Assembly: GCF_001713475.1 (NCBI RefSeq)
Contig: NZ_CP016499.1
Location: 62,001 to 126,000, forward strand
DNA: 64,000 nt
From: Agrobacterium sp. RAC06
GTDB taxonomy: Bacteria; Pseudomonadota; Alphaproteobacteria; Rhizobiales; Rhizobiaceae
Direction: 5' to 3'
This document shows, one piece after another, positions 1 through 64,000 of this stretch (position 1 is its first letter; every line of letters starts with the position of its first letter). A program made the position numbers and the translations under genes. Below the pieces are notes generated by a model. That model was not told the origin of the DNA. It saw only the letters and a list, made by a program, of their open reading frames with translations, and did no database searches.

Positions 1-264
1 TCGGGGAGTTCTAGCGTCAAGCGTTGTGTGGAGGAGGGGCTTGGCTTCTCGATCATTCCATCCTGGTGTGTTGGCCCGGAAGACGCATCGATCCGCAGCA
101 CAAAGCTGAGCAATCTTCCAGAGGTTCGCGTCTATTTCGGAAATGCTGGCTTTCTGCAGAAGCACCCTATGGTGCAACAGCTCTTCGAGGACTGTCGCAG
201 GGAGTTGGTCGGCCCCGTGCTCGACCCACCACGCAGCAGCGAACTCGTCCCGCCACCTCTGTGA
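1..264 (+). CDS. LysR-family transcriptional regulator, C-terminal part (runs off the left edge)
   Basis: The frame is open from base 1 and stops at 264, giving about 87 residues. A stretch reading VKRCVEEGLGFSIIPSW resembles the conserved 'V..G.GI..LP' segment of LysR effector-binding domains, and the 'HPMVQQLFEDCRREL' helix near the end is typical of their C-terminus. The DNA-binding half lies outside the window. It may control the binding-protein gene downstream, which is on the same strand; that link is inferred from position only. Confidence 0.6.
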   Translation, partial: SGSSSVKRCVEEGLGFSIIPSWCVGPEDASIRSTKLSNLPEVRVYFGNAGFLQKHPMVQQLFEDCRRELVGPVLDPPRSSELVPPPL

Positions 265-422
265 CGTCGACATACAAAAAAGCCGATAAGTGGCTCGGAC
301 TCTCTAGCATTGTTCCCTGATAAATCGCGGCTAGGCTGACTTCGTCCGGTCGGAATGAAAGTCCTGAAATGGGCTTCGGCGACAGGCAAAAAAGAGATTC
401 TGGGGAACAAAGGAGAATAAAC

Positions 423-1250
423 ATGAAGTTGCTCAATAAGATCTGCGGCGTGGCGACCATGGCGCTTTCGCTTCTCGCAGGTACCGCAGCGTCGGCCGGA
501 ACCATCGAGGACATTCGCTCCCGCGGTGTGCTTCGAATTCCCGCAATCCTCAACGAGACGCCCTATTTTACTAAGGATCCCCGCACCGGCGAGTGGCAGG
601 GCTTCGTGATCGACATGGCAAATGACGTGGCCAAGACCTTGGACGTCGAATTGGAAGTGGTGGAATCCAGCTGGGCCAATGCCATCCTCGATGTTCAGAG
701 TGGCAAGGTCGACATGGCATTTGCCGTGACTGCAACGCCGGTTCGCGCCATGTCTGTCTCTTTTTCCGATCCGACCTACTACAACAGCTTTGTGCTCGTA
801 TCGGCAAAGGAAGAGCTGACGGGCAAAACCTGGGGCGAATTGAACGATCCCAAGTTCACCTTCGCCGTCGACCTCGGTTCCGCTCAGGATCTTATCACCC
901 AGCAATACCTTCCCAAGGCGAATATCCTTCGCTTCAAAACCCGTGATGAAGCAATTGTTGCCGTCACTACTGGCAAGGCTGACGGGCTGGTGAACACGAT
1001 GCTAAATGGCCTGGTGATTGCCAAGAAGGCCCCGACCATCGGCGTCGTCAAGGTTCCCACGCCTATTTTGTCGACGCCGTCGGTCGTTGCGCTGAACTAT
1101 GGTGCCGACGAAACGTTTAAGAGCTTTGTGTCGGCTTGGGCAGAATACAATCGCCGCATCGGTAACAACCAAACTTGGATACTCAAGAGCCTTGAGACTT
1201 TCGGCATCACTCTGGAGGATATGCCGGTTGGCTTTGGCTTCGGCGGCTGA
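423..1250 (+). CDS. ABC transporter substrate-binding protein, family 3 (amino-acid type)
   Basis: A 275-residue periplasmic binding protein. Residues 1-24 are a Sec signal peptide ending near ASAG. After it come the family-3 features: 'IEDIRSRGVLRI', a 'GEWQGFVIDMANDVAKTL' segment, and 'SGKVDMAFAVTATPVRAMSVSFSDPTYYNS', the usual ligand-domain motif. The ATG at 423 is chosen because AGGAG lies just upstream and the signal peptide starts there; an in-frame ATG at 369 would add residues before the signal. No permease or ATPase follows, so it is an orphan or works with components elsewhere. Ligand is not predictable; amino acids are usual for the family. Confidence 0.85.
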   Translation: MKLLNKICGVATMALSLLAGTAASAGTIEDIRSRGVLRIPAILNETPYFTKDPRTGEWQGFVIDMANDVAKTLDVELEVVESSWANAILDVQSGKVDMAFAVTATPVRAMSVSFSDPTYYNSFVLVSAKEELTGKTWGELNDPKFTFAVDLGSAQDLITQQYLPKANILRFKTRDEAIVAVTTGKADGLVNTMLNGLVIAKKAPTIGVVKVPTPILSTPSVVALNYGADETFKSFVSAWAEYNRRIGNNQTWILKSLETFGITLEDMPVGFGFGG

Positions 1251-1346
1251 AAAGCCAGCCTGTGGCCTTCCGATGTATTTGTTTGGAACTGATATGTCCG
1301 CTCCAGACTAATGCTGACGGCAAAAATAAATTGTCCGATCTTAATC

Positions 1347-1378
1347 GGGGGCTCCGAAGATATTTTCGGGTGCCCCCT
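1347..1378 (+). terminator. Hairpin after the family-3 binding protein
   Basis: GGGGGC..CCGAA pairs with TTCGG..GCCCCC around a GATAT loop, about 95 bp after the stop codon at 1250. There is no clean T run, so this is a probable but not classic intrinsic terminator. Confidence 0.5.
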
Positions 1379-1649
1379 GTTCGCATACGAGCGGCAGTCG
1401 TTGAGCGGGCACCCTCTTACATCAGTGGAGGGACCATGTCCTACACCAAATGCCGCGATGCAGTACTTGACAAAAGCAGCGAGCTCCCGCGTTCCCTAGT
1501 GGAATATTGCCCCCATCTGCGATCTGGGCCCGATCTGCAGAGGAAGGACAGGAAGGCGCGCAAGCAGCCAAAATATAACATCCTCAGTGTCCGAGAGGCC
1601 GGCTGCTTCTGAAGTTATCCGGCAGCATCTCTGTCGCTCCCGCAGCACA
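1379..1649. other. Stretch without a convincing gene
   Basis: A 58-codon frame from an ATG at 1436 to 1612 follows a good GGAGGG ribosome site, but the product (starting MSYTKCRDAVLDKS) is not recognised and its composition is not convincing. It could be a short decayed remnant of a transporter operon. Nothing else is seen here. Confidence 0.3.
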
Positions 1650-2072
1650 TCAAAGCTTTGACATCAGGTGTGTTATTCCCGCTTGAGCACATTCACTATC
1701 CTGCGCCGGGGTGCCTGAGCTCAGGCCAATTGCGCCGACTACCTCACCGTCTATGACTACGGGCAGGCCTCCCGCAACTACCATCAATCGGCCTCCAATC
1801 GCCGAGTTGATGCCGTATGCGGGACTGCCTGGCTGGCTCGCGACACCGTAGCTTTCTGTCGTACGCTTTGCACCCGCGGCAGTATATGCCTTGTCTTGTG
1901 CGATAATCGTGCTGGTGATTTTGCCGCCGTCCATGCGTTCAAAGGCAATCAATTGCCCCGACTCATCGGTGACCGCGATACACATTGGTACGCCGATCTC
2001 TTCGGCCTTGTTGCGCGCGCCTTCGATTAGCACGCGGGCATCGGTGAGGCTTAAGCGTTTGATGGTCAGCAT
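1650..2072 (-). CDS. GlcG/HbpS-like heme-binding family protein (DUF336)
   Basis: A 140-residue soluble protein. It shows the family pattern: 'A...IEGARNKAEEIGVPMCIAVTDESGQLIAFERMDG' near the N-terminus, then 'A..KAYTAAGAKRTTE' and 'GGLPVVIDGEVVGAIGLSSGTPAQDSECAQAGI' near the C-terminus. AAGGAGACC lies at good spacing before the ATG. Family members include GlcG beside glycolate oxidase genes and the heme-binding HbpS; many sit in catabolic operons with unknown roles. The next fragment upstream on the same strand is a broken M20 peptidase, so the gene may be a survivor of a decayed operon. Confidence 0.8.
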   Translation of the reverse strand: MLTIKRLSLTDARVLIEGARNKAEEIGVPMCIAVTDESGQLIAFERMDGGKITSTIIAQDKAYTAAGAKRTTESYGVASQPGSPAYGINSAIGGRLMVVAGGLPVVIDGEVVGAIGLSSGTPAQDSECAQAGITHLMSKL

Positions 2073-2172
2073 TTTGGTCTCCTTGCTTTAGGCTCTGGAA
2101 ATGCGTTAGCAGGTCGATAGACTTGGAGCACCTCGAATCGCAGCTATCGCCGTCAGTTCGGGGAACTTATGT

Positions 2173-2571
2173 TTAATGCTGGGTCGAAACAGTCCCCGAG
2201 CGGGCGAGGCCACACCACTTCGCAATGATCATTGCCGTCGTTGCGACAAATCTCACATGATCTTCGCTGTCGACCCATTCGTCAGTTGCGCCGTTCTGAG
2301 TCAGACTGCCGCAAAGCGGCCCAAGACCTATCGTCGGGATGTTCCTCTGCACCATCGGATTTCGTATGTCAGAGCCTGTATGCATCGGATTGATCCAGGG
2401 TTTGAAGCCGCAGATCGCCTCAATCGATGAGGCCGCAGCCTTGACCAATTCATGGTCGGCCGGGACTTCAGCACCGGCAACGCCGGCGTCCCACAGGATT
2501 TTCGGTGGGTGAGTTGCCAGCCAGGGGTCGTTGGCGGTGAGCCATGTTCTTCCCGGCGGCCATGACGTGAC
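2173..2571 (-). pseudogene. Truncated M20 peptidase/deacetylase (ArgE/DapE type), C-terminal remnant
   Basis: The minus-strand frame encodes about 130 residues matching the end of M20 deacetylases: 'DPWLATHPPKILW', 'VPADHELVKAAASSIEAICGFKPW', 'GSDIRNP..QRNIPTIGLGPL' and a final 'ATTAMIIAKWCG'. An in-frame TAA at 2572-2574 closes it upstream. The catalytic domain that would carry the first metal ligands and the catalytic acid is missing, so it cannot be an active hydrolase. It is unrelated in position to the complete M20 gene at 10894. Confidence 0.75.
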
Positions 2572-2642
2572 TTAGTTTTCGTCAGTGGGGAGGCTCGCCC
2601 AAAAAAGAAGCAGTTACCTCGGTGTGTCCTTCAAATTTATTC

Positions 2643-2673
2643 TTGACAAGCCAAAAGCCGGTGGCACTGTAAA
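2643..2673 (+). promoter_or_regulatory. Sigma70-type promoter of the lacI-led catabolic locus
   Basis: A consensus -35 TTGACA at 2643-2648 is followed, at 17-19 bp, by ACTGTA/TGTAAA (2666-2673) as -10. The predicted start region runs directly into the tandem operators, which suits repression by steric block. Confidence 0.55.
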
Positions 2674-2707
2674 TCGGTTTAGTAAAGCGTTTTACTAAAG
2701 CGGTTTA
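2670..2707 (+). promoter_or_regulatory. Three tandem LacI-family operators, 13-bp period
   Basis: TAAATCGGTTTA (2670-2681), TAAAGCGTTTTA (2683-2694) and TAAAGCGGTTTA (2696-2707) all match TAAA-N-CG-N-TTTA, a palindrome with the central CpG typical of LacI/PurR-family operators. The three copies are separated by one base and repeat every 13 bp. A larger palindrome, TTTAGTAAA-N4-TTTACTAAA, spans 2678-2699. They lie 30-67 bp before the LacI start codon, so autorepression is likely. Confidence 0.75.
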
Positions 2708-2736
2708 CCTGATCGGCGATAGGGGTGTTGAACGGG

Positions 2737-3759
2737 ATGGCAAGGACTGGAGCGACAAGCCTGAAGGACGTGGCGGAAGCCGCCGGCGTTTCGGTGGCCA
2801 CAGTCTCCCGCTTGCTCAACGGTACGCTCCAACTGCCGCCAGAGACCAGAGAGCGGATCGAAACTGCGATCCGCGACTTGCGCTACGAGCCCAATCCCCA
2901 TGCGCGCCGCCTCAGCCGCGGTCGCTCCGATACAATCGGTCTCGTCGTTCCAGATATCGCCAACCCATTCTTCGCAACGCTTGTTGCTGCAGTGGAGCAG
3001 GAGGCCGACAAGCGTGGGCTGTCGCTGTCGCTGCATGTCACCCTCAATCGTCCAGGGCGCGAGATTTCCTATGTGACTGCGCTTGCCCGCAATCATGTCG
3101 ACGGACTGATCTTTGTGACCAATCACCCCGACGATGGCGTTCTGGCCGGTCTGATCAATCAGACTGGCAAAGTCGTGATCGTCGATGAAGACGTGCCCGA
3201 TGCTGTTGTTCCGAAGCTCTTCTGTGACAACGAGGAAGGCGGATATCTGGCAGGGCGCCACCTTGCGGAGCATGGTCATCGGCGAATTGTCTATATCGGC
3301 GGTCCGCAGGACATGATCAGCACCCGCCGTCGTTACAGGGGGTTGGAGAGGGCGCTGCTTGAGACAGGTATGCCCTTCGACGTGACCCGCTACGAAGGCA
3401 GTTTCTCCGTCGAGTTCGGCCGCGAGGCAGCTAGGCGCTTCATCGAAGAAGGAATGCCGGCAACGGCAATCTTTGCCAGCTCCGACGAGATCGCGATCGG
3501 ACTGGTTGAGGTCTTGCGAGCTCAGGGCGTCTCCATCCCGGATGAGATCTCGGTGATCGGCTTCGACGATGTCGGGCCTCTCCATCTCTTTTCACCATCG
3601 CTCACTGCAATACGCCAGCCTGTCAGGGCGCTGGGCGAGCGGGCGCTGGCGCTACTTCTCGAAACAAATTGGCAGAACTCGGACAGCCTGGCTTCCGAAG
3701 AATTGCTGCCTGTCGAAATCGTCGTGCGGCATTCCGTTGCACCGCCGGCGAAACAATAA
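2737..3759 (+). CDS. LacI-family transcriptional regulator
   Basis: About 340 residues. The N-terminal helix-turn-helix reads 'SLKDVAEAAGVSVATVSRLLNG', followed by the hinge region and a periplasmic-binding-protein-like sensor domain beginning 'IGLVVPDIANPFFATL' and ending with 'ISVIGFDDVGPLHLFSPSLTAIRQP'. I prefer the ATG at 2737 because LacI proteins start a few residues before this helix; GTG 2725 and TTG 2728 are possible. It lies 35 bp before the ABC binding-protein gene on the same strand and is preceded by three tandem operators, so it probably represses itself and the catabolic operon. The inducer should be the transported substrate or a product. Confidence 0.92.
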   Translation: MARTGATSLKDVAEAAGVSVATVSRLLNGTLQLPPETRERIETAIRDLRYEPNPHARRLSRGRSDTIGLVVPDIANPFFATLVAAVEQEADKRGLSLSLHVTLNRPGREISYVTALARNHVDGLIFVTNHPDDGVLAGLINQTGKVVIVDEDVPDAVVPKLFCDNEEGGYLAGRHLAEHGHRRIVYIGGPQDMISTRRRYRGLERALLETGMPFDVTRYEGSFSVEFGREAARRFIEEGMPATAIFASSDEIAIGLVEVLRAQGVSIPDEISVIGFDDVGPLHLFSPSLTAIRQPVRALGERALALLLETNWQNSDSLASEELLPVEIVVRHSVAPPAKQ

Positions 3760-3794
3760 AGCAACGAAGCTGAACCGAACCAGAGGATAAGAAC

Positions 3795-4745
3795 ATGACA
3801 CATCTTACACGCAGAACAGTGACTGCCGCACTTGCGGCAACGGCATTTGCCAGCATCTCATTCGGCTCCATCGCTCATTCGGCCGAAAAAACCTTCGCAC
3901 TGATTCAAATTAACCAGCAGGCTTTGTTCTTCAACCAGATGAATGAGGGCGCGCAAAAGGCGGCCGAGGCCGCCGGCGCGAAATTGGTGATCTTCAACGC
4001 CAACAACGACCCGGCGGCACAAAACAGTGCCATCGAGACCTACATCCAGCAGAAGGTCGACGGTCTTGCCGTCGTCGCAATTGACGTGAACGGGATCATG
4101 CCTGCCGTCCAGCAAGCGGCCGCCGCCGGAATTCCGGTGGTTGCCATCGATGCTATCCTGCCAGAAGGGCCGCAAATGGCGCAGATCGGTGTCGATAACG
4201 CCAAGGCCGGTGCCGATATGGGCGCATTCTTCGTCGATTATGTGAAGAACAGCATGGGCGGCTCCGTGAAGTACGGCGTCGTTGGTGCCTTGAACTCTGC
4301 CATCCAGAATGTCCGCCAGGAAGGTTTCGAGACCGCGGTGAAGGCTGCCGAAGGTGTGACCACCGCTGGCGTCGTCGACGGTCAGAACGTCCAGGACACT
4401 GCGCTCGCCGCAGCCGAGAACCTCATCACCGCCAACCCGGATATGACGGCCGTCTATGCGACTGGCGAACCCGCATTGATGGGTGCCATTGCTGCCGTGG
4501 AGAGCCAGGGCAAGCAGGCTGACGTCAAGGTCTTTGGCTGGGATCTGACCGCCCAGGCCATCGCCGGCATCGATGCTGGTTACGTGACCGCAGTCATTCA
4601 GCAGGATCCTGCAGCCATGGGTGCGGCAGCCGTGGATGCGCTGAAGACAATCTCGGATGGTGGTACGGTGGAGAAGACGATTTCGGTCCCGATCACCATC
4701 GTCACCAAAGAGAACTTCGAACCCTACCGGGCCGTCTTCAAATGA
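3795..4745 (+). CDS. Ribose/sugar-type ABC transporter substrate-binding protein
   Basis: A 316-residue periplasmic protein of the RbsB class. The N-terminus carries a twin-arginine-like 'TRRTVTAALAATAFA' signal that should be cleaved near AHSAE. The mature part shows the type-1 fold pattern: 'FFNQMNEGAQKAAEAAGAKLVIFNANNDPAAQNSAIETYI', 'VDGLAVVAIDVNG' and 'GIPVVAIDA'. It overlaps the ATPase start by four bases (ATGA), showing translational coupling. RbsB-class proteins bind pentoses, nucleosides, autoinducer-2 or polyols; the unusual downstream enzymes suggest a ribosyl- or heterocycle-containing ligand, which is inference. Confidence 0.9.
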   Translation: MTHLTRRTVTAALAATAFASISFGSIAHSAEKTFALIQINQQALFFNQMNEGAQKAAEAAGAKLVIFNANNDPAAQNSAIETYIQQKVDGLAVVAIDVNGIMPAVQQAAAAGIPVVAIDAILPEGPQMAQIGVDNAKAGADMGAFFVDYVKNSMGGSVKYGVVGALNSAIQNVRQEGFETAVKAAEGVTTAGVVDGQNVQDTALAAAENLITANPDMTAVYATGEPALMGAIAAVESQGKQADVKVFGWDLTAQAIAGIDAGYVTAVIQQDPAAMGAAAVDALKTISDGGTVEKTISVPITIVTKENFEPYRAVFK

Positions 4746-5560
4746 TCTCTGACAGACAGCACCCAACCGCTGTCGCAGGGTCGGGGGGAGGAGAAATCCT
4801 CCCCCATCGATCCGGCGAAAGCGCTATTCGCCAGCCCCGTATTTCACTACAGGGCATCCGCAAGAATTTCGGATCGCATCAGGCTCTGCGCGGCGTCGAT
4901 CTCGATATCTATCCCGGTGAATGTTTAGGCCTGGTCGGTGACAATGCAGCGGGCAAATCGACCCTGACCAAGGTGATTTCCGGGACCTATATCCCGGATG
5001 ACGGCACGATCACTGTCGACGGCCAAAAAGTTCAATTCAGTGGGCCCGCCGATGCGCGCGATCGAAACATCGAGATGGTGTTTCAAGACCTTAGCCTTTG
5101 CGATCATGTCGATGTTGTCGGTAACCTCTTCCTCGGACGAGAACTGACCAAGGGTCTGTTCCTTGATCGGACTCGCATGATGACCGAGGCGCGTGCAATG
5201 CTGGACGCGCTCGAAATCCGGATCCCGCGGCTCAGCGCAAAGGTCGAGAAACTCTCAGGCGGTCAACGCCAGGCCATTGCAATCGCGCGCGCTGCGTCCT
5301 TCAATCCCAAGGTCCTGATCATGGACGAGCCGACCTCGGCTCTGGCCGTGGCTGAGGTCGAGGCCGTGCTCAATCTCATCAACCGGGTCAAGGCAAAGGG
5401 TGTGTCCGTCATTTTGATCACGCACCGTTTGCAGGATCTTTTCCGGGTCTGTGACCGGATCGCCGTCATGTATGAAGGCACCAAGGTTGCTGAACGCAAC
5501 ATCGCCAACACGGACCTCCAGGACCTCGTGCAACTGATCGTCGGAGGGCAGAGACATTGA
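4742..5560 (+). CDS. Sugar-type ABC transporter ATP-binding protein (single domain)
   Basis: 272 residues with one nucleotide-binding domain, unlike the double-domain RbsA. Walker A is GDNAAGKST (about residue 65), the Q-loop reads 'VFQDLSLCD', the signature is LSGGQRQ, Walker B is VLIMDEP and the switch is ITHR. The 'NAAGK' variant is common in fructose-type (FrcA-like) rhizobial ATPases, which are also single-domain. About 30 residues precede the first beta strand. It overlaps the binding-protein stop by four bases and the permease by four, so the three import genes form a tight unit. Confidence 0.92.
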   Translation: MISDRQHPTAVAGSGGGEILPHRSGESAIRQPRISLQGIRKNFGSHQALRGVDLDIYPGECLGLVGDNAAGKSTLTKVISGTYIPDDGTITVDGQKVQFSGPADARDRNIEMVFQDLSLCDHVDVVGNLFLGRELTKGLFLDRTRMMTEARAMLDALEIRIPRLSAKVEKLSGGQRQAIAIARAASFNPKVLIMDEPTSALAVAEVEAVLNLINRVKAKGVSVILITHRLQDLFRVCDRIAVMYEGTKVAERNIANTDLQDLVQLIVGGQRH

Positions 5561-6558
5561 CCACCTATACTGAACGCGCGTCTGGATCGCCGATTGCAGA
5601 CTTCGTGTCTGAACATGCACAGGTGATGTCCATCGCCGTCTTCTTCGTCGCCTGCCTCGTCTTCTTTTCGGCCATGACCGATACCTTCCTGACGTTCGGC
5701 AACATTTTGAATGTCCTCCGTCAGGCAGCGCCGATCCTGATCGTTGCAGTTGCCATGACGCTGGTGATCATCACCGGTGGCATCGATCTTTCCGTCGGCT
5801 CGCAGGTGGCACTCGTCAATGCGGTTGCCGCAATCCTGCTTGCCATGGGCTACCCGTGGCCGTTGGTTTTGGCCGGCATGGTCGCCTTCGGAGCACTGCT
5901 CGGCATCGCGCAGGGCTGGTTCATTGCCTATCAGGGCATCCCGGCCTTCATCGTGACACTGGCCGGTCTCTCTATTCTCAGGGGCTTTGCCCTCTGGCTG
6001 ACACAGGGGTATTCGATCCCTATCAAAGACGTGCCGGGCTTTTTCTGGCTTGGTCGTGGCGAGCTTTTCAGCATCCCTGTACCCGCACTGATCGCGGTGC
6101 TGGTCGCGGTGATCGGGTATGTGATCATCGCTTACACCAAATATGGTCGGCAAGTGGTCGCTGTCGGCTCCAATCTCGAGGCGGCACGGCGTGTCGGCAT
6201 GCCGGCGAAATGGATCGTTGCCTCCGTCTACATGGTCTCTGGTATCGCTTGCGCCCTGGCGGGGCTTTTGATCGCCGCACGGCTTGGCTCAGGTTCATCC
6301 AATGCTGCGGTGGGGTTCGAACTACAGGTGATCGCTGCTGTGGTTCTGGGGGGCACATCCTTGATGGGTGGGCGCGGGAGCATCCTGGGAACGGTTCTGG
6401 GCACGTTGACCATCGCCGTCATAGGGAACGGCTTGATCCTGATGCATATATCGCCGTTCTTCACGCAGATCGTCACAGGCGCCATCATTCTCGTGGCCAT
6501 CTGGCTCAACACCAAGATCTTCACAACCAATTTTCGCTTCGGCGCAAAAGCGAGGTGA
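5557..6558 (+). CDS. Ribose-type ABC transporter permease (RbsC/FrcC class)
   Basis: 333 residues with eight to ten hydrophobic segments. The family motif 'LVIITGGIDLSVGS' follows the second membrane helix, and 'AARRVGMPAKWIVASVYMVSGIACALAGLL' is the conserved loop that contacts the ATPase. Translation starts at a TTG (5557) that overlaps the ATPase stop, with GGAGGG at normal spacing before it. It forms the membrane channel for the binding protein and ATPase encoded just before it. Confidence 0.92.
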   Translation: MTTYTERASGSPIADFVSEHAQVMSIAVFFVACLVFFSAMTDTFLTFGNILNVLRQAAPILIVAVAMTLVIITGGIDLSVGSQVALVNAVAAILLAMGYPWPLVLAGMVAFGALLGIAQGWFIAYQGIPAFIVTLAGLSILRGFALWLTQGYSIPIKDVPGFFWLGRGELFSIPVPALIAVLVAVIGYVIIAYTKYGRQVVAVGSNLEAARRVGMPAKWIVASVYMVSGIACALAGLLIAARLGSGSSNAAVGFELQVIAAVVLGGTSLMGGRGSILGTVLGTLTIAVIGNGLILMHISPFFTQIVTGAIILVAIWLNTKIFTTNFRFGAKAR

Positions 6559-6563
6559 AGGCA

Positions 6564-7628
6564 ATGAACGAATTATCTGAGGCGCATATCCGCTCGGGCA
6601 ACGTCATGACGGTGGCTGGTGCCATCCCCGCATCCGCGCTCGGTGTCACCCTGATGCACGAGCATATCCTCAATGATTGCCGATGCTGGTGGCACGCCCC
6701 CAAAACGCCGGAACGCCAGTATCTGGCCGACTGCTTTGTCTGCATCGAGATCCTATCTGAACTGCGGCAGGACCCCTTCGTCAACAAACACAACATAACA
6801 CTGGATGACGAGCCTCTGGCGATCGTTGAACTGAAAGACTTCGCCGCCCATGGCGGTCGGACCGTCGTCGAGCCGACATGCCAGGGCATTGGACGAGATC
6901 CCCGAGCGCTGCGACGCATCTCCGAGGCGTCGGGTCTCAACATCGTCATGGGTGCTGGCTACTATCTTGGCTCGTCACATCCGGCCAAGGTGGCCGACAT
7001 GTCGATCGACCAGATCGCCGATGAGATTGTCCATGAGGCGACTGTCGGCGTCGACGGCACCGATATCAAGATCGGGTTGATCGGTGAGATCGGCGTTTCC
7101 TCGGAGTTCACCGCTGAGGAAGAAAAATCACTGCGGGCAGCAGCGCGGGCGCAAAGGCGCACGGGGCTGCCGTTGATGGTGCATCTTCCTGGCTGGTTCC
7201 GCCTTGGGCACAAGGTGCTTGATATCGTCGAAGAGGAGGGGGCAGAGCTCCGTCATACCGTGCTTTGCCACATGAACCCCTCACATGACGATCTTACTTA
7301 CCAGCAGGAGCTCGCGATCCGTGGAGCCTTCCTGGAATACGACATGATCGGCATGGATTTCTTCTATGCCGACCAGCAGGTCCAGTGCCCGAGCGACGAG
7401 GAAGCGGCGCGCGCCATCGTCAAGCTGGTCGAGAGGGGGCTCATCGACCGTATCCTGCTCTCCCACGATGTCTTCGTGAAGATGATGCTGACCCGCTATG
7501 GCGGCAATGGATACGCATACATCCTCAAGCATTTCCTGCCGCGACTGAAGCGTCACGGCCTGAGCGATCGCCAGCTCGAGATCCTCATGCGTGACAATCC
7601 AAGATCGGTCTTCGAGGCGACGGCCTGA
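6564..7628 (+). CDS. Phosphotriesterase-family metal hydrolase
   Basis: 354 residues of the amidohydrolase-superfamily PTE group. 'GVTLMHEHILND' supplies the first HxH metal pair, 'IGLIGEIGVS' offers the bridging carboxylate, histidines follow in 'GLPLMVHLPG' and 'HTVLCHMN', and 'ILLSHDVF' carries the catalytic Asp. PTE-like proteins hydrolyse lactones, phosphoesters or amide rings; native substrates vary widely. The ATG at 6564 is five bases after the permease stop; the frame is open further upstream inside the permease gene but has no matching family sequence there. Probably a ring- or lactone-opening step on the imported compound. Confidence 0.88.
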   Translation: MNELSEAHIRSGNVMTVAGAIPASALGVTLMHEHILNDCRCWWHAPKTPERQYLADCFVCIEILSELRQDPFVNKHNITLDDEPLAIVELKDFAAHGGRTVVEPTCQGIGRDPRALRRISEASGLNIVMGAGYYLGSSHPAKVADMSIDQIADEIVHEATVGVDGTDIKIGLIGEIGVSSEFTAEEEKSLRAAARAQRRTGLPLMVHLPGWFRLGHKVLDIVEEEGAELRHTVLCHMNPSHDDLTYQQELAIRGAFLEYDMIGMDFFYADQQVQCPSDEEAARAIVKLVERGLIDRILLSHDVFVKMMLTRYGGNGYAYILKHFLPRLKRHGLSDRQLEILMRDNPRSVFEATA

Positions 7629-7657
7629 TCGACAGACGACAAACCATGGAAGATAAG

Positions 7658-8428
7658 ATGACAAAAAAAGTTCTACTCGTCGGTGAAAGCTGGGTCAGTT
7701 CGGCCACCCATTACAAGGGTTTTGACCAGTTTGGCAGCGTGACGTTCCATCTCGGCGCAGAGCCGCTGGTCAAAGCGCTTGAGGGCAGTGAGTTTGATCT
7801 GACCTATATGACTGCCCATGATGCCGTGGAGAAATTCCCCTTCGAAATGGAGGGACTGGACGCCTACGACGTGATCATCCTATCGGACATCGGCGCCAAC
7901 TCCTTGTTGCTCCCACCAGCGGTGTGGCTGCATTCCAAGACCGTGCCGAACAGGCTGAAGCTGATCAAGGCATGGGTTGAAAAAGGCGGTGGCCTGTTGA
8001 TGGTCGGCGGCTATTTTTCGTTCCAGGGTATCGACGGCAAGGCCCGTTGGCGTCGGACCCCCGTCGAAGACGTCCTACCGGTGACGTGCCTACCCTATGA
8101 CGATCGTGTCGAGATCCCGGAGGGAACGGGTGCCGTCATCGTCAAGGCCGACCATCCAACGGTGGCGGGTATGGAGGGCGAGTGGCCCGTACTTCTCGGC
8201 GTCAACGAGGTTGAAGTGCGTGACCGTGCCGATGTCGAGGTGATCGCTCGTCTCCCTGAAGAGCAGGGCAGCCATGCTCTGCTGGTCACGGGCAAATTCG
8301 GCAAGGGAAGAAGCGCTGCCTGGACATCTGACATCGGTCCCCACTGGCTGTCGCCCGCATTTTGCGAATGGGAGGGCTATGGCCGACTTTGGAAGAACAT
8401 CCTGGGTTGGCTCAGCGAAAAGGGTTGA
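7658..8428 (+). CDS. Glutamine-amidotransferase-like protein (DUF1355/STM3548 type)
   Basis: About 256 residues. 'KKVLLVGESWVSSATHYKGFDQFGSV' at the start, 'YDVIILSDIGANSLLLPP' and 'WVEKGGGLLMVGGYFSFQGIDG' match the GATase1-like fold of this family, known mainly from structures of uncharacterised enterobacterial proteins. The nucleophilic Cys elbow of true class-I amidotransferases is not evident: the equivalent region reads GLLMVGGYFS. A C-terminal 'GKFGKGRSAAWTSDIGPHW' segment is typical of the family. ATG 7658 is preferred over 7646 because GGAAG lies before it. Its job here is unknown; in other genomes such genes occur with sugar transporters and PfkB kinases. Confidence 0.8.
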   Translation: MTKKVLLVGESWVSSATHYKGFDQFGSVTFHLGAEPLVKALEGSEFDLTYMTAHDAVEKFPFEMEGLDAYDVIILSDIGANSLLLPPAVWLHSKTVPNRLKLIKAWVEKGGGLLMVGGYFSFQGIDGKARWRRTPVEDVLPVTCLPYDDRVEIPEGTGAVIVKADHPTVAGMEGEWPVLLGVNEVEVRDRADVEVIARLPEEQGSHALLVTGKFGKGRSAAWTSDIGPHWLSPAFCEWEGYGRLWKNILGWLSEKG

Positions 8429-8455
8429 GGCAATTGCGGTTCATCCAAGCGGGTC

Positions 8456-9367
8456 TCAACACGCCAGGATGGACCGCATTTCTTCGCTGGTCGGGAAGGC
8501 TGAACGCGTGCCGCGGCGGCTGACGGTCAAAGCCGAAGCTGCTGCCGCATGGCTGATGGCGCGTTTGTCAAGTTCGACGCCGCGCAAGGCTGCCGAAGCC
8601 AGAGCCACGGCCATGAAGGTGTCGCCAGCGCCGGTGGTGTCGATGGCCCTGGCGGAAACAGCCGGGATGGTCGCAATCGGTTCACTTTGGCTTGCCAGCA
8701 GCGCCCCATCCCCCCCAAGCGTCAGCACGACGTGGCGGACGCCCGACTGGAGCAGCCATTCGGTCGCAGCGTCATTTGAAGAACCAGTGAGGCTCTCTGC
8801 TTCGCCCCGGTTCAAGAATGCGATGTCGATCAGTGGCCAGAACGCCCCGAAATACGGCCTGAGCGGCGAGGGGTTGAAGGCGGTGACAAGTTTACGACGG
8901 CGGGCTTCCTGCAGCAGACCAAAGGTGGTCGCCTCGCTGAGGTTGCCCTGCAGGACTAAAAGGTCGCCAGCGGTGGCACCGTCGAGGGCAGCGATGGCTT
9001 CTTCTGGCGCCAATGAGCCTGCTGAATCGGTGGTAGTCACGATGGCGTTTTCGCCGTCCGGGGTTGTGAAGATGATGGAAAAGTCGCTGGAGCGACCGGC
9101 CAAGGTGATGAGCTTGGTCTCGACTGGCTCTAGCGCCAGCTGATTGCGAATGGTCTGGGCGCGGAAATCCTCGCCCACGGCTGAGACCAGGATGGTGGGC
9201 AGACCCGTGCGGCCCATGACCACCGCTTGGTTTGCACCTTTGCCGCCAAGGTCACGCGTTTCTTCGCGACCGAGGATGGAAGCCCCGGCTTCCGGCATGG
9301 TCGAAACGGAAATGGTTTCGTCGACAGCGACGTTACCGATCACATGAGCACGAACACTGACAGGCAT
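8456..9367 (-). CDS. PfkB-family (ribokinase-like) carbohydrate/nucleoside kinase
   Basis: 303 residues. The first PfkB signature appears as 'DLGGKGANQAVV' and the second as 'AIDTTGAGDTFMAVALA', whose GAGD holds the catalytic base and anion hole. Start ATG 9367 follows AAGG and begins 'MPVSVRAHVIGNVAVDET', as usual for ribokinases; an upstream extension would read through the intergenic gap. It is the only gene of this locus on the minus strand: its stop is 27 bp from the previous gene and its start 25 bp from btpA. Likely phosphorylates a sugar or nucleoside released from the imported substrate. Confidence 0.9.
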   Translation of the reverse strand: MPVSVRAHVIGNVAVDETISVSTMPEAGASILGREETRDLGGKGANQAVVMGRTGLPTILVSAVGEDFRAQTIRNQLALEPVETKLITLAGRSSDFSIIFTTPDGENAIVTTTDSAGSLAPEEAIAALDGATAGDLLVLQGNLSEATTFGLLQEARRRKLVTAFNPSPLRPYFGAFWPLIDIAFLNRGEAESLTGSSNDAATEWLLQSGVRHVVLTLGGDGALLASQSEPIATIPAVSARAIDTTGAGDTFMAVALASAALRGVELDKRAISHAAAASALTVSRRGTRSAFPTSEEMRSILAC

Positions 9368-9392
9368 TGCTGGCCTTCGGAAGGAAATGAAA

Positions 9393-10235
9393 ATGCAGAC
9401 GATTTCGGATAACAATTCAAGCGCCATAAGGGAAATATTCGGCACTGACAAGGCGCTGATCGGGATGATCCATTGCGCGCCCTTTCCAGGCGCCCCGCGC
9501 TATCGGGGAACATCAGTCGACGCAATCTACGATGTCGCGATGCGCGATGCTGAAGCCTTGATCGAAGGCGGCCTGCACGGTCTGATCATCGAAAATCACG
9601 GCGATATCCCTTTCTCGAAGCCTGAAGATATCGGACCTGAAACATCCGCCTTCATGTCTGTTGTCGCCGATCGTATCGGCCGTGCAACGGGCGTGCCAAT
9701 GGGGATCAATGTGCTGGCCAACGCGCCGATCCCGGCTTTCGCGATTGCCATGGCCGGTGGGGCGCGCTTCATTCGCGTCAACCAATGGGCAAATGCCTAT
9801 GTGGCGAATGAAGGCTTCATGGAGGGGCGCGCCGCCGAAGCGATGCGTTATCGTTCGGCCTTGCGTGCCGAACATATCAAGGTCTTTGCAGACAGCCACG
9901 TCAAACACGGGGCTCACGCCATTACCGCCGATCGCAGCATCGAGGAATTGACCCGTGACCTCGCTTTCTTTGACGCTGATGTCATCATCGCAACCGGCCA
10001 GCGGACCGGCAATTCTGCGACTGTCGAGGAGATCGAAACCATTGGTGCTGCAACCCATCTGCCTCTTCTGGTCGGATCCGGTGTCACCAAGGACAATATC
10101 CTCGAAATCCTGAAGCGAACAAATGGTGTGATCGTCGCCTCCTCGCTGAAAGAAGGTGGCGTCTGGTGGAACCCGGTCGAACCAGCACGGGTCAAGGCTT
10201 TCGTCGAGGCTGCACGCCCGGGGCTGGAGGCCTGA
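9393..10235 (+). CDS. BtpA/SgcQ-family protein (TIM-barrel)
   Basis: About 280 residues. 'ALIGMIHCAPFPGAPRY', 'EALIEGGLHGLIIENHGDIPF', 'GINVLANAPIPAFAIAMAGGARFIRVNQW', and 'ADVIIATGQRTG' with 'VGSGVTKDNILEIL' match the BtpA family, named for a cyanobacterial photosystem I factor but found in heterotrophs as SgcQ beside sugar genes. The barrel and the late glycine-rich 'VGSGVT' loop suggest phosphosugar binding. ATG 9393 is preferred (AAGGA seven bases before), 9387 is possible. TenA follows after two bases. Role here unknown; a nucleosidase- or isomerase-like step is speculative. Confidence 0.88.
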   Translation: MQTISDNNSSAIREIFGTDKALIGMIHCAPFPGAPRYRGTSVDAIYDVAMRDAEALIEGGLHGLIIENHGDIPFSKPEDIGPETSAFMSVVADRIGRATGVPMGINVLANAPIPAFAIAMAGGARFIRVNQWANAYVANEGFMEGRAAEAMRYRSALRAEHIKVFADSHVKHGAHAITADRSIEELTRDLAFFDADVIIATGQRTGNSATVEEIETIGAATHLPLLVGSGVTKDNILEILKRTNGVIVASSLKEGGVWWNPVEPARVKAFVEAARPGLEA

Positions 10236-10237
10236 TT

Positions 10238-10882
10238 ATGGCAGAGACGCTTTCTGAGCAGATCCTGCGTGAAAACGCTGAAGTCCTCGAAGAGATGCTC
10301 GGGCATCGCTTTGTCGATGACATCAAGGCTGACCGTCTCCCAAAGGACGTGTTCGAGCGCTACCTCGTCTTTGAAGGCGCCTTTGTCGATACCGCGATCT
10401 CTATCTTTGCGTTCGCGACAGCCAAGGCCGAAACAATGGCTCAAAAGCGCTGGCTGGTCGCCGTCCTCGATGCGCTCGCCAATCAGCAGATTGTCTATTT
10501 CGAAAAGACGTTCGCAGCGCGGGGTATCGATCCTCGCGACTTCAACCTCTCGGTGGCAGAGGTGGCGAATTTTCGGGATGGCATGCTTTCGATCGCGCGC
10601 GACGGTGGTTATCTCGATACGGTTGCGGCGATGTTTGCTGCCGAATGGATGTACTGGACATGGTCTAAGCAGGCGGCACAACTTGAGATCAGCGATCCCT
10701 TGCTGAAGGAGTGGGTGGACCTGCATGCCCATCCGGATTTTGCGGCTCAAGCCCTCTGGCTGAAAGCTGAGCTGGATAGAGCAGGGGATGACATGAGTGC
10801 CTCCGAGCGGTCACGTCTGAGTGGCGTTTTCGGTCGGGCCCAGTCGCTCGAGATCGCGTTCCACGACGCACTTTACCTCTGA
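10238..10882 (+). CDS. TenA-family protein lacking all cysteines
   Basis: 214 residues, all helical in composition. 'LPKDVFERYLVFEGAFVDTAISIFAFATAKA' and 'FAAEWMYWTWSKQAA' fit the TenA/thiaminase II fold, the second giving the conserved Glu. No Cys occurs anywhere, so the nucleophile of TenA_C enzymes is absent; it belongs with TenA_E-like proteins. TenA_C hydrolyses aminopyrimidines in thiamine salvage; TenA_E members act on related compounds or are unknown. No other thiamine gene is seen, so a role in the surrounding catabolic pathway is more likely. Confidence 0.85.
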   Translation: MAETLSEQILRENAEVLEEMLGHRFVDDIKADRLPKDVFERYLVFEGAFVDTAISIFAFATAKAETMAQKRWLVAVLDALANQQIVYFEKTFAARGIDPRDFNLSVAEVANFRDGMLSIARDGGYLDTVAAMFAAEWMYWTWSKQAAQLEISDPLLKEWVDLHAHPDFAAQALWLKAELDRAGDDMSASERSRLSGVFGRAQSLEIAFHDALYL

Positions 10883-10893
10883 GGGAACCCGTC

Positions 10894-12153
10894 ATGCTCA
10901 CCATCAACGGCAATCGTCTCAACTCTCGCCTTCAAGCCTTTGCCGCCATTGGTGAAACCGCGAAAGGCGGCGTCAATCGCCAGGCTTTGACGGACGGCGA
11001 CCGAAGCGCCCGGCGAATGCTCGCTGAGCTTGCCTGGGCCCGGGGGTTTCGGGTGTTCCAGGACCCTATGGCCAACCTCTTCGTCTGGCGCAACGGCCGC
11101 GACGAGGCACTTCCTCCTTTGCTGATCGGTAGCCATCTCGACAGCCAACCAGCGGGTGGCCGCTTCGATGGCGCATTGGGCACTCTGTCTGCGTTTGAGG
11201 TCCTGGAAAGTCTGGAAGATGCAGGGACGGCGACCGAGCGCGCCGTTGCCGTGGTATCCTGGACGAACGAGGAGGGATGCCGTTTCTCGCCAGGCTGTAT
11301 GGGATCCATGGCGTTTTTTGAAGGCGCGATCCCGCCCACGTGGCAGGACAAGGTCGCAACGGATGGTGCAGCATTCACAGGAGAGCTGGCTCTCACAATC
11401 GAAAGCCTGCCGGAGGCAGCCATGCTGCCGCTCGGATTTCCGGTTCATGCCTATCTCGAAGTCCATATCGAGCAAGGGCCGTCATTGGAGGCAGCTGGGA
11501 TTCCGATCGGTGTCGTGAAAGGCATCCAGGGAACACGGTGGCTGGATGTGACGGTTACGGGCCAGACGGCTCATGCCGGCACGACAGGTCTCGCCTGGCG
11601 TCGCGACCCACTTCGCGCTTTGACCGCTGCGCTGTCGAGCCTCTACGCAGCCGTTATGCCAGGCGATCCGGACGCCCGTTTCACCATTGGTCGGATTTCC
11701 GCAGAGCCAGGGTCGGTCAATGCTATCCCCGAGGAGGTTCGCTGTACGGTCGATATGCGTCATCCCGATCCAGGGCGGCTGGATGAGATCGAGGAGCTTG
11801 TGAAATCGCGGATCGGCCAGGAGGCGGAGCGGCAGGGCTGTAGCGTTCAGATCACACGGTCCTTCGATATGCCCCCTTGTGCATTCTCTCAAACACTATG
11901 TGAAGTGATCGAAGAAGCAGCGACCGCCTGCAAGGTCGAGAGTGTGCGGATGTTATCTGGGGCGTTTCACGATGCGCTGTTTGTCAATCGCGTCGCGCCA
12001 GCCGGGATGATCTTTGTTCCGTGTCGCGATGGGCTTAGCCACAACGAGGCAGAATATGTCGAGCCGTCGGATGTTGTCACCGGCTGCCAGGTGCTGGCGC
12101 AGGCGACACTGGAGTTGGCGCGCGGGGGCGGGATGGCTGTCGTCGATGGTTAG
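10894..12153 (+). CDS. M20-family Zn amidohydrolase (allantoate/N-carbamoyl-amino-acid hydrolase type)
   Basis: 419 residues, normal for the AllC/HyuC/UraC group. Metal ligands are seen in 'LIGSHLDS', 'GGRFDGALG', 'WTNEEGCRFSPGCMGS' and 'LEVHIEQGP', with the late His in 'GLSHNEAEYV'. 'GQTAHAGTTG' is the dimerisation-domain substrate loop. The family removes carbamoyl or formyl groups from N-substituted amino acids, ureidoglycolate precursors or formyl-aminopyrimidine (YlmB in Bacillus). It starts 11 bp after tenA and closes the locus. Confidence 0.92.
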   Translation: MLTINGNRLNSRLQAFAAIGETAKGGVNRQALTDGDRSARRMLAELAWARGFRVFQDPMANLFVWRNGRDEALPPLLIGSHLDSQPAGGRFDGALGTLSAFEVLESLEDAGTATERAVAVVSWTNEEGCRFSPGCMGSMAFFEGAIPPTWQDKVATDGAAFTGELALTIESLPEAAMLPLGFPVHAYLEVHIEQGPSLEAAGIPIGVVKGIQGTRWLDVTVTGQTAHAGTTGLAWRRDPLRALTAALSSLYAAVMPGDPDARFTIGRISAEPGSVNAIPEEVRCTVDMRHPDPGRLDEIEELVKSRIGQEAERQGCSVQITRSFDMPPCAFSQTLCEVIEEAATACKVESVRMLSGAFHDALFVNRVAPAGMIFVPCRDGLSHNEAEYVEPSDVVTGCQVLAQATLELARGGGMAVVDG

Positions 12154-12468
12154 TTTGTGATGTTCTCGGTTTGGTGGACTGAGGGGATGCGGTAATGCTC
12201 ATGGTTCTGTTCGTTAGCCGCCCTTTGTGCAACGCGATGCAAATTATCATGCGCGTTCGCCCTTTTTTTCCGAGATTAACGTGTTGTGCGTCGTTCTAAG
12301 AGTATAAATTTATATAGCTGATATATTCTGGCGATAATCGGAATGAATAGATATTATTTTCGATAAGGGTTAGTTATCGGCGGTAAGCCACCGCGGCGCG
12401 TTTGTGAGAAGTGCAGAGCATTATTGTGTATATAGCTCTCGCTTAACGAATAATTTAATATAAATTCA
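12154..12468. other. AT-rich intergenic region
   Basis: About 315 bp with much lower GC than the flanks, especially 12300-12470. No gene, clear terminator or promoter is seen. It marks a change from the catabolic locus to plasmid-type accessory sequence. Confidence 0.5.
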
Positions 12469-13581
12469 ATGTCTTACGATCTCGCCAAATTGCCCATCCC
12501 GAGCCTGCTGCGGCCGATCTCCGAGGCCGCCGTCGCGCTTGCCCGTCTCGATGAGCGCATCGCCCGCTCTCCGGTCGGCGAGGGCTTTCTTGAGCGCTCG
12601 CATTTTCTCGAGGCGCATGCCTCGCTGTGGGTTGATGGAGAACTCGTCCATCTCGAGGACCTTGTCCTGCATGACGCGCTTCGAGACATCCGCGCACCCA
12701 CCCACGAACTCACCATCGCCCGCGACATCCTGAAAACCCGCCGTCGCATCGCCGCCCATCCCCCGGCCTGGGCGCTCTCTGGTCAAGGCCTCGCCTCTCT
12801 CCGCGGGCAGGCGTTGCCTGCAGCATCATCGGGTAACGACGGGAAGGGTTTGCCGGATGGGAATGTTGAGGTCAGCGACACTCGGGCTGGGGTAGCGGAG
12901 GCCGACGGTCTGAGTGATGCGTTTGCCGCGATCGATGCGGTGCTCGCCCGGTCGGAGGCCGCGATCGAAGAGGCGAAGAAGCCGGGGCGCACCAAAAACG
13001 CTACCGAAAAGGATCCATTTGTCTACGATCTCGACTGGGATGAGGACGAGCGGCTGGAGGAGTGGCAAGCCGTCCTTGCCCGGGCCCAGGATCTTCCACC
13101 GGTCTGCCAAGCAATCGTGGCCCTCGGGAACGAGATCGCCGTGCTCCAGCATGCACCCTGGCTCGGTCGACTGCTGGCCGCCTCGGTCCTGCGCGAGGGC
13201 GGCGTTACCACAAGCATCCATCTCGCGGCGATCAATCTCGGGCTGAAAGCCATCCCCGTCGATCGGCGTCGGCATCGTGATCGCGAGACGCGGTTGCTAG
13301 CCATATCACGGGCGCTGACGATTGCCGCCGAGACGGGGCTGAAGGAGCATGACCGGCTGGTGCTGGCGCGGCAGATGATGATGCGCAAACTGGAGGGACG
13401 GCGGACGTCATCCAGGCTGCCGGAGCTTGTTGAGCTTGTCATGGCGCGGCCGCTGATCTCCGCCGGCATGGTGGCAAAGACGCTCGAGGTGACGCCGCAA
13501 GGAGCGCGGCGGATCGTTCAGGAACTCGGTCTTCGCGAGATGACGGGCAGGGGGAGGTTTCGAGCGTGGGGGATCCTGTAG
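12469..13581 (+). CDS. RHE_PE00001-family protein (DUF1612 plus HTH)
   Basis: 370 residues. '[57 protein letters not shown]' is the DUF1612 region, and the C-terminus '[48 protein letters not shown]' reads as a winged helix-turn-helix. The family is found repeatedly on Rhizobium plasmids; its role is not known, though DNA binding is plausible. No strong ribosome site precedes the ATG. The end overlaps the open frame of the decayed chemoreceptor, so recombination has joined the two. Confidence 0.85.
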
Positions 13582-14612
13582 TTTTGGTTTCCATGCGCAA
13601 CGCCGGTTGGGCGCATTTCTCCCTGGAAACCAACGCTTTGACAGCGGCGCGCAAGTTTAGGGCTACCTATACGCCGGTCTTCAACTCCCGCGGTAAAGTC
13701 TATAAGGTCATCAAGGTCGCGACGGACATCAGCCCGCGCATGCGCGCGGTCAAGATCATCGGCCAGGCGATCAAGCGTTTGGCAGACGGGGATCTTACCC
13801 TCCGCCTTACTGAAGTCCTCGACCCTGTCCTCGAAAACACTAGGTTGGATGTCAACACGGCCGCCCAGGCGTTGGACGAAACCATGGCGGGGATCGTGGC
13901 TGCGGCACAGGCTCTGTCGGAGAACGCCGCGGTTATCAGCCACGTCTCTGAGAGCATCGCCTCCAATGGTGAGCGTCAGGCCGCCACCGCGGAGGAGACG
14001 TCAGCCGCGCTTGAAGAGATCAATTCGACGGTCAAGGATACGACGAGCAGAACGCTTGCCACCACGCGCCTCGTCAGTGAGACCCGTTCGAATGCTGAGG
14101 CGTCCGGTCTTGTCGTCGGCCAGGCAACTGCCGCGATGGGCGAAATCGCCGGCTCCTCACGCGAGATCGAAAACATCATCGGTGTAATCGACGAAATCGC
14201 CCTCCAGACCAACCTCTTGGCACTGAATGCCGGCGTCGAGGCGGCCCGCGCCGGAGAGGCCGGGAAGGGGTTCGCCGTTGTGGCACAGGAAGTGCGTGAC
14301 CTCGCCCAGCGCTCGGCAAGTGCGGCCAAGGACATCAAGGGCCTGATCGCAAGATCGGCGGAGGCAGTCCGCCATGGCGTCGCGATCTCTATTGCGGCCC
14401 GCGACCAGGCCCAAGGCATTGGCGAGATCAACGGCTCGATCGGGATGCTCGACAAGGTGACGCCACAGAGTGCTGCCACTGTCGAGGAAGCCAGTGCCGC
14501 TGCAGCCTCGCTCGCTGACGGCGCCCGCGACCTCTACGGCCTCGTATCTCGCTTCAAGACCTCGCTCGGAAAGGGTGCCACAGCAACCCATAGTATGGGC
14601 GGGGCCGCGTGA
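13566..14612 (+). pseudogene. Truncated methyl-accepting chemotaxis protein
   Basis: The frame encodes about 348 residues that begin inside a PAS domain ('[25 protein letters not shown]'), continue through a HAMP-like segment and end in the conserved signalling hairpin ('[35 protein letters not shown]'). The PAS start and any further N-terminus are missing, and the first residues are translated from sequence overlapping the previous gene. About 25-30 residues usually found between 'AVRHGV' and 'EQ.QGI.EIN' are also missing, which shifts heptads of the coiled coil. I read it as a decaying receptor, although the frame is still open. Confidence 0.7.
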
Positions 14613-15057
14613 AAGCTAATCAAATGCTTTCGTCGGACTTGGCGCGCGTGGCGACTGCACACATTTCCAAGCTGCCGGTAATGTTCCATGAAAAAACCGT
14701 TGTCAGACGGCTATCGCCATTCTCCTTATCGAAGTTTGCCATTTGTCCGACGTTTCCTTTACGGAAATGATTTCCGCTTTGCGCCTTTATTGTTGCCGTT
14801 TGGCTGAAATAGAACGGTACCGTATAGCGGACCATCCTGCCTACCTTTGCGAAGCGTCGTTAAGCGCTTAGGGGCCAGTCCAATGCGGCGGTAAGCCAGA
14901 TTAAGTCCGCAGGTTCCTTCTTGAGGACCACTCCGTGGAGCTCTTCGATCTTCATCTTTTCGCTGACCTCGGCCGTGTATCCAGCAGTAGTCCCTGCTCA
15001 GACGTGCTCAGACGTGCTGCCGCGAATGAATGAAGGTGAGAAAACTGCGAATACGGC
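14613..15057. other. Intergenic region before the copper island
   Basis: No gene is supported. A minus-strand frame at 14620-14835 has no recognisable product. A short direct repeat (CAGACGTGCT twice, near 14999-15018) is the only structure noticed. Confidence 0.4.
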
Positions 15058-15090
15058 TTGACCTTCCCACACTGGAAACGACCATTTCTA
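15058..15090 (+). promoter_or_regulatory. CueR-type copper-responsive promoter
   Basis: TTGACC (-35, 15058-15063) overlaps the dyad ACCTTCC-CACAC-TGGAAAC (15061-15079). A stretched spacer of about 19 bp leads to an AT-rich -10 near 15083-15090. This is the arrangement used by MerR-family activators such as CueR. It lies 30-60 bp before the CopZ-like gene. Confidence 0.55.
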
Positions 15091-15121
15091 TCTTCGCCTG
15101 AAAATCGAAAGGAGGCGAAGT

Positions 15122-15322
15122 GTGGAGTATTATGTAGAACGAATGACCTGTTCCGGATGTGCCCGGAGTGTGACCAAAGCGATCCTATCAATCGACCAGA
15201 CCGCAGAGATCTCAGCCGATCCGGCGAAGCGTAAACTTGTGGTGCAGACATCTGCAGCGCCAGGAGATATCGAAGCTGTGCTAGCAGAAGCGGGTTACCC
15301 TTCATCCCGACGGCCTGAGTGA
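15122..15322 (+). CDS. copZ: CopZ-like copper chaperone (HMA domain)
   Basis: 66 residues, a single heavy-metal-associated domain. The metal site is MTCSGCA near residue 8, and 'VTKAILSIDQTAEISADPAKRKLVVQTSAAPGDIEAVLAEAGY' completes the ferredoxin-like fold. Translation starts at GTG 15122, set by AAAGGAGG seven bases upstream. It probably delivers Cu(I) to the CopA-type ATPase encoded at 17677 and is likely copper-induced through the promoter before it. Confidence 0.85.
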   Translation: MEYYVERMTCSGCARSVTKAILSIDQTAEISADPAKRKLVVQTSAAPGDIEAVLAEAGYPSSRRPE

Positions 15323-15499
15323 AATCCATCTTGCAGCAGCTCTTCGTGGTCTTATTGCAGCGCCATAGTTGTGGCGAGAGTTGTGATCGTCCCGGCGCTG
15401 AAGGCGCCGGACTTTGACCAATTCATAGTTGCAGCAGTTGCTCAAGCCGAATGTGGCCCGGATTCACTACCGCAACGACCGCTCTGGTGAATCACATTG

Positions 15500-15545
15500 A
15501 AAAAAAAAGAGTGGCGGGCGACAGCCTCGAAGCTGTTCGCCACTC
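15500..15545 (-). terminator. Strong intrinsic terminator on the minus strand with no gene in front of it
   Basis: Read on the minus strand, GAGTGGCG..ACAGC pairs with GCTGT..CGCCACTC and is followed by nine T residues (15508-15500). No convincing minus-strand gene ends here, so it may end a small RNA or be the leftover of a lost gene. Confidence 0.7.
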
Positions 15546-15691
15546 TTCCCGCCAAAGAGAGATCTCCGCGTCCGAGATTAAGCCATCGGCCGAGCGATAT
15601 GCTGCGCCAACTCTGTAGGCCTTTTCTGGAGGCGAGGCGGAGGCGGGCAGGGTAATCACACATCCATGCCCCAAATTCCCCTAAAGAGCGC

Positions 15692-15722
15692 TTGACCTCG
15701 CCAGTGTGGGAAGGTGCACGCT
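15692..15722 (+). promoter_or_regulatory. Second CueR-type promoter/operator
   Basis: TTGACC at 15692-15697 overlaps the dyad ACCTCGCC-AGTGT-GGGAAGGT (15695-15715), close to the CueR consensus ACCTnnCC..GGnAAGGT, with a long -35/-10 spacer. It would drive the exported protein at 15798 and the multicopper oxidase-copA operon. Fifteen bases (15701-15715) are the exact reverse complement of 15061-15075 in the first copper promoter. Confidence 0.6.
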
Positions 15723-15797
15723 TGCTCAAGTTTGACTGACATCAATCCGCGACGGCGGGAATCCGGCTAATGTGGCTTCATCAAGTGAGAGACGGCG

Positions 15798-16145
15798 ATG
15801 AGCAATGACTTGAAGCTTCGGATATGGACCATGGCGGTCTTCGCCGCACTGGCGATAAGCCTTCTATTCGCCTCTACTGCCTCGCATGCTGGTCCCCAAT
15901 CCTGTTCGACTCATGTCGCTCATGCCCACCAAGCCAGTCACAAGAAAACGGAAGATTTGGCGGCATCAGGTTCGTTGGCCGAGGCATGTTGCGCTAATGA
16001 CTGCATGCTCTGTGTCGCATATTCATCCCTAGTGCTCTACAGCCCGGAAGGGTTCGGGCGTAGACCGATCTACCTTGAACCGCCGTCTCGACTGCATGGC
16101 CAGCTTCCCGTTCCAGGACGTCATCCCCCTCGATCTGCTGCCTGA
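15798..16145 (+). CDS. Small exported Cys/His-containing protein of the copper operon
   Basis: 115 residues. An N-terminal hydrophobic segment ('MAVFAALAISLLFASTASHA') is a signal peptide or anchor. Beyond it lie a His-containing stretch ('CSTHVAHAHQASHKK') and 'EACCANDCMLCVAYSS', four cysteines that could bind copper. I do not recognise a named family. It sits between a CueR-type promoter and the multicopper oxidase, so a periplasmic copper role is plausible. The last 30 residues are Pro/Arg-rich and unstructured. Confidence 0.6.
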   Translation: MSNDLKLRIWTMAVFAALAISLLFASTASHAGPQSCSTHVAHAHQASHKKTEDLAASGSLAEACCANDCMLCVAYSSLVLYSPEGFGRRPIYLEPPSRLHGQLPVPGRHPPRSAA

Positions 16146-16216
16146 CAAACGCGCTTAATGCGCGATCTTCCTGTCAACAGCATGGTCGTCACAACGACCG
16201 GATCGAGAGAAACATC

Positions 16217-17665
16217 ATGTATCGCAGAGACTTTCTGAAAACACTCGCCATGGGTTCCGTGGCCCTGTCCCCCCTCGGGCATGCCTGGGCATACTCCCCA
16301 ACACAAACCAGCGAGCTTGTGATCGGCAAACGGACCCTGGACGTCCACGGCAAGGCTGCCTCCGTCTTCGGACTGACCGACAAGGCCGGGAAAGCCGGGC
16401 TGGTCCTCAACGCGCCCTTGGACTTCGACGTTCTTCTTCGCAACGAAAGCGACGAGGAGACGCTCATCCACTGGCATGGGCTTACGCCGCCTTGGGAGTT
16501 GGACGGGGTGCCAGGCAATCCGGCTGCACTGCTTCCGCCTAAGGAAAGCCGGGCCTACAAGTTTCCCTTGCGGAGAGGCGGCACCCATTGGATGCATGCC
16601 CACACTCTGCAGGAGCAGAACCTGCTCGCGGCACCCCTGATCATCCGAACCGCCGAGGATCTTGCCCGCGACGAGCAAGAGGTCATCGTGCTCCTGCATG
16701 ATTTCTCCTTCAAGTCGCCCGAGGAACTGCTTTCCGACCTTCAGAGCGGTGGCGGTCATGCCATGCCTTCTAGACACGGAGATATGTCCTCCATGATGAA
16801 CATGCATGGTGGCCATCAGATGGGCTCGGCTGAAACTTCGGCCGCGCCTCACACGATGATGGGCATGGACCTGAACGACATCGAATATGACGCCTATCTC
16901 GCCAATGACCGGACGCTCGATGACCCCGAGATCGTCAAGGTAGAACGGGGCGGCCGCATCAGGCTTCGCATCATCAATGGCGCAACGGCAACCGCCTTCA
17001 CGATCGATACGGGCGAACTCGAGGGCGAGCTGATCGCTGTCGACGGGATGGACGTCGTTCCGGTCCGCGGCCGACAGTTCCCCTTGTCGATGGGCCAGCG
17101 GGCCGACATCCGTGTGGCCTTGCCGGCTGCCGACGGGGCATATCTTATACTGGCTTTGCGGGAAGGGGCCGTTGAGCGCACTGGCGTGATCCTCGCCACG
17201 GCCTCCGCACGAGTGGGAAAGCTTGAAACCACCGCGGCAGCCAAGGGACCGGTTCTTGACCTTTCGCTCGAGCAAAGCCTTCAAGGCCTGACACCTCTGG
17301 CACGGCGCGCTGTTGATCGGCAGTTTGCGCTGATGCTGGGCGGTGATATGGCAACCTATCGCTGGTCCATCGATACCGACGGCCCGATCGAAGTCAGCAG
17401 CGGACAGCGCATTCGGATTTCCATGCACAACATGTCGATGATGGCGCATCCGATGCATCTGCATGGCCATCATTTCCAGGTCACGTCAATCAACGGCAAG
17501 GCTGTTTCCGGAGCCATGCGGGACACTGTGATGCTGCCGCCCATGGCGCAGGTGTCGATCGAGTTCGACGCGGATAATCCAGGCCGCTGGCCGCTGCATT
17601 GCCATCATCTCTATCATATGGCGACAGGCATGATGACATTCGTCGACTATGTCCAGCAGGGCTGA
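16217..17665 (+). CDS. Multicopper oxidase (CopA/CueO-like), Tat-exported
   Basis: 482 residues. The N-terminus '[14 protein letters not shown]' is a twin-arginine signal. All four copper motifs are present: HWHG (about residue 83), 'THWMHAH' (about 125), '[10 protein letters not shown]' and the C-terminal 'HCHHLYHM', giving type 1, 2 and 3 sites. A Met/His-rich insert ('[23 protein letters not shown]', shown in part; about residues 180-205) resembles the substrate-binding Met region of CueO-type cuprous oxidases. Likely oxidises periplasmic Cu(I) to Cu(II). copA follows after 11 bp. Confidence 0.9.
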
Positions 17666-17676
17666 AGGAGGGCGAG

Positions 17677-19884
17677 ATGAACAACGCAAATAACGCGCAT
17701 CACCACCATCACGGACATTCACACGATCCGGCAGTTTCTTCATCCAAGCCTGGTGGTCCGGGTGTGGTCAAAGCGTCGATCTACACCTGCCCCATGCATC
17801 CCCAAATCCGCCAAACGGAACCCGGCAATTGCCCCATCTGCGGAATGGCGCTTGAGCCGGAAGTGGCGAACTTGGAAACGGGTCCAAGTCCAGAACTGGC
17901 GGACATGACCAGACGGTTTTGGATTGGCCTAGTCCTCAGCGTCCCGGTGATCGCCTTGGAAATGGGTGGCCATCTCGCGAACCTCCACATGATACTGGGG
18001 CCACAGACGTCGAACTGGCTGCAGTTGGTGCTCGCGACACCTGTTGTCCTCTGGGCGGGCTGGCCCTTCTTCGAACGCGGCTGGAAATCCTTGGAGACGC
18101 GCCGCCTGAACATGTTCACCCTGATCTCGATGGGAACGGGTGCTGCGTGGATTTACAGCGTTGTCGCGACCGTTACGCCTGGACTGTTTCCGGTCACGTT
18201 CCGCGCAGAGGGAGGTTCGGTCGCCGTCTATTTCGAGGCTGCTGCCGTCATCACGGTCCTGGTCCTGCTTGGTCAGGTTCTGGAGCTGAGGGCGCGCGAA
18301 CAGACGGGCGGTGCCATCCGCGCGCTTCTCGATCTGGCACCGAAGACCGCACGGCGCGTGCGCGCCGATGGTATAGATGAGGATGTCGGTCTCGACGCCG
18401 TGGCTGTTGGCGACCGCCTGCGGGTTCGACCGGGAGAGAAGGTGCCACTTGATGGCTTGCTTCTGGAGGGCCGAAGCTCCGTCGACGAATCCATGATTAC
18501 GGGCGAATCGATGCCCGTCACCAAGGATGTCGGGTCGAAGCTGATCGGCGGGACCATGAACCAGACCGGTGGTTTCGTCATGGAGGCTGGCAAGGTCGGG
18601 AGCGACACCATGCTCTCACAGATCGTCCGCATGGTCGCAGAGGCCCAACGCTCGCGCGCGCCCATCCAGCGCCTCGCCGATGAAGTCTCGGGCTGGTTCG
18701 TTCCGGTAGTCATCGGGGTGGCACTCGTCGCGTTCGCTGTCTGGATGATCTATGGGCCGGAGCCTCGTTTCGCCCACGCCCTAGTGGCGGCCGTTGCCGT
18801 TCTTATCATTGCCTGCCCCTGTGCCCTGGGGCTGGCAACACCAATGTCGATCATGGTCGGCGTCGGTCGCGGAGCAAGTCTTGGCGTGTTGATCAAGAAC
18901 GCCGAGGCCCTGGAGCGCTTCGAGAAGGTCGATACGCTTGTCGTCGACAAGACAGGCACTTTGACGGAGGGGCGACCCGAGGTGACAGCGATCGCCGCGG
19001 TCGCAGGCATATCAGAATCCGAATTGCTGCGGCTCGCGGCCACAGTCGAGCGTTCAAGCGAACATCCGCTGGCACTGGCAATCGTCAATGCGGCCAACAA
19101 CCGTGGCATCGTTCTGGGAGATGCTACCGACTTTGACAGTCCTGTGGGCAAAGGCGCGACGGGCGTGGTCGAAGGCAAGCGGCTGATCCTCGGCAGCCAC
19201 CGCATCATGGAGGAAGAAGGTGTCGACGTTACCGCGATGACTGCGAAGGCAGAAGAGCTTCGTAATGACGGCGCAACGGTCATCTTCACTGCTATTGATG
19301 GCCGCTTGGCAGGTCTCTTTGCCATTGCCGATCCCATCAAGGCGACGACACCGGATGCGGTGAAGGCGCTCATCGAAGACGGTATTCGCGTCGTCATGCT
19401 GACGGGCGATAACAAGACGACCGCTCTTGCCGTAGCACGCCGCCTCGGCATCTCGGAGGTGGAAGCGGAAGTCCTGCCTGAGGACAAGAGCAAGATCGTC
19501 TCGCGGCTGCGCAGTGAAGGCAGGATTGTTGCCATGGCGGGCGACGGTGTGAATGATGCTCCTGCACTGGCCGCAGCAGATGTGGGTGTTGCCATGGGAA
19601 CAGGAACCGACGTTGCCATCGAAAGCGCAGGCGTCACTCTCCTGAAGGGTGACCTGCAGGGGATTGTCCGGGCACGGCAGATGAGCCGAGCAACGATGAG
19701 CAACATCCGGCAGAACCTCTTCTTCGCCTTCATCTACAATGCGGCAGGCGTACCCGTCGCGGCGGGCGTCCTTTATCCCATCTTCGGTCTGTTGCTCTCA
19801 CCGATCATCGCGGCGGCGGCAATGGCATTGTCTTCGGTCAGTGTTATCGCCAACTCTCTCAGGTTGAGGAGCATGAAGATATGA
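17677..19884 (+). CDS. copA: Copper-exporting P1B-type ATPase
   Basis: 735 residues. The cytosolic N-terminus has a His run (HHHHHGHSH) and a CPMHP..CPICGM heavy-metal-binding motif in place of HMA domains. Then come eight predicted membrane helices, the actuator loop (MITGESMPV), CPC in helix 6 (about residue 380), the phosphorylation site DKTGTLT (about 424), the HP pair in 'SSEHPLALA' and the hinge '[19 protein letters not shown]'. Start ATG 17677 follows AAGGAGGG; an upstream extension would lie inside the oxidase gene. Exports Cu(I), likely fed by the CopZ-like protein. Confidence 0.93.
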
Positions 19885-20066
19885 CAGCCAACCGCACGCT
19901 CCTGCTGAAGGGCGCATCCCTGGCCCTGATCCTGGTGTTCTACATCCTTCGTCAGCACTGGGTGCACGTTCTGGGCTACGTCACCTACCTGGTCCTGTTG
20001 GCCTGCCCGCTGATGCACCTGTTTCATCGACATGGCGGTCACGGCCACAAGGATCATCGGCCGTGA
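19881..20066 (+). CDS. DUF2933 small membrane protein
   Basis: 61 residues with one or two membrane helices ('[41 protein letters not shown]') and a His-rich C-terminus ([13 protein letters not shown]). It overlaps the copA stop by four bases. DUF2933 proteins commonly accompany copper ATPases; function is unknown, possibly metal handling at the membrane. Confidence 0.8.
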
Positions 20067-20567
20067 CCTACCAGCGGTCGGCATCGAGCACTGTAGCCTT
20101 GTCGGCATTGGCCGAACAGGTCTTCGAGTTGCTCGACAATCCGGCTGTCCTCGGTGCGCACATGGAAGAGCCCTCAGTCATGAGGCTGGGGACTTCCATG
20201 ACGTACCAAGTCGACAACGCGGAGGGACGTGCCGTCGGCTCTGTCTTCAAAATGACGGGGCTGATACTCGGCCGGGCGCTCTCCGTGGAGGCAGTCGTGA
20301 CGGAACGGCATCCTCCGCTCTCAAAGACGTGGGAGACGCGCGGAACGGTGCGTCTCCCACATCATCGGTTCCTACCGTATGGGATTCAGGATCAGTCCCG
20401 CCAGATCGGGATGCAGCCTGAGCGTCAGGATCGAGTACAACCTGCCCACACGTCTCCCCAATAGGCTGCTGGGGCGCTTGCGGGGTGGGTTCTACGCCAA
20501 CTGGTGCGTGACGAAGATGACCGTCGGAGCGATTGCGCATTTCCGTGCCGTTCAGCCGACGCGGTAA
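20063..20567 (+). pseudogene. SRPBCC (START-like) family protein, frameshifted
   Basis: The first 95 codons encode an SRPBCC-type start ('SALAEQVFELLDNPAVLGAHMEEPSVMRLGTSM') up to 'WETRGTVRL'; the expected continuation ('HIIGSYRMGFRISP..CSLSVRIEYNLP', then 'RLLGRLRGGFYANWCVTKM') is in the next frame to 20567. Removing one C from CCC at 20356-20358 would restore a single protein of about 167 residues. It is either a recent pseudogene or a sequencing error. It overlaps the DUF2933 gene by four bases, so belongs to the copper operon. Confidence 0.65.
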
Positions 20568-20618
20568 CCCGGAGCCGACACCTGCAGGCCATCACGAAGA
20601 TGCGAGCGAACCTTCTCT

Positions 20619-20632
20619 TTGCGGTATCGCAA
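20619..20632 (+). promoter_or_regulatory. Perfect Nnr/Dnr-type box before the class II nirK
   Basis: TTGCGGTATCGCAA, a perfect TTGCG-N4-CGCAA palindrome, 66 bp before the nirK start codon. Identical half-sites occur before ric at 31571. The spacing suits class II activation by a Crp/Fnr-family protein such as NnrR. Confidence 0.75.
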
Positions 20633-20697
20633 GGACGCTTCGACGGACGCGGTGTCCAATAACAGGCAACGCAGACATTACTAGCAGGACCAGAATT

Positions 20698-21771
20698 ATG
20701 ACCAGCAGAACACTTCTCCGCGCCGCCCTTTCCGTCACACTCCTGTCGGCGACGGCAATGCCGGTGCTGGCCGACGCCACCCACAATCATCCGGCGGCGA
20801 ACGGGACCGCTGCCGCTCCCCTTGATATCGTACGGGCGGCGACAGACCTTGCTCCGCCAGTAGGTGCGAGGGGACCGGAAACGATCAAGGTGAAGCTCGA
20901 CACGGTCGAAGTTACTGGCGTCCTAGCGGACGGCGCGACCTACCACTACTGGACCTTCAACAAGAAGGTTCCGGGTCCTTTCGTTCGGGCAAGGGTCGGC
21001 GACACCGTCGAAGTTGAACTGACCAACCTTGCCGATAGCAGTGAACGCCACAGCGTGGACTTCCATGCAGTCACGGGACCGGGAGGTGGAGCTGAGGCGA
21101 CGGACGCCGCACCCGGCGAGACTAGGGGCTTCACCTTCAAAGCAATGAAACCGGGCCTTTACGTTTACCACTGCGCTGTGCCGATGGCCGCCCACCATAT
21201 TGCAAACGGGATGTACGGCCTGATCCTGGTGGAACCTGAAGCTGGCCTTCCTCCGGTCGACAGGGAATTCTACGTGATGCAAGGCGAGGTTTACACGAAA
21301 CAGGCCTATGGAACGAAGGGCAAACTGACTGAGAGCCTCGACAGGCTGATGGACGAGACGCCGGAATACTATGTGTTCAACGGTGCAGCGAACGCGCTGA
21401 CCGGTGACAATGCGTTGACCGCAAAGGTCGGCGAGACTGTTCGCATCTACTTCGGTGTCGGCGGCCCCAACAAGACGTCGAGCTTCCACGTAATCGGGGA
21501 AATCTTCGACAGGGCCTATCAACTGGCATCTCTGACAACCGAGCCACTGACGGATGTGCAGACCATCACCGTTCCTCCCGGCGGCGCTGCGGTTGTCGAC
21601 ATGACCATGGACGTTCCCGGTGAGTACATGCTCGTGGACCACGCTCTTTCACGCGCAGCGCGTGGCCTCGTGGGCAAGCTGGTCGTCGAGGGGGACGAGC
21701 GGAAGGAGGTCTTCAAGGTTCAACCGGCTAGCACGGCGGAAGCTGGGCACGGCGGACACGAAACCCACTGA
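20698..21771 (+). CDS. nirK: Copper nitrite reductase, class II (AniA-like)
   Basis: 357 residues with a Sec signal ending near ADATH. It reduces nitrite to NO. Copper ligands are clear: 'HSVDFHAVTG' gives type 1 and type 2 His plus the catalytic Asp; 'YVYHCAVPMAAHHIANGM' gives the type 1 Cys, His and Met; 'SSFHVIGE' and 'DHALSRA' complete the type 2 site. The shorter loop after YHC and the 'GMYGLILVEP' segment resemble Neisseria AniA (class II) rather than the class I enzyme at 52325. ATG 20698 starts the signal peptide; longer frames are not needed. A tail of His residues (GHGGHETH) is notable. Its own Nnr-type box suggests expression on NO or nitrite. Confidence 0.92.
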   Translation: MTSRTLLRAALSVTLLSATAMPVLADATHNHPAANGTAAAPLDIVRAATDLAPPVGARGPETIKVKLDTVEVTGVLADGATYHYWTFNKKVPGPFVRARVGDTVEVELTNLADSSERHSVDFHAVTGPGGGAEATDAAPGETRGFTFKAMKPGLYVYHCAVPMAAHHIANGMYGLILVEPEAGLPPVDREFYVMQGEVYTKQAYGTKGKLTESLDRLMDETPEYYVFNGAANALTGDNALTAKVGETVRIYFGVGGPNKTSSFHVIGEIFDRAYQLASLTTEPLTDVQTITVPPGGAAVVDMTMDVPGEYMLVDHALSRAARGLVGKLVVEGDERKEVFKVQPASTAEAGHGGHETH

Positions 21772-21791
21772 AATTCTTTGACTGAGGTAGG

Positions 21792-21829
21792 AAGAGGTGG
21801 GAGAAGGTTCGATCCTTTTCCCGCCTCTT
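21792..21829 (+). terminator. Long terminator hairpin after nirK
   Basis: A 16-bp stem (AAGAGGTGGGAGAAGG with CCTTTTCCCGCCTCTT, two G-U pairs) around TTCGAT, ending in TTT. It can also act for the minus-strand fragment next to it. Confidence 0.75.
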
Positions 21830-21831
21830 TG

Positions 21832-21930
21832 TTATGCAGCCATGCGCTCGCAGCTTTGAGCACACTTGCGGCAGGCATCGACGCAGGTCTGCATATCGCC
21901 AACATGTCCGCGCGCTGGGTCGACCGGCTT
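21832..21930 (-). pseudogene. C-terminal remnant of a DUF326 four-helix-bundle copper-binding protein
   Basis: The minus frame reads VGDMQTCVDACRKCAQSC followed by ERMAA and a stop at 21832. The Cys spacing CxxxCxxCxxxC is that of Csp-like/DUF326 copper-storage proteins. Only the last helix remains; upstream it joins directly to the integrase remnant, so the rest was lost in a rearrangement. Confidence 0.65.
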
Positions 21931-21933
21931 GGA

Positions 21934-22518
21934 ATGCAGGCAAGCAAGTTGGCGTCAAGAAGCCCCTGAAGCAGCGCCAGATCTGGGCAGTCCGCTTCTT
22001 CCTGGACCGTGAAGGAAGGATGCGAGATTGGGCGCTTTTCGATCTTGCCATCGACAGCAAGCTCCGGGGCTGCGATCTGGTAAAACTGAAAATCGGGACA
22101 CTTGTCACCGGCCACGAAATTCGAACTCGGGCGATGGTCGTCCAGCAGAAAACTGGACGACCCGTGCAGTTCGAAATCACGACGGAGGTCAGAGCTAGTC
22201 TGCTTGCCTGGCTTCAACGAAGGGGAGGAACAGTCGATGACTATGCCTTTCCCAGTCGCGTCGGCCACGCTGGTCATCTCAGCACTCGGCAATACGCCCG
22301 ACTGGTCGATGAGTGGGTGACGGCGATCGGGCTTCGTCGGCAGGATTACGGGACGCATTCCCTGTGGCGAACGAAGGCTACCATGATCTACAAGGCCACC
22401 GGCAATCTTCGAGCGATCCAGATCCTGCTTGGCCATAACCAAGATCGAGAACACAGTCAGGTATCTCGGCGTCGACATTGAGGATGCACTAGAACTGGCC
22501 GAACGGACCGAAATCTAA
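21934..22518 (+). pseudogene. Tyrosine recombinase (phage-type integrase), multiply disrupted
   Basis: About 195 codons in three frame segments. It starts MQASKLASRSP, loses one base in the C run at 21963-21966, continues 'LKQRQIWAVRFFLDREGRMRDWALFDLAIDSKLRGCDLVKLKIGTL', and gains one base in CATAACC near 22436 before 'KIENTVRYLGVDIEDALELAERTEI'. The first catalytic Arg (SKLRGCD) is present, but the HxxR motif reads HSLW, so that Arg is changed to Trp. Related rhizobial integrases of about 200 residues read HSLRRTKA. It is inactive and marks past mobility of the copper/nirK island. Confidence 0.8.
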
Positions 22519-22524
22519 AAGGGG

Positions 22525-22549
22525 GCGGCCCTGCATGTTGCGGGGCCGC
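22525..22549 (+). terminator. Terminator hairpin after the integrase remnant
   Basis: GCGGCCCTGC and GCGGGGCCGC pair around ATGTT seven bases after the stop codon, with outer G/C pairs extending the stem; no T run longer than two follows. Confidence 0.6.
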
Positions 22550-23025
22550 GCCCGCTTCTTGCGTGAGCCTCTCGAAAGACTCAATCCGCTTTGCGCCGTC
22601 ACTCCTGCCGTTCGGAGAAAAAATTGGATCTTGTAAGCAGTCATTCATCGACAACGGGAATGGTTGCCGGTCTCTGTAGCTCATGGCTAAAGACGCTACC
22701 CAATCCTAAGCCGTCACTCCGCCCGGAATGCGAGGGCAGTTCAAATTTTGAGTTATGCGAAGAGTCTGAGCTCCTTGCGTAAGACATGCTCATCATTCTG
22801 AAGATCGCCGGACGCCTGCGCCACAGTGTAACCCCACGCTCCTTGACCAACTTCCTTGCTCAGGCTTGTACTCGCGGCTGAACTTCGCTCAAGTTTCATT
22901 GGAAGCACCTAATTCGGTGCCCAAGAAACCGGCAGCAGGCGAGCCTGTTTGATAAATTCTAACCAATTGCTTGAGAGAAATCTTAAGGCGGGCGTGCGCA
23001 ATCTAGCGGTCGAAGGAGTACTCGT
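22550..23025. other. Intergenic region without a supported gene
   Basis: About 475 bp between the integrase remnant and the FecR-type gene. Short frames on both strands have no recognisable products. Part of it may be integration-site debris. Confidence 0.4.
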
Positions 23026-23985
23026 ATGCGCACCATCTTTTCGGCTTTGATCTGTCTATTCGTCGCCTGCCTTTCGGCGGCCCCGGCGGCGGCAAATGGG
23101 GAGTGGACGGCAGCAAGGGCAACGGATCAGGTCCGTTATACCCTTGACAATAAAACCTGGTTGGCTCTTCGCCAGGGTATGGTTGTCCCTAACAAAGCTT
23201 GGATCTCGACAGGAGCGCGTGGGCGCTTGCAGCTGGTGCGTGGAACCGAGAGTATTGCTTTTCAACCCAATACACTGGCTTCCGTCGTGACTCGGGGTAC
23301 GGATCATAATCGTAAAACCGAGGTTAACCAGCAGGTCGGGGAAATAGTTCTTGAAATAGAAAAACGCCAGAAGCCACACACGACCGTCCAGACGCCTTTC
23401 CTGGCTGCTGTTGTCAAGGGCACACAATTTACCGTTACAGTTGGTGAAGCCAACGCAGCCGTCGCAGTCGATCAAGGCGTGGTAGAGGTTACTGGCTTCA
23501 AGACCAGCGAACGGAGCAATTTGACGGCTGGGCAGAATGCTGCAGTTACCGAAACAGGAATGACAGTCGATGGTAGTATACAGCAGCCTGCCATTACGCG
23601 CGCGGTATTCTCTCTTCAATCGATCAAAGCCAGCTTTGCCTTTCGCGATGCGCCTGCCCGGGATACCACGTCAAATGGGGCGAGGGCGGCACAGGCGATC
23701 GATGAAGCAATCAGCAAAAAAGTCGAGGCTGCGAAAAAAGATCAGCAGGCTAAGAGTGAGCGCGACGCCGATGCTGGAAAAGAGACCAGCAGCTCCGATG
23801 GTAAGGGCAAATCTGGCGAGAAGGGTAACGGGAACTCCGGTGGCAACGGCAACTCGGGCGGCGACGGCAGCGGGAACCCCGGTGGCAACGGCCACGGGAA
23901 CTCTGGTGGCAACGGCAACGGGAACTCCGGCGGAAACGGCAATGGGAACTCGGGCGGAAATGGCAAAGGGCGGTCGGGCGACTAG
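23026..23985 (+). CDS. FecR-domain exported protein with Gly/Asn-rich repeat tail
   Basis: 319 residues. A signal peptide (1-24, ending AAAANG) is followed by a FecR-type beta domain: 'VRYTLDNKTWLALRQGMVVPNKAWISTGARGRLQLVRG' and 'TTVQTPFLAAVVKGTQFTVTV', with 'VAVDQGVVEVTG'. A charged linker (about 225-262) leads to about 55 residues of GNGNSGG-type repeats. FecR-domain proteins of this layout sit in the periplasm or on the surface in rhizobia; function is not established. A c-di-GMP enzyme gene follows 263 bp later, suggesting, but not proving, a link to surface or envelope control. Confidence 0.8.
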   Translation: MRTIFSALICLFVACLSAAPAAANGEWTAARATDQVRYTLDNKTWLALRQGMVVPNKAWISTGARGRLQLVRGTESIAFQPNTLASVVTRGTDHNRKTEVNQQVGEIVLEIEKRQKPHTTVQTPFLAAVVKGTQFTVTVGEANAAVAVDQGVVEVTGFKTSERSNLTAGQNAAVTETGMTVDGSIQQPAITRAVFSLQSIKASFAFRDAPARDTTSNGARAAQAIDEAISKKVEAAKKDQQAKSERDADAGKETSSSDGKGKSGEKGNGNSGGNGNSGGDGSGNPGGNGHGNSGGNGNGNSGGNGNGNSGGNGKGRSGD

Positions 23986-23995
23986 CCATGCTGCT

Positions 23996-24048
23996 GTCAA
24001 GGGGCGTTACCCGAGATCGAACGCTGCGGTTTTGTGACGCCCCTTGAC
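23996..24048 (+). terminator. Inverted repeat with 15-bp arms after the FecR-type gene
   Basis: GTCAAGGGGCGTTAC (23996-24010) and GTGACGCCCCTTGAC (24034-24048) pair with one G-T mismatch around a 23-nt loop. It begins ten bases after the stop codon; it may end transcription or stabilise the mRNA. There is no T tract. Confidence 0.55.
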
Positions 24049-24248
24049 TGATGTCTGGACACCAGGCTCGATTTGTCCCGCAGAGTTGAGCTTCCCATCC
24101 GCAGCTCGGAGAGCCGCATCGGCTGCCGGCCTTTGAAGGTGGCGTTTGACGTTAGCAAATGACCACAGTGCGAAATCTAATGTATGCAGTTCCCGAGAAA
24201 TTAGGCAGATGCAAATAGAAGAGATGGCTGTTTGTCTGTGAGTTCCGT

Positions 24249-26435
24249 ATGAAACAAGTTTTTAGACAGAAGCCATTTCTCGTACTGGGGCTCCCCATGG
24301 CGGTAACGGCGCTGACGATCGGCTTGCTGTTTGGTGCGCTGCTCCTGTCTGCAGCAAAGTCAGATCAAGCCGCAATTCAGCGTCAGCAGGGTCTTTTGAA
24401 CCTTGTGGTGGGGAATCTGGAAGAAGAGGTGGCCCACAACCAAGAGAGCGCAACTGTCTGGGATGACGCCGTCGTGGAGGTCCGCCAGCGAAACAGCGAG
24501 TGGATGGCGTCCAACCTCGGTGAGTGGATGCATAGCTATTTCCGGCATGATGCGGCGCTGGTTCTCAATGCGAGCGATGGCCTCGTCTACGAATTCATTG
24601 CTGAACCTTCCACATCAGCGTCAGGCGCAGAGATTGCTGAGCTGGCGAAACCCTTGGTGGAAAGGCTCCGGCAGCGGCTTGCCGCGGGCGAAACTGCGAC
24701 CGGCACGACCATATTGTCGATCGGCGAGAGCGATCTTCTCGACCTCAACGGCCGTGCCGCAATCGTAAGTGTGAAGCCGATCGTCTCCGACACCGGAGAG
24801 ATCGAGCAGGCACCGGGAACAGAGAACCTCCATATCGCCGTGCGCTATCTAGACGGCGTGCTGCTGTCCGAATTGGGGCGGAATTATCAATTCCAAGACC
24901 TCGCGTTCGCTCGTTCCTCAACTCTCGCTGCCGATGTTTCCCGTGTCCCTCTGCGAGCCAAATCCGGTGAGCTGATAGGCTATTTCCAATGGCAGCCTTT
25001 CACTCCTGGAGCGAGCGTCATCAAGTCTGTTTATCCAGTGATCCTGCTTGTAGGGGGCTCGGCCCTTCTTCTGATGAGCTTCCTGGGCCATGCGATCTGG
25101 CGGCGCTCGCAAAGCTTGGCTGAAAGCCAACAGGACCTCAGGCAATTGGCCATGCATGACCCTCTGACGGGACTTGCTAACCGAACGACGTTTCACGCTG
25201 CCCTTTCGGAGCGTCTTGAAAAAGCGACGGTTGAAAACAACGTCTCCGTCATGTTCGTGGATTTGGATCACTTCAAGGAGGTCAATGATACCTTCGGACA
25301 TCCCGTCGGAGACATCCTCATCAAAGAGGTGGCAAACCGGTTGCTCGAACTCGGATCCTCGGCGCTTGTATCCCGGATCGGCGGGGATGAGTTCACGCTT
25401 ATTCAAGAGGCCGGAGATCTTGCGGATGTCGAACGGCTCGCCGAAGAGATTATAGCCCTGCTCCGCCTGCCATTCCAAATCGACGGCAGACTGATAACGA
25501 TCGGCGCAAGCATTGGACTTTCGTTCTCGGCACCCGGGCTTGAGGCGAGCGAAATCACGAGGCGTGCCGATATTGCACTTTACCATGCCAAGGCGGCGGG
25601 TAGGAATACTTTTGCGGTATTCGGCAACCACATGGAAGAGGTCTTGCGTCGTAGACGCGCCTTGGAGAGCGACCTGGCCGCCGCACTCGAGACAGGCACC
25701 CAACTCGCGGTTCACTTCCAGCCGGTGTACTCGGCACAAAATGGGCGGGTATCGTCAATGGAAGCACTCTGCCGCTGGACGCATCCCACGTTCGGTGAAA
25801 TCTCGCCCGACGTGTTCGTTCCGATCGCCGAGCAATGCGGGCTGATCCAGAAACTGGGTCTGTACGTCCTTGAGGAAGCGTGCAGCCTGCTATCTGAGGT
25901 CCCCGATGGCGACTTGGGCATGTCAGTCAACGCCTCTGCGGTAGAACTCATGTCCTCCGGCTACGCGTTGCGGGTCCTGACGATGCTGGCAAAGTATGGA
26001 CTTCAGCCGACCCGGCTCGAGATAGAGATTACCGAAAGCGTTGCGACAGACACCAACGGCAAAACAGCGGCAGCGATCCGGGACCTGAGAAAAGCGGGCG
26101 TAAGGTTTGCCGTTGATGACTTTGGGAAGGGTAATTCGTCGTTTGGGCAGCTTCTCAAGCTAGATGTGGATCGGATCAAGATCGACAAGATCTTCGTTGA
26201 CCAAATCCATCAAGGTGGGGGCATGCCGCTGATCGAAGCCATCGTGCAGATGGCACGCCATAAGGGGCTGAAGACCACGGCGGAAGGGATCGAGACCGCC
26301 GACCAACGTTTAGCGCTCACCTCGCTGGGATGCGATCACCTGCAGGGCTTCGAACTCTCAAAGCCGCTGAGCCGAGTGAGCACGATTCATTTGATGTCTG
26401 GCCCGGATAGTCGAATGGAACGCACGGTTCTGTGA
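24249..26435 (+). CDS. CHASE4-GGDEF-EAL cyclic-di-GMP enzyme
   Basis: 728 residues. Two membrane helices (about 12-38 and 258-285) bracket a periplasmic CHASE4-like sensor ('EEEVAHNQESATVWDDAVVEV'). The cyclase domain has an intact active site, RIGGDEF at about residue 376-382, without the RxxD inhibitory site just before it. The phosphodiesterase domain has SMEALCRW as EAL, and 'ITESVA' and 'DDFGKGNSSFGQLLKLDVDRIKID' motifs. Both activities are possible. It likely tunes surface attachment or motility in response to an external signal. Confidence 0.9.
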   Translation: MKQVFRQKPFLVLGLPMAVTALTIGLLFGALLLSAAKSDQAAIQRQQGLLNLVVGNLEEEVAHNQESATVWDDAVVEVRQRNSEWMASNLGEWMHSYFRHDAALVLNASDGLVYEFIAEPSTSASGAEIAELAKPLVERLRQRLAAGETATGTTILSIGESDLLDLNGRAAIVSVKPIVSDTGEIEQAPGTENLHIAVRYLDGVLLSELGRNYQFQDLAFARSSTLAADVSRVPLRAKSGELIGYFQWQPFTPGASVIKSVYPVILLVGGSALLLMSFLGHAIWRRSQSLAESQQDLRQLAMHDPLTGLANRTTFHAALSERLEKATVENNVSVMFVDLDHFKEVNDTFGHPVGDILIKEVANRLLELGSSALVSRIGGDEFTLIQEAGDLADVERLAEEIIALLRLPFQIDGRLITIGASIGLSFSAPGLEASEITRRADIALYHAKAAGRNTFAVFGNHMEEVLRRRRALESDLAAALETGTQLAVHFQPVYSAQNGRVSSMEALCRWTHPTFGEISPDVFVPIAEQCGLIQKLGLYVLEEACSLLSEVPDGDLGMSVNASAVELMSSGYALRVLTMLAKYGLQPTRLEIEITESVATDTNGKTAAAIRDLRKAGVRFAVDDFGKGNSSFGQLLKLDVDRIKIDKIFVDQIHQGGGMPLIEAIVQMARHKGLKTTAEGIETADQRLALTSLGCDHLQGFELSKPLSRVSTIHLMSGPDSRMERTVL

Positions 26436-26889
26436 CGCCGACAGGAAGGTGCTGGACCGCTTTTCCTGGTCTCCGACCGTGATACTGAGCAAGTGTTAGT
26501 CCGCTACCGGCGCCGACGCGACAGAACCGGACAGACCGCCCACGGCCCCTTTCCGGACATCTCAACTAAACCAGATGCTTGATCTGCCTCGTTTTCCTGC
26601 CTGCATGCATCCGACGTGATGGCGGGTCGGCGGTTCGTATCCGTTCAAGAGCACTACGGATGAGCATCACTGAAAGCAGGGCATCCGCCCCAAGGATTCA
26701 AGACTGAGCTCATCACGTCAATAGCGCGAGGTCACACAGCTTCTAAGGAGCGGAATTGGCCCTTAAACCTGTCCCATGGACGGCATATGGCCCCATCTTC
26801 GAATTACGGTGGCTCGGAGCGCTGGTGGCCGGTTGAAATTCTGATCATTTGCTGAAAGTTTGTGCTTTCAATCGATCGGGAATATTCAA
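26436..26889. other. Intergenic region without a supported gene
   Basis: About 450 bp. No open frame shows a recognisable product, and no clear terminator or operator is seen apart from AT-rich sequence near 26835-26889, which may hold the promoter of the HPP gene. Confidence 0.4.
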
Positions 26890-28038
26890 TTGCAGTTCTT
26901 ACGTTCATTTGGGCCGGCAGTGACTGGCACGGCTCCAATGGAGGCTCTGCGCGCTGGCATTGGAGCTTTTATCGGGCTTTGGCTGTCCGGCTATTTCTTG
27001 CTGTCCCCCGGCGTTGATCTCGAAAGTGGCCTCTACCTTGTCGCACCGCTGGGCGCGACTGCCGTTCTCCTGTTTGCCGTTCCCAACAGTCCGCTTGCTC
27101 AGCCATGGTCTGCTGTTGTCGGCAATACGGTCGCGGCTCTTGTTGGCGTGGCAATCTCGCTATTCATTCACGAGCCGACGTTACGGATCGCCCTTGCTGT
27201 CTCGCTGGCGATCCTTGTGACAATCATGCTGCGGGCAGTTCATCCGCCGGCAGGAGCAGTCGCCATGACAGCTGCCATGAGCCCGGAAGCTGTGGAGCGC
27301 CTTGGTTTCTGGTTTGCGCTTGCGCCAATTGCGACGGGCACTGCAAGCCTCGTCCTGATTGCGATCGCCTATGCCAGGCTCGCAGGGCGTCGCTATCCAT
27401 TTCGTCAATTCGACCAGCAAAACAGGCATGGCACAGCTGACAGGATCGCCGTCGAACGGCTGGGGCTCTCTGAGGCTGAGCTAAGCGACATCCTTCAACG
27501 CTATCGGCAGTCATTCAACCTCGGCGTTGAAGATTTGGCACGCCTTATCGGCGCAGCAGAGCTCCAGGCAGCAGCGCACCAGACCGGTACTCCAACGGCG
27601 GGCGCCATCATGTCCTCGAACCTGATCACTGTGAAGGCAAACACAGATTTGGGCACGGTCGCGGATCTCTTCCGGCGTCATCGTTTCACATCGCTACCCG
27701 TCGTTGACGGGAAGCAGCGGTTTCTAGGCATTATCTTCCAGATGCATCTCATCAGCCGCGCAAGAGAAGACGCACTTCGTCTCGATCGAGGTCTCATCCC
27801 CGCCCTGCGAAGGCTGATCGATCCCGAAAGGGATAAGCCAGTCCTCGCAATCGACATCATGAGTGTCACGGTCCCTCGCGCTATTGCGACCACGCCGCTC
27901 GGAGCCTTGTTGCCGTTGATGGGTGACACAGATGTTGATGCCGTGCCCATTCTGGAATACGGCAAACTCATCGGTATCGTCACCAGAACCGACCTCATCG
28001 CCGCGATGGCCCGCGGGATCGCTCGAGCAGAAATTTGA
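26890..28038 (+). CDS. HPP-family membrane protein with CBS pair (possible nitrite transporter)
   Basis: About 382 residues. The first 175 residues form four to five membrane helices with the family signature 'MLRAVHPPAGAVAMTAAM' (the HPP motif) and 'LVAPLGATAVLLFAVPNSPLAQPW'. The cytoplasmic half holds two CBS motifs ('IMSSNLITVKANTDLGTVADLFRRHRFTSLPVVD' and 'IMSVTVPRAIATTPLGALLPLMGDTDVDAVPIL'), usually nucleotide sensors. Plant and cyanobacterial HPP proteins have been reported to transport nitrite; the neighbouring NIT-domain receptor fits this. TTG 26890 is my start choice; GTG 26860 is possible. Confidence 0.85.
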   Translation: MQFLRSFGPAVTGTAPMEALRAGIGAFIGLWLSGYFLLSPGVDLESGLYLVAPLGATAVLLFAVPNSPLAQPWSAVVGNTVAALVGVAISLFIHEPTLRIALAVSLAILVTIMLRAVHPPAGAVAMTAAMSPEAVERLGFWFALAPIATGTASLVLIAIAYARLAGRRYPFRQFDQQNRHGTADRIAVERLGLSEAELSDILQRYRQSFNLGVEDLARLIGAAELQAAAHQTGTPTAGAIMSSNLITVKANTDLGTVADLFRRHRFTSLPVVDGKQRFLGIIFQMHLISRAREDALRLDRGLIPALRRLIDPERDKPVLAIDIMSVTVPRAIATTPLGALLPLMGDTDVDAVPILEYGKLIGIVTRTDLIAAMARGIARAEI

Positions 28039-28146
28039 TGGCGTCTGCAAGATAGGGCCCGCGCGCGGAACTACGAACGCCATGTATGTCGGCTGCGCAC
28101 CGCCGTGTCGTCCGTCCCGTATGAGGATAGTGTATTCTCCATCGAC

Positions 28147-30339
28147 TCAGGCCCTCATCCTTCCTGGCACGATGTTGCCGTCGGAAGGTGAGGTCAAACG
28201 GAAGCCAAGAAGCAGGCTCTGAAGAGTGGCGCTTTCGCTGGCCAAGGCTGCGCCAGCAGCGTTCATCTCTTCCACCATGGCCGCGTTCTGTTGTGTCGAT
28301 TGATCCAGATGGTTCACCGCCACATTGACCTGCGAAAGGCCGACCGCCTGTTCCTGGGCTGCAATGGCGATGGCATCCACATGGCTTGCTGCTTCCTGCA
28401 CCAGCTCGTCAATCTCGGCCAGTCCGGTACCGGTCTCGGAGACCAGCTCGACCCCCTGGCGAACAGCCAGTTCAGAATTACCGATCAGCCCCGAGATTTC
28501 CCGCGCTGCCTGTGCCGAACGTTGTGCCAGCTCCCGGACTTCCTGCGCAACCACGGCAAACCCCTTGCCGGCCTCGCCGGCGCGGGCTGCCTCGACGCCC
28601 GCGTTGAGAGCGAGCAGGTTTGTCTGGAAGGCAATCTGGTCGATCACATCGATAATTTGGCTGATCTGGCTCGATGCCTGTTCTATCTTGTCCATCGCCG
28701 CCACGGCGTTTCGTACCACTTCACCTGATCGATTTGCCCTTTCGCGTGCGCGCTTCGTCACGCTGCGGGCCAAATCTGAGCGTCTGGACGTGGCTGTCAC
28801 ATTTGCTGTGATCTGTTCCAGTGCAGCGGCCGTCTCTTCAAGCGAGGCGGCCTGCTGCTCGGTGCGCTTCGACAGGTCATCCGATGCTGAAGAAACTTCG
28901 GATGCTCCGCCGGTGACGGTCGTGACCGATTGGCCAACACCAACCAGCGCTTGCCGCAACTGCACCACCGAGCGATTGAAGTCATGGCGAAGGTCTTCGA
29001 ACTGCGGCGCGAAAGCCTGGGTCACCTCGCAAAGAAGGTCGCCAGCAGCAAGTTTCCTCAAGGCCTGGGCAAGCGTGCCCGTCGCCTTGTTCATACGCGC
29101 TTCGGCCTCTGCCTCTGCTGCGATTTGCATGTCAACTCGGTCGCGTTCGGCCTGTTCGCGCGCACGCTCTGCCTCAAGCTCCAGTTCGCGATTGCGGATC
29201 GCAGAGAGCCGGAAGACTTCCACCGCTTTGACCATGTCTCCGACTTCGTCCTTCCGGTCGGCAGACTGCCCCGTTGTCTCAAGGTGCCCCTCCGCCAATC
29301 TGCGCATTGACAGTACGAGCGCCTTCAGTGGATGGCTGATGGTGCGTGCCAGGAGCATCGACGAAGCGATGACCAGAACTGCTCCAGCGACACAAAGGAG
29401 CAGAACCGTTCCGAGGCGAGTGAATGCGCCTGCGGCGATGGCGCGAGCCTCGCTGCCGAGGCGTTCAAGGCTTGCCGTTTCCAGAGCCTTCATTGCGTCA
29501 ATGCGCTGACTGGCGGCTGCAAACCAGCGATCAGCACTCAAATCACTGGCCGCTGTTGGACCCATCCCAATCAAGGTCGACCTTGTAGTTTCGATCTCCT
29601 GCGACGCTGGAATGGATAGGTGCGAAGCGTAGGCGGATTGCCGTTCCTTCTGTTGCAGGGCGAGGAAGTTATCGATCAACACATTCTGCGCGCCAGCCAT
29701 GCGGGCAAAGGGAGCAATGCGCTCGGGGTCGATATCCCCGGACGTGATGAAGGCGTTGCCGGTAGCGCGTTCCTGGCCTGCGATCTCCTTTGCCTGCATG
29801 AGCAGGTTATAGGCGATCATTTCGGCCGCGATCCTCGACCCGACACCCTGGAGGGACAGTTCCGAGGCGAGGCCCGAGAGCTCACCGATTAGGCCGCTAT
29901 AGAAGTCGAAGGACTGTTTTCCGGTGAAGGACAGATTGTCTATAGATCGTCTTGTGTCGGCGAGGCTTTTCAATGTGTCCTGAGCGAAGCTCCAGCGACG
30001 GTTGAGCTCTGTGTTTTCGAATTCCGCCAAGGCATCAGCGAGATCCGGCAATTTTGCCAGAGCCACATCCGTCGATTGACGCGCTGTCACAAGCGGTTGT
30101 TTGTCCGCACTTCCCTTTGATCCGATGTATCCAGCGCTCTGCCCCCGCTCTCCCTGAAGGACGTGGATCAGCTCGCCCATCGCCGCGATGTTCTCGCTCA
30201 CTTTGACCACGGTCTGCATCTGCTGGTAGGAACCCCAAGAGCTTAGAAACTCCATCGAGGCAAGGGTGAGTGCTGCAACCAGGGGGATCATGATCGCAAG
30301 CCAGAGGCGTTTGCTGATTGAAAAGTCGGTGATGCGCAT
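28147..30339 (-). CDS. Methyl-accepting chemotaxis protein with NIT (nitrate/nitrite-sensing) domain
   Basis: 730 residues. After a first membrane helix (about 11-30) comes a NIT domain with both hallmarks, '[17 protein letters not shown]' (about 58) and '[16 protein letters not shown]' (about 186). A second membrane helix (about 310-330), HAMP ('[21 protein letters not shown]') and a signalling domain ('[41 protein letters not shown]') follow. No C-terminal pentapeptide for the methylation enzymes is evident. It probably steers cells toward nitrate or nitrite. It converges with the HPP gene, leaving about 108 bp. Confidence 0.93.
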
Positions 30340-30596
30340 CTGCAGGTTGTCCTGAGCTGGGGCATCATGCCGAATATCGTAACATCATGATACGATGTGA
30401 ATTTTAGCTAGAATTGATGTGATGAGGTAAAAACCTGCCTAACGCATTCTGGCTCGGTTTGACGAATGCCAAGCGTCGAAAAAATAAACCTCAGCGTGCG
30501 TCAACCCAATGCAGGTTTGGTGGGGATTTGAAGCGCGAACTGCACATTTACGCGCAAACTCCAGGCGCAATTGAGCGGATGGCATGGAGGGGCCGA

Positions 30597-30806
30597 TCAT
30601 CGTCTGTCGCCTGTGTATCGAGGATCAAGTGACAGCAGCCGGTCCATGAGATAGGCGACCGTCTCGGGTCCGGCGCAGCCACGGATCACGCATTCATGCA
30701 TGTCGCAGACGGTGTCACAGACTCGCTCACGCCGCGATCTAAAGACGACCGGAGGAACAAACCTGTCGCGGTCTATGCCTCGGTCCGGCTTCTGGCTCTT
30801 CAACAT
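30597..30806 (-). CDS. Small Cys-rich protein, unknown
   Basis: 69 residues; 'RERVCDTVCDMHECVIRGCAGPETVAYLMDRLL' places four Cys within sixteen residues. The ATG follows GAGGAATC, a strong ribosome site, 26 bp after the ric stop, so it is probably co-transcribed with ric and under its Nnr-type box. No family is recognised. A metal- or cluster-related role next to ric is speculative. Confidence 0.5.
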   Translation of the reverse strand: MLKSQKPDRGIDRDRFVPPVVFRSRRERVCDTVCDMHECVIRGCAGPETVAYLMDRLLSLDPRYTGDRR

Positions 30807-30832
30807 GATTCCTCATCTTCAATAGATTTGTT

Positions 30833-31495
30833 TTAGAGGGTCCCGCCGGTAAAGCGTGGAAAGAGGACTTCATTTTCCAGGTGCATGTGCTGGACGAGAT
30901 CGTCGGCAAACTTCTTTACGCCTGTGTAAAGCGCGCGCCATGAATTGCAGGCACCGTCCGGTAGATGAAATCCGCCCGTCACGTGCTCGAGTTCCGTCAG
31001 ATGCTCTGCCTCGACGTCATGTTCGTGGCGCATCTGTTCAATGGGTCTTGTCAGAGCTTTATGGTCGCCGCGTTCCATGAGTGGGAAGAGCATAAGCTCC
31101 TCGCTATGCATGTGGCTGTGAAGGTCGCTCTGGATGCGCTCGAGCAGATTTGCCAGGCCGATCGGTGCATCGTGGTGATCGCCATGCACCCGCTCGACCT
31201 TGGCTGCGAGAGGGATCAAAGAGTTGAGTTCCGCACGGTGGGTGTCGTGGTAGCGTGTCTTGAGGTGCTTGATCAGATCGACAGTTTCATCCGGTGCTTC
31301 TGTCGAGGCGGCATCGACAAGGCCCTGCAATTCGCCCACCAAGGTTTCCGGCGAGAGTCCTGCGGCTTCGGCCGCAACCTCGAGGCTATCAGAGCCACCG
31401 CAGCAGAAGCTGATGCCGTGACCGCGGAAAAGTGCGGCTGCACCGGGGAGGGAGGTCGCGATCTTTCCGACCGTCTGGCTTGCGTCAAGTTTCAT
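30833..31495 (-). CDS. dnrN: RIC-family di-iron protein (YtfE/DnrN/ScdA), Fe-S cluster repair
   Basis: 220 residues. The N-terminal domain has the conserved Cys pair 'GISFCCGGSDSL' (ScdA_N); the rest is a hemerythrin-like bundle with His/Glu ligands ('RYHDTHRAEL', 'HGDHHDAP', 'HMHSEELMLFPLM', 'MRHEHDVEAEHL', 'LVQHMHLENEVLFPRF'). Family members repair iron-sulfur clusters damaged by NO and are typically under NO-responsive Crp/Fnr regulators. Start is ATG 31495, eight bases after AAGG. A perfect TTGCG-N4-CGCAA box lies 76 bp upstream. Confidence 0.92.
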   Translation of the reverse strand: MKLDASQTVGKIATSLPGAAALFRGHGISFCCGGSDSLEVAAEAAGLSPETLVGELQGLVDAASTEAPDETVDLIKHLKTRYHDTHRAELNSLIPLAAKVERVHGDHHDAPIGLANLLERIQSDLHSHMHSEELMLFPLMERGDHKALTRPIEQMRHEHDVEAEHLTELEHVTGGFHLPDGACNSWRALYTGVKKFADDLVQHMHLENEVLFPRFTGGTL

Positions 31496-31570
31496 CGAGT
31501 TCACCTTGCTTTGCGCTTTAATGCGTTACCGCTGTGGTGCCGACTATGGTGAGGAATGCCGATCCGGTCG

Positions 31571-31584
31571 TTGCGCTTTCGCAA
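31571..31584 (-). promoter_or_regulatory. Perfect Nnr/Dnr-type box before ric
   Basis: TTGCGCTTTCGCAA, a perfect TTGCG-N4-CGCAA palindrome in the gap between ubiV and ric; it faces ric, whose ATG is 76 bp away. Confidence 0.75.
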
Positions 31585-31612
31585 ACAAGATGTGCTCGTA
31601 CTCCCTCGCGCA

Positions 31613-32530
31613 TCAGGGCGCGTGGGCATTGTTTTTTGCCCGCGATACCCAGGCCGCTCCCTCTTGCGCGTGATGAAAGCCGTTCGAGAACTTGGCTGTG
31701 GGATAAGTATGCCCGATCAACTCGGCGGCCTCTTGGGGTTCCATGCTGCCCGACAGCGTTTCCTGGAAGATGACGGCGATGCGCGCCATGTCGCAGTCCT
31801 GTGGTGAGAGACGGAAGCCAGTGACCCCGGCCTCTTGCAACTCCTTCAGTTCGCTGAGCAGGAGTTGGCACGTGTGCGACATTGTCTGCACGCCATTAAG
31901 CACCAGGAATGACTGGCGATCGAGTGTCTTGATTGACAGGCCGTCCGGCTCTTCGCCACAGACGAACTGGCAATTGTCCTTGATCCTGCCCTTGGAACGG
32001 GCATGGGCGCAGCGAGCCGATATGGCAAGCGGCATGCGACCGAATACCATCACTTCGAGAGCCACATCCGGCGCGTCGGCGGCGATCCTGGCGATCGAGC
32101 TAAAGGGAAGTTCCGGCGGAAGACAGATACGGTCTGCCCCGCGTTGTGCCAGCAAGCGCACGGTTGGGCCATTATAGACATTGACCAAGGGGCCGACGAG
32201 GTGTCGGCGGCCCTTGATCAGGCCGATGGCGGAGAGGTCGTTTACCTCGATGGGGTAGTCCGACGTCTCGATCAGCTCTTTCACGATCCGACTTTCTCGC
32301 TCCAAGGTGATTAGCGCCAGCGAGGAAAAGGCCACCGACTTTCCCGCCCGTTCCAGGCGCTCCACCACGTCTGCCAAGTATGGCTCGATGAAATGCTGCC
32401 GTTTGGAGCAGACAGTCTCGCCGAGGATAATGTGATCCACGGGCGCTTCGTCTGCGATCTGATAATAGAAATCCCGCCATTTCGGGCCGTCCCAGAGATA
32501 GTATACAGGGCCCAGTGTCAGTTCAGTCAT
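31613..32530 (-). CDS. ubiV: UbiV, O2-independent ubiquinone hydroxylation partner (U32 peptidase family)
   Basis: About 305 residues. U32 proteins UbiU and UbiV form a complex with [4Fe-4S] clusters and replace the O2-dependent ring hydroxylases in anaerobic ubiquinone synthesis. Cluster cysteines are visible: one in 'GETVCSKRQHF', one in 'SARCAHARSKGR' and two in 'NCQFVCGEEPDG'. Start ATG 32530 is chosen because GGAG lies six bases before it; it overlaps the ubiU stop by one to four bases. Confidence 0.9.
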   Translation of the reverse strand: MTELTLGPVYYLWDGPKWRDFYYQIADEAPVDHIILGETVCSKRQHFIEPYLADVVERLERAGKSVAFSSLALITLERESRIVKELIETSDYPIEVNDLSAIGLIKGRRHLVGPLVNVYNGPTVRLLAQRGADRICLPPELPFSSIARIAADAPDVALEVMVFGRMPLAISARCAHARSKGRIKDNCQFVCGEEPDGLSIKTLDRQSFLVLNGVQTMSHTCQLLLSELKELQEAGVTGFRLSPQDCDMARIAVIFQETLSGSMEPQEAAELIGHTYPTAKFSNGFHHAQEGAAWVSRAKNNAHAP

Positions 32531-32532
32531 GC

Positions 32533-33513
32533 TCATCTCCAGCGCTTCTCATAGGCTCCGACCGTGGTCTTCTGCCCTTCGCTCAGCGCCCTCAGCCGGG
32601 TCAACAACGGGCCACGCCCCGAGGGGGCGGTTGCGAGTACCTGGCGCAGCGTGGATACGACTTCGGCCACATAGGCTTTGCCGCGCTGGCGTCCTTCGAT
32701 TTTCAAGGCAGAGACGCCGGCATCCTTCAAGGCTTCGATTTCACCCATGACATCGAGGGACACTGGGTCTTCGAAGGCGTAGCCACGGGCATCGCCGATG
32801 TCGAAGCGTCCCTTGCACAGTGTGGGGTAGCCGGCGGCCTCCCCATGGCTGAACCGGTTGATCGTATAAGTGCCGAGCTCCGACACCATGTCGGAGCCGT
32901 CTTGTCGGTACTGCACATGGCTCGCCGGAGAGCAGACGCCGTTCATATTGGGCGATTTGCCGGTGGCGTATGAGGAGAGCGAGCAGCGTCCCTCGGCCAT
33001 GACGCAAAGCCCGCCGAAGACGAAGACCTCGATCTCGCATTTGACCTTGCGACCAATGCGGGCAATGTCGCTGATCGTCAGCGTTCTCGGCAAGACGACC
33101 CGTTTTGCGTTGAAGGCTTCGACGAGAAAATTGATCGCTTCGGGATTGGAAGCAGACGCCTGGACCGAAACATGCAAGCGCTGCTCTGGATAGTGTTCCC
33201 TGACATGGGCCATGAGACCGAAATCCGCCAGGATTAGCGCATCGGCACCGAACCTTATCGCGTCGGCGGCCGCACGATACCAGATCTCTTCGTCGCCAGC
33301 CCGCATGAAGGTGTTGAGGGCGACGAATGTCATGCAGCCTTTCTTGCGGGCATAGACAATCGCGCCTCGCAACTCTTCTCGGCTAAAATTGAGGCCGGGG
33401 AAATTGCGGGCATTGGTCTCGTCGCGGAAGCCGCAATAGACCGCGTCAGCGCCTGCATCGACGGCTTCACGAAAGGCTGCTGGCGTTCCCGCCGGACAGA
33501 TCAGTTCCATCAC
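32533..33513 (-). CDS. ubiU: UbiU, O2-independent ubiquinone hydroxylation partner (U32 peptidase family)
   Basis: 326 residues. The start 'MELICPAGTPAAFREAVDAGADAVYCGFRDETNARNFPGLNFS' and 'HVSVQASASNPEAI' are typical of U32 proteins. Cluster cysteines are seen in 'FGGLCVMAEGRCSLSSYATGKSPNMNGVCSPA'. It lies between ubiT and ubiV with four-base overlaps on both sides, so the three are translated as one unit. Confidence 0.92.
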   Translation of the reverse strand: MMELICPAGTPAAFREAVDAGADAVYCGFRDETNARNFPGLNFSREELRGAIVYARKKGCMTFVALNTFMRAGDEEIWYRAAADAIRFGADALILADFGLMAHVREHYPEQRLHVSVQASASNPEAINFLVEAFNAKRVVLPRTLTISDIARIGRKVKCEIEVFVFGGLCVMAEGRCSLSSYATGKSPNMNGVCSPASHVQYRQDGSDMVSELGTYTINRFSHGEAAGYPTLCKGRFDIGDARGYAFEDPVSLDVMGEIEALKDAGVSALKIEGRQRGKAYVAEVVSTLRQVLATAPSGRGPLLTRLRALSEGQKTTVGAYEKRWR

Positions 33514-34013
33514 TGGATCCCCCTCAGCGACTGGCGTCGGATTTCCTCGGCTAGCCTGTGAACGATGGGCGCGGCAGGTCCTCCGATCCGTGCGAGATCA
33601 CGCGGAAGATCGATATCGCAGTCATCGAGGGCGTTTCTCATCGCAAGCATCGCTTCCATGTCCCCGATCACCTTTAGGTCGCGGGAAAAGAACAGCGCAT
33701 CAGCATCGCAACGCCCCTCAAGGAGCGCCAGCAGCATCACCAGCGGGGCCTCGACACCCGCATCCGCTGTGAATGCCTCGCTCTGGCGCACCACCTTGAG
33801 ACGGAGGAGGTGAGGCTCGATCAGGAAGACTAAGGGCAGATCAGTCGGGGCAAACGAAAAGCGGCAGCTTTTGTATGTGCCAAGGCGCTCGAACATATCG
33901 CCATGAGCTAGGAGCAGGAGCTTGAAGAGGCGACTTGCCACGAGCTCAATTGATACGAGCGGCATGAGCGGCACGGCTTTCAGCGGGAGAGCCAGAATGG
34001 ATGTTATCTGCAT
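33510..34013 (-). CDS. ubiT: UbiT, SCP2-domain lipid-binding accessory factor for anaerobic ubiquinone synthesis
   Basis: 167 residues from ATG 34013. 'RLFKLLLLAHGDMFERLGTYKSCRFSFAPTDLPLVFLIEPH' and 'LLALLEGRCDADALFFSRDLKVIGDMEAMLAMRNALDDCDIDL' match the SCP2-like YhbT/UbiT family, which binds isoprenoid quinone intermediates. Longer frames to 34094 are possible but would cover the regulatory gap. It leads the ubiTUV operon and faces ubiD. Confidence 0.85.
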   Translation of the reverse strand: MQITSILALPLKAVPLMPLVSIELVASRLFKLLLLAHGDMFERLGTYKSCRFSFAPTDLPLVFLIEPHLLRLKVVRQSEAFTADAGVEAPLVMLLALLEGRCDADALFFSRDLKVIGDMEAMLAMRNALDDCDIDLPRDLARIGGPAAPIVHRLAEEIRRQSLRGIQ

Positions 34014-34031
34014 TGCGCCAATTTGAGTGGT

Positions 34032-34045
34032 TTGAACCGGCGCAA
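34032..34045. promoter_or_regulatory. Candidate Nnr-type box between ubiT and ubiD
   Basis: TTGAACCGGCGCAA: the right half-site CGCAA is perfect, the left reads TTGAA. It lies 19 bp before ubiT (minus) and 77 bp before ubiD (plus); the latter spacing suits activation. Confidence 0.4.
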
Positions 34046-34121
34046 ACCTATGGGAACGGCCGACAATCCAGATTGCTCCAGCGCAAAGACGCAACCGAAT
34101 TCACAGGTCATAGCGGTCCGC

Positions 34122-35645
34122 ATGACACAGAACGCACCGCCTCGTCGCTACGACGGTCTTCAAGCTTTCATGACCGAACTGGAAAGGCAGGGACGGCTTC
34201 TCCGCGTCGCGCAGCCGGTGAGCCTTGTTCATGAGGTAACCGAAATCCACAGGCGCGTCCTGGCAGAGGGAGGCCCGGCCTTGCTCTTTGAGCGCCCGGT
34301 CCGGTCGGACGGTGCAGTGTCAGAGATACCGCTGCTTGCCAATCTGTTCGGCACGCGCGAGCGGATCGAACTTGGCTATGGCATCCCTGGCGGCAAGATT
34401 GGCGATCTCGCGGACCTTCTGGCCGAATTGCGCGAACCGAGGCCGCCTGCGTCGCTCCGGGATGCCCTGAAGAAGCTGCCTGTGCTTCGCTCCGCCATGG
34501 CGCTGGGATGCCGCAGGGTGTCTCACGCCGAATGCCAGGATATCGTGTTCGAAGGCGAGGGCGTTGATCTCAACCGACTGCCGATCCAGTGGTGCTGGCC
34601 CGGCGAACCGGCACCGCTGATCACCTGGGGGCTTGTCGTCACCGCATCGCCCTCCGACCCTAGGGATGTCAATGTCGGCGTCTACCGGCTGCAAGCGCTG
34701 GATCGCAGGCGACTGATCACGCGCTGGCTTGCCCATCGTGGTGCTGCAAAACACTTCCGGCAGTGGCAGGCCGTGGGGCGGCATATGCCCATTGCGGTCG
34801 TGATCGGCGCTGATCCTCAGACAATCCTCGCAGCCGTTATGCCGCTGCCAGAGACCATGAGCGAGCTGTCATTCGCCGGTGTGCTCAGAGGCAAGCGCGC
34901 CCATGTGGTGCGAGCGCTCACCCAGCCGCTTGATATTCCAGCCACTGCAGAAATCGTGCTGGAGGGGACCGTATCGATCGCGGAGACTGCGCTCGAGGGG
35001 CCTTATGGCGACCACACTGGCTACTACAATTCTGTCGAGCCGTTTCCCGTCATGAACATGAGTGCGATGACGATGCGGCAGAATCCGGTTTACCTCTCGA
35101 CCTTCACCGGCCGCCCCCCGGATGAACCTTCTGTGCTCGGAGAGGCAATGAATGCTCTCTTCCTTCCCCTCGTGAAGCGCCAGTTTCCAGAGATTGTCGA
35201 TCTCTATCTGCCTCCAGAAGCCTGTTCCTACCGGGCGATCGTCGTCTCGCTCGACAAGCGCTATCCGGGGCAAGCCCGCCGGATCATGCTCGGGCTTTGG
35301 TCGATGCTGCCGCAGTTCAGCTACACCAAGCTCATCATCGTGGTCGATGCCGATGTTGACGTCAGAAACTGGAGCGATGTCATCTGGGCGCTGTCCACGC
35401 GGTTCGACGCCTCCCGCGATCTCGTGGTGGTGGATAACACACCCATCGACTACCTCGATTTTGCCTCTCCCAAGCCTGGGCTCGGTGGAAAGCTCGGTCT
35501 CGATGCCACCAACAAGCTTGGCGCAGAAACCGATCGGGAATGGGGCCGCGTGCTGCAAATGACGCCGGAGGTCTCGGCGCGCGTCGATGCGATCTGGCGC
35601 GAACTTGGACTTGGATCCCTCAAGACAAGGGAAGGTGAGCCATGA
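34122..35645 (+). CDS. ubiD: UbiD-family decarboxylase (4-hydroxy-3-polyprenylbenzoate decarboxylase)
   Basis: 507 residues, normal for UbiD. 'YDGLQAFMTELERQGRLLRVAQPV' starts the protein, 'PIQWCWPGEPAPLITWGLVVT' and 'MNVGVYR'-type binding loops follow, and 'EIVLEGTVSIAETALEGPYGDHTGYY' provides the Glu-Arg-Glu-type prenyl-FMN active-site strand. The frame is open upstream to 34023, but ATG 34122 fits the family. It needs prenylated FMN made by UbiX, encoded four bases overlapping downstream. Acts in ubiquinone synthesis beside ubiTUV. Confidence 0.92.
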   Translation: MTQNAPPRRYDGLQAFMTELERQGRLLRVAQPVSLVHEVTEIHRRVLAEGGPALLFERPVRSDGAVSEIPLLANLFGTRERIELGYGIPGGKIGDLADLLAELREPRPPASLRDALKKLPVLRSAMALGCRRVSHAECQDIVFEGEGVDLNRLPIQWCWPGEPAPLITWGLVVTASPSDPRDVNVGVYRLQALDRRRLITRWLAHRGAAKHFRQWQAVGRHMPIAVVIGADPQTILAAVMPLPETMSELSFAGVLRGKRAHVVRALTQPLDIPATAEIVLEGTVSIAETALEGPYGDHTGYYNSVEPFPVMNMSAMTMRQNPVYLSTFTGRPPDEPSVLGEAMNALFLPLVKRQFPEIVDLYLPPEACSYRAIVVSLDKRYPGQARRIMLGLWSMLPQFSYTKLIIVVDADVDVRNWSDVIWALSTRFDASRDLVVVDNTPIDYLDFASPKPGLGGKLGLDATNKLGAETDREWGRVLQMTPEVSARVDAIWRELGLGSLKTREGEP

Positions 35646-36211
35646 TGAAGCGTGTCATTCTCGGCATGTCCGGTGCTTCGGGGGCGGCGATCGGTCTTCA
35701 GGTCGGCCGGCTCCTGGCGGCCATGGATGATGTTGAACTGCATCTCGTCGTCACGTCAGCAGCGCGCCGGACAATCGCACATGAGGCGGGCAACGAGGCG
35801 CTGGGGCGGCTAATCGGGCTCGCCGCTCATTTCCATTCGGAAAGCGATATCGGTGCATCGATTGCCAGCGGATCGTTCCGCACGGCCGGTATGATCGTCG
35901 CCCCTTGTTCGATGCGGTCTCTTGCAGCGATCTCGACCGGGATCACAGACAATCTTCTCACTCGCGCCGCCGATGTGCAGCTCAAGGAGCGTCGCAGGCT
36001 GGTTCTGCTTACCCGCGAAACGCCGCTTCACCTCGGGCACCTGCGCAACATGGCGGCGGTGACCGAGATGGGGGCCGTGGTGATGCCGCCGGTCCCCTCA
36101 TTCTACCGCAATCCAGCGAGCGTAGAGGATCTCGTCGCTCATATTGCGGCTCGTGCCGTGGATCTGCTCGGGTTGACGGACGCACCCTTGATACCGGAGT
36201 GGAGAGGGTGA
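35642..36211 (+). CDS. ubiX: UbiX flavin prenyltransferase
   Basis: 189 residues. 'VILGMSGASGAAIGLQVGRLL' is the FMN-binding start, 'GSFRTAGMIVAPCSMRSLAAISTGITDNLLTRAADV' the active-site core, and 'RRRLVLLTRETPLHLGHLRNM' the DMAPP-binding region. It makes prenylated FMN for UbiD. The start overlaps the ubiD stop (ATGA). It converges with nnrS, leaving only 19 bp and no clear terminator. Confidence 0.93.
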   Translation: MMKRVILGMSGASGAAIGLQVGRLLAAMDDVELHLVVTSAARRTIAHEAGNEALGRLIGLAAHFHSESDIGASIASGSFRTAGMIVAPCSMRSLAAISTGITDNLLTRAADVQLKERRRLVLLTRETPLHLGHLRNMAAVTEMGAVVMPPVPSFYRNPASVEDLVAHIAARAVDLLGLTDAPLIPEWRG

Positions 36212-36230
36212 GGGCGCTCATGGCTCCCTC

Positions 36231-37421
36231 CTATCCCTTTCGCGCTATCAACGGCATGTAAAAGACCACGTAACCCAAGAATGCCACGATCCAGGCGATC
36301 CCTGCGATCGGCAATAGCAGCATGGTGTGCTGCGGCCAAATTGCGACCGAAATCCTCAGCAGTGCCGAGAGGATGATTGGTGCATAGATGAGCCAGGTTG
36401 TCGAGTGCGGGGACGTCAAAGCCTGGCCCGTATGGCCTCTCGTGGCGCGGGTCATCACCGCCAACGTCACGACCCCGACCCCACCTGTCGTCCAGGCATG
36501 GATGCCTGCCGAGGCGAAGCCGGAGTGGTCCAACAGCATCGACAGGCCGGTCAGCAAAAAGCCTACGGGAATGAAGAGATAGCCGACATGCAGGATCGTC
36601 ACGAGGGGCTCCCCAAGCGTGCGCTCGGGGCACCATCTTGCCTGTCGCACGAGATGAGCAAGGCTGGCGACAAGCATCAGCAGCCCCGTGGGAAACTGGA
36701 GGCTTTCAAGACCGCCGCCGACAGCGATCCACATCGCCAGTGAAAGGCTCCCAAGGATCATGACGGCGAGATCGAAACGGGCGAAATTCTGCGGCAACCG
36801 CCCTGGATTGTTCGCCTTCAGCCAGTTGCCGGTAAATGCCGGAATAATGCGCCCCGCAACCAGAGAGATGAGGATGAGGATCGCAGACAGAGCCAGACGG
36901 TCGGCCATTTCGACGCGACCGTAGCGATCGAGCTCATGATGGAAAAACATCTGAGCGGCGCTCAGGAGCGCGAGAACGGCGACGATCTTGTAGTTGCGTC
37001 GGTTCGAGGCAGCAACAAGTTCTTTCAGAACAAAGATGGCGAGCACTGGCAGGAAGGCCAGCGCAACGAGTGTCGCGCCGAGCATGCCCGTCCATTCAGA
37101 GAGACTGATGGCAAGCCGCCCGGCGATCCAGAGAAGAAACAGTGCCAGAAGCGGCATGCCCTTCAAACCGGGCCTGCCGGTCCAGTTCGGCACGGCGGTG
37201 AGAAGAAACCCTGCTATCACGGCCGGGACAAAGCCGAAGAGAAGCTCGTGCTGGTGCCAGGCAACCGGGGGCAAGAGGGTCGGAACATGCATGAAGCCGA
37301 GGAACCACGGGACCCAGATAGCGATTGAGACGGCGGCCAAAAGCGCGCTGCCCGGGAAGAACAGACGGAACCCGCCAGACAGAAGACGCTGCGGGATGGA
37401 GGGGCCGGGAATTGTGGTCAT
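36231..37421 (-). CDS. nnrS: NnrS-family heme-copper membrane protein
   Basis: 396 residues with about twelve membrane helices. 'WHQHELLFGFVPAVIAGFLLTAVPNWTGRPGLKG' is the family signature with heme-ligand histidines; 'MFFHHELDRYG' and 'LAVMTRATRGHTGQALT' are also conserved. NnrS relieves NO stress in denitrifiers and pathogens. ATG 37421 is chosen; longer frames read Arg/Ser-rich nonsense. It directly follows a second NnrS-like gene and an ABC transporter on the same strand. Confidence 0.92.
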   Translation of the reverse strand: MTTIPGPSIPQRLLSGGFRLFFPGSALLAAVSIAIWVPWFLGFMHVPTLLPPVAWHQHELLFGFVPAVIAGFLLTAVPNWTGRPGLKGMPLLALFLLWIAGRLAISLSEWTGMLGATLVALAFLPVLAIFVLKELVAASNRRNYKIVAVLALLSAAQMFFHHELDRYGRVEMADRLALSAILILISLVAGRIIPAFTGNWLKANNPGRLPQNFARFDLAVMILGSLSLAMWIAVGGGLESLQFPTGLLMLVASLAHLVRQARWCPERTLGEPLVTILHVGYLFIPVGFLLTGLSMLLDHSGFASAGIHAWTTGGVGVVTLAVMTRATRGHTGQALTSPHSTTWLIYAPIILSALLRISVAIWPQHTMLLLPIAGIAWIVAFLGYVVFYMPLIARKG

Positions 37422-37422
37422 G

Positions 37423-38643
37423 TCAGCACCTTTCCTGATCCACCGTTGCCGGCGACCAGAGCAGAGGAATATAGGCCTTGGCCCAGAGGAGGAAGGAAAG
37501 CGAAAACAGCGCAGAGGAGAAACCGTAAGCGCTGAAGGGCAGGGTGAGCGACGGCGCGAACTCCGAGAGGATCCGCAAAAGAACCGACAGGACCAGAAGC
37601 AGGATCGCCATCCGGGTTGTCTTCGAAAAAAGCAGCGGTTGACCGGTATGCAGCAGGCCTGCAATCGAGAGAACCTGCAGGACGCCGAGACCCAAGCCCC
37701 CCATTAATGCCAGATGCAGTCCGCCCAGCCACGGCAGGTCCAGGCCAATCAGGGAAAGTCCGCAGACAAGAAGGCCGGTGCCAGCCAGCGCACTCGACAG
37801 CCAAAGACCGCCAAGTTCGAAGGAAAAGCCTTCGCGCCCCACAAACCCCTCGGCGACCCGATCAAGAAAGGCTGCACCGGCAGCCAACATCAAATAGCCG
37901 CGCACGGCGTCCGAGAGCGTGGCCGCCTCTGCCACGATCACCAGCATGGTCAACCCCGCTGAGAGATGGATCCGGCCCGGATGCGGTCTGTAGGGCGAGG
38001 TCTTTTCCGTCGGATCAAGGATCAGATTGGTCACTGGGACGGTGATGCGGGCAAGGGCGAGACCGAGCAGGCCGAGAAGCGCGAACCCGAGAATTCTGAT
38101 CGCGCTTTCCGACAGATCGTAGAGTTCAAAGGCCATTGCGATCCGCAGCATGGCCGCAGCCGCAGCAAAGGCGGTGACGAACAAGACGAAGCCCAGGAGA
38201 TCTGTGCTCTTCTTGCTCCAGGACAGGCGCAGCGCATAGGCGAGCAGGAACAGCATCCAGGCCTGATCGAACATCAGACCGATCAGCCAGCCGCTCTCGA
38301 CGGCAAGCAAGCCGAGCACTCGTGCGCCAGCCCAGAGGCCCGCAAACAGGAAAAGTGGACGGCCGCTAATCCGCCGCGTGTCCGTCCATTCCGGCAGTGC
38401 AGAGGTGAGGAAGCCTAAAAGCGCGGCTCCAAAGGAGCCGACCAGCATTTCCTGCGCGTGCCAGTGGGCGGGAAGAGACGAGGAAGCAAATGGCAGGTCG
38501 AGAGACCAAACGACCACCCAGAGAAACGGCCAGAGTGCCGCATGCAAGGCGGCAAGTGGAAACATCAACCTCAGACCTTCGGCGGACATTGCCCTGGCAA
38601 GATCGGCCGAGGGAAGCATGCGTATGGCTGGAAGCACACTCAT
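37423..38643 (-). CDS. Second NnrS-family membrane protein, divergent
   Basis: 406 residues with about twelve membrane helices. 'LPAHWHAQEMLVGSFGAALLGFLTSALPEWTDTRRISGRPLF' is a variant of the NnrS signature, with NWTGR changed to EWTDTR. It overlaps the ATPase stop by four bases and ends one base before the nnrS start, so the proteins are probably made together. Role likely in nitrogen-oxide tolerance or metalloprotein assembly; details unknown. Confidence 0.82.
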   Translation of the reverse strand: MSVLPAIRMLPSADLARAMSAEGLRLMFPLAALHAALWPFLWVVVWSLDLPFASSSLPAHWHAQEMLVGSFGAALLGFLTSALPEWTDTRRISGRPLFLFAGLWAGARVLGLLAVESGWLIGLMFDQAWMLFLLAYALRLSWSKKSTDLLGFVLFVTAFAAAAAMLRIAMAFELYDLSESAIRILGFALLGLLGLALARITVPVTNLILDPTEKTSPYRPHPGRIHLSAGLTMLVIVAEAATLSDAVRGYLMLAAGAAFLDRVAEGFVGREGFSFELGGLWLSSALAGTGLLVCGLSLIGLDLPWLGGLHLALMGGLGLGVLQVLSIAGLLHTGQPLLFSKTTRMAILLLVLSVLLRILSEFAPSLTLPFSAYGFSSALFSLSFLLWAKAYIPLLWSPATVDQERC

Positions 38644-39389
38644 GCCAGCCTCCGCTCGTCATGTTCTTCCACGACGGCAAACAGCGGATGATCGGAGATG
38701 AGCCTTCGCGCCGTCTCGAAAATCATCTCCTCACTGCGATGCCCCGGTGTCTCGGGAACAGCGACGCAGTCGAGAATTCCATGGCCGTAGCGATCGAGAA
38801 CCGCGATCCGGTGGCAGATCCGCAGCGCTTCATGGATGTCATGGGTGATGAAGAGCCCGCCCTTGCCGCTGTTCGAGACCGTGGCGACAACGAGATCCTG
38901 CATCCGTCGTCGCAAGGCGGCATCGAGTGCGGTGAAGGGCTCGTCGAAATAGAGGAAATCGGGGTCGGCGACGAGCGCACGGGCAAGCGCCGTGCGCTGG
39001 CGCATGCCACCCGACAACTGCGATGGAAACTTTTGCCAGTCGCTCTCTTCCAGCGATACGCGATCACAGGCCGCTGCAGTTCTTACCCTTCGCTCGGACC
39101 GCGCCACTGGGAGGCCAGATAGGCCGAGTGCCACGTTGGCTTCGACCGTTGCCCATGGGAGGAGGCGCGGTTCCTGAAAGACGAAAGCGCAGCGCGCATA
39201 GCCTCGCTCGACCTGGCCGTGGCGGGGGATAATCAGCCCGGCGGCGATCTGGGCAAGCGTGCTCTTGCCGCAACCGGATGGTCCGACCAGCGCGACCATT
39301 TCCCCCTGGCTGACCTGCAGACTGACCTGTTCGAGAACGGGGCGGCCGAGAAAAACGTGCCCCACGGCTTTGAGCTGGAGGAGGGTCAT
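38640..39389 (-). CDS. NitT/TauT-type ABC transporter ATP-binding protein
   Basis: 249 residues. Walker A is GPSGCGKST, the Q-loop 'VFQEPRLLPWATV' is the NrtD/SsuB/TauB type, the signature is LSGGMRQR, Walker B is FLYFDEP and the switch ITHD. Start ATG 39389 overlaps the permease stop. The frame is open far upstream but inside the permease gene. Substrate unknown. Confidence 0.9.
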   Translation of the reverse strand: MTLLQLKAVGHVFLGRPVLEQVSLQVSQGEMVALVGPSGCGKSTLAQIAAGLIIPRHGQVERGYARCAFVFQEPRLLPWATVEANVALGLSGLPVARSERRVRTAAACDRVSLEESDWQKFPSQLSGGMRQRTALARALVADPDFLYFDEPFTALDAALRRRMQDLVVATVSNSGKGGLFITHDIHEALRICHRIAVLDRYGHGILDCVAVPETPGHRSEEMIFETARRLISDHPLFAVVEEHDERRLA

Positions 39390-40192
39390 CGGCGTACGCC
39401 CCAGGGTTGGGCGGCTTCCCGCCATGCCTCGGCTTCGGCGCGCAGAGGCTGAACAATTCCATATTCGACGCTGATCAGCGCAATGACCGACAGGAGGATC
39501 CACGCAAGAGCTGCTTCCACATCGAGTGCGGAACGGGCATTGGCGAGCGCGCCTCCTATCCCGCCGGCATTGGCCAGCAACTCGGCCATGACTGCTGCCT
39601 TGAAAGCCGTGCCCAGTGCCATGACCAAAGCAGGAAATAACGCATGAAGCGTTTGCCGTAGGGATATCTGAAACAGGCGGGCCAGCCACGACAGGCCGGC
39701 CATACGGGCCATGTCTTCCAATCCCCGGTCTCGTGTCTGGATGGCCTCGGCTGCACCAACAAAGACAAGCGGCAAGGCGGCGATAGCCGCAGTGGCAATG
39801 ACCGTTCCGGCCCCCATGCCGAACCAGATCATCAGAAGGACGATCCAGGCGATTGGCGGGACGCCGATCAGCAAGGTTACTTGCGGACGCGCAAGCCTCA
39901 TGATCGCCGGATGGTATCCGGCCACCACGCCTGCCATCGTTCCAAACACGGCGGCGAGTGAAAAGCCGCCGAGCGCCCTCAAGCTCGTCGACAGCACCAA
40001 CATCTGATTGTCGGGGTCTGCTGCTAGCTTGAACAGGGTCTGGATCGTCTCGGCCGGTGCTGGCAACACGAAGCTGCCATAGGCTTCGGCTCCGAGCTGC
40101 CAAACGGCTGCAAAGACGGCAAGGCCGCTGAAACCCGCCCAGCCGGACCAGAGGAAGCGCGCCACCCTTCCCGCACGATAAGCTAGGCTCAT
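39386..40192 (-). CDS. NitT/TauT-type ABC transporter permease
   Basis: 268 residues with six membrane helices. The coupling loop is 'EAIQTRDRGLEDMARMAGLSWLARLFQISLRQTLHALFPALVMALG', in the TauC/SsuC pattern. It follows the binding-protein gene by 12 bp and overlaps the ATPase by four. Confidence 0.88.
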   Translation of the reverse strand: MSLAYRAGRVARFLWSGWAGFSGLAVFAAVWQLGAEAYGSFVLPAPAETIQTLFKLAADPDNQMLVLSTSLRALGGFSLAAVFGTMAGVVAGYHPAIMRLARPQVTLLIGVPPIAWIVLLMIWFGMGAGTVIATAAIAALPLVFVGAAEAIQTRDRGLEDMARMAGLSWLARLFQISLRQTLHALFPALVMALGTAFKAAVMAELLANAGGIGGALANARSALDVEAALAWILLSVIALISVEYGIVQPLRAEAEAWREAAQPWGVRR

Positions 40193-40204
40193 GATGATCC
40201 CGCC

Positions 40205-41242
40205 CTACAGATAAAGTGACGCGTCCGGCATGCGACCGCCCACCATATCGAGATGCCTCTGTGCCACGGCTTTGAGCAGGGTCTCGATCGGTCCGCGAGC
40301 GTCCCGAGCGGCAATGGCGACGAGGTTCGAATAGGGGATCGACGCCTCCAGAACAGGCCATGGGAGTTCAAGTGCCGATGCGGCCTGGCTCGCAGCCGCT
40401 GCCGGATTGGCGTTCACCTCGACTGCTGCCCGTGCAAGTCCCGCAAGAAGCGCGGTCGCCTGTTCCGGATGATCGTCCAGGAAGTTTTGCGTCAGGGCGA
40501 GACCTGCCTGGGGCAGGACCGGCGTACTTGCGGTGACCTTACCCCATTCCTTCTGCATGTCGATGACGCGGTGAAGCGCCTGACCACCGGTACTGGCCTT
40601 GAAGATGGCGGCAGAGACTGCCGGTTCGGGTAGGAGCGCCGTGTCGATACGCCCTGCGAGCAGCATCTGCACAGCTTCGATCGGCGTGCCGGCCCGCTCT
40701 ACCTTGACCTTGCCGGTCATCCGATGATGGGCAAGCGCCGCATCGAAGACAAGTTCCGGCGTGTCATTGGGAAATGGCACGGTTACGCTTTGACCTTCGA
40801 GATCTGCGAAAGCCGCGATCTTATCGTTGCGCGACACCATATAGAGAAGGCCATTGGTCATTACGCTGGCCAGTTTCAGGCCAAGGCCGCGCGTATGGAG
40901 ATTTGCCGCCGCCGTTGTCGGCATGACTACGGCTCTCATGGATCCGGACGACAGGCCCGCCCGCATTTCATCGGGCGTGCGCCAGACCCTAAACTCCACC
41001 TTATCTGCGACGTTGCGCAGCAGGCCTTTGCCAACCGCATAGGCCAGCGTGATCGATGGTCCGGCAGGAGGGCCGAAGAGGACGAGTTGGTCGAGGGAGG
41101 AAGCGCGTGCCCGTGTGTTGAGGAAGGGAAGGGCAAGGGTCGCTGCGATGCCAGCGCATAAAGTGCGACGGGTTGTTGCATAGCCTGCCGCGTCGGCCTC
41201 AATGATATTCGTCTCGCTGACCTGTTTCAGGGTGTTGGGCAT
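40205..41242 (-). CDS. NitT/TauT-type ABC transporter substrate-binding protein, Tat-like signal
   Basis: 345 residues. The signal region 'TTRRTLCAGIAATLALPFL' has twin arginines. 'LVLFGPPAGPSITLAYAVGKGLL' and 'AVVMPTTAAANLHTRGLGLKLASVMTNGLLYMVSRN' are of the NMT1/TauA-like fold. Because all three import genes are chained to two nnrS genes, the ligand may serve denitrification (nitrogen oxyanion, metal complex or cofactor precursor), but this is a guess. It starts the operon and has a TTG-N8-CAA box 57 bp upstream. Confidence 0.82.
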   Translation of the reverse strand: MPNTLKQVSETNIIEADAAGYATTRRTLCAGIAATLALPFLNTRARASSLDQLVLFGPPAGPSITLAYAVGKGLLRNVADKVEFRVWRTPDEMRAGLSSGSMRAVVMPTTAAANLHTRGLGLKLASVMTNGLLYMVSRNDKIAAFADLEGQSVTVPFPNDTPELVFDAALAHHRMTGKVKVERAGTPIEAVQMLLAGRIDTALLPEPAVSAAIFKASTGGQALHRVIDMQKEWGKVTASTPVLPQAGLALTQNFLDDHPEQATALLAGLARAAVEVNANPAAAASQAASALELPWPVLEASIPYSNLVAIAARDARGPIETLLKAVAQRHLDMVGGRMPDASLYL

Positions 41243-41298
41243 CCCGCTCTCCGAAAATTGATTTATTTACTCATGTTATAGCCGTCCGCGCGCGGATG

Positions 41299-41312
41299 TT
41301 TGACGTAGAGCA
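41299..41312 (-). promoter_or_regulatory. Candidate Nnr/FixK-type box before the ABC-nnrS operon
   Basis: TTGACGTAGAGCAA fits TTG-N8-CAA. Its AGCAA half-site is shared with the box before pseudoazurin. It is 57 bp from the binding-protein ATG (41242). Confidence 0.4.
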
Positions 41313-41345
41313 AGTAGTGTGTGGAATTGCCGGCTGGAATCGTTC

Positions 41346-42029
41346 TCAGATGTCGAGCGCGAGAATCGGGTCTGCGCCAAACAGGGCGGCATGGCCTCCC
41401 GCGAGCAGCCAGAGTGTGACAAGCAGCGTCACGGCGAACCCGGCTACCAGATGTCCATCCAGACGCAGCTTGGCGCGTCCAGAGAGCAGGGCGATCAACG
41501 GAAATATGGATGTTGATCTCTCGACTGGTAACCAGTCTTCTCCCATCCTGCGTCTCGCGCGCTTTTCCGCGACAAGGATACCGACAGCAGAAAACAGACC
41601 GAGGCCACCGAAGACAAGGAGCGATCTGGTATCACCGTTTGCTGCGAGGTGGCCGAGAGACCAGAGGAAAAATCCCCACAAGACCGGATGGCGGGTGAGA
41701 GTTGTAATCGCGCCAGGTGTAGTGCCTGTCATGAAGCTGATAGATGCGGGATTGGGACTGATTAGGCCTGCCGTGACCAGAAAGAGCCCGAGTGGCGACA
41801 ACACGAGATTGGCGAGGATGCTCCGGGAATCCGGCCGCCAGATCTCTACATACTCGGTGTTCCAGGCGGCATGCAGGACCCATATCAGGAGTGCTACGGA
41901 TGTTGTCGAATAGACTAGAAGGTAGAGCCGTAATCCAAGCGCTGCGGTTAGCCTTCCCCGGATGGTTGGTAAGGCAGGCACCGAATGCAACAACAAGAAG
42001 GCTACAAGCGCAAGAACGATCTGGTTCAT
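41346..42029 (-). CDS. nnrU: NnrU-family membrane protein
   Basis: 227 residues with six or so membrane helices. 'LLHSVPALPTIRGRLTAALGLRLYLLVYSTTSVALLIWV', 'TRHPVLWGFFLWSLGHLAANGD' and 'FSAVGILVAEKRARRRMGEDW' match NnrU, a putative isoprenylcysteine methyltransferase-like membrane protein required for nitric oxide metabolism in Rhodobacter. It overlaps the hemerythrin-like gene by four bases; ATG 42029 fits family starts. Confidence 0.88.
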   Translation of the reverse strand: MNQIVLALVAFLLLHSVPALPTIRGRLTAALGLRLYLLVYSTTSVALLIWVLHAAWNTEYVEIWRPDSRSILANLVLSPLGLFLVTAGLISPNPASISFMTGTTPGAITTLTRHPVLWGFFLWSLGHLAANGDTRSLLVFGGLGLFSAVGILVAEKRARRRMGEDWLPVERSTSIFPLIALLSGRAKLRLDGHLVAGFAVTLLVTLWLLAGGHAALFGADPILALDI

Positions 42030-42502
42030 GTTGGGAACACCTGCGTTTCGGGTTCCACGTTTAGAAGCTGTTGCAGCAGCATCTGCTCCGTAGTGATATG
42101 GCGCCGGACAGCTTCCTGAAAACCGCGAACCATATGGGCCACCGTTTCCAGGCTCAGTCTGCATCGTTTGCGAGCGACAGCGGCCAAAGTGAGAGATAGC
42201 TCACGGGCCGCGCGACGGTCGACGCGATGTTCGGACTTGACCTGATCGAGAAGAAGAGAGCCGAAGCAGGAGCCGGCATGCAGCTCGAGGTCGGGGTAGA
42301 ACTTTTGCTCTTCCAGAGTGTGGGCGGCTGCGACCAACGGTTCGATGTGCTTGGCAACCTTCTGGATACCACGTGGAATCTCACCAGTGTCAAAGTCCGC
42401 GGCCAATTCCTCCAGCTTCAAGCAGAGAATGAGAAGATCGCGGTGCTTGTTCTCAAGCGCCCTGACCTCGGAGGCCGTCAGGCTGGATCCAGTCGTTTCC
42501 AT
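42026..42502 (-). CDS. Hemerythrin-like (HHE) domain protein
   Basis: 158 residues, a helical bundle. Possible di-iron ligands lie in 'LENKHRDLL', 'AKHIEPLVAAAHTLEEQKFYPDLE', 'VKSEHRVDR' and 'AVRRHITTEQMLLQQLL'. It sits between nnrU and a small membrane protein. Such proteins near nor genes may bind NO or O2; no direct evidence here. Confidence 0.78.
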   Translation of the reverse strand: METTGSSLTASEVRALENKHRDLLILCLKLEELAADFDTGEIPRGIQKVAKHIEPLVAAAHTLEEQKFYPDLELHAGSCFGSLLLDQVKSEHRVDRRAARELSLTLAAVARKRCRLSLETVAHMVRGFQEAVRRHITTEQMLLQQLLNVEPETQVFPT

Positions 42503-42512
42503 GGTTTTTCCC

Positions 42513-42668
42513 TTATTGGCCGATGAACAGGATGACGCCGATCGCAAGCGAAGTCAGAACGGCGGCTAGAGTGCCCCCGCCCTGGAGCACCCCCATGCGT
42601 TTCAGCATCAGGGCAAAGCCCACGATGACAGGTGTCGCAACGACAAGGCCGATTTGTGCATCCGTCAT
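42513..42668 (-). CDS. Small single-pass or two-pass membrane protein near nor
   Basis: 51 residues from ATG 42668 (AGAAGGGA nine bases upstream). Two hydrophobic segments ('IGLVVATPVIVGFALML' and 'LAAVLTSLAIGVILFIG') are separated by 'KRMGVLQGGG'. No family recognised. It starts the nnrU operon and is divergent from norE with a shared candidate Nnr box. Confidence 0.6.
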   Translation of the reverse strand: MTDAQIGLVVATPVIVGFALMLKRMGVLQGGGTLAAVLTSLAIGVILFIGQ

Positions 42669-42724
42669 TTCAGTCATTCCCTTCTGTTGTGGAAGCACTC
42701 TGCCTTGTCTTTCGTCAGTCTTCT

Positions 42725-42738
42725 TTGCGCTCCCACAA
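42725..42738. promoter_or_regulatory. Candidate Nnr-type box between the nnrU operon and norE
   Basis: TTGCGCTCCCACAA: left half TTGCG is perfect, right half reads CACAA. It is 57 bp before the minus-strand gene and 55 bp before norE. A second partial site (ACGAT-CCCG-ATCAA) lies at 42765-42778. Confidence 0.5.
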
Positions 42739-42792
42739 AGAGCGCTTCGGATTTTTCTCTAGAAACGATCCCGATCAACGGGAGAACTGACG

Positions 42793-43338
42793 ATGGCCAT
42801 GCAAACGAGCCTCCAGCAAGAGGCAAAGGACGACCACCTGCTGCTCTGGATCCTGGTGTGGAGCGAGTTGATCGCTTTCGGCATCCTGATCCTTGGCTTC
42901 CTCGTCGTCTCGACCTTCGATGCAGAAGCCTTCAAACTGGCGCGTCTGCATTTAAGGCCGGGGATCGCCGGCGCGAACACGCTTGTTCTGCTGGTGAGCG
43001 GGTACTTTGTCGCTGTGGCGATGCGAAATCGGCTTGATCTCGAGGCGGTGAAACGGCCGTTGACGATTGCAGCCCTGCTCGGCTTCTGCTTCGTGGCGGT
43101 CAAGCTCTTCGAATACTGGGGTGAGGTTCGCTACGCCCACGATGCAACGCTCGACACCTTCTTCGAGCTCTATTTCATCATTACCGGCTTTCATCTCCTG
43201 CATGTCTTCTTCGGCGCCATTGCGCTTCTTCTCGTCGCCTGGCGCCCGGCACGTGAGAACCTCGTTCTGATCGCCACACTCTGGCACGTGATCGACCTCG
43301 TCTGGCTGGTCATCTTTCCCATTCTCTATCTCGCGTGA
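42793..43338 (+). CDS. norE: NorE, cytochrome c oxidase subunit III-like accessory protein
   Basis: 181 residues, five membrane helices. 'FELYFIITGFHLLHVFFGAIALLLVAW' and 'TLWHVIDLVWLVIFPILYL' are the subunit-III features kept in NorE. NorE and NorF support full nitric oxide reductase activity. The stop overlaps the beginning of the norF leader. Confidence 0.92.
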   Translation: MAMQTSLQQEAKDDHLLLWILVWSELIAFGILILGFLVVSTFDAEAFKLARLHLRPGIAGANTLVLLVSGYFVAVAMRNRLDLEAVKRPLTIAALLGFCFVAVKLFEYWGEVRYAHDATLDTFFELYFIITGFHLLHVFFGAIALLLVAWRPARENLVLIATLWHVIDLVWLVIFPILYLA

Positions 43339-43346
43339 GGCGTCCC

Positions 43347-43622
43347 ATGACCCGCAGACAACACGAGGAATTGGTGGGTGTGCTCGCCATGCTGATGACC
43401 TTCGCGATTGGCGGCGCAATTGTTACGGCGCTCGCTGGTCCAACGATCGTACCGATTGCCGCCGTTCTTGGGATTGCCTTTGCCAAGGGACGGCTTGTGG
43501 TTCTCGACTTCCTCGAACTCAGGGGCGGACATCATCCCATGCGGATCGCACTGATCTGCTGGTTAAGCATCATTCTGATCGCCGCACTGTCTCGGTCGCT
43601 GGTGGTCCTTCTGTTGGGATGA
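43347..43622 (+). CDS. norF: NorF small membrane protein
   Basis: 91 residues from ATG 43347 (GAGGCG upstream); GTG 43335 is possible. Three membrane helices: 'LAMLMTFAIGGAIVTALAG', 'IVPIAAVLGIAFAKGRLVVLDFLELRGGHHPMR' and 'ALICWLSIILIAALSRSLVVLLL'. The middle region is typical of subunit IV-like NorF. Follows norE in tandem. Confidence 0.88.
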   Translation: MTRRQHEELVGVLAMLMTFAIGGAIVTALAGPTIVPIAAVLGIAFAKGRLVVLDFLELRGGHHPMRIALICWLSIILIAALSRSLVVLLLG

Positions 43623-43638
43623 ACATTCGCACCGTTGC

Positions 43639-43652
43639 TTGCCAAAGCGCAA
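43639..43652 (+). promoter_or_regulatory. Candidate Nnr-type box before norCBQD
   Basis: TTGCCAAAGCGCAA: right half CGCAA perfect, left TTGCC. It is 126 bp before norC, leaving room for an untranslated leader. It suggests the structural genes have their own promoter besides norEF read-through. Confidence 0.5.
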
Positions 43653-43777
43653 AGAACAACTCCGCTCACTCTCTATGAAAAGGACATCCCGCAGAGCCGG
43701 CGAGGGGATCGCTGGAGCCTTCGAGGCGGGGAAACCAGGTCGGGCCTTCTTAGCCCGGCAGACGGAAGGACAAGGGC

Positions 43778-44230
43778 ATGGCAGAGCGCCTGACCAAGAC
43801 CGGAGCGCGCAACGTCTTCTATGGCGGCTCCATTTTCTTTTTTGCGATCTTCGTGGGGCTCACCGCCCACAGCCATTACTACATCCGCACGGTATCGACC
43901 GACGAAACGACACTGACTGACAGCGTCGCGCGCGGCAAGCATATCTGGGAAAAGCACTCCTGTATCAACTGCCACTCGATCCTGGGTGAAGGCGCCTATT
44001 TTGCGCCCGAACTTGGCAACGTCTGGACGCGCTGGGGTGGCCAGGACGATCGCGACGGTGCACGTGAGACGCTTCGTTCTTGGATGGCTGCACAGCCCTC
44101 TGGTGTCGAAGGTCGTCGCCAGATGCCGCAATTCAACCTGACCGACGAAGAGATCAACGATCTCGCCGACTTCCTCGAATGGACCAGCAAGATCAAGACG
44201 CAGAACTGGCCGCCGAACGAGGCGGGCTGA
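43778..44230 (+). CDS. norC: Nitric oxide reductase subunit C (cytochrome c)
   Basis: 150 residues. A membrane anchor (about 15-33) is followed by heme-binding CINCH in 'KHSCINCHSILGEGAYFAPELGNVW' and a distal Met in 'GRRQMPQFNLTDEEINDLADFLEW'. It passes electrons to NorB in the periplasm. norB follows after 28 bp. Confidence 0.95.
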   Translation: MAERLTKTGARNVFYGGSIFFFAIFVGLTAHSHYYIRTVSTDETTLTDSVARGKHIWEKHSCINCHSILGEGAYFAPELGNVWTRWGGQDDRDGARETLRSWMAAQPSGVEGRRQMPQFNLTDEEINDLADFLEWTSKIKTQNWPPNEAG

Positions 44231-44258
44231 GCCCTTCGTGACCCAAGGAGACAAACCT

Positions 44259-45605
44259 ATGAAATATCAAAGCCAGAAGGTCGCGATGCTGTATTTCTAC
44301 GGCGCGCTTGGCCTCTTCGTTGCCCAGGTCCTGTTCGGCGTTGTTGCCGGCACGATCTACGTCCTGCCCAATACGCTCTCGGAACTCCTGCCCTTCAACA
44401 TCGTGCGCATGATCCACACCAACGCCCTGATTGTGTGGTTGCTAATGGGCTTCATGGGCGCGACCTATTATCTGCTGCCGGAAGAGGCGGAGACGGAGCT
44501 TTACAGCCCAAAGCTCGCCATCGTGCAGTTCTGGATCTTTCTAATCGCCGCCGCCGCCGCCGTCGTCGGTTACCTCTTCGGCATCCATGAAGGCCGCGAA
44601 TTTCTGGAGCAACCCTTCATCATCAAGATCGGCATCGTCATTGTCGCATTGATGCTGCTGTTCAACGTCACCATGACATCGCTGAAGGGCCGCAAGACTG
44701 TCGTCACCAACATCCTGATCTTCGGTCTTTGGGGTGTGGCGATCTTCTTCCTCTTTGCCTTCTACAACCCAACGAACCTGGCACTCGACAAGATGTACTG
44801 GTGGTATGTCGTCCACCTCTGGGTCGAAGGCGTCTGGGAGCTGATCATGGCCTCGGTGCTCGCCTTCTTGATGATCAAGCTCAACGGCATCGACCGCGAA
44901 GTGGTCGAGAAGTGGCTCTATGTCATCATCGGCCTGGCGCTCTTCTCCGGCATTCTCGGCACGGGCCATCACTATTACTGGATCGGCGCGCCGGGCTACT
45001 GGCAGTGGATCGGTTCGCTCTTCTCGACCCTCGAAGTTGCCCCCTTCTTTACCATGGTCATTTTCACCTTCGTGATGACCTGGAAGGCCGGCCGCAAGCA
45101 CCCGAACAAGGCAGCTCTTCTGTGGTCGATCGGTTGCTCGGTCATGGCGTTCTTCGGTGCTGGCGTCTGGGGCTTCCTGCACACGCTGTCCTCCATTAAC
45201 TACTACACCCATGGGACTCAAGTGACGGCAGCGCACGGGCACCTCGCCTTCTTCGGCGCCTATGTGATGCTCAACCTTGCGATCATGGCCTATGCCATTC
45301 CGGAAATGCGCGGCCGCCAGCCCTATAACCAGTGGCTGTCGATCGCGAGCTTCTGGATGATGTGCACGGCCATGTCGGTAATGACCTTTGCGCTCACCTT
45401 CGCAGGTGTTCTGCAGGTGCATCTCCAGCGCGTGCTGGGTGAAAGCTACATGGCCGTCCAGGACCAGTTGGCGCTGTTCTACTGGGTGCGCCTCGGCTCC
45501 GGTGCGGTCGTTTTGGTCTCGGCCCTGATGTTCGTCTGGGCCGTGTTGATGCCGGGCAAGGAAAAAGAGCCTGCCTTCGGCGGCTATGTCGAGCCTGCCG
45601 AGTGA
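44259..45605 (+). CDS. norB: Nitric oxide reductase subunit B
   Basis: 448 residues with twelve membrane helices. Heme and Fe_B histidines are visible: 'MIHTNALIVWLLMGFMGATYYLLPEEAETEL', 'WWYVVHLWVEGVWELIMASVLAFLM', 'GILGTGHHYYWIGAPGYWQWIGSLFSTLE' and 'HGTQVTAAHGHLAFFGAYVMLNLA'. The Glu residues around the Fe_B site (EGVWEL) are kept. Short cNOR-type protein using NorC. Start ATG 44259 follows AAGGAG. Reduces NO to N2O. Confidence 0.96.
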   Translation: MKYQSQKVAMLYFYGALGLFVAQVLFGVVAGTIYVLPNTLSELLPFNIVRMIHTNALIVWLLMGFMGATYYLLPEEAETELYSPKLAIVQFWIFLIAAAAAVVGYLFGIHEGREFLEQPFIIKIGIVIVALMLLFNVTMTSLKGRKTVVTNILIFGLWGVAIFFLFAFYNPTNLALDKMYWWYVVHLWVEGVWELIMASVLAFLMIKLNGIDREVVEKWLYVIIGLALFSGILGTGHHYYWIGAPGYWQWIGSLFSTLEVAPFFTMVIFTFVMTWKAGRKHPNKAALLWSIGCSVMAFFGAGVWGFLHTLSSINYYTHGTQVTAAHGHLAFFGAYVMLNLAIMAYAIPEMRGRQPYNQWLSIASFWMMCTAMSVMTFALTFAGVLQVHLQRVLGESYMAVQDQLALFYWVRLGSGAVVLVSALMFVWAVLMPGKEKEPAFGGYVEPAE

Positions 45606-45666
45606 AACAGCGGCCCCGCTGTTTCAAAAAGCGGCGGGGCTCTCCCCAATTTTGAGGATCAGGAAC

Positions 45667-46470
45667 ATGAATATCATCGCCCGCAACATTCAGCCGGATA
45701 TCCCGGCCTATTCTCCAGCCGGCAACGAATGCACTCTCTTCGAGACAGCCTGGACGCGGCAGTTGCCGCTTCTCCTCAAAGGACCGACAGGCTGCGGAAA
45801 GACCCGGTTCGTCAGTCATATGGCGCAAAAGCTTGGCTTGCCGCTGACCACCGTCTCCTGCCACGACGATCTGGCGGCTGCCGATCTCACTGGCCGTTTT
45901 CTTTTGAAGGGAGGTGAGACGGTCTGGGTCGACGGACCGCTGACCCGGGCGGTCCGTGAGGGCGGTGTGTGCTATCTCGACGAGGTGGTCGAGGCGCGCA
46001 AGGATGTCGCCGTCGTGCTCCACCCGCTCACCGACGACCGGCGCATCCTGCCATTGGAGCGGACAGGCGAAGAGCTTGAAGCGCCGCCGGCCTTCATGCT
46101 CGTTGTCTCCTACAATCCTGGCTATCAAAGCCTCCTCAAAGCGTTGAAGCCCTCGACTCGCCAGCGTTTTGTCGCCATCGAGTTCGACTTCCTGCCCAAG
46201 GCGAGGGAGATCGAGGTTGTCTCGGCAGAAAGTGGACTGCCTGCCACGGCTGTAGAGCCATTGGTCGAACTGGCGCGGCGGCTGCGGGCATTGAAAGGTC
46301 ATGACCTGGAGGAGGGCGTCTCGACGCGTCTGCTGGTTTACTGCGCGAGCCTCATCGATGCCGGTCTTGCGCCACGGGACGCCGTTCGTGCCGCCATGAT
46401 AGAGCCGCTGACCGACGAACCTGACGTGCGTACCGCACTCCTTGAACTGGCACAGGCGGTCATCCGCTAG
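45667..46470 (+). CDS. norQ: NorQ, MoxR-type AAA+ ATPase
   Basis: 267 residues. Walker A is GPTGCGKTR, Walker B is 'VCYLDEVVEARKDV', with sensor residues in 'VVSYNPGYQSLLKALKPSTRQRFVAIEFD'. It works with NorD to insert or activate the non-heme iron of NorB. ATG 45667 has a good ribosome site and fits family length; an open frame upstream overlaps norB. Confidence 0.95.
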   Translation: MNIIARNIQPDIPAYSPAGNECTLFETAWTRQLPLLLKGPTGCGKTRFVSHMAQKLGLPLTTVSCHDDLAAADLTGRFLLKGGETVWVDGPLTRAVREGGVCYLDEVVEARKDVAVVLHPLTDDRRILPLERTGEELEAPPAFMLVVSYNPGYQSLLKALKPSTRQRFVAIEFDFLPKAREIEVVSAESGLPATAVEPLVELARRLRALKGHDLEEGVSTRLLVYCASLIDAGLAPRDAVRAAMIEPLTDEPDVRTALLELAQAVIR

Positions 46471-46479
46471 GAGAATGTC

Positions 46480-48378
46480 ATGCTGGACTTTCTGGAGCTT
46501 GAGGAGACGGTCGGGCGCGCCTGGCACAGGCTGGCAGGTGATACCCGCACCTGGCCGCGTTATCCCGAAGCGGCTGTCCTGCTGGAGGACGTGCTTCCGG
46601 TACTCTCTGTCTGCTTTCGTGGCTTCGGCGGTGAACGGACGGTTCAACTGGTACCGGCGCGGGGCAAGACCTCGCAACACCGGCTGAAGTTCCGGCAACG
46701 CATGGGGCTGGGCGAAGAAAAGCTCATTCATCCGGCGCGGGACGAAGCTAGCGTGATGTTGCCCCCAGTCTTGGATCTCATGCCGGAGCAGTCGCTCAAT
46801 CTTGACCTTTATGTCTGGCTGGCCGCCGCCATGGCCGTGATGCCGCTTCAACCGATGACCGAGACTGATCCCCTCAAGGCAGATCTTGCACTTTTGGACG
46901 CGGCGTCGGCGCTTGAAGCACAGGTCCTGGAGACCTTCCCCGGTCTGGTCGATCGTTATAGTCGGCTTTGCCGCGCCCTTCTGTCGGAGCGCCGCCGCGG
47001 CTCGCTGCCTCGGGTTGAGGGGCTGCTGGAGGACTGCATCATTGATCTCCTGCGCCGTGGCGCGGGGCTTGCCCCGCTCTCTGCAGGTAATGAAATGCCT
47101 ATGCAGGCACCTGCGGGCTATCTGCCGATGTTGCCCGTGCCGCTCTGGCCGCAGGCAGTTCTTAGGGAGGAATGGGCCGGTCGCCAGGAATTAGACCAGC
47201 CGGTCGGCTCCAGCCAGGCGGATGCGCAGGCGGCCGGACGCCATGTGGCGATCCGTGAGAAGGACTCTGCCGCCAAGGGTGAGCGCAGTCCCTTCATCCT
47301 CAACCGCTTCGAGAAGATCCTTGCCATGGCCGAGATGGTCAATGTCGACCGTCCCGCCGACGACAGCGACGATCACGATGCGTCAGCCGCCGACGAACTC
47401 GACGAGATGGTGCTTGGAGAACGCAAGGGCCGGCCTGCCGCGAAATTTCGGTTCGACCTGGACCTGCCGCCCGAGGCGCTCATCCATTCCGCGATCGAAG
47501 CGGAACTGACCTATCCGGAATGGGACTACAGACACGGGGTCTATCTGAAGGACCACTGCCGGGTCTTTGCCGGTCCGGCCTGCGAACAGGACATGGCGCC
47601 GGTCCAGTCGTCCGAGATGAAGGCGATGATTCGCCGGGTGCGGCGGCAGTTCGAAGCGATGCGTCCGCGCCATGAGCTGCTGCGTGCACAGGTCGACGGT
47701 GCCGATCTCGATCTCGATGCGGTCGTGCGCAGCCGCACCGAGCTTGCTGCGAGCGGCGAATGCTCGGATCGCATCCATATGGCAAGCCGGCCGCAGGCCC
47801 ATGATCTTGCGGTGACCCTGCTGGTCGACGTCTCGCTGTCAACCGACGCCTGGTTCAACGACCGCCGGGTGCTCGATGTCGAGAAGGAGGCGCTTCTGGT
47901 ATTGGCCGAAGGGCTGGCCGCCTGTGGCGACATGCATTCTATCTTGAGCTTCACGTCGAGACGGCGGGACTGGGTGCGCGTTGAGACGATCAAGGACTTT
48001 GATGAGCCGATGAGTGCGTTGGTGCGCCATCGCATCGCCGCGCTGAAGCCCGGTTACTATACCCGCATGGGAGCAGCCCTACGCCACGCGACGGCCAAAC
48101 TTGCCGAGCGTCCCAATCGCAAGCACTTGCTTCTTGTCATGACCGATGGAAAACCGAATGATGTCGATCACTATGAGGGACGTTTTGCGCTTGAAGACAC
48201 ACGTCGGGCAGTGAGCGAAGCAAGGCGGCGTGGCATCCATGTCTTCGGCGTCACGGTCGATCAGGACGCTAAAACCTATGTGCCGGCTGTATTCGGCCAC
48301 CATGGCTATGCCGTCGTTCCCGACATTCGCCGCCTTCCAGCGGCCTTGCCACAGATCTACCGCGCGCTCGTCCGCTGA
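46480..48378 (+). CDS. norD: NorD, VWA-domain activation protein
   Basis: 632 residues. The C-terminal von Willebrand A domain has its MIDAS in 'LLVDVSLSTDAWF' (about residue 447) and 'MTDGKPNDVDHYEGRFALEDT'. 'HELLRAQVDGADLDLDAVV' lies just before it. It pairs with NorQ for NorCB maturation. norQ ends 9 bp upstream. Confidence 0.94.
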   Translation: MLDFLELEETVGRAWHRLAGDTRTWPRYPEAAVLLEDVLPVLSVCFRGFGGERTVQLVPARGKTSQHRLKFRQRMGLGEEKLIHPARDEASVMLPPVLDLMPEQSLNLDLYVWLAAAMAVMPLQPMTETDPLKADLALLDAASALEAQVLETFPGLVDRYSRLCRALLSERRRGSLPRVEGLLEDCIIDLLRRGAGLAPLSAGNEMPMQAPAGYLPMLPVPLWPQAVLREEWAGRQELDQPVGSSQADAQAAGRHVAIREKDSAAKGERSPFILNRFEKILAMAEMVNVDRPADDSDDHDASAADELDEMVLGERKGRPAAKFRFDLDLPPEALIHSAIEAELTYPEWDYRHGVYLKDHCRVFAGPACEQDMAPVQSSEMKAMIRRVRRQFEAMRPRHELLRAQVDGADLDLDAVVRSRTELAASGECSDRIHMASRPQAHDLAVTLLVDVSLSTDAWFNDRRVLDVEKEALLVLAEGLAACGDMHSILSFTSRRRDWVRVETIKDFDEPMSALVRHRIAALKPGYYTRMGAALRHATAKLAERPNRKHLLLVMTDGKPNDVDHYEGRFALEDTRRAVSEARRRGIHVFGVTVDQDAKTYVPAVFGHHGYAVVPDIRRLPAALPQIYRALVR

Positions 48379-48394
48379 TCCGCGAACGCGCAAA

Positions 48395-48430
48395 GGGAAA
48401 GCCCGGACCGAGCGATCGGACCGGGCTTTC
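48395..48430. terminator. Bidirectional terminator between norD and hemN
   Basis: GAAAGCCCGGACCGA pairs with TCGGACCGGGCTTTC (one mismatch) around a short loop, with T-rich sequence on the plus side. It lies between two convergent genes. Confidence 0.8.
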
Positions 48431-48450
48431 TCTTATTTCGTCGCTTTGTC

Positions 48451-49803
48451 TCAGGCCGCCGTGGCGTGTGTTCTGCCCGTTTCGCCGAGATAGGCGTCAA
48501 AGCACGACGCCACCGTTCGAACGAGGAACCTGTGCTTTGTGTCCACGCTCAGCACATCGCCACGCCAGGTGACAATGCCTTCCTCCAACAAGGTCTTCAG
48601 CGGTAAATTGGCTTTTCCAAAGCCCTCGTCCGGAAGTTCAAAGCCATCCGGCATGGTTGAAAAATCCACCTGGAAGTCGCACATCAGCCGTTCGATGATC
48701 CAGGCTCGGACGCGGTCTTCTTGGGTGAGGCGATAGCCTTTCGACGTGGCCAGTTCACCGGATGAGATAAGACTTGCATAGCGTCCGATGGCAACGTCGT
48801 TTTGCGCGTAGCCTTCCGTTAGGCGTCCAATCGCCGAGGAACCGAACCCGATCAGCGTTGATGCAATGTCGGTCGTATATCCCTGGAAATTGCGGTGCAA
48901 CGCCTGGCAATCGGCGGCGATCGAAAGTTGATCCTCAGGAAGCGCAAAATGGTCGAGACCGATCCGTCTATACCCGGCTTCGCACAGGGTTGCCGCGATG
49001 GCTTCCGCCTGCGCATGTCGTTCATGGGCATCGCCGAGCGCTGCCGTGTCGATCAGGCGTTGATGCTTCTTGAAGGCCGGGACATGGGCGTAGCCGAAGA
49101 CGGCGAAGCGTTCAGGGCGCATGGCCGAGGCCACACGGGCAGTTTCAATCGCAGAGTCGACATTCTGATGCGGCAAACCATAGATCAGGTCGAAGTTGAC
49201 ACTTCTGGCTCCTGCCTTGCGCAGGTTCGAAAGGGCTGTTTCGGTCTGTTCTGCTGACTGGATGCGATTGATCGCTTTCTGCACCTTGGGATCGAAACTC
49301 TGAACGCCAAGGCTAGCCCGAGTTATCCCCGCCTTCCCCAGTGCCTCCGACATTTCTACGGTCAGTGTTCTGGGATCTATTTCCACCGCAAATTCGGTCG
49401 CGCCGCCGATGCCAAAAGCTGCGGCGAGCGTCGCAGTGAGGTCGAGGAATTCCTCTGGCGTCATGATCGTCGGAGTGCCGCCGCCGAAGTGAATGTCGCT
49501 GACATCCTGTCGTCGCCCGATGGCTTTCGTCACCAATCTGATTTCCTGTTTGAGCACTGTCAGATAGTCGAGGATTGGCGCATCTTTCTGGGTGATGGTG
49601 GTGTGGCAGCCGCAATACCAGCACATGGATCGACAGAAGGGCACGTGAAGATAGAGTGACACCGGATCGCTTTTCGGCACCGCGGCCAGCCAGTCCCGAT
49701 AGGTGCCGGCTCCGATATTGGGCGAGAAGCGGGGGGCGGTCGGATAGCTCGTGTAACGGGGCAAGCGGCTTTCGCCGTAACGGCGGATAATCTCTGCGTT
49801 CAT
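48451..49803 (-). CDS. hemN: Oxygen-independent coproporphyrinogen III oxidase (radical SAM)
   Basis: 450 residues. The radical-SAM cluster motif is 'HVPFCRSMCWYCGCHT' (C-x3-C-x2-C, about residue 55-62), with 'DIHFGGGTPTIMTPEEF' for SAM binding and 'RASLGVQSFDPKVQKAINRIQS'. 'FDLIYGLPHQ' and the HemN C-terminal domain ('TLIGFGSSAIGRL') are present, so this is true HemN and not HutW or HemW. It supplies heme under anoxia for nor, nap and NO enzymes. Confidence 0.94.
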   Translation of the reverse strand: MNAEIIRRYGESRLPRYTSYPTAPRFSPNIGAGTYRDWLAAVPKSDPVSLYLHVPFCRSMCWYCGCHTTITQKDAPILDYLTVLKQEIRLVTKAIGRRQDVSDIHFGGGTPTIMTPEEFLDLTATLAAAFGIGGATEFAVEIDPRTLTVEMSEALGKAGITRASLGVQSFDPKVQKAINRIQSAEQTETALSNLRKAGARSVNFDLIYGLPHQNVDSAIETARVASAMRPERFAVFGYAHVPAFKKHQRLIDTAALGDAHERHAQAEAIAATLCEAGYRRIGLDHFALPEDQLSIAADCQALHRNFQGYTTDIASTLIGFGSSAIGRLTEGYAQNDVAIGRYASLISSGELATSKGYRLTQEDRVRAWIIERLMCDFQVDFSTMPDGFELPDEGFGKANLPLKTLLEEGIVTWRGDVLSVDTKHRFLVRTVASCFDAYLGETGRTHATAA

Positions 49804-49855
49804 GATATCGCTCCGGTTTCATGCCGCAACGATAGCCGCTCGCCGAAGGACTTCG

Positions 49856-49869
49856 TTGTCGAAAGGCAA
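49856..49869 (-). promoter_or_regulatory. Candidate Nnr-type box before hemN
   Basis: TTGTCGAAAGGCAA fits TTG-N8-CAA, 53 bp before the hemN ATG on the minus strand. Palindrome is imperfect, so support is weak alone. Confidence 0.35.
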
Positions 49870-49894
49870 AGAGGACAGGCTTTCGGGGATTTGC

Positions 49895-49908
49895 TTGTCA
49901 CAGCACAA
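49895..49908 (+). promoter_or_regulatory. Candidate Nnr-type box before the DUF2249 genes
   Basis: TTGTCACAGCACAA fits TTG-N8-CAA, 87 bp before the first DUF2249 start codon. Imperfect palindrome. Confidence 0.35.
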
Positions 49909-49995
49909 CGATGCCTAGGCGCGGGTGTTTCAGTATCCTGTGGTGCAGCCGAGCTGCATGCGACCCCGCAAACCCGCATCGATGAAAGCCAGCGA

Positions 49996-50277
49996 ATGAC
50001 TGTTGTAGACGATCATATTCTCAAGCTCGACGTGCGCGAAATTCCGCGCGTGGAAAGGCATCCTCGTATATTCGGAATGTTGAATTCGCTGCTTCCGGAT
50101 TATCAGTTGATCTTGACCGTCGATCATGATCCGGTTCCGCTCTACTACCATCTCGAGATGCATTATGATGGGGTGTTCGGGTGGGAATACCTTTCCCGCG
50201 GTCCGGAGATATGGGAAGTCCGCATTCGCCGGAAGAAACACGAAGGCTGCAACTGCAACTGCGGTGGTGGTCATTGA
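49996..50277 (+). CDS. DUF2249 protein with Cys-rich tail
   Basis: 93 residues. 'LDVREIPRVERHPRIFGMLNSLLPDYQLILTVDHDPVPLYYHLEM' is the DUF2249 fold (SirA/TusA-like) with its conserved 'DHDP'. The end reads HEGCNCNCGGGH, a possible metal-binding tag. DUF2249 genes cluster with denitrification genes; function unknown. Start ATG 49996. Confidence 0.82.
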   Translation: MTVVDDHILKLDVREIPRVERHPRIFGMLNSLLPDYQLILTVDHDPVPLYYHLEMHYDGVFGWEYLSRGPEIWEVRIRRKKHEGCNCNCGGGH

Positions 50278-50364
50278 ACTGTATGGGAGCGACCTGTCGA
50301 CAGCGGCCGCTCCCATGCACATTCATCGTGATCGGACAGGTGAAGTCGAAAATTGGGAGGTCAC

Positions 50365-50889
50365 GTGTCGACAACAGCCAACTTCAAAGAACTCGACGTG
50401 CGGCCCATCCTTCGTGACGGAGGTGAGCCATTTCCTGCGATCATGCATGCGGTTCAGTCGTTGAAGCCAGGGGAAGGTTTGCGCCTGCTTGCAACGTTTC
50501 GCCCGATGCCGCTGTTGAGCGTCATGGCGCGCCGCGGCTATTCGGCCGAACTCAAGGAGTTGGATGGCGGCGAGTGGGAGGTTCTGTTCATCCCGGCGCC
50601 AGACATTTCTGCAGAAATTCTCCATTCGATCGGTGCAGAGGAAGCGGCGGCCTGGCCCGATCCATTGTGGCGGCTCGACCTGACAGAACAACAGCCACCG
50701 GCTCCCATGGAAAAAGTTCTCTCGCTGATCGAGCTCATGGAGCCGGGCGAAGTGCTCTTCGCGGTATTTTCTGAGGAATCGCGCTTTCTCGGCGCGGAGC
50801 TGGAAAAACGCGGTCACCAATGGGTCGGCAATCTCGATACGTCAAAGCGTGCCTATCGCATGTTGATCCGCGTGGGCGGTGAAGGTTGA
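50365..50889 (+). CDS. Protein with two DUF2249 domains
   Basis: 174 residues. The first repeat ('LDVRPILRDGGEPFPAIMHAVQSLKPGEGLRLLATFRPMPLLSVMARRGY') and the second ('LDLTEQQPPAPMEKVLSLIELMEPGEVLFAVFSEESRFLGAELEKRGHQW') are successive copies. GTG 50365 follows GGGAGG. The gene overlaps the 3' end of the convergent nnrS by 37 bp. Function unknown, co-oriented with the other DUF2249 gene. Confidence 0.8.
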   Translation: MSTTANFKELDVRPILRDGGEPFPAIMHAVQSLKPGEGLRLLATFRPMPLLSVMARRGYSAELKELDGGEWEVLFIPAPDISAEILHSIGAEEAAAWPDPLWRLDLTEQQPPAPMEKVLSLIELMEPGEVLFAVFSEESRFLGAELEKRGHQWVGNLDTSKRAYRMLIRVGGEG

Positions 50890-52097
50890 CGACCGGCTTG
50901 CCGCTGAACTTGGCAAAGTAGACCAGCATTGTCGGCGAGAAAGAAGACAAAGGCGGCAATCCAGAACAGTCCAGACGCAGACATCAACGGCGCATAGTAT
51001 CCGGGAATGAAATCGGCTGTTATGCGCAAGCTTGCCGCGATGAGCAGGCATGGAACGGACAGCCGCTGGCACCAGGAGAATTTCTCATTTCGACCGGTAT
51101 GAAGCCGGATCGAACGCATCATGATTGAGAGCATCATTCCCGTCACGGCACCGATGGCCAGAAGATGAATTGCAGCGAGCGGGCCAAGCATGCCGAGCGC
51201 TGTTGCTGCAATCCCCAACAGCCCGATAGCCAAAAAGCCGTAAGACACCTGCATCGCTGCGATCATGGACGATCGCAGAATGATTGGCCTGAACCATTGT
51301 GCTGCGCGCACGAGGTGTAAGCTGGCTGCGACAAGGGCCATGATGGCGGTGAGTGGGCCAAACGGTTCAAAGGTCCAGATCATCGCTGCAAGGATAGTGG
51401 CGATCAGGACAAAACGATCAATCATGCGACTGGTAGGCGCGAGGCGTGACCTGCCTGCCTGGGCAAGCCAGTTGTTTGTAAAGCTCGGGATGAGCTTGCT
51501 CGCGGTCGCCGTGATCAACAGGATATAGACGGAAAGGCCTGCCCGCGCCCAGACCCCCACATCCCCTCCGTCCATGGCAACGATGTGGAACCCGCCATTG
51601 ATCAGGGCGAGACACGTGAGGCAAAGGATGGGCTTCGCATCCGCAATTCGCCTGGCGACCCAGGCTTCTCTCACGCAGAAATAGGCGAAGAGTGGAAGGA
51701 AGATCCAGTCGATCAGGAGGGTGATGAGGGCCGATGTATCTGCGATCAACAGCATGGAAATGCGACCCGCGATCCAGATGAAGGCAAGTCCCGCAAGCGG
51801 GCTACCGGACAGTGGAAAGCGACCGGTCCAGTTTGGAACTGTTGTCATCAAGTATCCGACGAGGACCGCTGGCATGAAGCCGAACAGCAATTCATGCGCA
51901 TGCCAGGCGGATTGGCCGTAGACTTGCGCCACCTCAAGCCAGCCGTTCATCGCGCAAATCCAGATTGTGATGGTCGCGATGGCCCATAGAGGCGCCCCGA
52001 GATAAAATGGCCGGAACCCATAAGACAGCAGGACGAGGCCGTCGCGCCTCAGGCCCCGCGGGATCCCGCCACTCGTCGGTCGTTCCTTATCCTTCAT
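50853..52097 (-). CDS. nnrS: NnrS-family heme-copper membrane protein (third copy)
   Basis: 414 residues, about twelve membrane helices. 'WHAHELLFGFMPAVLVGYLMTTVPNWTGRFPLSG' is the classic signature, with 'GFHIVAMDG' and 'IMMRSIRLHTGRNEK' further on. It is divergent from the class I nirK, and FixK/Fnr-type and Nnr-type boxes lie between. ATG 52097 (GGAGAGC upstream) is used. Confidence 0.92.
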   Translation of the reverse strand: MKDKERPTSGGIPRGLRRDGLVLLSYGFRPFYLGAPLWAIATITIWICAMNGWLEVAQVYGQSAWHAHELLFGFMPAVLVGYLMTTVPNWTGRFPLSGSPLAGLAFIWIAGRISMLLIADTSALITLLIDWIFLPLFAYFCVREAWVARRIADAKPILCLTCLALINGGFHIVAMDGGDVGVWARAGLSVYILLITATASKLIPSFTNNWLAQAGRSRLAPTSRMIDRFVLIATILAAMIWTFEPFGPLTAIMALVAASLHLVRAAQWFRPIILRSSMIAAMQVSYGFLAIGLLGIAATALGMLGPLAAIHLLAIGAVTGMMLSIMMRSIRLHTGRNEKFSWCQRLSVPCLLIAASLRITADFIPGYYAPLMSASGLFWIAAFVFFLADNAGLLCQVQRQAGRQPSPPTRINMR

Positions 52098-52155
52098 AAA
52101 AACAGCTCTCCAAAATACTCGATCGTTCCTGCGCAATGATTTCCAAGCAAAGTAA

Positions 52156-52169
52156 TTGATCTCGATCAA
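52156..52169. promoter_or_regulatory. Perfect FixK/Fnr box between nnrS and nirK
   Basis: TTGATCTCGATCAA is an exact TTGAT-N4-ATCAA palindrome, 58 bp before nnrS and 155 bp before nirK. It matches FixK/FnrN consensus rather than the TTGCG-type box elsewhere. Confidence 0.75.
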
Positions 52170-52232
52170 AGGGCGCCGGCAATTCTATTGTTTGGTACGC
52201 GGCTCAATGACGCACTCTCCCTCATGAGTTCT

Positions 52233-52246
52233 TTGTTCTGGAACAA
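52233..52246 (+). promoter_or_regulatory. Perfect Nnr-type palindrome before nirK
   Basis: TTGTTCTGGAACAA is an exact TTGTT-N4-AACAA palindrome, 78 bp before the nirK ATG, at activator distance. Its half-sites differ from the TTGCG boxes. Confidence 0.65.
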
Positions 52247-52324
52247 ATAAAACTGGGCGCCATCAAGTAAAACAGTCTCAACAGTTCGGGCGAAACGCTC
52301 ACTGCACGACAAGGAGAGAAGATT

Positions 52325-53464
52325 ATGACCCAGAGCCTGAATTTGACCAGAAGAACAATGCTTGCGGGGGCTGTCTTTGCAAGCGCGCTTATCCCTGTTC
52401 TGACAGGGACTGTGGCACGCGCCGAAGGTGGCGACATTAAAACGAATGCCGCCGCCGTTGCCGGTGACATCGCCAAGCTGGAGCGGGTGAAGGTCGATCT
52501 CGTCGCACCTCCCTTCGTCCATGCGCATAGCCAAAAGGCCGAAGGCGCGCCCAAGGTCGTTGAGTTCACGCTCACCATCGAGGAAAAGAAGATCGTCGTT
52601 GACGATGCAGGCACCGAGGTCCATGCCATGACCTTCAACGGCTCGGTCCCCGGTCCGATGATGGTCGTCCATGAGGGTGACTATGTCGAGGTGACGCTTA
52701 TCAACCCCGATACCAACAGCCTTCAGCACAATATCGACTTCCATTCGGCAACTGGTGCGCTAGGCGGCGGTGCTCTGACCCTGGTTAATCCGGGCGAAAC
52801 AGCCGTCTTGCGCTTCAAGGCTACCAAGGCCGGGGTCTTCGTCTACCATTGCGCACCTCCCGGAATGGTGCCGTGGCATGTGACCGCCGGCATGAATGGC
52901 GCGATCACGGTCTTGCCGCGCGACGGTCTCAAGGACCACAAGGGCAATGATCTGCCTTATGACAAGGTATACTATGTCGGCGAGCAGGACTTTTATGTCC
53001 CCAAGGATGCCGACGGCAATTACAAGAAATACGAGAGTGCCGGCGACGCCTATTCGGATGTGCTCGAAGTGATGAACACGCTGACCCCGAGCCACATTGT
53101 CTTCAATGGTGCGGTCGGAGCTCTGACGGGCGACAATGCGATGACGGCAGAAGTCGGCGACCGGGTCTTGATCCTGCATTCGCAGGCCAATCGTGATACC
53201 CGTCCGCACCTGATCGGTGGCCATGGCGACTATGTCTGGGCAACCGGCAAGTTCGCCAACCCGCCGGAACTCGATCAGGAAACCTGGTTCATCCCCGGAG
53301 GCGCTGCGGGTGCAGCCTACTATACTTTCCAGCAGCCGGGCATCTACGCTTATGTCAACCACAACCTGATCGAAGCCTTCGAAAAGGGTGCGGCCGCTCA
53401 CTTCAAGGTCACCGGCGACTGGAATGACGATCTGATGACCGCCGTGGTCAAGCCGGAAAGCTGA
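52325..53464 (+). CDS. nirK: Copper nitrite reductase, class I, Tat-exported
   Basis: 379 residues. '[16 protein letters not shown]' is a twin-arginine signal. Copper ligands are in '[18 protein letters not shown]', '[22 protein letters not shown]' and '[15 protein letters not shown]', with a late '[18 protein letters not shown]'. The tower loop and length fit class I NirK of rhizobia. Reduces nitrite to NO, probably fed by the pseudoazurin at 55333. nirV follows. Confidence 0.96.
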
Positions 53465-53477
53465 TCCTTGCGAATGT

Positions 53478-53502
53478 ACGGGGTGCTCGATGAGCACCCC
53501 GT
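53478..53502 (+). terminator. Perfect 11-bp hairpin between nirK and nirV
   Basis: ACGGGGTGCTC and GAGCACCCCGT pair around GAT, 14 bp after the nirK stop. Lacking a T run, it more likely lowers nirV expression or protects the nirK mRNA end. It also argues that nirV starts downstream at 53534. Confidence 0.7.
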
Positions 53503-53533
53503 GGACTTCCTCTCAAACTCGTTGGAAATCGCC

Positions 53534-54430
53534 ATGTCCGGCGCCGTTCTCACTCCCAGGCAGCCCAATTCGGTCGGCTCGGTGCTGCTGCCGCTTCTGC
53601 TCGTAAGCGCTCTGTCTACCGCCATCGCGTTTCAATCGGGCATCGTGCAGATGAGTGGTGGCGCCGATCTGCCACCACCTCAAACTATTTCGGTGGCGGC
53701 GGGACGTTTCGCCTACCGTCAACCTGGCGAGTTTTACCGCGCCGGATACGCCGTCGATGGGCCGAAGGCAGAATACGTGATGACGGCTCCTCTCACGATT
53801 ATGAAGTATCAGGTCAGCACCCAGGACTACGATGCCTGCGTGGCCGATAGAGCCTGCCCGGCTCGGGAATCGGTCACTCCATCGCGCTCTGACATGCCGG
53901 TAACCGGCGTCAGCCACGACGACGCGACAATGTTTGCCCGGTGGTTTTCGAAAAAGAGTGGTGGAATCTGGCGACTGCCAAGTGACGTGGAATTGGCCTT
54001 TGCCGCTGGTCAGAAGTTTCCGGATGACGCCCTCGGTATCGACCCGGACAATCGCAACCCGGCATTGCGTTGGCTCGCCGACTATGAGCGCGAGGCGGCT
54101 CGCAAGAGATCCAAGGAACCGGCACCGCTTGCCCATGGAAGCTTCGGCGAGAACGAGCATGGGCTTGCCGATTTTGCCGGCAATATCTGGGAGTGGACAA
54201 CGACCTGCAATCGGCGTGTCGACCTCGTCAACGGAGGGCAGCCGGTCACAACCGAAGCCTGCGGCGTCTACATCACCGCTGGCAAACACAGATCGCCATT
54301 AAGCTCGTTTATCCGAGACCCGAAAAGCGGAGGCTGCTCTGTCGGAGTTCCCCCTGACCATGTCGGTTTCCGGCTGGTCGAAGATCGTCGCTGGTACGCT
54401 CCTTTGCTCTTTTCGATCGGTGCCTTGTGA
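53534..54430 (+). CDS. nirV: NirV, formylglycine-generating-enzyme-like protein
   Basis: 298 residues from ATG 53534; 53468 would place the start before the hairpin. A membrane/signal segment ('VLLPLLLVSALSTAIAF') leads to an FGE-sulfatase fold: 'FYRAGYAVDG', 'MPVTGVSHDDATMFARWFSKKSGGIWRLPSDVELAFAAG' and 'FGENEHGLADFAGNIWEWTTTC'. NirV accompanies nirK in many denitrifiers; its role is not settled. Confidence 0.9.
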   Translation: MSGAVLTPRQPNSVGSVLLPLLLVSALSTAIAFQSGIVQMSGGADLPPPQTISVAAGRFAYRQPGEFYRAGYAVDGPKAEYVMTAPLTIMKYQVSTQDYDACVADRACPARESVTPSRSDMPVTGVSHDDATMFARWFSKKSGGIWRLPSDVELAFAAGQKFPDDALGIDPDNRNPALRWLADYEREAARKRSKEPAPLAHGSFGENEHGLADFAGNIWEWTTTCNRRVDLVNGGQPVTTEACGVYITAGKHRSPLSSFIRDPKSGGCSVGVPPDHVGFRLVEDRRWYAPLLFSIGAL

Positions 54431-54527
54431 GGTAGGCTACCCCTCGAATGGCACACTCGCCACAATGGCCACTATTGGGCTCTTCGAGCCCTGAGAATGT
54501 GGGCTGGTGGCGGGAGAGGGATATATT

Positions 54528-55229
54528 TTGAAACTTGATCGGACGATCATCAAGTCTTTGTCATTGTTCGACAAGATGACCGATGACGAGTTGGACGCGC
54601 TACTTGTTCCCGCTCAGACGAAGCGATTGCCGATCGGCGAGTCCGTGTTCGAGCAAGGCCAGCCTGCCGCCTATTTCTTTCTCCTCCTGCATGGCCGCCT
54701 AAAGGTCACCCAGGTCACCAGCGCCGGTCAACAGATCATCGTGCGCGTGGTGCACCCCGGTGACCTCTTCGGCTTCGCCAAGGCGCTGCAGCGACAAGAC
54801 TATCCGGGAACAGCCCTTGCTGCTGCCGAAAGCATAGTTCTGTCGTGGCCCACAGAGATGTGGCCAAAATTCGTAGAGCGAAATCCAAGGCTCGCTGTCA
54901 GTGCAATGGAGACGATCGGACAAAGGCTCGAGGAAGCCCATGTCCGCATTCGCGAAATGTCGACGCAAGAAGTCGAAAAGAGAGTAGCACATACCGTATT
55001 GCGGCTGGCACAGAAGGCTGGTCGCCCAGAGGCTGCGGGAATACGGATCGATTTTCCAATCTCTAGGCAGGATATTGCCGAGATGACCGGAACGACAATC
55101 CATACGGTCTCGCGCATATTCAGTTCCTGGGAGAGCAAGGGCCTGATCGAAGGTGGTCGGCAGAAACTCCTTGTGCGCGATATGGCTGAATTGGCATCGC
55201 TGGCGGATTCTCTCCCCGAACGTCGCTAA
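54528..55229 (+). CDS. nnrR: NnrR, Crp/Fnr-family nitric-oxide-responsive regulator
   Basis: 233 residues from TTG 54528 (GGGAGAGGGA before it); GTG 54507 would add seven. A cyclic-nucleotide-type sensor fold ('FFLLLHGRLKVTQVTSAGQQIIVRVVHPGDLFGFAKAL') is followed by a helix-turn-helix 'SRQDIAEMTGTTIHTVSRIFSSWESKGLI', the NnrR type. No Fnr-like Cys cluster is present. It probably binds the TTG-N8-CAA boxes of this region to turn on nir and nor genes in the presence of NO. Confidence 0.9.
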   Translation: MKLDRTIIKSLSLFDKMTDDELDALLVPAQTKRLPIGESVFEQGQPAAYFFLLLHGRLKVTQVTSAGQQIIVRVVHPGDLFGFAKALQRQDYPGTALAAAESIVLSWPTEMWPKFVERNPRLAVSAMETIGQRLEEAHVRIREMSTQEVEKRVAHTVLRLAQKAGRPEAAGIRIDFPISRQDIAEMTGTTIHTVSRIFSSWESKGLIEGGRQKLLVRDMAELASLADSLPERR

Positions 55230-55250
55230 CTGGATGAAGCGTTCTCTTAC

Positions 55251-55264
55251 TTGATATTGAGCAA
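55251..55264 (+). promoter_or_regulatory. Candidate FixK/Nnr box before pseudoazurin
   Basis: TTGATATTGAGCAA: left half TTGAT perfect, right AGCAA. It is 68 bp before the start codon. Confidence 0.5.
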
Positions 55265-55332
55265 AGAAGGCTCGCCCATCCTGGCCTATCTCTTTTGCAA
55301 CGGAACGAGGTGTTCTGTCTAAGGAGATGAAA

Positions 55333-55773
55333 ATGCAACTTCGTAGTTTAACAATGGCAGCCGTAATCTTACTTTCGGCCCCAACCCTCTCAATCGCTGC
55401 TGATTTCGAAGTCAAGATGCTGAACAAGGGCGCCGAGGGTGCCATGGTCTTCGAACCGGCCGGTCTAAAGATTGCCCCCGGCGACACCGTCACCTTCGTC
55501 GCTACCGACAAGAGCCACAATGCCGAAGCCATCAAGGGCATGATTCCGGACGGTGCGGCGGAGTTCAAGGGCAAGATGAACGAGACGATCAAGGTGACCT
55601 TTGACGTTCCCGGTCTCTACGGCGTGAAATGCGCGCCGCATGTTGGCATGGGCATGGTCGCCGCCATCCTCGTCGGTGATGCGCCCGCCGCCAATCTCGA
55701 TGCTTTCAACGCCGCAAAGCTGCCGAAGAAGGCGCGCGAGCGGATTGATGCAGCCGTCGCTTCGGCCCAGTAG
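55333..55773 (+). CDS. azu: Pseudoazurin (blue copper electron carrier)
   Basis: 146 residues. Signal peptide to about SIAA. Type 1 copper ligands are His in 'DKSHNAEAI', Cys-His-Met in '[22 protein letters not shown]'. Donates electrons to NirK and possibly NosZ in the periplasm. ATG 55333 has AAGGAG at normal distance; the ATG at 55327 is too close to it. Confidence 0.94.
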
Positions 55774-55802
55774 ATTTGCCCACTCGTTCATATTGCTTGG
55801 TC

Positions 55803-55834
55803 GACGCCGCCAGGGTGCTAACCCCGGTGGCGTC
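55803..55834. terminator. Bidirectional terminator between pseudoazurin and napC
   Basis: GACGCCGCCAGGGT pairs with ACCCCGGTGGCGTC (G-T pairs allowed) around GCTA, between two convergent genes. Confidence 0.7.
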
Positions 55835-55869
55835 GCCATTTCTGCCTCGATGGTCGGCCGTGGCAGGGA

Positions 55870-56580
55870 TCAGATCCCGCCATCAACCAGCAGGCCGCTA
55901 TGCGCTCGGTCGATGGCATTGCGTAGTTCGTCGACCGGAGATGCGGTGGGAAGCTCTTCGCCTTCCAGTTCTTCCGGCATCCGCCAACCGGGATCAATTC
56001 CCTGCATGTTCGGGAGTTCGTGGGCGATGCCCTTGTGGCAATCAATGCACGTCGCCTTGCCGTTCAGAAGATAACGCGTGTGGATCTCAGCTGCACGTTC
56101 CGTCTGTTTCGACAGGTCCATAGCAACCGAGGAGTGGCAGTTTCTGCACTCAAGACTGTCATTAGCTTTCAGTCTCGCCCATTCGTGCTGCGCCAGCCGC
56201 AATCTCTCATCGAGGAATTTCTGACGTGTATTGATCGTTCCGAAGATCTTGCCCCAGACTTCCTTCGAGGCCTGCATCTTTCGGGCAATCTTGTCCGTCC
56301 ATTCGTGGGGCACATGACAATCCGGACAGGATGCCCTGACACCGGAGCGGTTGGAGAAGTGGACGGTCCTCGTCATCTCCTCATACACATTGGTCTTCAT
56401 TTCGTGACAACTGACGCAGAACTCCTCCGTATTAGTCAGTTCAAGTGCTGTGTTGAACGCACCCCAGAACATGACGCCGCCAACAAAGCCGCCGAGCGTC
56501 AGGAAGGCGAGGCTGAGCGTTGCCGCTGGCGTCGTCAGAACGCGCCATGTCCATGAGAGCAGGTTGCGGAGCCTCTGCAT
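55870..56580 (-). CDS. napC: NapC tetraheme cytochrome c
   Basis: 236 residues. A membrane anchor (about 18-38) is followed by four heme motifs: CVSCH, CPDCH, CRNCH and CIDCH. It is the NapC/NirT family quinol oxidase that feeds NapAB. Start ATG 56580, two bases after the napB stop. Extending the frame would run into napB. Confidence 0.95.
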
Positions 56581-56582
56581 TT

Positions 56583-57074
56583 CTAATGCTCCTCGCCCAT
56601 CAGCTTGACCCCCATGTCGCTCATGTCGCGGAAGGTGTTGCCGACCAAGGGGTTGGTCTGCGCCTGGGGGACGTGACAGGCTGTGCAGAAATATCGTCTC
56701 GGCGAGACATCTGCCAACATCTGTCCCTCCCGCGTGATGTAATGGGTCACGCTGATCATGGGCGCACCGGACCCTTCCGTGAACTCGCGCTTGTGGCAGG
56801 AGAGACATCGGTTGGTATTGACCGACAGTTGGTAGCCTTCGATCGAGTGTGGAATGATGGGAGGCTGGTCCGGATAGGCGCGCATCTTGCGCACGTCATC
56901 CACATTCCATTTCGGCAGGGGCTTTGCCGGAACGCTTTCCATCTGTTGGGGCGGGCCGGACAACTGCGGAACCGATTGAGCGACCACGCCACCACCGATG
57001 AGACAGGTTGCCAACAGGGCAGCGGCACCAAGTTGGCCTCTTGTCAGGCCACGGGAACGATCTTGACTGCGCAT
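56583..57074 (-). CDS. napB: NapB diheme cytochrome c
   Basis: 163 residues with a signal peptide ('[19 protein letters not shown]') and two heme motifs, CLSCH and CTACH. '[21 protein letters not shown]' and '[25 protein letters not shown]' are family features. The start overlaps napA by 31 bp; the site is weak, so coupling is likely. Confidence 0.93.
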
Positions 57075-59548
57075 TTTTTGAAATCCGTTTGTTTGGAGAT
57101 CGGATCGGTAGCGTCAAGCGTCACCTTGTTGATCAACTGGCTGGCATCGAACCATGGAACGAAGATCACGCCAGGTGGCATGCGGTTGCGGCCGCGGGTC
57201 TCGACGCGTGTCCGCATCTCGCCGCGACGCGAAACGATGGTGATCTCTGCCCCCTGGTTGATCCCGCGTTTTCGCGCGTCGTCGGCGTTCATGAAGCAGC
57301 GGGCGCCGGGGAAGGCCTTGTAGAGTTCTGGCACCCTCATTGTCATCGAACCGGAATGCCAGTGCTCCAGCACCCGGCCTGTTACCAGCCAGAAATCGTA
57401 TTCCTCATCCGGCGATTCGGCCGGCGGTTCATAGGGCACAGCCAGGATGACCGCACGTCCATTGGGTTTGCCGTAGAAGCGCACCCCTTCGCCGGGTTTG
57501 ACATATGGGTCATAACCCTCCCGGTAGCGCCATTTGGTCTCCTTGCCGTCGACGACCGGCCAACGAAGGCCCCGTTCCTGATGGTAGACGTCGTAAGGTG
57601 CCAGGTCATGCCCATGTCCGCGCCCAAACTCCGCATATTCCTCGAAGAGGCCCTTCTGGAGATAAAAGCCAAATGCTTCGGCTTCGCGATTGGCATAGTC
57701 GGCGTCCACCTCTGAGAGTGGGTATCGGTCCACCTTGCCATTGGCGAACAGCACCTCGAAAAGTGTTTTGCCGCGGTAGTCCGGGTTCTGCGCCAAGATC
57801 TCCTCGGTCCAGACTTCATCCGTCGTGAACCGTTTGGAAAACTCCACCAATTGCCATAGGTCCGAGCGCGCATCTCCTGGCGCATTGACCAGTTGATGCC
57901 AGACATGTGTTCGGCGCTCTGCATTGCCATAGGCTCCTTCCTTCTCGACCCACATGGCGGCCGGAAGAATGAGGTCGGCAGACATGGCGGTGATCGTGGG
58001 ATAGGCATCGGAGACGACAATGAAGTTGTCCGGGTTCCTGTAGCCGAGATAGGTCTCGTTGCTGGTATTGGGGGCCGCCTGGACGTTGTTGTTGACCTGA
58101 ACCCAATAGAAGTTCAGCTTGCCGTCCTTCAGCATCCTGTCCTGTTCTACGGCATGGTATCCTGGTTTGTCGGGAAGAAGACCTTCCGGGAGCTTCCAGA
58201 TCTCCTCTGCGTGATGTCGGTGCTCCGGATTGGTCACCACCATGTCTGCCGGCAGGCGATGCGCGAATGTGCCGACTTCACGCGCCGTTCCACAGGCCGA
58301 TGGTTGGCCTGTCAGTGAGAAGGGGCCGTTGCCCGGTTCAGAGATCTTCCCCGTCAGCAGATGCAGATTATAGATCATGTGGTTTGCCCAGACGCCGCGC
58401 GTGTGCTGGTTGAACCCCATGGTCCAAAGAGACATGACCTTGGTGTCGGGATTGGCATAGAGCTCAGCGAGTTGCTCCAGAAAGCCCGGATCGGACCCAG
58501 TCAGCTCGGCGACTTTTTCTAAAGTGTAATCTGCGACAAAGGCCTTGAAACTGTCGAAGTCGATCGGCTCCATCTTGGTCGGGTCGCCTGCGTTCTTCGC
58601 CTTCATCTCGAGCGGATCGTCGGCGCGAAGACCATATCCGATATCGTCCACTCCCTTCATGAAGGTCGTGTGGGCGCGGACAAAGTCCTCGTTCACTCGA
58701 CCGGTCGAGATGATGTGGTTTGCGATATAGTTCATGATCGCCAGATCCGTGCTCGGCTTGAAGATGATCGGAACGTCGGCCAGATCCATGCTGCGGTGGG
58801 TGTAGGTCGAGAGCACTGCGACTTTTACATGTTCGTGACCCAGGCGCCGGTCTGCAAGGCGTGTCCACAGGATCGGGTGCATCTCCGCCATGTTGGAGCC
58901 CCAGAGCACGAAGGCATCGGCGTGTTCGAAGTCGTCATAGCAGCCCATGGGTTCATCCATGCCGAAGGTGCGCATGAAGGCATATGCGGCGGATGCCATG
59001 CAATGGCGGGCATTAGGGTCGAGGTTGTTGGAACGGAAGCCCGCCCGCATCAGCTTGGTGGCGGCATAGCCTTCGAAAATCGTCCACTGGCCGGAGCCGA
59101 ACATGCCGATCGCTGTTGGTCCCTTTTCGCGCAGAACCTTCTTGCATCGCTCGGCCATTATATCGAACGCTTCGTCCCAGCTTACCGGTTCGAATTCGCC
59201 GTCCTTGTCATATTGTCCGCCACGCTTGCGCAGGAGCGGTGTGCTCAGGCGATCCTCGCCATACATGATCTTTGAGAGGAAATAGCCCTTTATGCAGTTG
59301 AGGCCGCGGTTCACCTCGGCTTGCATGTCGCCGTGTGTGGCGACGACCTGCCCTTCCTTGACGCCAACCATGACGCCACAGCCGGTGCCGCAGAACCTAC
59401 AGGGCGCCTTGGACCATTTTATCTCGAGCGCTTCCACGCCACCGGGAACGGACTGGGCATGGGCCGGCAAGCTGATGCCGGCGGTGGCTGCCGCAATCGC
59501 GGCAGCATGGGCCTTGAGCAGACTACGCCGCGTCAGGTCTGTGTCCAT
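57044..59548 (-). CDS. napA: Periplasmic nitrate reductase catalytic subunit NapA
   Basis: 834 residues. '[20 protein letters not shown]' is the Tat signal. The N-terminal [4Fe-4S] motif is '[12 protein letters not shown]' followed by a Cys in 'GLNCIKGYF'. '[26 protein letters not shown]' includes the Cys ligand to Mo (about residue 180), and '[12 protein letters not shown]' and '[13 protein letters not shown]' are Mo-bisMGD binding segments. Reduces nitrate to nitrite. Napd, a chaperone, overlaps it upstream. Confidence 0.97.
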
Positions 59549-59816
59549 TGATTAAACCCTCCTCCAAATTCTCTGCATGCTCAAAAACCATGTTTGCCGC
59601 CATGACATCCGGAAGGCCCGAAATGGCAGCGAGTGTCGCGCCCATCTCTCCACTGGATCTGCCCTCGATCACGATGACGATCTTGCCGCGTTCCGCGGCA
59701 TGAACTTCGACGTCCGGCATCTCTGCCAATGCTTCGACAAGACGACCAGCGGCGGCCGGAGAGGTCAGAACGACAGCACTGGAAACATGGAAGCGTTCAG
59801 GGTTGCGCGTCGACAT
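59523..59816 (-). CDS. napD: NapD, Tat-signal-binding chaperone for NapA
   Basis: 97 residues. '[44 protein letters not shown]' and '[23 protein letters not shown]' fit the ferredoxin-like NapD fold. ATG 59816 is used. It overlaps napA by 26 bp and napF by 20 bp. Confidence 0.92.
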
Positions 59817-60297
59817 GAAAGCCACTCCTCCCCGATAGGGAAATTGCGTTCGTTGGACAGTGGCTGATGCAGGCTCCGCAGCCGGTGCAGTCATCCTCTA
59901 CAACTGAAGGATGCCATGGTCCGCCAGCGCGTGGACGAAACCGGATTGCGTCAGTCGGACAATGGTCGCGGCATGACTGACAGTCGACGCTGTTGAGCGC
60001 CAGGCAATGCGGTTGCACCTGTGCCTTGTGGGGAATGGAGAGTTCGGCGCCGAAGAAGACATCCGCGTGCGGACAGTGTTCGCGACATTGGCCGCAAAAA
60101 TCGCATCCGCCGGATGAGAAATCCAGTGCCGGTATGCCGGACTGCATCGAGATGATCGACTGCGGACAGTGATCAACGCATGCGCTGCATTGATCGCAGG
60201 TCTCTTCCACCGGACGTAAGAGACCCGGTGGCAGGATGCGGAGCTCTTGCCTGATCTGTCCTCGAAGGAGGGCTCGCCGCGAAAGTGAGGTCACCAT
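59797..60297 (-). CDS. napF: NapF, cytoplasmic iron-sulfur protein
   Basis: 166 residues with four 4Fe-4S type motifs: CDQCSACVDHCP, CDFCGQCREHCP, CQSCRDHCP and CTGCGACISHCP. NapF helps NapA maturation or iron-sulfur loading in the cytoplasm. Confidence 0.93.
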   Translation of the reverse strand: MVTSLSRRALLRGQIRQELRILPPGLLRPVEETCDQCSACVDHCPQSIISMQSGIPALDFSSGGCDFCGQCREHCPHADVFFGAELSIPHKAQVQPHCLALNSVDCQSCRDHCPTDAIRFRPRAGGPWHPSVVEDDCTGCGACISHCPTNAISLSGRSGFHVDAQP

Positions 60298-60308
60298 GGC
60301 CTCCTCGC

Positions 60309-60503
60309 TTAAGCTGGAGGACCGGGTGGACCGGCGATGATCTGGTACATCCAGACCATGAAACCGAAGCCTCCAACGGCCGCTACCGCAAGGATCGGCC
60401 AGATGCCAAAGGCGAGGATAAAAAATGTCACAAGCTCTGATCGGCGCCGTATACGACGGTCCGAGGCAGGTAGCGGGGTCGAATTCTCGATGCTGTGATG
60501 CAC
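60309..60503 (-). CDS. napE: NapE small membrane protein
   Basis: 64 residues. GTG 60503 is chosen because GGAGGAG lies six bases before it. 'RRIRRRSELVTFFILAFGIWPILAVAAVGGFGFMVWMYQI' is the NapE single-helix family. First gene of napEFDABC. Confidence 0.9.
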   Translation of the reverse strand: MHHSIENSTPLPASDRRIRRRSELVTFFILAFGIWPILAVAAVGGFGFMVWMYQIIAGPPGPPA

Positions 60504-60694
60504 GGGGTCTCCTCCTACTCCTCGCCGCAAGTGTGCGGAGTGTTCACTCTTCTGTCAAGGAAAGTGATGATTCGTGATATCGCACTGGTTGTGTCGGGGG
60601 TCCTGTCGCTGCGGCGCGGGTGTCGGCAGCCATGCGATCAAAATATCGGGAAACCCAGCTCTATGTTGACATTTTCCCAAGCCGCGCAGGTGGA

Positions 60695-61330
60695 CTAGTT
60701 GCTGAGTATGCGAAGCTTTTCAGGCTTGATGATTTCTATGCTGCGCGCATTGTGAAGCTTGACGATGCCCATGTCGCGCAGTTTCGAAATCGTGCGCGAG
60801 ACTGTTTCGATGGTGAGGCCGAGATAATCGCCTATGTCGATACGGCTCATGGGCAGGTCGATTAATTCAGTGCCACCTTGGCGATCAGCCAGATCGACCA
60901 GGAAAACGGCTATCTTTTCCAGTGAACTTTGGCGGCCGACGACACGCAGGTGCTCCTGAGCTCGAACCATCGCCTTCAATGCGACGCCAACCAGGCGGTC
61001 GTTGAGCTGGCCGCCGGCTGCGCGTTCGACGGTGGTCAGGCCTGTGTTCACCATGGCCTCGGCATAGAAGCTGTGGGTCTCATTGATCTCGAAGCCAAAG
61101 GTGTCGCCGACAAGATGAAAGGCGACGATCTGCCTGCGGCCGTCGGCCAGGAGGCGATAGATCCGCACAGCCCCGTATTCGATCTGGTAAAGTGATCGCG
61201 AGCGCTGGCCCTGGGCATAGATCACGCAGTCCGGCGCGTGAAAGGTCACCGGCCTGATATGCGTCTGGCTGCGTGCACGCGGCGGGGGCGAGAGATGCGA
61301 ATTTTGTGCGATGGAAGCTGCGGTTTGCAT
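60695..61330 (-). CDS. fixK: FixK, Crp/Fnr-family regulator
   Basis: 211 residues. The sensor half lacks the Cys cluster of Fnr. HTH 'MSRIDIGDYLGLTIETVSRTISKLRDMG' has the ETVSR type that recognises TTGAT-N4-ATCAA. Start ATG 61330 (nine bases after AAAGGGG) or 61336. It is downstream of fixLJ and an FixJ-like site, so probably activated by FixJ under low O2. It sits 190 bp from napE on the same strand. Confidence 0.88.
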   Translation of the reverse strand: MQTAASIAQNSHLSPPPRARSQTHIRPVTFHAPDCVIYAQGQRSRSLYQIEYGAVRIYRLLADGRRQIVAFHLVGDTFGFEINETHSFYAEAMVNTGLTTVERAAGGQLNDRLVGVALKAMVRAQEHLRVVGRQSSLEKIAVFLVDLADRQGGTELIDLPMSRIDIGDYLGLTIETVSRTISKLRDMGIVKLHNARSIEIIKPEKLRILSN

Positions 61331-61397
61331 CGGCATGTCCCCTTTGGTTGAAGGGATCATGTTGAATTGGGAGCTTGGCCGCTATTGAGTTCTTCCA

Positions 61398-61415
61398 CTA
61401 CGGATTTCTACGTAG
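61398..61415 (-). promoter_or_regulatory. Possible FixJ-binding site before fixK
   Basis: On the minus strand CTACGTAGAAATCCGTAG has two CGTAG half-sites 10 bp apart, as in known FixJ sites of fixK promoters. It is 67-85 bp from the chosen fixK start and overlaps the stop codon of the receiver gene. Confidence 0.45.
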
Positions 61416-61796
61416 GGCTGATACCGCGTTAGCAATATCAGGCCCGTTAAGCGGTTTGGACAGTACGCAAATGTCTTGCCTGTTTCCCCGGCCGTAATCT
61501 CTGTCGTCCTCCGCCAGAACAACGAGCTTTATGCCCCGGCTGGCAAGACTGAGGCCGGCCGTCAGATCGGCAGGCGGCAGACAGGTGTCGAGGATGACGC
61601 ATTCCGCTCGGCTGATCGCCTCGTTCGCCATGGCCCAGTCGTTGAACTGTTCTACCGCCTGTCCATGCGTGTTGAGCGCAAAGCTGATCGACCGCAACAA
61701 AGCCGGGTCTTTGACAACAGCAACAATTGCAGACAGCGTGGACAATGGGATCCCAGAAGCTCGGTCGTGATCTTTCACCAAGCTTGCAGATCGCAT
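61398..61796 (-). CDS. Single-domain response regulator (degenerate receiver)
   Basis: 132 residues. The phosphoacceptor is likely Asp in 'CVILDTCLPPADLT' and the conserved Lys in 'VLSKPLNG'. The N-terminal acidic pair is reduced to 'AVVKDPALL', and the Thr/Ser position is replaced ('LVVLAEDDR'), so phosphorylation may be weak. It lies between fixJ and fixK, and may act as a phosphate sink or anti-kinase like FixT, which is inference. Confidence 0.75.
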   Translation of the reverse strand: MRSASLVKDHDRASGIPLSTLSAIVAVVKDPALLRSISFALNTHGQAVEQFNDWAMANEAISRAECVILDTCLPPADLTAGLSLASRGIKLVVLAEDDRDYGRGNRQDICVLSKPLNGPDIANAVSALRRNP

Positions 61797-61857
61797 CTTG
61801 GCCGACGCGCCACCTTGTCATGGATCAAGCGTTACGTCGGATTGCGCGACATATTGG

Positions 61858-62469
61858 CTAGACGCTGACGGTCAGTGACATGCGCACCAGTTCGGGTAGG
61901 CTGCGCGCCCTCATCTTCGTCATGACATTTGCGCGATGGACTTCGACGGTTCGCGGGCTGATGTCGAGATTGAACGCGATGGCCTTGTTGGGCTGGCCGG
62001 CGACGACGGCCGCCAGAATTTGCCGCTCGCGTTCGCTAAGGCTGCCAATGCGCGAGCGGATGTCATCGACGCTGAGCGTGCCCGCCGACGAGTCTGCCAG
62101 CCTCTCGGCCGCGCGCCGCACCGCCTCGATGATGACGGCCTCCTCAAACGGCTTCTCGATAAAGTCCACGGCACCCGCCTTCATCGCTTCGACAGCCATG
62201 GGAATATCGCCATGCCCCGTGACGATGATCGAGGGTATCGGCGGCGATATGCTCGAGATTTTGCGCACCAGATCGAGGCCGCTCATGTCCGGCATGCGCA
62301 TGTCGGTGACCAGCACGGCGTTGCGAAGGCTCGGGGCGATTTCCGAAAAGGCGGTTGCGGACACATGAAGCCTCACGCCGAAACCGTTCACCGTGAGCAT
62401 GAAGCCCAGCGATTTGCGAAGTGCCTCTTCGTCGTCAACGATATGGACGGTGAAGTCATCAGGCTGCAT
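61858..62469 (-). CDS. fixJ: FixJ response regulator
   Basis: 203 residues. Receiver domain: '[14 protein letters not shown]', phosphoacceptor Asp in '[16 protein letters not shown]', '[29 protein letters not shown]'. LuxR-type HTH: '[43 protein letters not shown]'. ATG 62469 overlaps the fixL stop by 11 bp. Activates fixK under low oxygen after phosphorylation by FixL. Confidence 0.94.
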
Positions 62470-63939
62470 TCTGGTCCTCGTCGTGCTGGATAAGGGTGAA
62501 ACAGAAGGAGGCACCGCCAAGCTCGCTCTTGGAAACGGTCATCTCGCCGCCATGGGCCTCGACGATGCGCCTGGAAATCGACAACCCGATCCCCATGCCT
62601 CCTGCCTTTGTCGTCGTGAACGGCTTGAAGATATCCTGGGCAACCTCTGGAGCAATTCCGGGACCGGAATCCTCGACCGTCACGGTCAGGAGCCCCATTT
62701 TGTCGGAACAGACGCTGACCCGGATTTCCTTTTTCTCGGTTTGCTTCATCGCCTCGATCGCATTGCGCATGAGGTTGGTCAGCACCTGCTGAATCTGGAT
62801 CCGGTCGACGAAGACCTGGTCGTTGTCCGAAGTGAAATCGAACACGGTGCGCACGCCCTTTTCCCGCGAGCCGACGAGAGCGAGCGCTCCGGCCTCTTCG
62901 ACGAGTTGGCGCAGGCTCTCCGTCCGCTTTTCCGTCTCGCCTTTGGTAACGAACTCGCGCAAGTGTCGAATGATCTGCCCGGCGCGAATGCTCTGTTCGC
63001 CCGCTTCCAGCAATGCGTCGCGGACCTGGATGTCGCGGTCGCCAACCGCGTTTTGCAGCAGGCGCGCGCAGCCATGTACGTAGTTGGCGATGGCCGACAA
63101 TGGCTGGTTCAACTCGTGCGCCAGCGTCGACGCCATCTCTCCCATCTCGTTCAATCGGCCGAGCCTTGCGAGCTCGGTCTGGATCTCCTGTAGGCGGGCG
63201 GCGGATTCTTCTCGCTCCGTGAGGTCGCGAACGAACCCGGTGAAGAACCGCTTTCCGCCACGTTTGATCTCGCCTACCGCGAGCTTCATCGGAAAGGTCG
63301 AGCCATCCTTACGCTGGCCGACCACAACGCGGTCGACGCCGATGATCCTCTTTTCGCCCGTTGCCATGTAGCGACGCATGTAGCCATCGTGCTCGACGCG
63401 GTAGGGCTTAGGCATCAGCAGCTTCAGGTTCTGACCGATTGCTTCGGCTTCGGAATAGCCAAACTGGCGGACGGCTGCGGAGTTGAACGAGATGATGATT
63501 CCGTTTTCGTCACTGACGATGGTGGCATCGAGAACCGTGTCGAGGATAGACCCCATCCGGGCCTCGCGATCATCCAGCGCTTCCCTGAGCCCTGCTAGGG
63601 TCTCCCGATCCTCGTCTCTTCGTTTGGCAAACCAGACGATCAACGTCGCCAGGACGGCGAACGCGACTGCTTGGGCAATGACGATTTCCGAGCCTGATGA
63701 ATGCACATTGAGAAGCCAAAGGGCGAGGCCGAAGACAGCCGCGAGCAAAGCCGGACCCGCGCCCCGATCATAGCTGTGGCGATGACCGGGATCGGCACGA
63801 GCAGGGAGAGCGCTTGCGAAGCGGCGGCGCCCATGACGAAAAGCGGCACGCCGACGATCGCGACCGTTCCGAGAACAGCAACGACATAACCCCAGGAATT
63901 GGGGAGCAATCGTCTTTCATTTCGTTGCACGTCGTCCAT
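62459..63939 (-). CDS. fixL: FixL oxygen-sensing histidine kinase, with a frame break in the N-terminal membrane region
   Basis: The main frame (62459-63748) has PAS with heme-binding His in '[20 protein letters not shown]', H-box '[19 protein letters not shown]', N-box 'LMRNAIEAM', '[10 protein letters not shown]' and '[10 protein letters not shown]'. The likely start, ATG 63939 with AGGGGCGAA before it, is in another frame ('[36 protein letters not shown]'); the membrane region continues in the main frame as '[17 protein letters not shown]'. A one-base loss in the GC-rich run around 63760-63775 would explain this. Either a sequencing error or a broken membrane anchor; the kinase core could start from TTG 63748. 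Confidence 0.8.
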
Positions 63940-64000
63940 TTCGCCCCTGATTTCGCACACAATCAGCCAAAACAATGCAGATGGCGCAATGATCTGCGCT

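Follow-up and report, generated by a model that had tools for sequence, protein, structure and literature searches.

The window, a 64,000-nucleotide stretch of the Agrobacterium sp. RAC06 genome, carries ten clustered genes between 2725 and 12153, preceded by overlapping operator-like palindromes. Reading of its open reading frames recovered all ten genes listed in an initial annotation of this DNA, and in a profile search every family call scored above its Pfam cut-off. The features are as follows:

2669..2708, no strand: three overlapping LacI-type operators, consensus GTAAANCGNTTTAC, 13-bp spacing
2725..3759, plus: LacI/RbsR-like repressor (PF00356, PF13377 (Peripla_BP_3))
3795..4745, plus: RbsB-like (CUT2) substrate-binding protein (PF13407 (Peripla_BP_4))
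4742..5560, plus: single-domain ABC ATPase, an RbsA half (ABC_tran)
5557..6558, plus: RbsC-like permease (BPD_transp_2)
6564..7628, plus: PTE-family metallohydrolase (PF02126), close to R. sphaeroides 3k2g
7646..8428 (alternative ATG 7658), plus: GATase1_like protein, STM3548/STM1381 type (PF07090, 424 bits)
8456..9367 (ATG 9367, stop 8456), minus: PfkB ribokinase-like kinase (PfkB 141.9 bits, cut-off 25.8)
9387..10235 (alternative ATG 9393), plus: BtpA/SgcQ family protein (PF03437 237.5 bits, cut-off 30)
10238..10882, plus: TenA-like protein without the catalytic Cys (TENA_THI-4, 64 bits)
10894..12153, plus: M20 hydantoinase/carbamoylase-family (AllC-like) amidohydrolase (Peptidase_M20; TIGR01879)

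The PfkB gene, between those for the GATase-like protein and BtpA, is antisense to the other nine, with about 20 bp separating its start codon from the one of the BtpA gene; the ten genes therefore do not form one simple co-directional transcript. Within the regulatory region, overlapping 14-bp palindromes begin at 2669, 2682 and 2695. Allowing up to two mismatches, the window contains four palindrome matches where 0.52 are expected, a count reached in none of the shuffles. One match, at 16060, lies away from the cluster. A search of the 4.96-Mb genome with GTAAAGCGNTTTAC, allowing up to one mismatch, returned two of the three sites and no other match, the reversed control pattern giving 2 and 2 matches. 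Tandem operators (at least two sites) stand upstream of the LacI gene in 71 of 74 loci, against at least one site in 16 of 1480 random 170-bp control pieces. The repressor itself scores 243 bits with the RbsR model, below the cut-off of 382.

Conservation of the gene neighbourhood

Loci were chosen solely by a close GATase-like gene, taking the 80 top-ranked among at least 576 relatives, a sampling that under-represents distant contexts. In 76 of these 80 the substrate-binding protein, ATPase, permease, PTE, PfkB and BtpA genes all lie beside the GATase-like gene, and the cluster stays intact in many bacteria that live in soil or in association with plants. The initial annotation had proposed a self-regulated cluster for uptake and degradation, to be given up if its neighbourhood were not conserved; the neighbourhood is conserved and the proposal is supported. 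In a wider draw, 16 genomes gave a strong GATase-like match, of which 15 (all but G102) were inspected; 7 of the 16 have the full set in one locus.

Gene presence in the 80 loci was scored by bit-score thresholds (for example 150 for M20 and 100 for TenA), weaker pieces counting as absent; M20 pieces in L092, L093 and L097 fell under threshold, and the M20 gene is split in L067 and L069. On this basis, TenA is present in 64 and an AllC-type M20 in 39 of the 80 loci, themselves the top-ranked among at least 576 relatives. The 76 full loci from this set comprise 33 with both, 31 with TenA without AllC-type M20, 6 with the converse and 6 with neither, and the Rhodobacter-type loci L094, L098 and L100 have the core genes but neither TenA nor M20. 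Three of the same 80 loci contain a further M20, of the ArgE type.

Pocket and active-site residues

The PDB chain nearest to the binding protein is 5hsg (2.8e-122). We take R90 to be one of the ribose contacts of RbsB. The accessible part of PMC5557919 gives N64, D89, R141, N190, D215 and Q235 as ribose-pocket residues, makes no mention of R90 among the contacts, and itself doubts the importance of N64 and N190 for binding alone. In an alignment of 61 rows, including the 60 most divergent qualifying matches from 98 binding proteins, D89, R141, D215 and Q235 are kept, N64 is replaced by Val in 53 rows and N190 by Gly in all 61. With this altered pocket and 111 bits for the RbsB model (cut-off 337), the protein does not qualify as an RbsB ribose-binding protein.

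A comparable pattern was found in the kinase. Ribokinase RbsK contacts ribose through N14, D16, G42, K43, N46, E143 and D255 (PMC9604405). In a further 61-row alignment (60 of 89 kinases, chosen in the same way) the cluster kinase keeps D16, G42, K43, N46 and D255; the N14 position holds Ala, Thr, Val or Gly and the E143 position Asn, in 61 of 61 aligned rows, this Asn being N170 in the numbering of a longer, 331-aa ORF (8456-9451). With N14 and E143 replaced and a score of 189 bits with the NCBIfam ribokinase model (cut-off 299.65), the kinase does not qualify as a D-ribose-specific ribokinase, PfkB-family membership still holding; the pseudouridine kinase model gives 39 bits. Pseudouridine kinase (PsuK) holds its base through an Asn at the same position as that of the cluster kinase. 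A comparison of 104 kinases, leaving out matches below 70 bits or shorter than about 180 residues (L164 among them), showed RbsK Glu143 replaced by Asn in 97/97 kinases encoded beside GATase-like and BtpA genes, and Glu kept in all six from BtpA-free clusters; the kinase tree is unrooted. At this position the Haloferax kinase has Ala in one alignment and Tyr in another. The kinase specificity residue tracks BtpA, and the operon ties the BtpA family to a modified sugar kinase. The nucleoside-like or modified-riboside ligand of the initial annotation is compatible with these kinase and binding-protein residues.

The PTE-type protein matches 3k2g, which we take to be R. sphaeroides Rsp3690, with 593 bits over 352 residues (2e-177). 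Residues H32, H34, E175, H207, H236 and D302, the binuclear metal ligands of the PTE family, are invariant in six aligned members, placing the protein in the family both by similarity and by its metal ligands. The same ligand role is given in the accessible part of PMC11374699. The GATase-like protein, a PF07090 member, lacks an invariant Cys among nine aligned members, with MVGGYFSFQG at the glycine-rich segment, and the absence of the nucleophile-elbow Cys excludes a class I glutamine amidotransferase.

The thiaminase II site presumably consists of Cys135 with D44, Y163 and E205 (B. subtilis TenA numbering). Mapped through 2rd3, the TenA-like protein has A135 at the catalytic Cys position, as the initial call of a Cys-free TenA implied, with E46, H163, a kept E205 and an invariant E136. 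Loss of the Cys, the changes at the D44 and Y163 positions and a TIGR04306 score of 49 against 130 bits rule out thiaminase II (TenA_C); the Glu adjoining the position of this Cys suggests a TenA_E-like protein. The M20 protein belongs to the hydantoinase/carbamoylase family (TIGR01879 357.5 bits, cut-off 204). BtpA scores 226.8 bits with TIGR00259 (cut-off 153.4) and, at 206.8 bits against 400 for NF045918, is not assigned to the photosystem I biogenesis equivalog. Its predicted model is a TIM barrel of the sugar-phosphate type (pLDDT 85.6), with fold matches that include HisF and, among the best, KDPGal aldolase.

Proposed pathway and alternative readings

Taking the gene content, its conservation, the operator, the residue patterns and the predicted BtpA fold as observed, we infer the ligand class, the order of steps and each reaction. 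The reading we favour, with a probability of about 0.45, is an inducible operon, under LacI repression, that degrades a ribose-configured, C1-substituted compound of nucleoside- or glycosylamine-like type. The CUT2 importer, with its remodelled ribose pocket, would take up the compound, and the PTE-type metallohydrolase and GATase-like protein would trim it by ester, lactone or amide hydrolysis. The ribokinase-like enzyme would then phosphorylate O5 with the C1 substituent still attached, and BtpA would cleave or isomerise the phosphorylated conjugate to ribose 5-phosphate or a ketose phosphate for the pentose-phosphate pathway. In the lineages that have added them, TenA and M20 would salvage the nitrogen of the released portion. 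It is possible, if on balance doubtful, that BtpA/SgcQ acts on a 5-phosphorylated C1-substituted riboside, by opening or isomerising it, and has co-evolved with the change from ribokinase Glu143 to a base- or amide-holding Asn; BtpA might then be a functional counterpart of PsuG, or a TrpF/HisA run for catabolism.

A rather unlikely alternative is that the operon breaks down glycated amines or amino acids (Amadori compounds, opine-like sugar–amino conjugates), with PTE, M20 or other peptidases cutting an amide or lactone, the kinase acting on the sugar and BtpA serving as a deglycase or Amadori isomerase. Consistent with this, a GATase-like homologue on pTiA47a lies near hydantoinase A/B, a SIS protein and fructoselysine 6-kinase, although the signature of the cluster kinases is missing from the pTi enzyme and the pTi GATase-like protein is just 36% identical. 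GATase-like and PfkB genes also accompany dipeptide-like importers in L055, L077 (with BtpA) and L163, the last having in addition an M20 and a weak M24-like match, whereas the main cluster importer is CUT2. E. coli BtpA has a PTS and an M42 peptidase as neighbours, members of two M20 subfamilies are found next to cluster genes, and the HisF match of the predicted BtpA model may point the same way; against this, AllC-type M20 is missing at threshold in 37 of the 76 full loci among the best 80 of at least 576 relatives. The KDPGal aldolase match of that model could instead suit catabolism of sugar lactones or acylated sugars, with the PTE a lactonase or esterase, the kinase acting on the opened acid or sugar and BtpA an aldolase. 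The PTE relatives Rsp3690 and Pmi1525 are called esterases in the accessible part of PMC5341072, and a Monoglobus protein annotated as an AHL lactonase adjoins ribokinase, GATase-like and RbsBAC-type genes. However, such a reading by itself leaves the kinase Asn and the nitrogen-type accessory enzymes unexplained, and the phospho-furanose lactonase model scored 67 bits against a cut-off of 630 in the NCBIfam search of the ten proteins; we consider it distinctly improbable.

A redundant operon for scavenging ribose or allose, its kinase another ribokinase and the other genes passengers, would accord with the growth on ribose supported by the enteric relative RikA (PMC13432705, accessible part) and with a GATase-like gene found in an allose operon. 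The authors of that study suggest, however, that ribose may be off-target, and binding pocket and kinase site differ from RbsB and RbsK in nearly all aligned orthologues, making this very unlikely. Least to be expected is salvage of thiamine pyrimidine or another aminopyrimidine centred on TenA and M20, towards which the initial annotation leaned. The window and 33 of the 76 full loci do carry both TenA-like and AllC-like genes, but one or both are missing from the other 43 (from the 80 top-ranked among at least 576 relatives), the TenA-like site has changed as described above, and no HMP kinase or thiamine-synthesis family was found by Pfam in the ten proteins.

BtpA and GATase1_like are widespread families, and the literature searched yielded no established reaction for either, in keeping with the initial annotation. 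Their function is directly testable with four proteins because the operon is compact and regulated and the kinase residue tracks BtpA. Should the riboside reading hold, it would give root-associated bacteria a further way of using ribose conjugates and would hint at the role of BtpA elsewhere, including in photosynthetic bacteria. If the proposed BtpA step were true, it would be the first reaction for a family found in cyanobacteria, enterics and archaea alike, within a new riboside catabolic route. That route would have a second variant, of RikA type and without BtpA, in which the sugar is released first and phosphorylated afterwards.

Comparison with known systems

Mammalian PTER, an N-acetyltaurine hydrolase, shares PTE subfamily and metal ligands with the window PTE, and its top PDB match is 3K2G (PMC11374699, accessible part). 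Aligned through chain 9efa and E169, mouse R204, R233 and H300 correspond to G210, P239 and F304 here, so that the window protein lacks the substrate residues of an N-acetyltaurine hydrolase of PTER type. Amadori catabolism (frl, soc and chrysopine-type genes) likewise combines import, amide or lactone handling and a PfkB kinase; it differs in its kinase site and in the SIS deglycase, absent by Pfam from the ten proteins, the window importer being CUT2. The psuK/psuG pathway shares the base-contacting Asn and, in the proposed reading, the order of steps, in which a second enzyme works on what the kinase has phosphorylated. Pseudouridine degradation was nevertheless rejected, as none of the ten proteins matches the PsuG glycosidase family (Pfam, E 0.001); the kinase also favours the ribokinase over the pseudouridine kinase model, and BtpA is a predicted TIM barrel.

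The E. coli rbs operon likewise has a LacI-type regulator, an RbsB/A/C-type importer and a ribokinase-fold kinase. In the window, however, the pocket residues of binding protein and kinase are altered, the ATPase is half-length, four further enzyme families plus accessory TenA and M20 are present, and all ribose-system NCBIfam models fall below their cut-offs. The PTE–GATase–kinase trio is already published as an orphan locus (RikA, 2026): Salmonella rikA, STM3547-STM3550, likewise encodes a PfkB kinase, a GATase-like protein and a PTE-family enzyme, with no purpose assigned in the accessible part of PMC13432705. The same trio of families recurs in a Proteus record and on plasmid records of E. 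coli and E. albertii, and no BtpA is annotated within 6 kb of the E. albertii locus. The rikA locus has a DMT transporter in place of the CUT2 importer, its PTE is just 38% identical to that of the window, and rikA-type kinases keep ribokinase N14, A98 and E143, whereas the window kinase has replaced N14 and E143.

Gene set and layout

The ten genes span 2725 to 12153 of the window, and every product scores above the Pfam cut-off of its family (LacI, Peripla_BP_4, ABC ATPase, BPD_transp_2, PTE, GATase1_like, PfkB, BtpA, TenA and M20); the fold of BtpA is a predicted one. NCBIfam is consistent with these placements, which upholds the ten family calls of the initial annotation, and the cluster proteins fall below threshold with its equivalog models for the ribose system, ribokinase, AllC and thiaminase II. 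The features discussed here are:

1650–2072, minus strand: HbpS-like (PF03928) gene, 5′ of the cluster
2176–2571, minus strand: open stretch just 5′ of the operator
2669, 2682 and 2695: three overlapping palindromes GTAAANCGNTTTAC, 5′ of LacI, spaced 13 bp
ABC ATPase: 272 aa, roughly half as long as RbsA
9367: ATG of PfkB
9387/9393: start of BtpA
12469–13581: candidate RHE_PE00001-family gene, directly past the cluster

PfkB is antisense to its neighbours, a point absent from the initial annotation; its ATG lies opposite the BtpA start and its stop 27 bases past that of the GATase-like gene. In other lineages it is co-directional, either 3′ of TenA (for example, loci L049, L079 and L085) or 3′ of the GATase-like gene (L113, L116, L118 and L125). 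As to the flanks, nothing tied the HbpS-like gene to the operon, and the RHE_PE00001 family is known from rhizobial plasmids.

Conservation, modules and operator

Nine GATase-like sequences used as queries against named genomes gave at least 576 relatives. The best 80 loci, those with the closest GATase-like relatives, were retained by this gene alone, no other being used in the choice. Among these best 80 of at least 576, the binding protein, ATPase, permease, PTE, PfkB and BtpA were all present within ∼8 kb in 76, with LacI in 76, TenA in 64 and AllC-type M20 in 39; the 76 full loci carried both TenA and AllC-type M20 (33), TenA alone (31), AllC-type M20 alone (6) or neither (6). Genera within the same best 80 include Rhizobium, Agrobacterium, Ensifer, Mesorhizobium, Phyllobacterium, Roseibium, Martelella, Rhodobacter, Tabrizicola, Aureimonas, Jiella and Granulosicoccus. 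Of 398 Pseudomonadota genomes sampled more widely, 24 had a GATase-like match and 16 a strong one (E≤1e-60, the window's own counted). Leaving out genome G102, the strong-match genomes held the full core in one locus (7/16: own, G229, G236, G331, G364, G430 and G433), a core divided between two loci (1/16: G306), the second importer cluster alone at the position of the match (3/16: G181, G252 and G255) or other contexts (4/16: G114, G378, G388 and G413). Only 11 of 60 close relatives, own genome included, had a GATase-like match, and the system is therefore patchy in distribution.

The core also occurs in parts and with other partners. In G306 one locus (L158) holds binding protein, ATPase, permease, PTE and GATase-like gene and the other (L208) LacI, binding protein, ATPase, permease, TenA, BtpA and PfkB, the two binding proteins differing at 2 of 11 pocket positions. 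Pantoea-type gammaproteobacteria (L108 and L160–L162) have the core with a different M20, which we read as ArgE/DapE-like (Pfam gives Peptidase_M20 for L160). L159 combines LacI, importer, PTE and GATase-like gene with an ArgE/DapE-like M20, and PfkB, BtpA and TenA were not found there within 19 kb. In the R. leguminosarum group (L049, L052, L054, L058, L059, L061, L064, L066 and L072–L074) one gene family stands 3′ of PfkB in the usual place of M20, near 13230; its L061 copy belongs to the inositol-monophosphatase family. The M20 genes of L067, L069 and L027, and the GATase-like gene of L027, are broken over several frames, through either decay or assembly errors.

A paralogous second cluster comprises LacI, GATase-like gene, ATPase, binding protein, two permeases and, wherever the view reaches far enough, an ArgE-type M20 (L028 14645–20780; L033, L044 and L062; L101–L103; L209–L211). 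In four loci it comes directly after the main cluster; elsewhere it stands by itself (for example, L209–L211). Its binding-protein pocket was unlike that of the main cluster in all four examined (L028, L033, L101 and L107). The open stretch at 2176–2571, for which Pfam gave no match, is ∼32% identical to pieces downstream of second clusters in L101–L103, L107 and L023; those from L101 and L107 match an ArgE-type M20 query, and the stretch looks like a decayed M20 remnant.

In a genome-wide pattern search at up to one mismatch, GTAAAGCGNTTTAC was located solely upstream of the cluster LacI; the reversed control pattern gave 2 and 2 genomic matches. A LacI start could be placed in 74 of the best 80 of at least 576 loci; allowing up to two mismatches in the 160 bp upstream, at least one palindrome site was present in 74/74 and at least two in 71/74, while random 170-bp pieces from the surveyed loci contained an operator-like site in 16 of 1480 cases. 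In Aureimonas L101–L103 the LacI scored belongs to the second cluster, and the pair there carries three mismatches. The 13-bp-spaced pair (0 pairs in 3.2 Mb of shuffled controls) was present in 8 of 34 chosen loci and missing in 26, including the BtpA-bearing L104, L108, L113, L160–L162, L195 and L208. The operator is therefore a trait of LacI-led rhizobial and Rhodobacter-type clusters, not of all versions.

Binding pocket and kinase residue switches

The solved structure nearest to the window binding protein is 5hsg (2.8e-122), presumably in an apo state. Aligned to E. coli RbsB together with the 60 most divergent qualifying homologs (61 rows), it retains F16, D89, R141, D215 and Q235 in 61/61 and F15 in 60/61. 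Other positions are changed: N13 to Ala (61/61), R90 to Ala (60/61), N190 to Gly (61/61) and N64 to Val (53/61); at position 164 alignments disagree and the residue is ambiguous. Changes at RbsB 89, 190, 215, 16, 64, 164, 214 and 235 are cited as abolishing ribose binding in a paper whose own assay gave no significant effect at 16, 64, 164, 214 and 235, and which attributes the N190A defect mainly to abundance (PMC5557919). The pocket pattern fits, short of proof, a ligand that would share the anchored part of ribose but need more room.

RbsK contacts ribose through N14, D16, G42, K43, N46, E143 and D255, and Arabidopsis ribokinase tolerates Ala at the Asn14 equivalent without much loss (PMC9604405). 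By alignment the cluster kinases retain D16, G42, K43, N46 and D255. Among 104 kinases above threshold in the loci then collected, 97 lay within 9 kb of both GATase-like gene and BtpA, and all 97 have Asn at the E143 position. The six near a GATase-like gene without BtpA, three of them close enteric relatives, all have Glu, and the one near BtpA only has Ala. Asn was also found in three full clusters outside this survey (L212–L214, 3/3) and in L208, where the GATase-like gene of that genome lies elsewhere. Two distant PfkB proteins below threshold are exceptions, with Gln in L164 and with Glu in L203, next to a 48% BtpA and no GATase-like gene. After thinning to <75% identity, 39 of 49 kinases belonged to the Asn cluster type, and the remaining ten, including E. 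coli PsuK, share one branch of the tree (support 0.897), so the switch from Glu to Asn may have happened once. In two alignments Asn143 of PsuK falls at the E143 position; in PsuK this residue forms bonds to N3 and O4 of the base (PMC9247573). Read most simply, the BtpA-linked kinase would phosphorylate a riboside bearing an amide- or imide-like group on its C1 substituent.

Proposed pathway and related systems

The PTE matches R. sphaeroides 3k2g, which we take to be Rsp3690, over its full length (593 bits) with metal ligands retained. Rsp3690 is cited, like Pmi1525, as an esterase stimulated by metal (PMC5341072). Aligned GATase-like members have no invariant Cys, which makes an amidotransferase reaction unlikely. 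In TenA the Cys is gone and the neighbouring position carries an invariant Glu, and the cluster M20 belongs to the hydantoinase/carbamoylase subfamily (NCBIfam).

We infer that the ligand would be a ribose-configured, C1-substituted compound, with hydrolysis preceding phosphorylation and BtpA acting on the phosphorylated conjugate. TenA and M20 would process the released nitrogenous part, which would explain their patchy presence. On present evidence the cluster does not serve thiamine salvage. The main rival to a C1-substituted riboside is that the ligands would be sugar–amino conjugates of the Amadori or opine kind.

Related genes occur in several other settings. On Ti plasmid pTiA47a (L110 9013–9777) a 36% identical GATase-like gene lies near hydantoinase A/B, an SIS protein, a fructoselysine 6-kinase and an ABC importer. 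Tumours of the chrysopine type contain the Amadori compound deoxyfructosyl-glutamine (PMC4231840). L163 (7498–13585) has a GATase-like gene, an M24/creatinase-like gene (a weak match, below cut-off), a PfkB with the ribokinase Glu and an M20, adjoining a transporter that looks like one for dipeptide import. On a Chloroflexota plasmid (L193) an allose operon encloses a GATase-like gene, two ribulose-phosphate-epimerase-family genes and RpiB. In Monoglobus, ribokinase and LacI are grouped with a GATase-like gene, RbsBAC-type genes and a gene whose product carries an AHL lactonase annotation. A sugar kinase lies near BtpA of other subfamilies in four of six loci viewed, with an SDR dehydrogenase in three of these four; L123, also of this kind, has sugar-type genes and no annotated kinase. 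Among the sgc genes of E. coli, BtpA accompanies an M42 peptidase, a PTS and an Rpe-like enzyme.

Our literature searches found no paper on the BtpA-containing version of the cluster. The enteric trio of kinase, GATase-like protein and PTE has already been published as an orphan locus: in Salmonella (STM3547, 3548 and 3550) it occurs with a DMT transporter. Its kinase, RikA, acts on ribose as a phosphorylating enzyme, and in the authors' view the locus may be a pathway whose substrate is unknown (PMC13432705). An E. albertii plasmid has the same arrangement.
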